This document shows positions 1 to 32,847 of a stretch of 32,847 nucleotides of DNA, piece by piece. The position numbers and the translations under genes are program-made. Every line of letters starts with the position of its first letter. Position 1 is the first letter of the stretch. This stretch comes from Bacillota bacterium (lineage in GTDB: Bacteria > Bacillota > UBA4882 > UBA8346). A model generated the notes under the pieces. That model was not told the DNA's origin, ran no database searches, and was given only the letters and a program-made list of their open reading frames with translations. The stretch covers positions 1-32,847 of the forward strand of contig JAAYEK010000162.1 in the NCBI GenBank assembly GCA_012728785.1, given 5' to 3'.

Positions 1-582
1 GGTTTTGAAAGGACCACCGTGGACGAGATCGCATCCCGGGCCAATGTGGGAAAAGGCACAATCTATCTTTATTTTGAAAATAAGGAGAAAATCTTTATTG
101 CCATTCTGGAAGACGGAATTCAAGCGATCACCAAAAGAATGGATCAAATTCTTACTGAATCAGGTAATTTTAGGCAACGTTTTGAAGCTATGTTGAGTGA
201 ACATCTCCAATTTGCCGAAGAACATCGCGAATTCTATAAGGTTTTTATCAAAGAACGTTTAAACATGAAGTTAATCGCTGACAAAATAGCCCAGGATCGA
301 ATCATGGAAAAGCATCAAAAGATGCACGAACAATTAACCCAATTTATGCAGATCGGAATCGACCAAAATCAACTTCGCAATGGCGACCCGAACATCTTAG
401 CCTTCGCTTTCACCGGTATTATATCGCATTTTTGCTTTCATTGGCTGACTGAAACAGAAAATAGTTCCCTGGTAGATCAAGTACCGTTGATTCTGGATCT
501 TTTTTATAATGGGGTGAGAAAAAAAGATAATAAATCAATCGTTGAGCAGTCTACATTATTGGAGGTGTCTCATGTTAAATAG
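1..582 (+). CDS. TetR/AcrR-family transcriptional regulator, 5' end cut by window edge
   Basis: This is a DNA-binding repressor, probably of the efflux operon that follows. The reading frame is open from base 1 (reading G-F-E-R-T-T-V-D-E-I), so the true start lies outside the window and only a few N-terminal residues are missing. The visible part of the helix-turn-helix, VDEIASRANVGKGTIYLYF, is the classic TetR recognition-helix region, followed by a helical ligand-binding domain that would detect a drug or metabolite. The GTG at position 19 is inside the HTH and is not a believable start. The 3' end overlaps the tolC-like gene by 11 bp, which suggests translational coupling and autoregulation of the operon. 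The ligand cannot be told from sequence. Confidence 0.9.
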   Translation, partial: GFERTTVDEIASRANVGKGTIYLYFENKEKIFIAILEDGIQAITKRMDQILTESGNFRQRFEAMLSEHLQFAEEHREFYKVFIKERLNMKLIADKIAQDRIMEKHQKMHEQLTQFMQIGIDQNQLRNGDPNILAFAFTGIISHFCFHWLTETENSSLVDQVPLILDLFYNGVRKKDNKSIVEQSTLLEVSHVK

Positions 583-1906
583 AATACTCATTTTTCTGAT
601 CAGTATCACTTTTATATTCGGTGGATTGCTAATACCGTTCAATGCCGACGCATCTGAAATCGTGACCGCTGGAGAACAACTGGAAATATTGACTTTGGAA
701 AAATGTATTGAGTTAGCTTCGGAAAATAGTAAAGATTTACAATTAGCATCAAAACAAGTTGCCCAAAAAAAAGAATCTTTAAAGCAATCTAGGGCCGGAT
801 TTCTACCAACCTTAAAGTATGGATATCTTGCTTCTGAAACTGATGACGCTTCTTCAACTTTGGAACGTAATGAAGCCAATCTTTCATTAGAGCAACCGCT
901 TTATACCGGAGGAAAGCTAACAGCCGGATTAAGAATCGCTAAACTCGAATATGAAAAAGCTCTTGAAGATGAGCGAAGCGCCAAACAGCAAGTTATTTTT
1001 GGAGTTAAGCAATGTTACTATATTATTTGGCTCGCTGAACAAACATTGAAAGTGACCCAAGATTCTTATGATTACATGGGACGTCTTTATCAGCAAACAA
1101 AAAGACTATACGATGTCGGAACCAAATCCAAGTATGACCTTTTAATGGCCCAAACTGAATTTGAAAAACGAAAACCAGATTTAATTGAAGCCAAAAACGG
1201 AGTAATTATGGCCAAATTACAACTTGCCAATTTGATTGGTTTACCCCAGAATAAGGCTTTCAATGTTAAAGATGAACTTTCTCAAGTCCAATTACCTGAA
1301 AGTATGGCTTTATCTTTAGAATCCATTTTGGAAGAAGCTTACCAAATGAACCCAGAAATTCGTAATGCTCAAAAAGATTTGGCTATGGCGAAAAACTCAA
1401 TTAAAATAGCAAGAGCCGGTTACTTGCCAACTATTGGCGTGGGAGGCACAAAAACAAAAACCAGTAATGATCCTGCCAGTCCTCCACTTCTTAATGAAGA
1501 GGAAAATACTTTTACTATCGCAGTCAATCTATCCGGTGTTATTTTTAACGGATTTAAAACCCAATCCGAAGTGACCGCCGCTAAAGAATTAGAAGCTGCG
1601 GCTAAAATTAATGAATCAAAGAAGCGTGATGATATTCGGTTAAATGTCCAAAAAGCAATTTTAGACTTGGAAACCTCTTTGGAAAAAGCGCGGGCCAATA
1701 AAGCAGCCAGCAATTTAGCTAAAGAAACATTAAGAATGACTCAAGCCCGCTACGATGCGGGAATGGCCACCACAATGGATATTTCGGAAGTCCAAATTAA
1801 GGTGGATCAAGTTTTAATCGGATATTATAAGGGAATTTCCGATTATATCATCGCCTTAGCAAAACTGGATGTCACACTGGGTCGCGACCCTCAATCAAAG
1901 GAGTGA
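572..1906 (+). CDS. TolC-family outer membrane efflux channel
   Basis: Outer-membrane exit duct of a tripartite efflux pump. The 444-residue product starts with a signal peptide (a basic LNR segment, a hydrophobic core, and an ADA-S cleavage-like site near residues 25-28). Two OEP repeats follow: the first with LTLEKCIELASENS and LEQPLYTGGKLTAG, the second with AYQMNPEIRNAQKDLAMAKNS and the typical ARYDAGMATTMDISEVQ. Long helices between them would form the periplasmic barrel. I chose ATG 572 because GGAGGT at 561-566 sits 5 nt upstream; a longer frame from TTG 542 has no such site. It overlaps the TetR gene and is followed 5 nt later by the adaptor. A TolC homologue requires an outer membrane, so it is a marker for a diderm cell. 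Confidence 0.95.
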   Translation: MLNRILIFLISITFIFGGLLIPFNADASEIVTAGEQLEILTLEKCIELASENSKDLQLASKQVAQKKESLKQSRAGFLPTLKYGYLASETDDASSTLERNEANLSLEQPLYTGGKLTAGLRIAKLEYEKALEDERSAKQQVIFGVKQCYYIIWLAEQTLKVTQDSYDYMGRLYQQTKRLYDVGTKSKYDLLMAQTEFEKRKPDLIEAKNGVIMAKLQLANLIGLPQNKAFNVKDELSQVQLPESMALSLESILEEAYQMNPEIRNAQKDLAMAKNSIKIARAGYLPTIGVGGTKTKTSNDPASPPLLNEEENTFTIAVNLSGVIFNGFKTQSEVTAAKELEAAAKINESKKRDDIRLNVQKAILDLETSLEKARANKAASNLAKETLRMTQARYDAGMATTMDISEVQIKVDQVLIGYYKGISDYIIALAKLDVTLGRDPQSKE

Positions 1907-1911
1907 AAAAA

Positions 1912-2946
1912 ATGAATCGTAAATCATTATTTTTATCAGTAATTCCAATCATTATCTTAACTTTGGTCACTAACGGTTGCGGTCGAAAAACCAATGCCGT
2001 TACCAGCACCCCGGAGATTCCGGTCAAAATAACCACTGTCCAAAAAGGGAATTTAGGTGAAGTGTTCGTTACCACCGGCGCTTTAGAGGCCAATCAAGAA
2101 GTTAGTATTACTCCCAAAGTATCCGGCAGAGTAGCTAAGATCTATGTTAAAATGGGCGATCATGTGTCAGCTAATCAAGTTCTAGTCGAATTGGAACAAG
2201 ACGATTATGAGATTGGCTTGATAAGCGCTGAGGCGGCCTACAAACTAAGCAAAGAAAATTTTGAACGCTCTAAGAAATTGTTCGCCGAAAAAATAATCTC
2301 TCCTCAAGAATTCGAGGGAGCCCAAACCGATTTCCGAATCAAAGAATCAGGCTATAAACAAGCTAAAAACCAACTAGAGAATACCAAAATCCGGGCCCCC
2401 TTTAGCGGTCAAATCGGATTTTCCAACGCTACCTTGGGTGGCATGGTCAGTCCTGGGACGCCCTTACTTTCGGTAGTAGACTTGTCGACCGTATTTGTCA
2501 CCGTCAATTTAAGCGACAGTTACATTAGTCAAGCAAAAATCGGCCAAACGGCCCAAATCACGCTATCATCTTTTCCGGATCAAACTTTCAACGGAAGGGT
2601 AGCTCAGATAGCGCCGTCTGCTGATAAGGTTTCCAAGACCTTCCCGGTGAAGATCGCCCTTGATAACTCCTCCCACCGTTTCAAAGCCGGAATGTTGGCC
2701 GGAGCCAAATTAAGTTTTAACCAGCGAAACGATATCTTGAAAATACCTGCCGAAGCAATCGTAGATGAAGTCGGAACCAAAGCTGTCTATGTGGTGGAAA
2801 AAGATACAGCCCGCCGCCGGATTGTAACACCGGGAATTTCTGATGGAAAAATGATCGAAATTACTTCCGGTTTAGCCGAAAAGGAATTCATAGTAATTTT
2901 AGGTCAGAATAATATTGAAGAAGGCTCGAAAGTCGTGGTGAAATAG
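1912..2946 (+). CDS. RND efflux periplasmic adaptor (membrane fusion protein, HlyD/AcrA type)
   Basis: Links the inner-membrane RND pump to the TolC-like channel. The 344-residue product begins with a hydrophobic signal ending in TNGC, a possible but imperfect lipobox (Thr rather than Leu/Val at -3), so it may be a lipoprotein. The biotinyl-lipoyl half-motifs are visible as VSGRVAKIYVKMGDHV and IRAPFSGQIGFSNATLGGMV. They flank an alpha-hairpin and are followed by a beta-barrel and membrane-proximal domain. ATG 1912 is preferred: AAGGAG at 1898-1903 lies 8 nt upstream, whereas the GTG at 1903 overlaps the ribosome-binding site. The gene ends directly against the RND start, as expected of a stoichiometric operon. 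Confidence 0.95.
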   Translation: MNRKSLFLSVIPIIILTLVTNGCGRKTNAVTSTPEIPVKITTVQKGNLGEVFVTTGALEANQEVSITPKVSGRVAKIYVKMGDHVSANQVLVELEQDDYEIGLISAEAAYKLSKENFERSKKLFAEKIISPQEFEGAQTDFRIKESGYKQAKNQLENTKIRAPFSGQIGFSNATLGGMVSPGTPLLSVVDLSTVFVTVNLSDSYISQAKIGQTAQITLSSFPDQTFNGRVAQIAPSADKVSKTFPVKIALDNSSHRFKAGMLAGAKLSFNQRNDILKIPAEAIVDEVGTKAVYVVEKDTARRRIVTPGISDGKMIEITSGLAEKEFIVILGQNNIEEGSKVVVK

Positions 2947-5900
2947 ATGAAAAAGCTAATTGAATTATGCGTCCGTAGGCCTTTAGGCGTTATAATGCTT
3001 GTTTTATTCGTATCCATATTGGGCTTTATCTCTTTTTCCAGGTTGAAACTGGATCTTTATCCTAATATTCAATTCCCGATTATTATGGCGTTTACTAATT
3101 ACGAAGGCGCCGGCCCGGAAGAAATTGAAAACCTAATCACCAAACCAATGGAAAGTGCTATCAGCTCCGTCCAAAACGTTAAAGAAGTCAGATCGACTTC
3201 ATCGACTGGTTCATCCATGGTTATGGGCGAATGTAATTTTGGGACCGATATGGACTTTACCAACCTGAAGATGCGGGAACGAATTGATATGATTAAAAAG
3301 ATTCTTCCCGAAGGCGCCGAAGAACCGATGCTTTTAAAATTTGATCCTTCAATGATGCCTATTATTGTTCATGGTATTTCATGCCCCAAAGGAATTGCGG
3401 AAGCCACTCGATTGACTGATAATAAAATTAAAAACCGATTGGAACGAGTCCCAGGGGTAGCTTCCGTATCGTTAATGGGAGGTCTAACTAGGGAGATTCA
3501 GGTTCTTTTATCAACTGAAAAACTGAATTTTTATCATATTTCTCCCAGCTTTATAATACAAACATTACGCGGTGAGAATTTGAACCTTCCCGGGGGAATT
3601 GTCAAAAGCGGTCAAAATGAGATGGTATTGCGTACCATCGGCGAGTTTCAATCGGTGGAAGATTTAAAGTCGATCAAAATCACCCTCCCGAACGGTTCAA
3701 TCATTCCCCTTCAGGAAATCGCCGCGATCCGGGACTCTTACCATGAACAAAAACAATATTCCCGGATTAATGGGCAGAACAGTGTCATGATGATGTTAAT
3801 GAAGGAAAGCGACGCCAATACAGTCTTAGTCACCCGGGAAGTCCGGAAAGCAATTCAAGAACTTCAAACCGAATTAAAGGACCAAATTAAGTTCCATAAA
3901 CTTTATGAACAAGCGGATTATATTGAACAATCATTAGGTAATGTAACGCAAAATGCCTTATTCGGCGCATTATTGGCAGTCTTGGTTTTATATTTCTTTC
4001 TAAGGAGTTACCGTAGTACTTTCATAGTTTCCGTGGCCATCCCTATTTCAATTATAATTACTTTCGCGGCGATTTACTTTTCCAACATGACCCTAAACCT
4101 GGTATCCATGGGCGGCTTGGCTTTGGGCGTTGGTATGTTGGTGGATAACGCTATTGTTGTTTTGGAAGTTATCTTCCGTTATCGCGAGGAGGGTCATGAT
4201 GCCTTGACCGCAGCAACAGGCGGAACTTCCGAGGTTGCCATGGCGATTACCGCTTCCACCTTAACTTCAATTGTAATTTTTATACCCATTCTTTTTGTAG
4301 AAGGCATTGCCGCTCAGATTTTTAAAGAAATGGCGATGACGGTCTCCTTTTCATTAGGCGCGTCATTAGTGGTCGCGTTAACGGTTATCCCGATGTTATC
4401 CTCAAAATTGATGGCGATAAACACTGGGTCCAAAGTAATGCGAAAAATTGATCGCCAAGAAAACTATCGTCTCGGCAAAATGGAAGGATTTTATCGCAAA
4501 ATTCTCTCTTGGGCGGTAGGAAACCAAAAGATAATGTTATTATTCGCTTTTATATTATTTATCTTAGGACTGCTTCCTTTTTTCTTCGGCGCGGTCAAGA
4601 CAAACTTTACACCCTTTATGGAAGATAAAGAGTATAGTATTGATATTGAACTGCCTCTAGGAACCAGTTTAGAAACAACCGATGAATTGGTCCAAAAAAT
4701 CGAGTCTCATTTAATCGCTAAACCGGAATCGGATCTGGTTTACGCCATGGTTGGAGCCGGATCCGGATTTTCCATGGGTTCCAGCGGCGAAAGTGAAAAA
4801 GCCAGCCTCTCAGTGGTGATGAAAGCTAAAACCATAAAAACCCTCGATGAAATGGTTGAAGAGGTAAGACGAGACATCGGCGAATACCCTGGGGCCAAAA
4901 TCAACATAGCCAAAGAAAATCATGGCGGCTTCAGTTCCGGTTCTCCGATAACAATTAATATCCTTGGGCCGGACCTAAATACTTTGAAAAATCTTGCTGA
5001 GCAGCTAAAGGAAGTTGTTAAAAATGTTCCGGAAACCCTTGATGTTAAAAGTTCCTGGGAAGACGGCCGACCGGAATTACAATTGCGGGTAAACCGACCG
5101 CGGGCCACAGCTTATGGGATTTCTCCATCAACAATCGCCAGTACTGTCCAAGCCGCTTTTCAAGGGACAGTCGCTACCCAAATCCGTCTTGCCGGTGAAG
5201 AATACGACGTTTTACTGCAATTAAATGAAGGAGACCGGAAAAATGAAACCGATATTAAAAAACTCTATCTTACGACTGCATCCGGAGGATCAATTCCCAT
5301 TACTGAAGTGGTCGATTTTAAACAGACCACCGGACCTAATAAAATCAACCGGGAAAATCAGACGCGCCGAGTGCAAGTGACCTCTCAAATCGAAGGCAAT
5401 GATTTGGGTAAAATTACTAAGAAGATTCAAGAGCAAATTAAACAAGATATGGTTGTACCTCCAAACTATGATATCGTCTTCTCCGGTAATGCCAAAGAAA
5501 TGGAGGAAGCTTTCGGAGCTTTGGCCTTAGCCCTTATTTTTGCAATCATCTTAGTTTATATAGTTATTGCCATTCAGTACGAGAATTTAGTCCATCCTTT
5601 GGCGATTATGGGTTCCATACCACTCTCCCTTTTCGGTGTCTCCTGGAGCTTAATGCTGACTGGTCGAATCTTTGATGTCTCCGCTTTTATCGGAGTGATT
5701 ATGCTTACCGGTATAGTAGTTAATAATGCTATTGTTCTCGTAGATTATATTGAAACATTACGCAGCCGTGGCATGGATCGCACCGAAGCCATTCTCGAAG
5801 CCGGGCCGACCCGGTTACGTCCGGTCCTGATGACCACTTTGACTACAGTTTTAGGTTTAGTCCCATTAGGACTTGGCATCGGCGAAGGAGCCGAGATGAA

Positions 5901-6060
5901 CGTTTCCATGGCTACCGTAGTTATTGGCGGTTTGACTTTTTCAACATTTTTAACTCTAGTTATAATCCCGATAATTTATAGCATTTTGGATGATTTCGCT
6001 TTATGGGTCAAACGCCTCATTAAGCATAAAGCTGGTGTTTCCCTAGAATATCACCGCTAA
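2947..6060 (+). CDS. RND-family efflux transporter permease (AcrB/HAE-like)
   Basis: Inner-membrane proton-driven pump of 1037 residues, the usual length for HAE-type RND permeases. It shows the N-terminal helix with RRPLGVIMLVLFV, a first porter domain, TM2-7 around residues 330-490, a central helix near 530, a second porter domain, and TM8-12 near 850-1020. In TM4 the motif is LVDNAIVVLE (D400, N401), and in TM10 it is VVNNAIVLVDY (N926 where AcrB has Lys940). The proton-relay set is therefore D/N/N rather than AcrB's D/D/K, a variant common in other RND branches. The start codon directly follows the adaptor's stop. Substrate is unknown; drugs, bile-like compounds or envelope lipids are all possible. 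A 12-bp terminator follows. Confidence 0.95.
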   Translation: MKKLIELCVRRPLGVIMLVLFVSILGFISFSRLKLDLYPNIQFPIIMAFTNYEGAGPEEIENLITKPMESAISSVQNVKEVRSTSSTGSSMVMGECNFGTDMDFTNLKMRERIDMIKKILPEGAEEPMLLKFDPSMMPIIVHGISCPKGIAEATRLTDNKIKNRLERVPGVASVSLMGGLTREIQVLLSTEKLNFYHISPSFIIQTLRGENLNLPGGIVKSGQNEMVLRTIGEFQSVEDLKSIKITLPNGSIIPLQEIAAIRDSYHEQKQYSRINGQNSVMMMLMKESDANTVLVTREVRKAIQELQTELKDQIKFHKLYEQADYIEQSLGNVTQNALFGALLAVLVLYFFLRSYRSTFIVSVAIPISIIITFAAIYFSNMTLNLVSMGGLALGVGMLVDNAIVVLEVIFRYREEGHDALTAATGGTSEVAMAITASTLTSIVIFIPILFVEGIAAQIFKEMAMTVSFSLGASLVVALTVIPMLSSKLMAINTGSKVMRKIDRQENYRLGKMEGFYRKILSWAVGNQKIMLLFAFILFILGLLPFFFGAVKTNFTPFMEDKEYSIDIELPLGTSLETTDELVQKIESHLIAKPESDLVYAMVGAGSGFSMGSSGESEKASLSVVMKAKTIKTLDEMVEEVRRDIGEYPGAKINIAKENHGGFSSGSPITINILGPDLNTLKNLAEQLKEVVKNVPETLDVKSSWEDGRPELQLRVNRPRATAYGISPSTIASTVQAAFQGTVATQIRLAGEEYDVLLQLNEGDRKNETDIKKLYLTTASGGSIPITEVVDFKQTTGPNKINRENQTRRVQVTSQIEGNDLGKITKKIQEQIKQDMVVPPNYDIVFSGNAKEMEEAFGALALALIFAIILVYIVIAIQYENLVHPLAIMGSIPLSLFGVSWSLMLTGRIFDVSAFIGVIMLTGIVVNNAIVLVDYIETLRSRGMDRTEAILEAGPTRLRPVLMTTLTTVLGLVPLGLGIGEGAEMNVSMATVVIGGLTFSTFLTLVIIPIIYSILDDFALWVKRLIKHKAGVSLEYHR

Positions 6061-6073
6061 TATTAAGTTGTCT

Positions 6074-6109
6074 AATGGATACGGGCTAACCACCCGTATC
6101 CATTTTATT
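6074..6109 (+). terminator. Rho-independent terminator of the RND efflux operon
   Basis: A perfect 12-bp stem, AATGGATACGGG / CCCGTATCCATT, with a 7-nt loop, is followed by TTATTT. It lies 13 nt after the RND stop codon and closes the TetR-tolC-adaptor-RND operon. Confidence 0.85.
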
Positions 6110-6207
6110 TTTAATTCCAATTTTAATGGCAATAATTTAATCAAACCCGTCGAAGGAGTTATCTTATTTGCAGCGAATCAATAAAAAAGTAAAGGAGGAT
6201 TGAGATA

Positions 6208-6273
6208 ATGGAAATTATCGGCGTATTAGCGGTAATTTATTTAATCTGGTATTTTATCGAACATCAAAAATAG
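6208..6273 (+). CDS. Putative 21-residue single-pass membrane micropeptide
   Basis: ATG 6208 is preceded by a full AAAGGAGG (6191-6198) at 9-nt spacing, one of the best ribosome-binding sites in the window. The 21 codons read MEIIGVLAVIYLIWYF, then IEHQK, then TAG: one hydrophobic helix with a short polar tail, as in small membrane regulators of transporters. It lies alone between the terminator of the RND operon and a second terminator at 6316-6358. An 11-codon frame from TTG 6168 (AAGGAG at 6153-6158) ends 4 nt before this ATG and might be coupled to it. No family is recognised. The case rests on the ribosome-binding site, the composition and the separate terminator. Confidence 0.5.
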   Translation: MEIIGVLAVIYLIWYFIEHQK

Positions 6274-6315
6274 TTTCCGATGCTTAAACCAGTAATCTAT
6301 ATACTTATTATTCTT

Positions 6316-6358
6316 AAGCAATGTGAACTGAATCGGTATCAATATCACATTGCTTTTT
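6316..6358 (+). terminator. Terminator after the micropeptide gene
   Basis: An 11-bp inverted repeat, AAGCAATGTGA / TCACATTGCTT, with an 18-nt loop, runs into TTTTT. It separates the micropeptide from the ABC exporter gene starting at 6398. The loop is longer than usual, so it could also have a regulatory role in the ABC leader. Confidence 0.65.
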
Positions 6359-6397
6359 ACGCATTACCTAGCTAACAATGTAAATGGGGTTTAACCA

Positions 6398-7408
6398 ATG
6401 CTCAGAAGAATTGCTACCTTGATTCGAAAAGACTTGTTGGAGTTTTGTTTTAGTAAATCATGGATTATCGTTCTGATGATGCCTTTATTCATCGGATTTT
6501 TATATTTGGTAGTCTATAAACAAGCTGAAACCAAGAATTTTACTATCGCTTATACTCCTAATACCGATCCCACTTTGGTTGAGGTCATCAAAAGTTCCCA
6601 GATCAATATCAGTCTTTATCCTAATCAAAATACCGCCAAATCCGCCTTAAAAAGAGGCTGTATCGATGGTGTGCTTATAGACAACCCTCAATCTAAACAG
6701 TTATCGCTCTTAGTCGATAAAACCCGCGCCCAAGAAGGAATTTTAATAGTAAATACGGTCAATCTAATCCTAATCAACGCAACCAGCCGCCAAGGCATAC
6801 CCCAAATTAACCTGATATACACCAATGAACAACCCCCCACTCGTTGGCTCTCATTTCCTGTTTGGCTGCTGCAGATCATCCTAACAGTCTGCCTATTACA
6901 AGCGTCCGCAGCCATTGCTGATGAAAAGGAAAAGCAAACCTTGCATTCGCTTTTTATTTCTCCTATGTCGATAATGGAATATCTGATCGCTAAAATAATT
7001 TGGTTTATTATAATTGGGGTTACAGCTATATTTCTAACCATAGCCATAACCAAAGCGCCGATAGATCCTTGGTATGTCTTGCTATTTGGGGTGGTCGGGT
7101 CATTCACCTTTGGATCTCTCTCCCTATTAATCGGGCTGCTGGCTCCTACCGCCCTCTTCGCCAGGGCTATCGCCACAGTGTCTTATTTAGTTGCTGCCCT
7201 TCCGTTAATGGTTCGGGATCTCTCCTTTTCTTGGAAAGAAGGTTTATACCTTTTTCCTTCATTTTTAATTGTCAAGGGTTTTGAAAAAGCGCTGTCCATT
7301 AGTTCCAATTCCATAGAAATATTATTTTGGCTAACCGGACTCTTACTCCAAGCAACTGTCTTTCTATCCATAACTGAATTTTATTTACAAAAAAAGGCTG
7401 ATTTTTGA
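6398..7408 (+). CDS. ABC-2 type transporter permease
   Basis: Membrane subunit of an ABC exporter, 336 residues. An N-terminal RKDLLEF segment and TM1 (about 22-41) are followed by an external domain of about 110 residues. Five or so membrane helices come next, starting at SFPVWLLQIILTVCLLQA. Between them lies the cytoplasmic DEKEKQTLHSLFISPMS element, which is typical of NatB/ABC-2 permeases and contacts the ATPase. The ATPase follows 8 nt downstream in the same operon. The transported substrate (Na+, drug, lipid or peptide) cannot be read from the sequence. A 162-codon frame on the other strand inside this gene is only a shadow. Confidence 0.88.
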   Translation: MLRRIATLIRKDLLEFCFSKSWIIVLMMPLFIGFLYLVVYKQAETKNFTIAYTPNTDPTLVEVIKSSQINISLYPNQNTAKSALKRGCIDGVLIDNPQSKQLSLLVDKTRAQEGILIVNTVNLILINATSRQGIPQINLIYTNEQPPTRWLSFPVWLLQIILTVCLLQASAAIADEKEKQTLHSLFISPMSIMEYLIAKIIWFIIIGVTAIFLTIAITKAPIDPWYVLLFGVVGSFTFGSLSLLIGLLAPTALFARAIATVSYLVAALPLMVRDLSFSWKEGLYLFPSFLIVKGFEKALSISSNSIEILFWLTGLLLQATVFLSITEFYLQKKADF

Positions 7409-7416
7409 GGTGGAAA

Positions 7417-8280
7417 ATGAAAACAACCGCCATTGATTATATTATTGAAACTACTCATCTGACCAAAAAATATGGCAAGCGGCTGGCAGTTGATGATCTT
7501 TCATTCCAAATTAAACCGGGGCAAACTTTAGGCCTATTGGGCCCCAACGGGGCGGGAAAATCGACTACAATCCGGATGTTGATGGGACTTGCTAAACCGA
7601 CTTCAGGGTCAGCCACAATTTTCGGATTAGATCTTACTACTCAGACCAAACAGATCCAATCCCAAATTGGGGTCGTTTTTGAAAAACCCAACTTATACGA
7701 AAATCTATCCGGTTATGAAAACTTAGCTACATTTTGCCGGTTATTTAAACGACCGCTATCCTTAATTAGGCCTCTTTTAGAAAGGATGGATCTTTGGGAT
7801 CGGGCTACTGAACCTGTAAAGGTTTATTCTAAGGGTATGCGTCAACGTATTCTAATTCTTCGGGCATTAGTTCATCAACCGCAACTTCTGTTCTTGGATG
7901 AGCCTTGTTCCGGCTTGGATCCGGTTTCTTCCCGAATTATCCGGGATTATCTTTTAGATTTAAAGCAATCGGGAGTCACAATTCTCTTAACCAGCCATGA
8001 CATGGAAGAGGTTGATGAACTCTGCGACTTAATTGGGTTTATCAATAATGGCAAGCTGATAGCCCTCTCCGAAAAAAATACGCTCAAAGCCGCTTATGGC
8101 AGCTATTCAATTAAAATCATTTATCGCAAGGATCATGAACTGATTCAAGAGGTAATGATTCCTACTCCGGAGAATCTTTTGCGTCTCAGCGAACTCTACT
8201 CCAGTCATCAGGTTGTATCCTTACATTCAATGGAAGCCTCCTTAAGCGAAACCTTTCGAAAATTAAGCGCCCTACCTTAA
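7417..8280 (+). CDS. ABC transporter ATP-binding protein (NatA/CcmA-like)
   Basis: ATP-hydrolysing subunit of the exporter encoded with the preceding permease. Its 287 residues contain Walker A (LGPNGAGKSTTIR), the Q-loop region (QIGVVFEKPN), a signature of the YSKGMRQR type instead of LSGGQ, Walker B (LLFLDEPCSGLD) and the H-loop (LLTSHDMEEVDE). The C-terminal 70 residues match the regulatory tail common in ABC-2-type ATPases. ATG 7417 is chosen because GAGG at 7407-7410 gives 6-nt spacing; an in-frame TTG at 7405 overlaps the permease stop. No clear terminator follows. Confidence 0.92.
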   Translation: MKTTAIDYIIETTHLTKKYGKRLAVDDLSFQIKPGQTLGLLGPNGAGKSTTIRMLMGLAKPTSGSATIFGLDLTTQTKQIQSQIGVVFEKPNLYENLSGYENLATFCRLFKRPLSLIRPLLERMDLWDRATEPVKVYSKGMRQRILILRALVHQPQLLFLDEPCSGLDPVSSRIIRDYLLDLKQSGVTILLTSHDMEEVDELCDLIGFINNGKLIALSEKNTLKAAYGSYSIKIIYRKDHELIQEVMIPTPENLLRLSELYSSHQVVSLHSMEASLSETFRKLSALP

Positions 8281-8435
8281 AGAAGTTCCAATTCAACAAA
8301 ATCTTAAGGGATATAAAAACCGGTTCCGGCAATAATTCTAATGCCTACCGATTTTTGTCATTGATTGGCTCTTCGCGACTATTTCCACATCATCGACCTT
8401 CCTCTTTCTTAAATAAGCAGAATTATTTTTTTAAT

Positions 8436-8465
8436 AGATTGGAGAAGGGTTTCCCTTCTCAATCT
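8436..8465. repeat. Hairpin in the dapL leader
   Basis: AGATT-g-GAGAAGGG, a TTT loop, then CCCTTCTC-AATCT form a 13-bp stem with a single bulged G, ending 47 nt before the dapL ATG. There is no T-run after it in either direction, so it is not a normal terminator. A T-rich stretch (8426-8432) precedes it. It may stabilise the leader or be a protein-binding site. The rest of 8281-8503 shows nothing recognisable, including no lysine riboswitch or T-box core that I could identify. Confidence 0.45.
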
Positions 8466-8512
8466 CGAATCATTAGCAAAAAATAGCTATCAACAAGAAA
8501 GGATTGGTTACC

Positions 8513-9745
8513 ATGGCCCAGATTAATGAAAATTATTTACAACTTCCCGGCAACTATCTCTTTTCCGAGATTGCCCGGAAAATAAACAAATACAAGGACG
8601 TTCACCCGGAAGCCGATATTATCCGGCTGGGCATCGGCGATGTTACTCGCCCCTTAGTTCCATCAGTTATTGAAGGGTTTCAGAAAGGTGTCTCCGAGAT
8701 GAGCGAGGCCAAAACCTTCCGGGGCTATGGACCTGAACAGGGATACTCTTTTTTAATCAATCAGATTATCGCTAACGACTATCATCCTTTAGGCATCGAA
8801 CTTACCGAAGCTGAGGTCTTCATTAGCGACGGAGCCAAATGCGACACCGGAAATATCCAGGAAATCTTCGGACTGGACAATATCATCGCGGTTACCGATC
8901 CAGTCTATCCGGTTTATGTGGATAGTAATGTTATGGCCGGACGTTCCGGACAATTAGGCGCGGACGGACGCTATCAGAAAATAGTTTATCTTCCCTGTAC
9001 CGAAGCTAACGGCTTAAAACCGGAGCTTCCCCAAACAAAAGTTGACCTGATTTACCTTTGTTTTCCAAATAATCCCACCGGAATGACTTTAACCAAAGAC
9101 GAACTAAAATTATGGGTCGATTATGCCCGGGCCAATCAGTCAATTATCCTCTTTGATGCGGCCTATGAGGCTTTTATTCAGGAGCAAGGAATTCCCCATA
9201 GTATTTATGAAATTGAGGGCGCTAAAGATGTTGCCATCGAATTCCGAAGTTTTTCCAAGACCGCCGGTTTCACCGGGACCCGCTGCGCTTTCACTGTCGT
9301 TCCCAAGTCAGTGATGGCCTGCGATTCCACCGGTAAAGCTCATGAACTCAACAAACTCTGGCTCCGCCGCCAAACCACCAAGTTCAACGGAGTCTCCTAC
9401 CCGGTCCAAGCTGCCGCAGCCGCCACCTATACCAGTGAAGGCAAAAAGCAAATCCATGAAGTGATTGCCTATTATATGACCAACGCCGCCATCATTCGGG
9501 AAGGACTGCAGAAACTCGGGTTCAAAATTTACGGCGGCATCAACGCACCCTACATCTGGTTAAAAACCCCTGGTAAACTTACCTCTTGGGAGTTCTTTGA
9601 CAAGCTCTTAAATGAAGTGCAGATCGTGGGGACTCCCGGTTCCGGGTTTGGCCCCAGCGGCGAAGGTTACTTCCGGTTGACCGCCTTTGGAAGTAGGGAA
9701 AACACTGAGAAAGCGATGGAGAGGATTTCAAAACTCAATATATGA
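8513..9745 (+). CDS. dapL: LL-diaminopimelate aminotransferase
   Basis: A PLP enzyme that converts tetrahydrodipicolinate directly to LL-diaminopimelate with glutamate, bypassing the acylated DapD/C/E steps. The product feeds lysine and peptidoglycan synthesis. The 410-residue protein starts [17 protein letters not shown] and has the DapL hallmarks [13 protein letters not shown], the substrate-loop region [21 protein letters not shown], and the PLP-lysine motif [13 protein letters not shown] start at ATG 8513, 9 nt after AAAGGA (8498-8503); TTG 8504 is in frame but lies against the ribosome-binding site. It stands alone, ending at a strong terminator. It works in the same pathway as the aspartokinase at 21541-22731. 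Confidence 0.96.
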
Positions 9746-9748
9746 TAT

Positions 9749-9781
9749 AAACATGGAGGCGGTTTCACCGCCTCCATGTTT
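9749..9781. terminator. Bidirectional terminator between dapL and the DUF4139 gene
   Basis: A 14-bp perfect inverted repeat, AAACATGGAGGCGG / CCGCCTCCATGTTT, with a 5-nt loop lies 4 nt after the dapL stop. It overlaps the stop codon of the convergent minus-strand gene. The T-tracts are short on both sides, so termination relies on the very stable GC-rich stem. Confidence 0.75.
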
Positions 9782-11198
9782 AGTACTTATACCTAACCGT
9801 ATAATTGATAACCTTCTCCCCATCCGCCGGTATAGTCACCGCGAATTCCGCTTTTCCATCCTCGGTCTTCACGAAATCACAGTCTTTCTTAATAATCTGC
9901 CATTCGCTCCAACGGTTCAGATATTCAATAGCGGTAATTGTTACCGGCTCATTTTTATGATTACGCAAGGTAATCCGATAACTCTCCTCACGGGTGTTCT
10001 TACTTGACGCCCGAACCTCGGTCCTGATTCTTTCCCCTTTAATATCAAAGGCATTCCCCATATGAATCCTGACTTTTTCATCTTTCGGGGTATGGTCGAT
10101 CCGATCTTCGCCAATGAATTGAAGGGAACCTTCGCCATCAGCCTTCTGGACTCTAATCCTACCTTTTGGTAACGGCATCCCCATATTATTTTCCTTACTA
10201 TTTTTAAGTTCCAACATTACTTTCACTTTATTAGGATTGATGGCCCCTTCGTAGATAAACAACTTCTTAACGGGAACCGAGGTGCTGGTCAATAATTCAA
10301 CCTGTTTAACCTGATTATTTTTGATGGTGGTACTCCGTCCAAGAGTATAAAGATGATACTCAAAGAAAGATTCTTCTGCAAATCCGGTATCCGCCACCTC
10401 TCCTGCCAGACTATATGAAAATACTTTTTCCTTCGGGTACATTTCTTCAGGAGCACGGTTCACATCCCCGGCTACCAACTTTAACTTGGCTTGCTGATAT
10501 TCGATTCCACTTTTGTTATTTAGGGTTACCCAACCAATCAAGTCCAGACGGTCATCAGTCTGATTAACCGTAGCCACATAATCTGCCTTCCAAGAGAGCC
10601 CTCCGGTGAGATAAGAAACTTCAACCTGTTGCTTCCGGATTTGATTTGGGTTGGAAAGCAACCAAACCAAGGTGGGCCGCACTACTAAACCCCCAGGCAT
10701 CTCAGGAAAAAATATTCCTTGAATCTGTCCGGACTTGATAACTTTGACTTCGCCTCCCTGTGGTTTAGAGGCAATGATTATATTAGCGCCGGTGCTAACC
10801 AAATATCCTTCATAATTATCTCCCTTGACAGTCACTAACCGGATCTTTTCTCCAAGGTACTTTTGGAGCAGTTTTAGATCACTTATGACATCATACTCAT
10901 AGTTTTGTTCCAACACTTTTACCTTAGGATCGGTCAGAGATCGAAACCATACTGAGGTTGGATCAATCGAAGCCGCTACATCGGTAAACCGAAGTTCACC
11001 TAGTCCCAGCGGGAGCTCCAATATCCGGCGCTCTTTTACCAAGGCCAAATCTTGATTATACACAGTTAATTCGACCTTTCCTCCAAGCTGTTTCTGCTCA
11101 GAGGCAAAGAGGCCGCTATTGCCAACCGTTAACACGAGTAACAAAAGCGCCACCAATCCCAAGAATTTGTTCTTAAACGGCACACGATTAAGTTTCAT
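9780..11198 (-). CDS. Secreted DUF4139 domain protein
   Basis: A 472-residue exported protein of unknown function. It has a basic N-terminus and a long hydrophobic segment (about residues 10-32, GLVALLLLVLTV) consistent with a signal peptide. The rest is beta-rich: an N-terminal part starting VELTVYNQDLALVKERR, a middle domain with TGGLSWKADYVATVNQ and KSGIEYQQAKLKLVAGDVNRA, and a C-terminal part with a typical DUF4139 end (ITAIEYLNRWSEW, VTIPADGEKVINYTVRYKY). Family members are widespread in bacteria with outer membranes and are usually annotated only by domain. GGTGAG lies just upstream of ATG. It appears to be a single-gene unit convergent with dapL. Confidence 0.85.
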   Translation of the reverse strand: MKLNRVPFKNKFLGLVALLLLVLTVGNSGLFASEQKQLGGKVELTVYNQDLALVKERRILELPLGLGELRFTDVAASIDPTSVWFRSLTDPKVKVLEQNYEYDVISDLKLLQKYLGEKIRLVTVKGDNYEGYLVSTGANIIIASKPQGGEVKVIKSGQIQGIFFPEMPGGLVVRPTLVWLLSNPNQIRKQQVEVSYLTGGLSWKADYVATVNQTDDRLDLIGWVTLNNKSGIEYQQAKLKLVAGDVNRAPEEMYPKEKVFSYSLAGEVADTGFAEESFFEYHLYTLGRSTTIKNNQVKQVELLTSTSVPVKKLFIYEGAINPNKVKVMLELKNSKENNMGMPLPKGRIRVQKADGEGSLQFIGEDRIDHTPKDEKVRIHMGNAFDIKGERIRTEVRASSKNTREESYRITLRNHKNEPVTITAIEYLNRWSEWQIIKKDCDFVKTEDGKAEFAVTIPADGEKVINYTVRYKY

Positions 11199-11309
11199 CC
11201 GAACTCACCTCAAATTTCATTTTTCTGAACATTTTTATGAGACGAAATAAAAAACTATTAGTTCCCAATTTATTAATCCTTGTTTGCTTTGAAACGGTAA
11301 GATAACCTC

Positions 11310-11603
11310 TTAGGAAAGTTTCTTAAAAGCTTGAATGAATTTTTCGATTACTCCTTCTTCAGACCGGCCTTCCTTGAGCTCTATTTGCAGGCAATGGACT
11401 AATTGATTGCTAAGAGCAGTAATCGCTACTTGAGTGATTGCTTCTTTAACCGCAATCAACTGAATTACTAAGTCCTGGCAAGAGCGTTCTTCTTCCACCA
11501 TCTTTTGAATACCGCGCAACTGCCCCTCAGCCCTTTTCAACCTGGCTAAGATATCTTCTTTGGTAGTGCTATTAAAACAAGTCTTTTCATCGATACTAGC
11601 CAT
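11310..11603 (-). CDS. CsoR/RcnR/FrmR-family (DUF156) repressor, CstR-like ligand set
   Basis: A 97-residue all-helical tetrameric repressor. The DNA-contact region KEDILARLKRAEGQLRGIQKMVEE is typical of the family. At the ligand positions of Cu(I)-sensor CsoR (Cys-His-Cys at spacing 0/+25/+29) this protein has C42, Q67 and C71. The copper-coordinating His is therefore missing while the two Cys 29 residues apart remain. That pattern is known from CstR persulfide sensors, so a reactive-sulfur role is plausible, but no sulfurtransferase gene is adjacent. An AGGAGGA site lies 7-8 nt before ATG 11603. Target genes may be elsewhere or the regulator may act on its own promoter; no clear operator was identified. 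Confidence 0.88.
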   Translation of the reverse strand: MASIDEKTCFNSTTKEDILARLKRAEGQLRGIQKMVEEERSCQDLVIQLIAVKEAITQVAITALSNQLVHCLQIELKEGRSEEGVIEKFIQAFKKLS

Positions 11604-11863
11604 TGACGGCTCCTCCTACATTACCCCGTATCCTTTCCTACTTCTATTCGCTTTGGTCGAATATTTTTCCTGCTCTGGTAAGCACTTAAGCGATTGTTCG
11701 AATTATCATTAACTAAGACCGGCTTTTTAAGCGGAAATAAGTTTAAGTCGCCCTCTTCTGCCCAGTAACCCCTGTTATATTCGACGATTAAACCTTTGGA
11801 TGCTTCCGTTCTTCTGGATAGATCTATTTTTACCAGAATTGACCTAATTATTGTCTAATATAA
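11604..11863. other. Intergenic stretch upstream of the CsoR-family gene, no assignable gene
   Basis: This stretch lies between the CsoR-family start and the cotJ terminator. On the minus strand a frame is open from 11854 to a stop at 11621-11623 but contains no ATG, GTG or TTG, so I do not call it a gene. The promoter of the repressor should lie here. A half-site-like ATTACCCCGTAT near 11620-11631 was noted, but no second half was found. Confidence 0.4.
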
Positions 11864-11890
11864 ATAAACCGCCTCTTAATAGCGGTTTAT
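11864..11890 (-). terminator. Terminator of the cotJ operon
   Basis: Read on the minus strand, ATAAACCGC / GCGGTTTAT (9 bp, 9-nt loop) is followed by a T-rich TTATATTA tail, about 50 nt after the cotJC stop. Position and orientation fit the end of cotJABC. Confidence 0.6.
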
Positions 11891-11941
11891 CCAACACCTA
11901 ACCCTAATTTTAATTAGGCTACCGGCGTCTTCATCTTTTTA

Positions 11942-12514
11942 CTAAAAATGATGTTTTGAATTCTGGTGTTCCTGAACCAGATTCAAAGCTTCGCCAAACC
12001 GTTGGAAGTGAACTATTTCCCTTACCCTCAAGAAATTGAGAGTGTCTTTGAGATCCGGATCATCCGTTAAATCAATCAACCATTGATAAGTCGCCCTGGC
12101 CTTTTCCTCAGCTGCCATGTCTTCATGTAAATCTGCCACCGGATCTCCCTTAGCCTGGATGTAAGTGGCGGTCCATGGATTACCGGTTGCGTCTACATAA
12201 AACAAAGCATTATCGTGATCTGCGTAATGTCCTCCCAGATCTGCTTTTTTCATCTCCTCAGCCGTGGCGTCCTTGGTTAGTTTATAAACTAAGGTTGCGA
12301 TAATTTCAAGATGGGCCATTTCTTCGGTACCAATATCATTGCAAATTGCCTTAGTCACATTGGTCGGCATGGAATAACGTTGGTTCAGATAACGGAGCGC
12401 CGCCGAAAGTTCACCATCAGGTCCGCCATACTGAGTAATTAAGTATTTAGCCATCTTCAAATCTGCTTTACCAACCTTGGCAGGGTACTGAAGTTTCTTT
12501 TCATAAATCCACAT
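11942..12514 (-). CDS. cotJC: Spore coat protein CotJC (manganese-catalase-like)
   Basis: A 190-residue four-helix ferritin-like protein of the Mn-catalase family, found in the spore coat of endospore formers. The start MWIYEKKLQYPAKV is typical. Carboxylate/His ligand regions are visible in GTEEMAHLE, MAAEEKARATYQWL and VREIVHFQRFGEAL. Whether it has catalase activity in this organism is not known. Translation starts at ATG 12514, 8 nt after AGGAGGAG. It is the last gene of cotJA-cotJB-cotJC, 18 nt after cotJB, with a terminator downstream. In Bacillus the operon is transcribed in the mother cell under sigma-E, but I could not place a convincing sigma-E promoter here. Confidence 0.95.
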   Translation of the reverse strand: MWIYEKKLQYPAKVGKADLKMAKYLITQYGGPDGELSAALRYLNQRYSMPTNVTKAICNDIGTEEMAHLEIIATLVYKLTKDATAEEMKKADLGGHYADHDNALFYVDATGNPWTATYIQAKGDPVADLHEDMAAEEKARATYQWLIDLTDDPDLKDTLNFLRVREIVHFQRFGEALNLVQEHQNSKHHF

Positions 12515-12532
12515 TAAAATGACTCCTCCTAA

Positions 12533-12787
12533 TCAATATTCGATTTCCCACGGCCACGGTTCTTCAATCCACCGCCAACACGGCTCGCAAAGATTATCAG
12601 TAGGCAATAATGGGCCATAGTTTCTGGTATAAACAGTTTTTAACTGTTCCATCTCTCTGACTGTATTAGCGTAATCAGCCAAAGCCCGCTGGTCGGATGG
12701 GTGAGTATCTAAATATAAATTGAAATCTACTGCAGTAAACTGCAATGCTTGAATCTGCTTTAACATTTCCAACTGGTCTCGTTGCAT
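12533..12787 (-). CDS. cotJB: Spore coat protein CotJB
   Basis: An 84-residue coat-associated protein. The family pattern is clear: an N-terminal helix (RDQLEMLKQIQALQFTAVD), the segment FNLYLDTHPSDQRALADYA, and a Trp-rich C-terminus (CEPCWRWIEEPWPWE). It acts with CotJA and CotJC, which assemble together into the inner coat in Bacillus. Its start codon lies 1 nt after the cotJA stop, so the two are almost certainly translationally coupled. AGGAGGGG at the end of cotJA provides the ribosome-binding site. Confidence 0.93.
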   Translation of the reverse strand: MQRDQLEMLKQIQALQFTAVDFNLYLDTHPSDQRALADYANTVREMEQLKTVYTRNYGPLLPTDNLCEPCWRWIEEPWPWEIEY

Positions 12788-12788
12788 T

Positions 12789-12944
12789 TTAACCCCTCCT
12801 CATCGATTCATAATAGGGCCGGTATAATTCAGGGAAAATTGTCCCCATCATTAAACTCTTCATAGGATCCCAACGGTTGACATATACTTGAAATGGAACA
12901 TATGCCTGTGCCAGGCGCAACATCATCCGGTTCATTTCATTCAT
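12789..12944 (-). CDS. cotJA: Spore coat protein CotJA, small (51 residues)
   Basis: A small coat protein read directly from the minus strand upstream of cotJB. It begins MNEMNRMMLRLAQAYVPFQ and contains the family core LAQAYVPFQVY, then GTIFPELYRPY near the C-terminus, ending ESMRRG-stop. The Bacillus protein is longer (about 80 residues), and the version here lacks most of the N-terminal extension. GGAGGT at 12951-12956 is at 6 nt from ATG 12944. It is first in the cotJABC operon, and its stop is separated by a single base from the cotJB start. Confidence 0.9.
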   Translation of the reverse strand: MNEMNRMMLRLAQAYVPFQVYVNRWDPMKSLMMGTIFPELYRPYYESMRRG

Positions 12945-12962
12945 AAAATAACCTCCCATTTA

Positions 12963-13004
12963 TGTCGTAATAAATATTTTGGACCCGTACATATTATTGC
13001 GACA
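12963..13004. repeat. Imperfect inverted repeat just upstream of cotJA
   Basis: TGTCGTAATAAATAT at the left end is nearly the reverse complement of ATATTATTGCGACA at the right (one substitution and one inserted base), with about 13 nt between. It sits 19 nt before the cotJA start. It could be a leader hairpin on the cotJ mRNA or a dimeric operator. Confidence 0.5.
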
Positions 13005-13062
13005 TGTTTGCCTTGATTCATAAATTGAAATAAATACTGCAATCTGTTTTTTTCCATATATG

Positions 13063-13139
13063 AGTTGAATTAAGTTTCTAATATGCATCAGGTCCCTAAA
13101 GCCGGCCATGATGAAAAGAACAATGAATTTAATTCAACT
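13063..13139 (+). ncRNA. Candidate structured RNA or long inverted-repeat element
   Basis: An outer 11-bp perfect stem, AGTTGAATTAA (13063-13073) with TTAATTCAACT (13129-13139), encloses an inner stem, CATCAGGTC (13086-13094) with GGCC-a-TGATG (13104-13113). The inner stem pairs best as plus-strand RNA because one position is then a G-U wobble rather than a mismatch. No promoter or T-run could be firmly placed, so transcription is unproven. It lies between cotJA and a convergent-side Cys-rich gene, in 12945-13301, which has no ORF. Confidence 0.3.
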
Positions 13140-13233
13140 TATTAAGGATGAAAAAGTATAAAAAGATTTCTTTCAATTTATATAGGTCTTTTGCCTTATT
13201 TTATTCAGATAATTGCTATTTGCCTATGGGACA

Positions 13234-13255
13234 TTGGCACGGAAATATGTGCCAA
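13234..13255. repeat. Small hairpin TTGGCAC/GTGCCAA
   Basis: A 7-bp perfect stem with an 8-nt loop in the cotJ upstream region. No T-tract follows on either strand. It lies just beyond the terminator of the Cys-rich gene and could be a protein site or part of an RNA structure. Confidence 0.35.
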
Positions 13256-13261
13256 CAGCAT

Positions 13262-13286
13262 AAAAAAAGAACCGAGAACGGTTCTT
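13262..13286 (-). terminator. Terminator of the Cys-rich mini-protein gene
   Basis: On the minus strand AAGAACCG / CGGTTCTT (8 bp, 4-nt loop) is followed by an uninterrupted T-run, 15 nt after the stop codon at 13302. Confidence 0.85.
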
Positions 13287-13301
13287 AGCAAGATATATCA
13301 A

Positions 13302-13535
13302 TCAATGGATCGGATTTCGATGTGATTTTTTCCTTTTCCATTTCATTTTTACCTCCTTGGGCAGGATTATTTCTGTTATTTCAATAGCGGAATAATCAGC
13401 CTCACCCAAACAGCGGCAACAATTATTACATATATTGTTCTCATCAAGATCACATCGGTCGCAACTACCGCATTCGATGCATTGTTTTTCCGGTTCCAGG
13501 ATACATTTCTTGTTCATAAAACACCCGCCATTCAT
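13302..13535 (-). CDS. Cysteine-rich small protein, possible metal- or Fe-S-binding
   Basis: A 77-residue protein whose core, CILEPEKQCIECGSCDRCD followed by LDENNICNNCCRCLG, has ten Cys in about 33 residues (CxxC repeats and a CC pair), suggesting zinc or iron-sulfur binding. The C-terminus is basic (KMKWKRKKSHR). Similar Cys-rich mini-proteins occur in clostridia without a known function; this is recollection, not a search. I chose ATG 13535 because AAGGA lies 6 nt upstream; the frame extends to ATG 13589, and an internal ATG at 13517 is also possible. It has its own strong terminator. Its neighbours (cotJ and small hypotheticals) do not fix its role. Confidence 0.65.
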   Translation of the reverse strand: MNGGCFMNKKCILEPEKQCIECGSCDRCDLDENNICNNCCRCLGEADYSAIEITEIILPKEVKMKWKRKKSHRNPIH

Positions 13536-13698
13536 TGATATTCCTTTTTCCCAAATCAAAAGGGACTGCTCTCTAAAGAGGAAAACCACTTATCAATCAC
13601 GAAATTATCTTTATATTTAACTCACATCCGGCAAGTAATCAATTAGAAAAAGTAAAAAAATACCGGATTGAGATTCAAACTTAAAAAGGAGGAGCCCA

Positions 13699-13956
13699 TT
13701 GCTATACGCTGCTTCGGTGAAAGTTACTCACCGCCGCAATCAACGCCGTATCGATTTAATTGTCAATGCGGAAAACTTGGAGAAAGCAAAGGAAAAAGCT
13801 ATCAAACAAGCGCGGAAAATTTATGCCCCCGGAAAAAAAGCCGTTTACACGGTTAGTGAAATTATTAACGAAATTGAAGCCCTTGAAACTTTACAACCCT
13901 TCCCAACAACTGAAGAGCCCATCGAATCGGATCCTGAAATTCCTCCAACTCATTAA
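13699..13956 (+). CDS. Small hypothetical protein with TTG start
   Basis: An 85-residue protein of no recognised family. The first two-thirds look like a small alpha/beta fold: a strand VTHRRNQRRIDLIVNAEN, a charged helix LEKAKEKAIKQARKIYA, then AVYTVSEIINEIEAL. The tail is Pro/Glu-rich and likely disordered. The TTG start is supported by AAAGGAGGAG at 13685-13694 with suitable spacing; no ATG is available. Two overlapping frames in this interval are shadows of it. Divergent from the Cys-rich gene. Confidence 0.65.
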   Translation: MLYAASVKVTHRRNQRRIDLIVNAENLEKAKEKAIKQARKIYAPGKKAVYTVSEIINEIEALETLQPFPTTEEPIESDPEIPPTH

Positions 13957-14097
13957 TAAATTAATCTTCCGACCACCTAGCCGAAGTATCTACCCGCCAC
14001 TTACCCTTGATCTAAAATTACCCTTCCCAAAAAGTTTTATACTAAGTCAATCTATATTATTTTAATCCTTGGACATACTAAGTACGGGTGAATTAGC

Positions 14098-14298
14098 ATG
14101 TCCAAATCGATCAAGATTAATAATATCGTTAATTTTGTAACCAGCCATCCTCAGACAGTTGCCAGCCGCCGTATCTGCCGGGAAATAATCGGAGAAGCCT
14201 TGGAGCGATTCAACGAGGAATTTGCCGTTGAATTAGAAACGGGTTTAAATCGAATCCCCGATGAAAAAATAGATTCTTTTTATTCCTTAGTTAAATGA
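14098..14298 (+). CDS. Small hypothetical protein (66 residues)
   Basis: I do not recognise this protein. It starts MSKSIKINNIVNFVTSHPQ, has a basic SRRICREIIGEALERF helix and an acidic second half ending KIDSFYSLVK. It appears soluble and largely helical. ATG 14098 has a GGGTG motif about 8 nt upstream, a weaker site than most in the window. It is convergent with the hydrolase gene, and a weak CGATAAT/ATTATCG hairpin (14308-14329) lies between them. Confidence 0.55.
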   Translation: MSKSIKINNIVNFVTSHPQTVASRRICREIIGEALERFNEEFAVELETGLNRIPDEKIDSFYSLVK

Positions 14299-14323
14299 TT
14301 GACCCATCGATAATCGAAAATTA

Positions 14324-15070
14324 TTATCGTAGGGCTTCAAAAACTAATTCCTGCACTCGTGGATTATATGGCAAATACCGATGGATTGCTGTGAAAGATA
14401 ATTCTTCGGTTATTTCGTGAAAATGATTGACTTTGATCCGCGAACTTTCGATCGGTACTACCAGATCCCCCTCACCAGCCCAATTAGTTAACCAACGTAA
14501 GGATTCATAAACTAAACTAGGTTGTTGGTCGGCGACCGCCTTTAATGCAATAATTGTGGTCACTATCGAATCAGGAAACTGGGTCTGTGCTAATTTTTGT
14601 AAAAAAGGGCTTTTAAAACTTAAAACTTGGGGTGAAAGGGCTTTCCCGTCCCCTTCAAACACAAAATCAGCGGCGCTTTTAGTAAATGGTGACCTGAACC
14701 AATCAGCCCAATGGGAGCCTTGAAAAGGAGGGGCAACCATGACTAAATTGCGGATTTCATTTTGAAAAAGGGGTGATACTACATAGTACTTACCGATAAT
14801 ACCTCCTAAACTAAAAGTTAACAGATCCAACTCTTGAACTTCGGTAATCTCCAATATTTTTTGAATTTCTGATTTTAAACGGCGCGCTGAAACCGGGATC
14901 GGATTTAATGTCGGGTAAGAATACCAAAATAAATCAATTCCCGGTCTGTAGCCTTGTTTAATTAAATAATTATACATTCCCTTAGGATCTGGCTTTAAAA
15001 AATGTCCCGGAACGCCATATGTTTTCCTTGCGTTACTGCTAATTCCGTGAACCATTAGTAATGGTCTCAT
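14324..15070 (-). CDS. Alpha/beta-hydrolase (lipase/esterase-like)
   Basis: A 248-residue alpha/beta-hydrolase. The oxyanion region LLMVHGISSNA is at the N-terminus. The nucleophile elbow is TFSLGG (GxSxG-like with Phe-Ser), preceded by ELDLL. The acid is probably in GEGDLVVPIESS and the His in FTAIHRYLP. The layout resembles lipase class 2/PGAP1-like proteins that act on lipids or esters. No signal peptide is visible, so it is likely cytoplasmic. The substrate is unknown. It starts with ATG, has a GGTG site at 6 nt, and lies 61 nt after the membrane-protein gene in the same direction. Confidence 0.8.
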   Translation of the reverse strand: MRPLLMVHGISSNARKTYGVPGHFLKPDPKGMYNYLIKQGYRPGIDLFWYSYPTLNPIPVSARRLKSEIQKILEITEVQELDLLTFSLGGIIGKYYVVSPLFQNEIRNLVMVAPPFQGSHWADWFRSPFTKSAADFVFEGDGKALSPQVLSFKSPFLQKLAQTQFPDSIVTTIIALKAVADQQPSLVYESLRWLTNWAGEGDLVVPIESSRIKVNHFHEITEELSFTAIHRYLPYNPRVQELVFEALR

Positions 15071-15131
15071 CTAAATCACCAACACCATTTTTCCACACCT
15101 TCAAAAGAAGATATTAAAAAAACCTTCTACT

Positions 15132-15869
15132 TTAATCATCATATCGATTGTAGATCGCATAAAATCCCAGATCGGTAACATACACTAAGATTGCTCCAAA
15201 AACTATAAACCAGATAATAGGCAAGGCAATGGCTATCACAAAAAAGACTCCTAAAAACAGTATCAGAAGAACAGTCATTAATGTATTATCCATAACTAGC
15301 AAAAAGGCCTTTTTGAGCGTCTTTTTAATGCTATTGTTCAGATGAATCAACGGCGCAAAGAAAAAAGACATCAATACTAGAAAGATCAGCAGATAAAAAG
15401 AGAACATCCCAATGATAAAAAAGAACATAGTTCGTTCCATCATCGCTATCAATATATTGATAAACAACAAAATTAAGGCCAGCGAATACAATCCGTTTAC
15501 CGTAAAAGAAGCCCGGTAATGCTTTAAAAGCAAATTAATAAAAATTTTAAAACTTGGATAACCTTCTTTTTTAGTCTGATATAAACAATAAAAGGCCGTG
15601 GTAATTGGAGCGACAACTATAGTATTCCAAACCCCACACAAAATTAGCCCCATTATTAAGGTCTGGAATAGTTCAGATGGGGGAATGTTATTTTTAGTGC
15701 TATTGCCTATAAAAATAAAGGTAGCATAGACAATCAAAAAAATCGGAGAACTGCAAATAGCTGATATTACACTGGTTACCGTTGAAAAAGCAAAAGATTG
15801 ATAAGTTTCTTTAAAAGCATTCTTAATAGAATTGGCGAGGGTCGGAAAAATCGGTAATTTCGTTGTCAT
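15132..15869 (-). CDS. Multi-pass membrane protein (DUF624/YesL-like)
   Basis: A 245-residue hydrophobic protein with about six membrane helices: around residues 28-55, 70-95, 118-145, 145-170, 193-215 and 215-235. The overall pattern resembles YesL/DUF624-type proteins. No catalytic motif is visible. A strong AAAGGAGG lies upstream of ATG 15869. It starts 27 nt after the argS stop, so it is probably in the same transcript. Function unknown. Confidence 0.7.
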   Translation of the reverse strand: MTTKLPIFPTLANSIKNAFKETYQSFAFSTVTSVISAICSSPIFLIVYATFIFIGNSTKNNIPPSELFQTLIMGLILCGVWNTIVVAPITTAFYCLYQTKKEGYPSFKIFINLLLKHYRASFTVNGLYSLALILLFINILIAMMERTMFFFIIGMFSFYLLIFLVLMSFFFAPLIHLNNSIKKTLKKAFLLVMDNTLMTVLLILFLGVFFVIAIALPIIWFIVFGAILVYVTDLGFYAIYNRYDD

Positions 15870-15896
15870 AATAACCTCCTTTAAACTGATACCGGT

Positions 15897-17579
15897 TTAC
15901 ATTCGTTCCGGGGCAGAAACACCGAGCAATTTTAAACCGCGTTCCAAAACATAACCCAAACCTTTAGCAATCGCCAGACGCGACTTGGTAAGTCCCAAAT
16001 CCTCACTGATAAACCGACGTTTATTATAATATGAATGAAATAGAGTCGCTAACTCTAGTAAATATCCGGTCAAACGGTGCGGTTCCCGCCGATTGGCAGC
16101 CTCACTCAGCAGATCCGGAAAACGGGACGTCTTTTCGATCAACCCTTTTTCTTCCTCATCCCAATATGTCATGATGGATTCATCATACTGGACAACTTGT
16201 TGTTCTGCAGTAGCTTGCCGAAAGATACTGCAAATCCGGGCATAAGCGTATTGTACATAAAAAACCGGGTTTTCGTTGGATTGAGACCGGGCCAAATCCA
16301 TGTCGAAATCAAGATGGCTCTCCGGGCTCCGCATCAAAAAGAACCACCGGGCAGCGTCGTTGCCTACCTCTTCAAGGAGATCAGCCATGGTTATGAACTC
16401 GCCGCGCCGTTTGGACATTTTAAAAGGCTTACCATCCTTAATCAAGTTAATCTGTTGGGCGATTAACACTTCCAGCCGATCCCGTTCTATTCCCAAAGAT
16501 TCAACGGCAGCTTTCATCCGCGGAATATAACCATGATGGTCCGGTCCCCAGATGTTAATTACCAGATCAAAACCGCGTTCAAATTTATTGAGATGATAAG
16601 CAATATCTGCTGTAAAATAAGTAGTTCGGCCATCACTGGTTCTCAAAACCCGATCCTTGTCATCCCCGAAGTCAGAGGTACGCAACCATACTGCAGCTTC
16701 ACTTTCAAAGGTTAAACCCTGCTGCTCCAAAAAGCCTAACACTTGGTCAACTTTACCGGCTTCGTGTAAACTCCGTTCACTAAACCAGCAGTCATAATCC
16801 ACCCCATAGTTTTGCAAGTCTTGTTTCTGGGAGGCCAAAATTTGTTGATACCCTAAATCCCGGAACAGTTCAACCCGTTTTTCTTCAGAAAGTCTCAAAT
16901 AAGAATCGCCTTGGTCGGCAATCAATTGGCGGGCGATATCATAGATATAATCGCCTTGGTAACCATCTTCGGGAAATTCCACCTTCTCTCCCAATAACTC
17001 GCGATAACGGACATCAATGGAACGACCTAATGTCTGCACCTGAACCCCATAATCATTAACATAATATTCTTTTTGGGCTACAGCCCCGCATGCTTTAAAA
17101 AGTCGGCTCAAAGTATCTCCTAAAGCGGCGGCCCTAGCGTTGACCACATTCATCGGCCCCACCGGATTGGCGCTGACAAATTCTAGTTGAATTTTTTTTC
17201 CTTCTAAATCCGAATTATTACCGAAGTTTTCCTTTTGCTCTAAAATACTAGCTAATACATCACCCAACCATCGTTCGCTCAAATAAAAATTGATGAAACC
17301 TGGTCCGGCAATCTGGACCTCAGCTAAATAAGGATTGGATTCAAAATTATCAATGAGAATCTGCGCAATCTCCCGGGGCGGCTTTTTAGCAGCTTTACTC
17401 AAGATCATCGCCAGATTGGAAGCAAAGCTACCATGGGCCTTTTCCTTAGGAATCTCCAGGCTAATCTCGGGCAAGCCATCAAAAGCCAATTGACCGTTTT
17501 TTTTAGCTTTTAATGAGGCTTCTCTTAATAAATCTTGTAGACTATCTTTCACTTTCCGGGCAATAATAGTTTCCATCAC
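15897..17579 (-). CDS. argS: Arginine--tRNA ligase (class I)
   Basis: Charges tRNA-Arg with arginine. The 560-residue length and domain order are typical: N-terminal Add1-like domain (KAHGSFASNLAMILSKAAKK), catalytic Rossmann domain (FVSANPVGPMNVVNARAA), KMSKR near DGKPFKMSKRRGEF, and a C-terminal DALR anticodon-binding domain ending LLGVSAPERM. The class-I HIGH motif is unusual: residues 144-147 read N-V-V-N, so both histidines are Asn. The frame begins at GTG 17579; an ATG directly follows at 17576 and either may be used, AAGGGG giving better spacing for GTG. FmdB and argS are separated by a terminator. Confidence 0.95.
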   Translation of the reverse strand: MMETIIARKVKDSLQDLLREASLKAKKNGQLAFDGLPEISLEIPKEKAHGSFASNLAMILSKAAKKPPREIAQILIDNFESNPYLAEVQIAGPGFINFYLSERWLGDVLASILEQKENFGNNSDLEGKKIQLEFVSANPVGPMNVVNARAAALGDTLSRLFKACGAVAQKEYYVNDYGVQVQTLGRSIDVRYRELLGEKVEFPEDGYQGDYIYDIARQLIADQGDSYLRLSEEKRVELFRDLGYQQILASQKQDLQNYGVDYDCWFSERSLHEAGKVDQVLGFLEQQGLTFESEAAVWLRTSDFGDDKDRVLRTSDGRTTYFTADIAYHLNKFERGFDLVINIWGPDHHGYIPRMKAAVESLGIERDRLEVLIAQQINLIKDGKPFKMSKRRGEFITMADLLEEVGNDAARWFFLMRSPESHLDFDMDLARSQSNENPVFYVQYAYARICSIFRQATAEQQVVQYDESIMTYWDEEEKGLIEKTSRFPDLLSEAANRREPHRLTGYLLELATLFHSYYNKRRFISEDLGLTKSRLAIAKGLGYVLERGLKLLGVSAPERM

Positions 17580-17614
17580 AATAATAACCCCTTACTTTAC
17601 AATTTCAGCTTCTA

Positions 17615-17640
17615 CTAAAAAAGGCCACCGTAGTGACCTT
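17615..17640 (-). terminator. Terminator after the FmdB-type gene
   Basis: On the minus strand AAGGTCAC / GTGGCCTT pair over 8 bp (one U-G wobble) with a 4-nt loop, followed by a run of T. It begins 3 nt after the stop codon. In the other orientation one pair becomes a mismatch, so it acts on the minus strand. Confidence 0.8.
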
Positions 17641-17643
17641 ATT

Positions 17644-17901
17644 TTATGAAGCTTTATTATCGGATTTCGCTGGGTTCGCGGTTGTACTTTGCCCACTATC
17701 CGCATCCGCTTTTTTGGAATAACTAGTGGAGCGATGATCCGTAGTATAGAAGCCAGACCCCTTAAAGATGATATTATTGTTACGGCTGATTAATCGCCGT
17801 ACTTCTCCGTCACATTTGGGACAATTATTAATTGTAGTATTCATCCCATGAAATTCTTCAAAAATGCCGCATTTTTCACAGAAATACTCATAAGTCGGCA
17901 T
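17644..17901 (-). CDS. FmdB-family zinc-ribbon protein
   Basis: An 85-residue putative regulatory protein. MPTYEYFCEKCG with C8/C11 and CPKC with C27/C30 form a zinc ribbon, followed by the family's VRRLISRNNNIIFKGSGFY. The Ser/Ala/Lys-rich tail is probably disordered. The family is named from the formamide/formamidase locus but is widespread, with an unclear role. GGAGGTG lies upstream of ATG 17901. It is a short transcription unit between argS and the small membrane protein. Confidence 0.9.
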   Translation of the reverse strand: MPTYEYFCEKCGIFEEFHGMNTTINNCPKCDGEVRRLISRNNNIIFKGSGFYTTDHRSTSYSKKADADSGQSTTANPAKSDNKAS

Positions 17902-17991
17902 GGCTTCACCTCCTTCAAACCGTTAATATCACTTACAATATCTTAATCTTAAGTAAAAAGAACTAATTTGTCAAGTCAAGGTTTGTAAACA

Positions 17992-18261
17992 TTAAATTAT
18001 CCAATTTCGTTCCATAAAAACCATGGCAAAAAACCAAAGCCCAATTAATAAAATAAGGAGCCATTTTAGGAATTGAGCCAACTTTGGATTCTTCTCCCAG
18101 GCAATAATTTGGAGCCCTAATAAAATTAATAAGCAAGGCCAATATTTCCGAGCTAAATTTAGATATTCTCTGTACAAATTGGAACTGATTATTCCGATAC
18201 TGTTTAGTAAAGATAATGTCCCAAAAAGGATTAGTAAAATACCTAGCCATAATTTAGACAT
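17992..18261 (-). CDS. Small membrane protein, LiaI/LiaF-N-like
   Basis: An 89-residue protein with three or four hydrophobic segments: LWLGILLILFGTLSLLNSIGI, then YWPCLLILLGLQIIAW, then FLKWLLILLIGLWFFAM. The GILLILFG...YWPCLLILLG pattern is typical of the LiaI-LiaF-like transmembrane region (DUF5668) in envelope-stress proteins. The start overlaps the end of the radical SAM gene by 8 bp, and its GGAGGA ribosome-binding site lies inside that gene. A different-frame ORF of 95 codons over the same DNA is a shadow. Confidence 0.7.
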   Translation of the reverse strand: MSKLWLGILLILFGTLSLLNSIGIISSNLYREYLNLARKYWPCLLILLGLQIIAWEKNPKLAQFLKWLLILLIGLWFFAMVFMERNWII

Positions 18262-19999
18262 CTTTTAATTCCTCCTCCCTCAATACGAAAGTCTTCACTG
18301 CATGCCCATAAACGAATAAAATTAGGCAAGGTTGAAGAATAACCTGATCCGAGGTGTTTCCGAATACCGCTTCCGGATCGATTTCAAATTCCGCAAACAA
18401 CACTTTTCGCTGGACTTCCCGTGGTTCTAGTCCAGTCCATTCCGAAAGATATTTTTCCCGGTTTTCACTCTTTTGCCAAAACCGGTAACTCGTCTTTTTC
18501 AACTCCGGACTTAACTGGCCGGCCCATCCTGGTAGCTCTATCATTCTCTCTCCGAGTAATAAATCATATTTTAATAGATTCCGGATTATTAGAATATTAG
18601 CGTTCCCCGATTGGCAAAAGTAAAGTAGATATTGATAAAGGTCTTTGACTTTATGGGCTTTTTGGTCAAGTTCATGCTTTTTCCACCATTGAGCGAACTC
18701 CTCAAAAAATTTGAAAGGATTATCGGTCCGAGCCAGTATATATCTGAAAACAGCCTGGAAGCGGCCGGAGTTATAATAGCGTTCCAGCAAGTCTTCAATG
18801 GTTTTTAAACGCCACAGTTCTTCATAGCCCATCCAATTGCTGGACAGGACTTCATAGGGGGGTTCCTCCGTAAAATGGTATCCATATTCGGCAACCCGTT
18901 CCCGCAAGCCCGATCCCTTCAGCAACTTCAAAAAACCCAATTGCAGCCGATCCGGTTCAATTAACAGATTGTCGTTGAATGAATTGGCAAAAGATCGGTA
19001 ATCCTCACCCGGTAAGCCTGCAATCAAATCCAAGTGGATGAATACTTTACTATTTTGATGTAACCTCGATACTTGCTGTTTTAACTTTTCAAAGTCCATT
19101 CGGCGGTTAATAAGCCTAAGGGTCTCTTGATTTGTACTCTGGACGCCGATCTCGAATTGAAACAGTCCCCGGGGCGCCGCACACAAAATAGCGATTGATT
19201 CCTCATCCAATAGCTCCCCGACGATTTCAAAGTGAAAATTGGTCACCCCTTGATGTTCCAGTAAAAAACGCCAAATCTCTTTAGCCCTTTTGATGTCACA
19301 ATTAAAAGAACGGTCCACCAACTTAACCTGAGCAATTTCGGCGTTGATGAACATAAGCAGCTCTTTTTTGACCCGGTCCAAACTTAGAAACCGGACCCCG
19401 CGTTCATTGGCGGACAAACAGTATTGACATTGATAAGGACAACCCCGGGACGTTTCATAGTAAACCAGCTTTTGGCGAAAATCAGTCAAATCCTCCGGAT
19501 ATGGAAATGGGAGCTGATTCAAGTCGGAGATGGGTTTCCGGGCCGGAGTCTTGATTAATGACTGGCCTTGCCGAAAAACCAATCCCGAAATCTTCTCCCA
19601 ATCTCCGTTGTCATTCAAATACTCTTGCAACCATTCTCTGAAAGTAAGCTCCCCTTCGCCAATTACGATCAGATCGATCTGCGGGTTTTTCCCAAGGAGC
19701 GCTTCCGGTTCCGCCCAAACTTCCGGGCCTCCTAAGATAACCATGGTCTCGGGCGCCAAATCCTTTAACCTTTTAGCGATAATCAAGGTTTGTTCAATAT
19801 TCCAAATATTACAGGAAAAAGCGACCACATTAGCTTTTTCGGAATATATCTCCCCGAAGACCCAAGCTAATTCTTGGTTAATATTAAACTCACGAAATTT
19901 TAACCCTGGAAAATCATCCCGGCAAAACCGGTAGATAGACCAGAGCGCTAGCGAAGTATGGACGAATTTAGCATTCAAAGTAGTTAGCAAAATTTTCAT
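18254..19999 (-). CDS. B12-binding-domain radical SAM protein with DUF4080
   Basis: A 581-residue protein with an N-terminal cobalamin-binding-like domain (residues 1-125, ending LIVIGEGELTF). A radical SAM domain follows with the cluster motif C187-x3-C191-x2-C194 in TSRGCPYQCQYCLSANERG. The C-terminal part (after about 380) has the DUF4080 signature region. No DxHxxG motif was seen in the N-terminal domain, so cobalamin would bind base-on or not at all. The reaction is unknown for this family. The spacing of the Cys residues and the conserved GLPGED and QFEIGVQST segments support an intact enzyme. Co-expressed with the overlapping small membrane protein. Confidence 0.9.
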   Translation of the reverse strand: MKILLTTLNAKFVHTSLALWSIYRFCRDDFPGLKFREFNINQELAWVFGEIYSEKANVVAFSCNIWNIEQTLIIAKRLKDLAPETMVILGGPEVWAEPEALLGKNPQIDLIVIGEGELTFREWLQEYLNDNGDWEKISGLVFRQGQSLIKTPARKPISDLNQLPFPYPEDLTDFRQKLVYYETSRGCPYQCQYCLSANERGVRFLSLDRVKKELLMFINAEIAQVKLVDRSFNCDIKRAKEIWRFLLEHQGVTNFHFEIVGELLDEESIAILCAAPRGLFQFEIGVQSTNQETLRLINRRMDFEKLKQQVSRLHQNSKVFIHLDLIAGLPGEDYRSFANSFNDNLLIEPDRLQLGFLKLLKGSGLRERVAEYGYHFTEEPPYEVLSSNWMGYEELWRLKTIEDLLERYYNSGRFQAVFRYILARTDNPFKFFEEFAQWWKKHELDQKAHKVKDLYQYLLYFCQSGNANILIIRNLLKYDLLLGERMIELPGWAGQLSPELKKTSYRFWQKSENREKYLSEWTGLEPREVQRKVLFAEFEIDPEAVFGNTSDQVILQPCLILFVYGHAVKTFVLREEELKDV

Positions 20000-20105
20000 T
20001 GTCTCTGCCTTTATAACTTTATTTTCGAAATTTCAAAGGATTTCCTTCAACATCGAGCCCATTTTTATTATTGATTATTTCTCAAGTCATAAGACACCCT
20101 AACCC

Positions 20106-20837
20106 TTATCCCTCATCCCTCTTTATTAGCCTCGCTAAATACTGGCCTTCTTCCTCGAAGATAATTTGGCAGAACCAACCTGTTTCCCAGGCGTATTCCT
20201 CCAATGTCTTTTGATCAACAAATAACCAACTATAAGCCTTACTAAGTTGGTCTTGATATTCCATTTGGTATTCGACCTCTCCAAAGTATCGGCCCCGTTG
20301 GGCTTGGATCGCGGCCCATGTTTCGATAAATTTGGGGAAGAGGGTAAAATCAGTGGAGTCCAATAGCAACTGCCCCTGGGGAGTTAACAATTCTTGGAGA
20401 TGTACTAAAAACAGTTTTAATCCATCTAAATCATCCACTAGTCCGATCCCGTTCATTAACATCAAAACCGTATCGAAGCTCTCCGGTGGTTTCCAGGTTT
20501 TGATGTCGACTTTAATAACCCGCTCTAGACCCCGGTCTTTCATTACCTCCACCGCATCCCCGGATACATCTACCGCAGTTACTTCAAAACCGCGCTCTTG
20601 CAAGATCAGACTATGGCAACCGGCTCCGGCCCCTACATCTAAAATCCGCCCTTGACATAAGTCTAACGCATACCGCTCAAGCTCTGGCAAATTAGAGTAA
20701 TGACGAAAAAAAATCTCCGCCGGTAAGTTTTCCACTCCGCTACAATCGCTATGAACTTTCAGCTTAATCCGGGAATCCTTATCAAGGTAAAAATCTTTAA
20801 GCGCCCGGCCGAGTAAGTCCCAACCCTGTATAGCCAT
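20106..20837 (-). CDS. Class I SAM-dependent methyltransferase
   Basis: A 243-residue protein with motif I ILDVGAGAGCHSLIL, the acidic ribose-binding residue in VTAVDVSGDAV, and a post-motif segment SFDTVLMLMNGIGLVDD. The substrate is unknown; the N-terminal HSDCSGVENLPAEIFFRHY and the C-terminal region give no specificity I recognise. ATG 20837 is preferred: AAGGTG lies 6 nt upstream, and the in-frame GTG at 20846 overlaps that site. It is separated from the radical SAM gene by about 106 nt without a clear terminator. Confidence 0.85.
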   Translation of the reverse strand: MAIQGWDLLGRALKDFYLDKDSRIKLKVHSDCSGVENLPAEIFFRHYSNLPELERYALDLCQGRILDVGAGAGCHSLILQERGFEVTAVDVSGDAVEVMKDRGLERVIKVDIKTWKPPESFDTVLMLMNGIGLVDDLDGLKLFLVHLQELLTPQGQLLLDSTDFTLFPKFIETWAAIQAQRGRYFGEVEYQMEYQDQLSKAYSWLFVDQKTLEEYAWETGWFCQIIFEEEGQYLARLIKRDEG

Positions 20838-20910
20838 GATGAACACCTTGCCTTATGTGGTAACTTCAGTTTACTAAATAATTCTACCATACATCCCTGT
20901 CTTTAGCATA

Positions 20911-20939
20911 ATAAAAACGGCTTTTGCAGCCGTTTTTAT
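20911..20939. terminator. Bidirectional terminator after apt
   Basis: A 12-bp perfect inverted repeat, ATAAAAACGGCT / AGCCGTTTTTAT, with a 5-nt loop carries A- and T-runs on its two sides. It can terminate on either strand. The natural client is the minus-strand dapG-apt transcript, whose last stop is at 21007. Confidence 0.85.
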
Positions 20940-21006
20940 AGTTCCCAACCAGCACCCCTATTTATTGATGCCGAATACCTATTATTAATAGAACCATTGC
21001 TTTACT

Positions 21007-21528
21007 CTACTCATCATCATAATGGACCAAACTTAAGACATCGTATCCAGCCAATTTCTCTCGGCCTTTTAAGGGGTCGAGTTCAATGATGAACGCAAAC
21101 CCAACTATCTCCCCGCCCAACCTTTTTACCAGCTCGGCAGTGGCTGAAATCGTACCCCCGGTAGCCAATAGGTCATCGATAATTAATACCTTCTGCCCCG
21201 GTTTGATAGCGTCTAAATGGATCTCCAGTGAATCTTCGCCATACTCCAGTTCATAGGTGACCTTCTCTGTGGCTGCCGGAAGTTTACCCGGTTTCCGGAC
21301 CAATACAAAACCGGTACCCATTTTATAAGCTAAAGGCGCTCCAAAAATAAATCCCCGCGATTCCGCCCCTACAACAAGATCAGGTTTAGCAGACTGAAAA
21401 TGGGCGGCAAATTGATCAGTCACATACTTTAATGCTTCGCCATTCTTCAGTAAGGTGGTAATGTCTTTAAAACTGATTCCCGGTTTAGGAAAATCAGGCA
21501 CTTCTCTGATTAATCCTTTTAAATCCAC
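21007..21528 (-). CDS. apt: Adenine phosphoribosyltransferase
   Basis: Salvages adenine to AMP with PRPP. The 173-residue product has the family start [24 protein letters not shown] when read from GTG 21528. The PRPP-binding motif is [14 protein letters not shown], and [10 protein letters not shown] is the adenine-site segment. I prefer GTG 21528 because AAGGAG lies 8 nt upstream and the start then aligns with MDLKQ of Bacillus Apt; the earlier GTG 21537 overlaps the ribosome-binding site. The gene follows the aspartokinase stop by 12 nt, an odd pairing of purine salvage and lysine pathway that is likely just co-transcription. Confidence 0.95.
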
Positions 21529-21540
21529 AACGATCACTCC

Positions 21541-22731
21541 TTATAGTCCGAATTCATTATATAACACCTTTATCGCTTGATTCATTTGGTCTTCCAACAC
21601 CAAACAGGAGATAGTGATCTCCGAATCAACGGTTTGAAAAAGTTTAATATTGTGCTTATGTAGGGTTTCAACCACTCGGGCCATAATTCCTAAGACATCC
21701 TGCATCCCTACACCGATCAAGGCAATCTTGGCGCAATGAGGTAATAGTTCCACCTCATAACCTTCAGGTAACAAAAGATCGCCTACTTTACCCAGAGCCT
21801 CCTGCTTTACCACGAAACTAATTTGTCCCGGGGAAATCGAGTTCATATCAACACTGATCCCTGCTCCGGCTAGAACTTTAAAAATCTTAACCGAATCTTC
21901 AGGGCCGAGGTGGCCATTTTTAGCCTTTACCAAAACCCTTCCGATTCCCGCTTGAAAGGCGATACCGGTAATCACCCGGTCAGACTGGCCGTCGCAGATT
22001 AAAGTCCCACTATCTTCGGTAAAGGTACTCTTTACTTTGACCGGAACCTTTTTATCTCTGGCGATGGCTACCGCTCTGGGGTGAACTACCTTAGCACCGT
22101 TATTAGCCATTTCGCAAACTTCCTGATAGGTTAGGTTCCGCAAAATTTTAGCCTCGGGAACGATTCGCGGGTCAACGGTCATCACTCCGTCTACATCAGT
22201 ATAAATCTCGACTACTTCCGCTTCTAGAGCGGACCCAAGCGTGGCAGCGGTAGTATCCGACCCCCCCCGGCCCAGAGTAGTAATATCACCATCAGCGGTC
22301 ATTCCTTGGAAACCCGCCACAATCACTATATTACCTTCACCAAGACGACGGAGAATATTTTTCGGGTCAACTCCAATGATCTGGGCTTCGCCAAAATTTT
22401 GATCAGTCAAAATTCCCGCCTGCCCACCACTTAAAGCCACCGCCGGATGGCCGGCTTTCTCCAAGGTTTGAGCCATCATAACCGTGGAAATAATTTCACC
22501 GCAAGAAATGAGTAAATCCATCTCCCTGGAGTTCACCGACACGTCGATAGTTTTAACTAGATTAATCAGGGTATCGGTGGCGTAGGGGTCACCATTGCGC
22601 CCCATAGCTGAAACAACCACCACTACTGAAAATCCTTCTTCCTTGGCTTTAATGATCTTCGTCAAAGCCCTTTCGCGCCCTTCAGCGCTAGCCACCGATG
22701 TACCTCCAAATTTTTGTACGATAATCCTCAT
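21541..22731 (-). CDS. dapG: Aspartokinase, DapG-like
   Basis: Phosphorylates aspartate, the first step to lysine, DAP, threonine and methionine. The 396-residue protein has the kinase domain (KFGGTS at residues 7-12, VVSAMGRNGDPYATDTL, TTLGRGGSDTTAATLG) and two ACT domains at the C-terminus for feedback control. The GRNGDPYATDTL segment is close to that of Bacillus DapG, the diaminopimelate-inhibited isozyme, and unlike LysC. Which effector inhibits it here is inferred. It is upstream of apt and works with DapL at 8513-9745 in the DAP branch. The ATG start has only a weak ribosome-binding site. Confidence 0.93.
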   Translation of the reverse strand: MRIIVQKFGGTSVASAEGRERALTKIIKAKEEGFSVVVVVSAMGRNGDPYATDTLINLVKTIDVSVNSREMDLLISCGEIISTVMMAQTLEKAGHPAVALSGGQAGILTDQNFGEAQIIGVDPKNILRRLGEGNIVIVAGFQGMTADGDITTLGRGGSDTTAATLGSALEAEVVEIYTDVDGVMTVDPRIVPEAKILRNLTYQEVCEMANNGAKVVHPRAVAIARDKKVPVKVKSTFTEDSGTLICDGQSDRVITGIAFQAGIGRVLVKAKNGHLGPEDSVKIFKVLAGAGISVDMNSISPGQISFVVKQEALGKVGDLLLPEGYEVELLPHCAKIALIGVGMQDVLGIMARVVETLHKHNIKLFQTVDSEITISCLVLEDQMNQAIKVLYNEFGL

Positions 22732-22759
22732 ATGATCATCCTTATCTGTTTATGTTTAA

Positions 22760-22822
22760 AAGTCGAAGGTTGAAAGTCAAAGGTCAAAGGTTAAAGGTCG
22801 AGTGTCGAAAGTTGAAAGTTGA
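22760..22822. repeat. Nine tandem 7-bp repeats (ARGTYRA)
   Basis: Nine consecutive heptamers fit the consensus ARGTYRA apart from one (AAGTCGA, AGGTTGA, AAGTCAA, AGGTCAA, AGGTTAA, AGGTCGA, GTGTCGA, AAGTTGA, AAGTTGA). They lie between the dapG start and the argH stop. The same kind of heptamer run is seen in intergenic DNA of other Firmicutes; its function is not established. It may be slippage-derived filler or a spaced protein-binding platform. Confidence 0.8.
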
Positions 22823-22892
22823 TTAGGATGTTAAAAGGTAAGACTTTTAAAAAAGAAGTTTCCTTTTAATCCACTTATTTGTTCTTAGACTT

Positions 22893-24278
22893 TTAGACCG
22901 ATATTAACTCCAACCATTTACCGGCCCGTTCCAGTTCCAATTTGACCTGATCAAAGCTAGTCCCCCCGGAAGAGTTACGAACTTGGACTACATTTTCGAT
23001 CTTAAGAATCTCATAGATATCCTCACTAATCAGAGCAGATCCGGCTCGAAACTCTTCCATGCTAAGATCTTCTAAACGTTTATGATTATCAAGACAATGC
23101 TTTACTAACTTACCGACCACTCCATGGGCGGTCCGGAACGGAAGGCCCTTACCAACCAGATAATCTGCCAAATCGGTTGCGTTTAAAAAGCCGTCTTTGG
23201 TGGCTTCTAGCATCCGTTCCCGGTTAATGGCCATTGTATCCAGCATCGGTATGAAAATGGTTAAACAGCCCTTTAAAGTATCGCTTGCGTCAAATAAAGC
23301 TTCTTTATCCTCTTGCATGTCTTTGTTATATGCCAAGGGTAGTCCTTTCATCACGGTTAAAATCGTAATCAAATCGCCATAGACCCGCCCGGTCTTTCCC
23401 CGGATCAGTTCGGCGACGTCAGGATTTTTCTTCTGCGGCATAATGCTGGAACCCGTGCTATAAGCGTCATCCATCTCTACAAAACTAAATTCCATCGAGG
23501 ACCAAAGAACCAATTCCTCACAAAAACGAGATAAATGCATCATTATTAAAGCAGTGTTAAAGATGAACTCAGCTACAAAATCCCGGTCACTAACTCCATC
23601 GAGACTATTGGCGGTAACCCCGGAAAAATCTAAGGCTGCGGCTACCTGACCCCGGTTAATCGGAAATCCGGTCCCAGCCAAAGCCCCGCTTCCCAAAGGA
23701 GAAACAGTTACTCGTTTCAAACTGTCTTCAAACCGTTCAAAATCCCGGCGAAACATTTCAAAATAGGCCATCAGATGATGTCCGAATAAAATCGGTTGGG
23801 CCCGTTGCAGATGAGTATATCCGGGCATAATTGTTCCCTTTTCCCGGGTGGCGATTTTTAAGATTACCTCAAATAATCCCTTAAGTATCTTTTGCAGCTC
23901 TAAAATTTCAGCGCGCAAATAAAGCTTGGTGTCTAAAGCAACCTGATCATTCCGACTCCTGGCGGTATGCAATTTCTTTCCCACTTCACCGATTTCCTGA
24001 ATCAATAATTTCTCGACATTCATGTGGATGTCTTCGGCGGTTTGATCCCAGACGATCTGTCCCGCTTTGACTTTTTCCAGGATACGTTTCAAGCCGATAA
24101 TAATTGTTTCCGACTCTGACTTAGGGATAATCTCGGCATCTCCCAACATAGTCGCATGAGCGATGCTGCCCCTTATATCCTCTTCCGCCAAGCGGCAATC
24201 AAAGTGAATTGAAGAATGAAAATCATCCATCAAGGAAGCGGTCTCTTTTTCAAACCGTCCGCCCCAGGCTTTTTTCAT
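22893..24278 (-). CDS. argH: Argininosuccinate lyase
   Basis: Last step of arginine synthesis: argininosuccinate to arginine plus fumarate. The 461-residue length is standard. Conserved segments include KAWGGRFEK at the N-terminus, EDIHMNVE, KLHTARSRNDQVALD, TRPGYTHLQ-type (here PGYTHLQRAQPI), the fumarase-superfamily signature GSSIMPQKKNPD and the C-terminal SSGGT. No argG is in the window, so the pair is split. GGAGG lies 6 nt before ATG 24278. A weak ArgR-box-like sequence at 24309-24326 was noted but not accepted. It is flanked on both sides by tandem repeat arrays. Confidence 0.97.
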   Translation of the reverse strand: MKKAWGGRFEKETASLMDDFHSSIHFDCRLAEEDIRGSIAHATMLGDAEIIPKSESETIIIGLKRILEKVKAGQIVWDQTAEDIHMNVEKLLIQEIGEVGKKLHTARSRNDQVALDTKLYLRAEILELQKILKGLFEVILKIATREKGTIMPGYTHLQRAQPILFGHHLMAYFEMFRRDFERFEDSLKRVTVSPLGSGALAGTGFPINRGQVAAALDFSGVTANSLDGVSDRDFVAEFIFNTALIMMHLSRFCEELVLWSSMEFSFVEMDDAYSTGSSIMPQKKNPDVAELIRGKTGRVYGDLITILTVMKGLPLAYNKDMQEDKEALFDASDTLKGCLTIFIPMLDTMAINRERMLEATKDGFLNATDLADYLVGKGLPFRTAHGVVGKLVKHCLDNHKRLEDLSMEEFRAGSALISEDIYEILKIENVVQVRNSSGGTSFDQVKLELERAGKWLELISV

Positions 24279-24489
24279 GTCAAACCTCCGTGGCCGATAC
24301 TTTCAAAACAGTATGTTTATTCAACAATAGCCCTTCAAATCCTTTTTATCGATCAAAAGTTTTTGGACCTGAGAAATTTTTTGAAAATAAATCCCATCTT
24401 TTTGAAGGAGATTGGAAATTCACCCCGAATCCTAAAATATTCCTTCCTTGGAAATTACATCAGACTTCGAAGCAATAACCAAACCAGTC

Positions 24490-24720
24490 ATAGTAATGGA
24501 TCAACCAATGGTAGGCGCCATTAAGTAACTGGTAGACAAGGATTAACAAGCCGTAGGAATCATTCTGTAATACGTAGGAAGCTTTGAACAACCCGTAGAG
24601 ATGGCTGAGTACGTCGTAGAGAACCTTGAGCAACCCGTAGGAACCCTTGACAAAGTCGTAGGAATCATTGTGTAATCCGTAGGAATGGATGAGTATGTCG
24701 TAGGAATCATTGAGTAAGTA
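24490..24720. repeat. Eleven 21-bp tandem repeats upstream of an unknown gene
   Basis: From 24511 to 24720 ten units of exactly 21 bp begin with GTAG; a degenerate unit at 24490-24510 starts ATAG. The most regular copies (24553, 24658, 24700) begin GTAGGAATCATT. Position 12 is T in all eleven. Units diverge in the middle but keep exact length, so the period is two turns of B-DNA. The plus-strand frames contain many stops. On the minus strand one frame is open through the array but has no normal start. It ends 27 nt before the ATG of the next gene. The rest of 24279-24489 shows no gene. Confidence 0.85.
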
Positions 24721-24747
24721 TTAAACTAATAAGGGTGGTAAATGTAA

Positions 24748-25419
24748 ATGGCCAATCTTAAAACCGGACTCGACCAATTTCTCTTATCAGCCCAAGTTAT
24801 GATCAATAACGCCCTAACTGATGAAGTAATCAGACAGTCCTTGGCAGCCTATGGATATACTGATGAAACCTTGCTTGCCGGGAAAAAACTCTACGAAAAT
24901 GTTACGGACTTACAAAACATCCGGCACAGAGAGTACGGTGAACAGATCGCCGCTACCTCCGAGTTGAAAAAGAGTAGGGAAAAAGCTAAACGACAATATA
25001 TGAAGACTTTAAAAATCGCCCGAGTGGCTTTGAAAGAAAGCGCCAAAGCCAGTAAAGCCATTATGCTTCACGGCGTCCGGAAACGGAACTTCTCCGGCTG
25101 GCTGGAACAAGCCCAGGCTTTTTATGCCAACCTCATTTGCGACGATGAATTTATCGCTTGCCTCTCCGCTTATGGCTACACCCAAGCAAAACTAGAAGAA
25201 GAATTTGCTATCATCAATAAAGTTATTGCCAAACACCTGATTCAAAAGAAGGAAACCGGTGAAGCCCAAGAAGCCACCGTCATTAGAGACAAAGCCCTTG
25301 ATGACTTGGCAGCTTGGATCTCTGATTTTAAGGTTGTGGCTAGGGTGGCTTTGGCGGAAAACCCGCAACAGCTGGAGAAACTGGGGATAGTCATTAAAGT
25401 TAATTGTAAAGAATTTTAA
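24748..25419 (+). CDS. Hypothetical helical protein with internal duplication
   Basis: A 223-residue protein I do not recognise. It is rich in Ala, Lys and Glu and appears almost all-helical and soluble. It consists of two similar halves: SLAAYGYTDETL (about 31-42) matches CLSAYGYTQAKL (about 138-149), and KIARVAL (89-95) matches VVARVAL (196-202), a repeat unit of about 107-110 residues joined by a basic linker (SKAIMLHGVRKRNF). Duplicated four-helix or rod-like folds fit, but the function is unknown. ATG 24748 has GGGTGG upstream. The 21-bp repeats sit directly in front and may control it. Confidence 0.8.
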   Translation: MANLKTGLDQFLLSAQVMINNALTDEVIRQSLAAYGYTDETLLAGKKLYENVTDLQNIRHREYGEQIAATSELKKSREKAKRQYMKTLKIARVALKESAKASKAIMLHGVRKRNFSGWLEQAQAFYANLICDDEFIACLSAYGYTQAKLEEEFAIINKVIAKHLIQKKETGEAQEATVIRDKALDDLAAWISDFKVVARVALAENPQQLEKLGIVIKVNCKEF

Positions 25420-25444
25420 AAAAAGAGGAGAGTGTGCAAATTTA

Positions 25445-25473
25445 TTTACTTTCTGCCAATTTTAAGCTATAAT
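25445..25473 (+). promoter_or_regulatory. Sigma-A-type promoter of the MFS exporter leader
   Basis: TTTACT (25445-25450), 17 bp, then a perfect TATAAT (25468-25473). It lies in the 314-nt non-coding stretch between the helical protein and the MFS gene. A transcript from here would begin near 25480, about 250 nt before the MFS start, and run through the upstream ORF and both terminators. Confidence 0.7.
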
Positions 25474-25526
25474 GATTTATATATCTCGTAGCAATAACTT
25501 TTGGATTTAGGAGTTGAGATTCGGAA

Positions 25527-25565
25527 ATGTGTCACCGCGTAGTTCTTTTAAATGATTTAGCTTAG
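25527..25565 (+). CDS. Putative leader peptide (12 codons) of the MFS attenuator
   Basis: Reads MCHRVVLLNDLA-stop. The TAG stop at 25563-25565 touches the first base of terminator 1. AGGAG (25509-25513) is 13 nt upstream, longer than ideal, with a weaker CGGAA nearer. A ribosome translating or stalled here would physically control folding of the following hairpin, as in known leader-peptide attenuation of drug-exporter genes. Translation is not proven. Confidence 0.4.
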   Translation: MCHRVVLLNDLA

Positions 25566-25590
25566 AAAAGGGAGAAGTATGCCCTTTTTT
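25566..25590 (+). terminator. Terminator 1 in the MFS leader
   Basis: AAAAGGG / CCCTTTT (7 bp, 9-nt loop) followed by Ts. It begins right after the stop codon of the 12-codon upstream ORF and about 90 nt after the predicted transcription start. It would prematurely end the leader transcript. Confidence 0.7.
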
Positions 25591-25676
25591 AGTTGAATCA
25601 ATTTAACGGAATTATGTTGTGCCGGATCAAAGACTCTTTATTGTTGTTCGGATTCATTTAATCCGGATTCAATCTT

Positions 25677-25711
25677 AAAGGAAAGAGGCTTTAAGCCGCT
25701 TTCCTTTTTTT
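25677..25711 (+). terminator. Terminator 2 just before the MFS ribosome-binding site
   Basis: AAAGGAAAG / CTTTCCTTT with an inner GGCT / AGCC (one A-G mismatch between the two stems), then seven Ts. It stops 7 nt before AAAGGA (25719-25724). A strong terminator placed directly in front of a gene is a standard sign of conditional antitermination. A small CGGATT/AATCCG hairpin precedes it. Confidence 0.8.
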
Positions 25712-25732
25712 ATTTTCGAAAGGATGAATATC

Positions 25733-27055
25733 ATGATAAACTTTAAAATCAATTATATAAAAGGTATGGGGAAATTTAACTTGGTTTGGTCGGGGCAGTT
25801 TATATCCTTAATGGGGACTGCTATGACCAAATTCGCTTTACTGATCTGGGCTTACCAACAAACGAGCAAAGCCACGACCACCGCAATGTTTGGTTTCAGC
25901 GCCCTATTACCCTTTGTCTTACTGAGTCCCTTAGCCGGTATGTTGGTAGACCGTATAGACCGTAAGAAGGTGATGGTCTTTGCCGATTTAGGGGCGGGTT
26001 TGGGTACGATTGGGATATTTATTTTACATTCCCTAAATGGACTTCAGATATGGCATTTGTACTTGGCGGAAGCTCTTGCCGGAGCTTGCGAGGCTTTTCA
26101 AGTCCCGGCATATTCCAGCGCCATAACCTTATTGATCCCCAAGGACCAATACTCCCGCGCCCACGGTATGATTTCTCTGGCACACTCCACCTCTCAAATC
26201 GCCGCTCCGATCCTCGCCGGAATATTAATGCCGGTCATCGGCATCCAGGGTGTCATGACCATTGATATCGTCACATTCTTATTTGCTGTCGCCGCCTTAA
26301 TTATAGTAAAAATACCCAACCCGGAATTCAATCGGGATCAATCGAAAGACGATCGATGTTATGGGGAGGACCTTTGGTTCGGTCTGAAATTCCTTGGGAA
26401 ACACAAAGGATTATTGTGGCTGATGCTAATTATTCAAAACATGAATTTTTTATCTGGGTTAACTTACTTCGGCATCCTTCCGGCAATGATTTTGGCTCGT
26501 AGCGCTAACAATCAGATTATTCTGGCAAGCGTTCAAGCAGCCTTAGGCGCTGGGGGCATAGCGGGAAGCATAATCGTTAGTATCTGGGGAGGACCCAAAA
26601 GAAAGGTCCAAATGATAATGATCGCCGGCGCCTGTTCGTTCCTGCTCGGGGACCCTCTTCTGGCGATTGGAAAAACCGGATCCGTTTGGATTGTCGCCGC
26701 TTTTCTGTCATCGTTCTTCATCCCTTTTATTAGCTCTTTTCAGAATGTCTTATGGCAAACAAAGGTTGAGCCGGGGATTCAAGGCCGAGTCTTTTCAATC
26801 AGAGGTATGTTTCAGCAAGCCAGTTTAATGGTGGGCTTTTTATTAGGCGGTTACTTGGCCGACCACATTTTTGAACCGGCGATGACAACTAACTCAGCAA
26901 TAAAAAGTATCTTTGAATTATTGGTCGGTTCGGGAAAAGGTTCCGGAATGGCTTTGATGTTTATTTGCACCGGGATATTAGGCGCTATAACTTGCCTTAG
27001 CGGCTATTTTGTTAAAGAATTTCGGGACTTGGAGGAGACTATGCCCGATCATTAA
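25733..27055 (+). CDS. MFS transporter, DHA3/Mef-like drug exporter
   Basis: A 440-residue protein with 12 predicted membrane helices. Motif A between TM2 and TM3 reads GMLVDRIDRKKVM. Segments such as FQVPAYSSAITLLIPKDQ and FSIRGMFQQASLMVGFLLGG match the DHA3 branch that includes macrolide exporters Mef(A) and related pumps. Substrate is inferred, not shown. ATG 25733 is chosen because AAAGGA gives 8-nt spacing; the in-frame ATG at 25724 overlaps that site. The upstream attenuator would make expression conditional. No obvious terminator separates it from the convergent lipA. Confidence 0.9.
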   Translation: MINFKINYIKGMGKFNLVWSGQFISLMGTAMTKFALLIWAYQQTSKATTTAMFGFSALLPFVLLSPLAGMLVDRIDRKKVMVFADLGAGLGTIGIFILHSLNGLQIWHLYLAEALAGACEAFQVPAYSSAITLLIPKDQYSRAHGMISLAHSTSQIAAPILAGILMPVIGIQGVMTIDIVTFLFAVAALIIVKIPNPEFNRDQSKDDRCYGEDLWFGLKFLGKHKGLLWLMLIIQNMNFLSGLTYFGILPAMILARSANNQIILASVQAALGAGGIAGSIIVSIWGGPKRKVQMIMIAGACSFLLGDPLLAIGKTGSVWIVAAFLSSFFIPFISSFQNVLWQTKVEPGIQGRVFSIRGMFQQASLMVGFLLGGYLADHIFEPAMTTNSAIKSIFELLVGSGKGSGMALMFICTGILGAITCLSGYFVKEFRDLEETMPDH

Positions 27056-27112
27056 GGAGATAGTAATTTACCGGAGATACTTTAAATCTAAAAAATAAAA
27101 AGGCGGAAATAT

Positions 27113-27976
27113 CTAAAAATCCATCGCCAAGCTTGCCGCTTCCCCGGCATGAAACGAACTTCTGACCAACGGACCGGAAGCCACATATTTAAAACCTTTT
27201 TCCAAAGCCAATTCTCGCCATTCTTCAAAGGTTTCCGGTCTGACATACTCCTCCACCGGCAAATGGTTCCGGGTAGGCTGCAAATATTGGCCGATGGTCA
27301 AAATATCGCAATCAACCGCCCGTAGGTCGTCCAGGACCTGTTCAACTTCGCCCCGATTCTCGCCAAGACCAACCATAATCCCGGATTTGGTCAATAGTTT
27401 CCCGCTATATTCCTTGACCCATTGCAACAGCTTTAAGGAACGTCTATAATCCGCCTCAGGTCGAATTCGTTCATATAGACTTGGAACCGTCTCCAAGTTG
27501 TGATTATAGATATCCGGCCCCGTCTCCGCCACGGATAAGATTAGCGCTTTATCCCCTTTAAAATCAGGAGTCAAAACCTCCACAGATACTGTTGCCGAGT
27601 TCTCCTTAATAAGTCTAATAATCTTAATAAACTGAGAAGTCCCTCCATCTAATAGATCGTCTCGAGTCACCGAAGTAATCACCACATGCCGCAAATTCAA
27701 CCGTTTCACCGCTGCCAATACCCGTTCCGGCTCAGTCGGGTCCAGCGGTTGGACTAACCCTTTCGCAACCGCGCAAAAACGGCAATTTCGAGTACAGACA
27801 TCTCCCAAAATTAGAAAAGTAGCTGTCCCCTCCCCATAACATTGCCCCCGGTTCGGACAGCGGGCGCTATAGCAAACGGTATTTAAGTTTAACTCTCGCA
27901 AAACCTCTCGAACCTCATTCGTCTTAACTTCCAACGGCGATTTATTCCGCAACCAATCCGGCAGACGGTCCCGCAC
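27113..27976 (-). CDS. lipA: Lipoyl synthase
   Basis: A radical SAM enzyme that inserts two sulfurs into octanoyl groups to make lipoate for dehydrogenase complexes or the glycine cleavage system. The 287-residue protein has the auxiliary [4Fe-4S] Cys set C35, C40, C46 (CYSARCPNRGQC) and the radical SAM Cys set C61, C65, C68 (CTRNCRFC), plus the C-terminal RSSFHA with the Ser that ligates the auxiliary cluster. It starts with GTG 27976, 9 nt after a GGGAG site, as a TGA blocks upstream starts in that frame. No lipB or lipoate-dependent enzyme is in the window. Confidence 0.97.
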   Translation of the reverse strand: MRDRLPDWLRNKSPLEVKTNEVREVLRELNLNTVCYSARCPNRGQCYGEGTATFLILGDVCTRNCRFCAVAKGLVQPLDPTEPERVLAAVKRLNLRHVVITSVTRDDLLDGGTSQFIKIIRLIKENSATVSVEVLTPDFKGDKALILSVAETGPDIYNHNLETVPSLYERIRPEADYRRSLKLLQWVKEYSGKLLTKSGIMVGLGENRGEVEQVLDDLRAVDCDILTIGQYLQPTRNHLPVEEYVRPETFEEWRELALEKGFKYVASGPLVRSSFHAGEAASLAMDF

Positions 27977-28118
27977 TTCACTTCACTCCCACCTTCTGAC
28001 TACCAGTTAGATCTTACTTTCGGCAAAAATCTGTTGTAATTTTTCTCTTTCCCCGGCAATTCTCCCCTGAGGATCCCTTCTACACCAAACAAAATACCAC
28101 GATCTCGCTATTTAGATA

Positions 28119-28147
28119 TCGACATTTATTTGTTAAAGATGTATAAT
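28119..28147 (+). promoter_or_regulatory. Near-consensus sigma-A promoter for the PilZ gene
   Basis: TCGACA (28119-28124), 17 bp, then TATAAT (28142-28147). The expected start near 28154 leaves a 43-nt leader before ATG 28197. It also rules out the upstream in-frame ATG at 28149. Confidence 0.8.
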
Positions 28148-28196
28148 AATGAAAATGTTACTAATTTACCCGATGCTATTTTTAGGAGGAGTTGTT

Positions 28197-28562
28197 ATGA
28201 AATATAATCATCATGGTAATAGTTATGGTAATTCTTATCGCAACGAACGCCAAATTAGACAAGACATCCGGGTTCCGGCTTCATTTTTGGCGGAATTGGT
28301 CGTCAATGGGCAAACAATCTTTGGGAAACTAGAAGATATTAGCCTAAATGGGGCCAAACTACGTCTTTCCCTTTCCTTACCCATCAAATCCAAAATTGCT
28401 TTGAAGCTTGCCAACCATCATCTAACCTTACAAGGCAATTGCGTCTGGTCTAGTTCTCAAGATTTAATGGCTAATTCATATTTAGCCGGTGTTCGGTTTA
28501 TTGATGTCAATCCCCAACAATATACCGGGCTGCGTCAAATCTTGTTCAATCTAGCAAATTGA
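28197..28562 (+). CDS. PilZ-domain protein (c-di-GMP binding)
   Basis: A 121-residue cytoplasmic protein that probably binds cyclic di-GMP. The N-terminus is Asn/Tyr/His-rich with a repeated GNSY. The ligand motifs are intact: RQDIR (R21 to R25, RxxxR) and D47-x-S49-xx-G52 in EDISLNGAKLRL. A final YLAGVRFIDV closes the beta-barrel. It is a stand-alone PilZ without an effector domain, so it would act on a partner. AGGAGGA lies 6 nt before ATG 28197; a longer frame from 28149 begins before the predicted transcription start. The HD-GYP protein at 31464-32516 may set the ligand level. Confidence 0.9.
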   Translation: MKYNHHGNSYGNSYRNERQIRQDIRVPASFLAELVVNGQTIFGKLEDISLNGAKLRLSLSLPIKSKIALKLANHHLTLQGNCVWSSSQDLMANSYLAGVRFIDVNPQQYTGLRQILFNLAN

Positions 28563-28576
28563 TTGAGATTAGAAGT

Positions 28577-29140
28577 TCATTTATATCTTCGGAGTAATTC
28601 ATTACTGGAAATCCAAACTTCATAAGGGTCCATTGTTCTTTTTAAGGTGGCTTTCTTTTTCGTTTTAAAAGAATAAAAAATTAAGCGTAACACCGATTCC
28701 CAAAAACCTAACCACCACCGTCCCCAACCTGGGGGAATCGGAACTAATGTAAATCCCAACCGTCTAGCGCCAACCGCTAAAACATTGACTCCATAAAAGG
28801 CTTTAATGTTATTCGGGACCAATTTGCCGTCGATCGCTTCAGCTAAAGTTTTAAATTCCTTTTTTAAGATCTCGAACAAACGCCACTCCAGAGAGCGTTC
28901 CGATTGCTCAGCGCCTAGCTCGGTTATTTTTTTATTATTAAAATGAAACTCCCCTACCGGTTCACCTGGGTTGACAGTCACTCCATCATCAGTAACTACT
29001 TGTTTTGGCCCTTGATAATCATGATAACAGATTAATAACAGTCGGTTAACCGAACCGGGAATGGGATTTGCGCCAACCTTTTTTTGATACTGTTCGTCAA
29101 TCCTTTCTCCTATTTTTCTAAGTAATCCGGAGACTAACAT
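28577..29140 (-). CDS. YkoP-like conserved protein in the envelope cluster
   Basis: A 187-residue protein resembling the YkoP-type proteins found beside polysaccharide deacetylases and glucosyltransferases in Firmicutes (family link is from memory). Recognisable parts include LLLICYHDYQGP, PGEPVGEFHFNNKKI, ALYGV-like FYGVNVLAVGARRLGFTLV, and a Trp/Arg-rich GWGRWWLGFWE region that may contact the membrane. A strongly basic tail follows. It overlaps the deacetylase stop by one base and probably acts with it. No catalytic residues are identified. Confidence 0.65.
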   Translation of the reverse strand: MLVSGLLRKIGERIDEQYQKKVGANPIPGSVNRLLLICYHDYQGPKQVVTDDGVTVNPGEPVGEFHFNNKKITELGAEQSERSLEWRLFEILKKEFKTLAEAIDGKLVPNNIKAFYGVNVLAVGARRLGFTLVPIPPGWGRWWLGFWESVLRLIFYSFKTKKKATLKRTMDPYEVWISSNELLRRYK

Positions 29141-29826
29141 TAATCTTTACCTCCCAAAACCTGTTTCATGGTTACAAATGAATATCCCTCGGACTGAAAC
29201 TTGCTAATAATAACAGGTAAAGCTGTTACTGTATTATCGGGAGCACCCGATTCACCGCCTGAATCATGCAAAACAATTATTGTATTAGATTTTAGCTTTT
29301 GGGAAAGTCTTTTGATTATCCCTCTTACCCCGGTTTTTTTATTCCAATCACGCCCATTAGCACTCCACAGGAGGATCTTCAGACCGGATTGGCGCAAGAA
29401 TAGATATTGAAAAAGATTTAGCGCCCCCCAAGGCGGACGAAACCACTCAATCGGCTTTCCTATAATTCTTTCGATGGTTTGCCGCCCTTTAAGGATTGTG
29501 GCTATACTTTTCCATGGGGAAAGTAGGTAAGCATGGCGATGATAGTAAGTATGACAACCGATCTGATGCCCCTCGGCTTTAATTTTCCTAACTAATTCCG
29601 GAAACCGTTCCGCCTTAGCTCCTATTAAAAAAAAGACCGCCGTTATCTGATATTTATGAAGGATTTTCAATACTTCCGGGGTGTAACGAGGATCGGGGCC
29701 GTCATCAAAAGTCAAACAGATTTTAGTCCCCTCTGCCGAACCCTTTTTTATTATTTGGGGGGAGAATAACCTGGCATACCAATCGGTTAAAGGGAATAAC
29801 ATCCCCCATAGTAAAACGATAATCAT
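29140..29826 (-). CDS. Polysaccharide deacetylase (NodB/CE4 family)
   Basis: A 228-residue membrane-anchored CE4 esterase. An N-terminal hydrophobic segment (IIVLLWGMLFPL) acts as a signal anchor. The catalytic motifs are all present: TFDDGPD with D41 and D42, H92-x3-H96 in CHTYYH, RPPWG, and LHDSGG near the C-terminus. It would remove N-acetyl groups from peptidoglycan or another envelope glycan. ATG 29826 is preferred; a TTG at 29841 in frame would add five residues and has a GGCGG nearby, so the start is uncertain. Next to a glycosyltransferase and a YkoP-like gene. Confidence 0.92.
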   Translation of the reverse strand: MIIVLLWGMLFPLTDWYARLFSPQIIKKGSAEGTKICLTFDDGPDPRYTPEVLKILHKYQITAVFFLIGAKAERFPELVRKIKAEGHQIGCHTYYHRHAYLLSPWKSIATILKGRQTIERIIGKPIEWFRPPWGALNLFQYLFLRQSGLKILLWSANGRDWNKKTGVRGIIKRLSQKLKSNTIIVLHDSGGESGAPDNTVTALPVIISKFQSEGYSFVTMKQVLGGKD

Positions 29827-29917
29827 TTCAATCCCAACCAAACAACCGCCTTCATTCTTATAAGATTCTTATTAAATTTATCTAGGTTATATCGCTAACA
29901 AGGGACAAGCAAATCTA

Positions 29918-29995
29918 TCAAAACACACCGATGGCCCTAATCGCCAATAATGACCATACCAACGAATCAATAACGAGCAGCGCTTCTTTAGGCAT
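29918..29995 (-). CDS. Putative 25-residue hydrophobic micropeptide overlapping the glucosyltransferase end
   Basis: ATG 29995 lies in the last codons of the glycosyltransferase in another frame, with GAGGAG 6-8 nt upstream. It reads MPKEALLVIDSLVWS followed by LLAIRAIGVF and stop: a single amphipathic or membrane-spanning helix. The overlap of 8 nt with the upstream gene suggests translational coupling. It is too short for normal gene finders. No family is recognised. Confidence 0.45.
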   Translation of the reverse strand: MPKEALLVIDSLVWSLLAIRAIGVF

Positions 29996-31172
29996 GAATC
30001 TCTCTCCTCACTAAGGGGTTTTGATACTCCCTGAAAAGACGGACCGGAAGAGTAGTTAGATTTAAAATCAAACCGGCGCCCTCCTCTGCCGAATCAGGAG
30101 TGGCTATTTTGAGACAGTTACGTCCAAAATATTGTCGTAACTCATTATCAATTATTAACCGGTTAATCACTTTTTTAAGACCCAAATCTCTTTTGACCAC
30201 AAAAGCGGCCCGATGTTTGGCTAGAAAACGCGCATTAGCCTCCTCATGTCCTGGAGTGGGTTTAAAAATAACCATCGGTAACCCTACTGCTAAAGCCTCG
30301 GAAATAGTAACTCCTCCGGCTTTGGTAACCAACAAATCGCTAACTTTCATTAAGTCGGCAATATTCTCCAGATATTTAAAAGGTCGGACCCGGTATTTTT
30401 GATAAGATACCGATTGTAAACGTTCGTATAAATCCTGATTTAAACCGGTAATGATCACCGGTTGAATATCGGGAGGCAAATCCCGTAACAAAAAGCTAAA
30501 ATGGTTGGTCCCAAAAATTCCATCATTGCCACCCATAAATAAAACTACTTTTGCTTGAGGGTCTAAACCAAATTGTCGCTTAACCTTTTCCGGATCAATT
30601 TTCTTTTTAAAAATGGATAAAATCGGAATACCGGTGATCGCGATTTTTTCTTTGGGAACACCCCGTTTTTCAAGGCCGGCAGCAACTTCCGAAGAACCCA
30701 CCAAATATAGATCGGTCTTAGGATGGATCCATTGGCTATGAACACACATATCGGTAATAACCGTAACTACCGGAACATTCAAAACCCCTGCTTCTTTCAT
30801 TTGGGAAAGTACCCCGGCAGGTAATGGAAAAGTGGAGATAATTACTCTTGGTTCCAAACGGTTAACCAGCATTATCAATTCGCTATAACCCATCCGATTT
30901 AACCTTCGCTGCCAAAAAGAGTCGGGGGAAATATTGCCGGTTGCTTGATAATATAAGGCATATCCTACTGGAAAATGCCGGATGCTTTGAGTATAACTAA
31001 ATTGGCTAATTCGATTAATTAGGGGAAAAAGCAAGTCGCAAAAGTCAATTGTTGTTATTTTAATCCCTGGGGCTTGAATTTGGAGTTCTTGAGTTAAAGC
31101 CCTGGCCACTTGGTTATGACCCCCGCCGTAACTGGCCGACAAGATCAGAATATCCGTATATTCGTTGACCAC
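29988..31172 (-). CDS. Diacylglycerol glucosyltransferase-like enzyme (MGDG synthase/UgtP family)
   Basis: A GT28-type glycosyltransferase of 394 residues. The N-terminal MGDG-synthase domain has LILSASYGGGHNQVARAL, including the lipid-acceptor loop. The C-terminal domain has VVLFMGGNDGIFG, a nucleotide-sugar site in LLVTKAGGVTISEALAVGLPMV and PGHEEANARFLAKHRAA. It would glycosylate diacylglycerol or a similar lipid at the membrane. The GTG start at 31172 follows GAGGTG by 5 nt. It heads a cluster with a micropeptide, a deacetylase and a YkoP-like gene. A spore- or envelope-specific role is possible but inferred. Confidence 0.9.
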   Translation of the reverse strand: MVNEYTDILILSASYGGGHNQVARALTQELQIQAPGIKITTIDFCDLLFPLINRISQFSYTQSIRHFPVGYALYYQATGNISPDSFWQRRLNRMGYSELIMLVNRLEPRVIISTFPLPAGVLSQMKEAGVLNVPVVTVITDMCVHSQWIHPKTDLYLVGSSEVAAGLEKRGVPKEKIAITGIPILSIFKKKIDPEKVKRQFGLDPQAKVVLFMGGNDGIFGTNHFSFLLRDLPPDIQPVIITGLNQDLYERLQSVSYQKYRVRPFKYLENIADLMKVSDLLVTKAGGVTISEALAVGLPMVIFKPTPGHEEANARFLAKHRAAFVVKRDLGLKKVINRLIIDNELRQYFGRNCLKIATPDSAEEGAGLILNLTTLPVRLFREYQNPLVRREIHA

Positions 31173-31397
31173 AATGGCACCTCTTAACCTTTACCTATTT
31201 AATCCTAGTTTATAATTATCATATTAATTTTATCGCCAATATATAGTATAAGCGTTCAATAAGACCATCAAGATAGTATCTCTATTTTACAATTAATCAT
31301 TATTTACGTACCTAATTCAGAATCACCATTGTTATTTTCCTTAAAAACTATCCATAACTTATTAACATTTGACGGCCAAATTCCAAATTCCTGCCAT

Positions 31398-31428
31398 AAA
31401 AAAATAAGGTTGTCTATGACCTCCTTAT
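31398..31428 (-). terminator. Terminator of the HD-GYP gene
   Basis: On the minus strand ATAAGG / CCTTAT with a 13-nt loop is followed by a run of T, about 36 nt after the HD-GYP stop. Stem is short but T-tract is good. The remaining 31173-31397 shows only AT-rich DNA that should contain the glucosyltransferase promoter. Confidence 0.65.
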
Positions 31429-31463
31429 CTAAATCAATAGTTCAATATTACTTACCCTTAAGA

Positions 31464-32516
31464 TTAACAACTTAAAAAAACTTTATCCACTTTAAGATCA
31501 GGACAAATGTAAAGATTAAAAGTTCTACCACAACCGGGTCCTTGAATCACTTCAACCAGACATTCGGACCTGGTAACCGATCTAACTATAGCTTTTTCCC
31601 CATTACTTAAAATCAAAGTACTTCCAATCGGAAAAGGGGCCACCACTTGTAAAAAAGCCTCAACCACAGCCGGATCAAACTTTCGGGAAGCTTCTTTTTT
31701 TATTTCTTCAAGCGCTTTTACAGAAGTAATTTCCTTATGATAGGCCCGATTGGAAGTCATGGCATCATAGGTGTCGGCCACTGCAACAATTTTCGAAAAT
31801 CGATGAATTCTTTTCCCGGTCAAACCGCGCGGATAACCGGAACCGTCTTCCCGTTCATGATGCTGTAATACAATATGAGAAGTTAAAAAACTAATATTCG
31901 CTTTCTTACGGAGTAATTCATAGCCATCTCTAGCATGCCTTCGCACTAACTCCGATTCTTCAGGTTCCAATTTATCCGGTTTATTTAAAATTCTATTGTC
32001 AATCTGCAGTTTACCAATATCATGCATTATAGCGCCAATACCAAGTGTTTCTAGTTGTCTCCGGTTAAGATTAAGCGCTACTCCAACCATGACCGCAATG
32101 ACACATACATTAACAGAATGGGCATAAGTATAGTTATCGTGGGAACGGATATCGATCATGTTATATACAATATTTGGATTTATAATAATCTGATCAACTA
32201 TATCGCCGATAACATTTTTAATTTCAGTTATATCGATACTTTTATTTTGTTTTAAAAGAGAGAAATACTTTTTAATAAGGCCTCGGGCATGAAACAAAGT
32301 ATCTTCCTTAATAAATTCTTTGTCGATGATGTTCTGTTCCTCATCTCCCGGTTCCATTATATAAATAAATTGGTACTTTAAGTCCTTAATCTTTTGAATA
32401 TAGGACAGCTTTAATTCAATATTCGGACGCAGTAAAATTTTACCGTCCTGTTCTCTAAATATAGCCCGCGCTAATTTCATTCCGGGTTTGACATTTTCAA
32501 TAGCAACTATTCGCAT
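31464..32516 (-). CDS. HD-GYP domain c-di-GMP phosphodiesterase
   Basis: A 350-residue protein that likely hydrolyses cyclic di-GMP. The N-terminal about 115 residues are a regulatory region common to stand-alone HD-GYP proteins (VKPGMKLARAIF...GKILLRPN). The catalytic domain has H133 in YTYAHSVNV, H165-D166-I-G-K, HH-E (219-221), D224-G-S-G-Y-P229 and ADTYDAMTSNRAYH. All metal ligands seen are intact, including the GYP motif, so it should be active. ATG 32516 lacks a strong ribosome-binding site. It is divergent from the thiamine-binding gene and may control the PilZ protein's ligand. Confidence 0.93.
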   Translation of the reverse strand: MRIVAIENVKPGMKLARAIFREQDGKILLRPNIELKLSYIQKIKDLKYQFIYIMEPGDEEQNIIDKEFIKEDTLFHARGLIKKYFSLLKQNKSIDITEIKNVIGDIVDQIIINPNIVYNMIDIRSHDNYTYAHSVNVCVIAVMVGVALNLNRRQLETLGIGAIMHDIGKLQIDNRILNKPDKLEPEESELVRRHARDGYELLRKKANISFLTSHIVLQHHEREDGSGYPRGLTGKRIHRFSKIVAVADTYDAMTSNRAYHKEITSVKALEEIKKEASRKFDPAVVEAFLQVVAPFPIGSTLILSNGEKAIVRSVTRSECLVEVIQGPGCGRTFNLYICPDLKVDKVFLSC

Positions 32517-32650
32517 CTCTCTTAATACCAGCCTTTATCAATGGGCGATTCCAATTATATAATCTGTTAACTATTTCCAATCGCTTTGAGATTAAACCGT
32601 TGCTGCTTGGATATTCTATAAACATAATCTAGCAGAAGGAGGTTGATAAC

Positions 32651-32847
32651 TTGTTAACCTGCGAAGTCTCGCTTTTCCCTTTGGAAACTATGGCCTCAGA
32701 CCAAATAGTTAACGAAGCAATCCAAGCCTTAAAAGAAACTGGTGTCAAACATGAAACAGGTAACTTGAGTACCTATCTTTATAGTGATTCCCCGGAACAG
32801 ATATGGAATGGATTAAAAGCCATCTACAAGGAAGCCGAAAAAGCAGA
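32651..32847 (+). CDS. YkoF/MTH1187-family thiamine-binding protein, 3' end cut by window edge
   Basis: The visible 65 codons begin with TTG 32651, 8 nt after AAGGAGG (32636-32642). They read (M)LTCEVSLFPLETMASDQIV followed by EAIQALKETGVKHETGNLST and end inside a helix at the window edge. This matches the beta-alpha fold of DUF77/thiamine-binding domains, which bind HMP or thiamine and often accompany ABC thiamine transporters. No TPP riboswitch core was recognised in 32517-32650. The rest of the gene and its neighbours lie outside the window. Confidence 0.75.
   Translation, partial: MLTCEVSLFPLETMASDQIVNEAIQALKETGVKHETGNLSTYLYSDSPEQIWNGLKAIYKEAEKA

Follow-up and report, generated by a model that had tools for sequence, protein, structure and literature searches.

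The 32,847-nt stretch of Bacillota DNA that we analysed (hereafter the window) carries, just ahead of a gene, a row of short direct repeats that differ in sequence but not in length, which raises the question of what such an array is and whether anything reads its spacing. Direct reading confirms the eleven 21-bp units of the preliminary description, 10 of which start with GTAG and all 11 of which have a T at position 12. The core array (plus strand, 24511..24720; direct reading, TRF and shuffles) is composed of ten units with GTAG at their start, at positions 24511, 24532, 24553, 24574, 24595, 24616, 24637, 24658, 24679, and 24700, each step being 21 bp. Two degenerate units (plus strand, 24469..24510; direct reading) precede the core in the same 21-bp phase, one at 24490 beginning with ATAG and a still weaker one at 24469 beginning with GAAG. 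The final unit ends at 24720, 27 nt before the ATG at 24748, as had been described. The longest chain of GTAG at 21-bp spacing has ten members in the window versus at most two in 200 Markov shuffles, and the units differ on average at ~40% of their positions. TRF reports periods of 21 and 42; identity is higher at lag 42 (0.65) than at lag 21 (0.57), so the window array has a 42-bp higher order in which alternate units are more alike.

The array has argH (argininosuccinate lyase, Pfam Lyase_1 and ASL_C2; minus strand, 22893..24278) as its divergent neighbour, with the argH upstream region (24279..24468, no strand) in between, and its other neighbours are a PQLLE family gene and an MFS transporter gene. 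Synteny with the same-genus genome G001 breaks at ~24347, 5' of the array and short of it, and a search of G001 found neither a PQLLE gene nor a GTAG array. No RNA family was found in the window with Rfam, and a promoter and terminator scan gave no prediction at the array. TolC and RND efflux genes are also present in the window, which suggests that the host has a two-membrane envelope.

The downstream gene (plus strand, 24748..25419), first taken for an unknown, encodes a 223-aa member of the NCBIfam family PQLLE_fam (NF052641), with an E value of 3.5e-65 and a score of 219.6 bits against a curated cut-off of 80 bits; no Pfam family matched it. The product contains an internal duplication of a ~95-residue helical domain (z 9.8). 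Its structure predicted from the single sequence is all-helical, with a pLDDT of 44 that is too poor for a fold search, and no convincing solved relative was found. PQLLE is a curated family without an assigned function. Four PQLLE genes are present in this genome, none of 60 relatives has one above cut-off (G008, a genome of the same bacterial family, carries two relatives of half length), and in a 299-genome sample of the phylum the family alignment matched this genome only. Searches of phages, plasmids, and viral contigs did not find PQLLE.

All four PQLLE genes in this genome have a 21-bp array 5' of them, in the same orientation, and in three of the four the array ends ~27-50 nt from the start codon. 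The closest paralogue of the window gene (contig C286) has a GTAG array ~220 nt upstream, and the remaining two (C285 and C10) have period-21 arrays of other sequence, ending ~30-50 nt before the start codon. By profile comparison, the units of C285 and C10 are related to the GTAG unit in the same orientation (z 5.0 for C132-C285 and 4.0 for C132-C10, C132 being one of the loci with related arrays). Over 600 bp, the genes of C285 and C10 share 93% identity, whereas 5' of codon 4 their ungapped identity falls to the random level of 24-29%, both regions being 21-bp arrays. The gene copies are recent and the arrays different, with the period the same. At L019:2565-3200 and on the complement of L020, a PQLLE gene body was apparently copied without its start region, the two being 93% identical in the gene and unalike from codon 4 upstream. 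Since arrays are rare (one in the arbitrary 409-kb sample described below), an array at four of four PQLLE genes is far beyond chance, and when the window gene, which was the source of the finding, is excluded, the link still holds for three of three. In G008, one of the two half-PQLLE genes has about eleven units arrayed immediately 5' of it, while the array near the second precedes a different gene, 1.4 kb off. No array accompanies the distant PQLLE fragment of a Flammeovirgaceae genome.

Arrays also occur elsewhere in the genome. The GTAG-21 pattern has 15 matches versus none for a reversed control, and a pattern of four GTAG units has 37 versus none for its control. Related arrays are found at about ten loci (C80, C82, C126, C132/C163, C162, C217, C237, C286, and the window), a count that is probably too low because several contigs of the draft assembly end within arrays. 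All of them lie in gaps between genes (divergent, convergent, and co-directional), next to unrelated genes that include a semialdehyde dehydrogenase (argC-like), glycosyltransferases, a histidine kinase, a penicillin-binding protein, and a His_biosynth-family gene. In C217, for example, an array of ten units (L212:4264-4473) sits between co-directional NUDIX and His_biosynth-family genes, 28-31 nt from each. The arrays of C82, C237, and C126 are unit-by-unit copies of one another, and homology between loci begins or ends at array edges. GTAG is absent from the units of C285, C10, and C2. No PQLLE domain was found next to the orphan arrays when the sampled DNA was searched. The link to the downstream gene proposed in the preliminary description thus extends to every PQLLE paralogue, but the array is not specific to the 24748 gene. 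That description had also held that a repeat scattered over unrelated sites with variable unit length would speak against a role for spacing; related arrays do lie at many unrelated intergenic loci, but their unit length is not variable. Further repeats were seen in this genome. A second dispersed repeat (GGCCTCCGGCCACC...) adjoins two arrays (L017:1590-1790) and is also matched at C126, C275, C83, C235, and C69. In C295 (L213:2595-2784), a different 21-bp array with a repeated palindrome, ACACTATAGTGT, lies just 5' of a gene and looks like a row of operators.

We then compared how period and sequence change. Across the GTAG arrays, 82 in-phase steps between adjacent units have accumulated 635 substitutions and zero phase changes, a zero-indel count that is strong but not unbiased because an in-phase search favours indel-free arrays. 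Duplicated flanks, in contrast, show 2 gap openings to 21 mismatches in one case and 6 to 29 in another. Length is therefore conserved better than sequence, as first proposed, and the missing phase changes fit selection on length. In an arbitrary 409-kb sample of this genome's contigs, chosen by number and a few on other grounds, a scan of periods 12-39 at a strict threshold gave a single array, which has period 21 (C2) and a unit, CACTCCGGAGTATCTCGGAGA, that bears no relation to GTAG; with a looser threshold, periods 14 and 39 contribute one further hit each.

Period 21 recurs on unrelated units inside the family, in C2 of this genome and in G001, G007, and G008. The G001 array has yet another unit sequence, with phase shifts inside. 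In 160 kb of the same-family genome G007 there are 12 arrays of period 21 versus three of other periods, built on about five unrelated units, all without GTAG; of these twelve, one or more are probably coding repeats. The G007 arrays lie at L351-L358, and their density in 160 kb suggests hundreds genome-wide. Small samples of G006 (42 kb) and G004 (5 kb) yielded no arrays. Across the family, the 21-bp period is kept and the unit sequence is not, while the periods are mixed in genomes from other parts of the phylum. Dispersed GTAG-21 arrays also occur in the more distant G408 and G192, with unit interiors of their own. Most G408 arrays that lie between co-directional genes have the orientation of those genes. 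The G192 elements (L202-L208 and L277-L288), found mostly in convergent gaps or 3' of genes, consist of a fixed leader, TTAGTTTCCATAATATGACTTCG, three to five GTAG units of 21 bp, and a fixed last unit, GTAGAAGAACGNCCGCTCAGT, and by this layout they look like a small mobile element. The unit patterns had no meaningful match in phages and plasmids. In viral contigs, a pattern of four GTAGG units matched mostly arrays that are open in several frames and probably are coding repeats, and the more specific unit patterns were absent. A search of one literature library for 21-bp arrays and PQLLE found no published description.

Together, these findings show that the window array belongs to a family-wide class of non-coding arrays that lie between genes, have a fixed period of 21 bp, and are largely free in unit sequence. 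As for its role, 21 bp correspond to two turns of B-DNA. We tentatively favour a DNA platform constrained in length, on which proteins would bind side by side and which would form part of the control region of the PQLLE genes. A protein with weak sequence preference would bind the array cooperatively, making one set of contacts every 21 bp, always on the same face of the helix; substitutions would then be tolerated, whereas an indel would disrupt the row. The candidate binder could be PQLLE itself or another protein, and away from PQLLE genes the platform would persist as orphan sites. Multi-site protein binding, already put forward in the preliminary description, fits the fixed unit length, since unit length is kept under sequence change as expected of a protein-binding array, and we retain it as a candidate reading. 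Also in its favour are the indel-free steps next to flanks that readily gain gaps, period 21 on unrelated units, the same-orientation arrays at four of four PQLLE genes although arrays are rare, the differing arrays of the near-identical C285 and C10 genes, the array at one G008 half-PQLLE gene, and the absence of codon-position bias. Several findings count against it: arrays are present in convergent and co-directional gaps too, beside unrelated genes; the strongly different unit sequences are hard to square with one sequence-specific protein; half-turn (10.5 bp) substructure is patchy, being seen in some arrays only; the G001 array has phase shifts; and the Flammeovirgaceae PQLLE fragment lacks an array. 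A bolder version, which we consider unlikely, would have the family carry tens to hundreds of intergenic arrays built by, or under selection for, a sequence-free 21-bp ruler, i.e., a machine that would copy or occupy DNA two helical turns at a time and to which the PQLLE genes would be dedicated partners.

The chief rival of the platform, a strong one that is possible if not quite probable, is a neutral or selfish dispersed minisatellite, in which one ancestral 21-bp array, or a few, spread to intergenic sites through recombination and then drifted. Unequal crossing-over and slippage copy whole units, so the period would persist, and the PQLLE link would come from common descent or joint mobility. 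This is in line with the unit-by-unit copies in C82, C237, and C126 bounded by array edges, with the relatedness of every PQLLE array to the dispersed GTAG unit, with the lack of a preferred gene context, and with the fixed leader and trailer of the G192 arrays. However, drifting DNA is not expected to show zero indels against hundreds of substitutions, the unrelated units of C2, G001, and G007 have the period in common although no shared ancestry is detectable, and all four PQLLE genes have an array although arrays are rare.

An element acting at the RNA level is improbable. The array would be part of a transcript, as an untranslated region at its 5' or 3' end, and the repeated units would be contacted by an RNA-binding protein or would influence translation, as has been proposed for the TAACTGA direct repeats of Beggiatoaceae (MacGregor 2015, PMC4679880). 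Those repeats are likewise short, direct, and intergenic, many of them close 5' of start codons and with no obvious functional class, but they conserve a 7-bp sequence (PMC4679880), whereas the arrays here conserve a 21-bp length. The sense orientation before all four PQLLE genes, the short distance to the start codon, the C217 array between co-directional genes, and the G408 arrays that run with the genes would all suit such an element. Against it, no single-strand motif is fixed across families, convergent gaps hold several of the arrays, and folding is unconserved and of mixed strength, the z-scores ranging between arrays from +3 to -7 with no common rule.

That the arrays are coding, the 21 bp being seven codons of perhaps decayed heptapeptide repeats (e.g., DLLNDSY on the minus strand), is very improbable: one minus frame is stop-free in several arrays, but no open frame with codon-position bias was found, the third-position excess of variation being absent from any consistent frame. 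The window array has stops in all plus frames and two of the three minus frames, and its stop-free minus frame starts just past a stop, with no usual start codon nearby.

Other known systems were compared by layout and context. Like CRISPR, the array is made of regular direct repeats, but its units abut at 21 bp without spacers and the whole unit is repeated with graded divergence, which bears out the earlier exclusion of CRISPR. Centromere-like and operator arrays such as parC/ParR have repeats in helical phase, and the window array resembles them in its ~ten direct repeats of near two-turn length just 5' of a gene. It differs in having many copies per genome, a unit sequence that changes by locus, and no known partition gene adjoining. 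The iteron-like element once suggested is unsupported. The replication or partition gene expected next to an iteron or partition site does not adjoin the window array, and the orphan arrays lie beside unrelated genes.

The GTAG REPs and BIMEs known from Proteobacteria, Cyanobacteria, Chloroflexi, and PVC are defined by a palindromic stem next to a GTAG tag (Di Nocera 2013, PMC3733652). A family of this kind moved by a RAYT transposase is mostly refuted and very improbable: the arrays do share with it GTAG at one end (as in the window units), a size of ~20 bp, intergenic dispersal, and sometimes tandem arrangement (PMC3733652), but they follow a strict head-to-tail 21-bp period, stems of at least 5 bp in the unit body are found in none of the 10 window units and in 3 of the 73 units that make up eight arrays, which is not above shuffles (the window array folds worse than shuffles), GTAG is lost in the sister array types of C285, C10, C2, and G007, and there is no intact RAYT, the sole Y1 transposase match in this genome being a broken gene and the array-rich G408 having none. 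This Y1 (IS200-like) gene is split across two overlapping contig ends (start of C95, L227; end of C166, L226) and contains an internal stop.

Bacterial repeats are normally recognised via a conserved sequence, whereas here length is conserved across genera and sequence is not. A spacing that is read would point to a protein, DNA-organising or regulatory, that gauges two turns of the helix; if the spacing is not read, the arrays offer a clean case of how tandem repeats keep their period. Either way, the functionally blank PQLLE family gains a testable context. Finally, heptamer tandem repeats (GACTTTG-like and ACAGGAG-like), with a 7-bp length that is one third of 21 bp, are present at 22758-22822 of the window, 5' of the C286 PQLLE gene (L018), and at 4600-4720 of L015.
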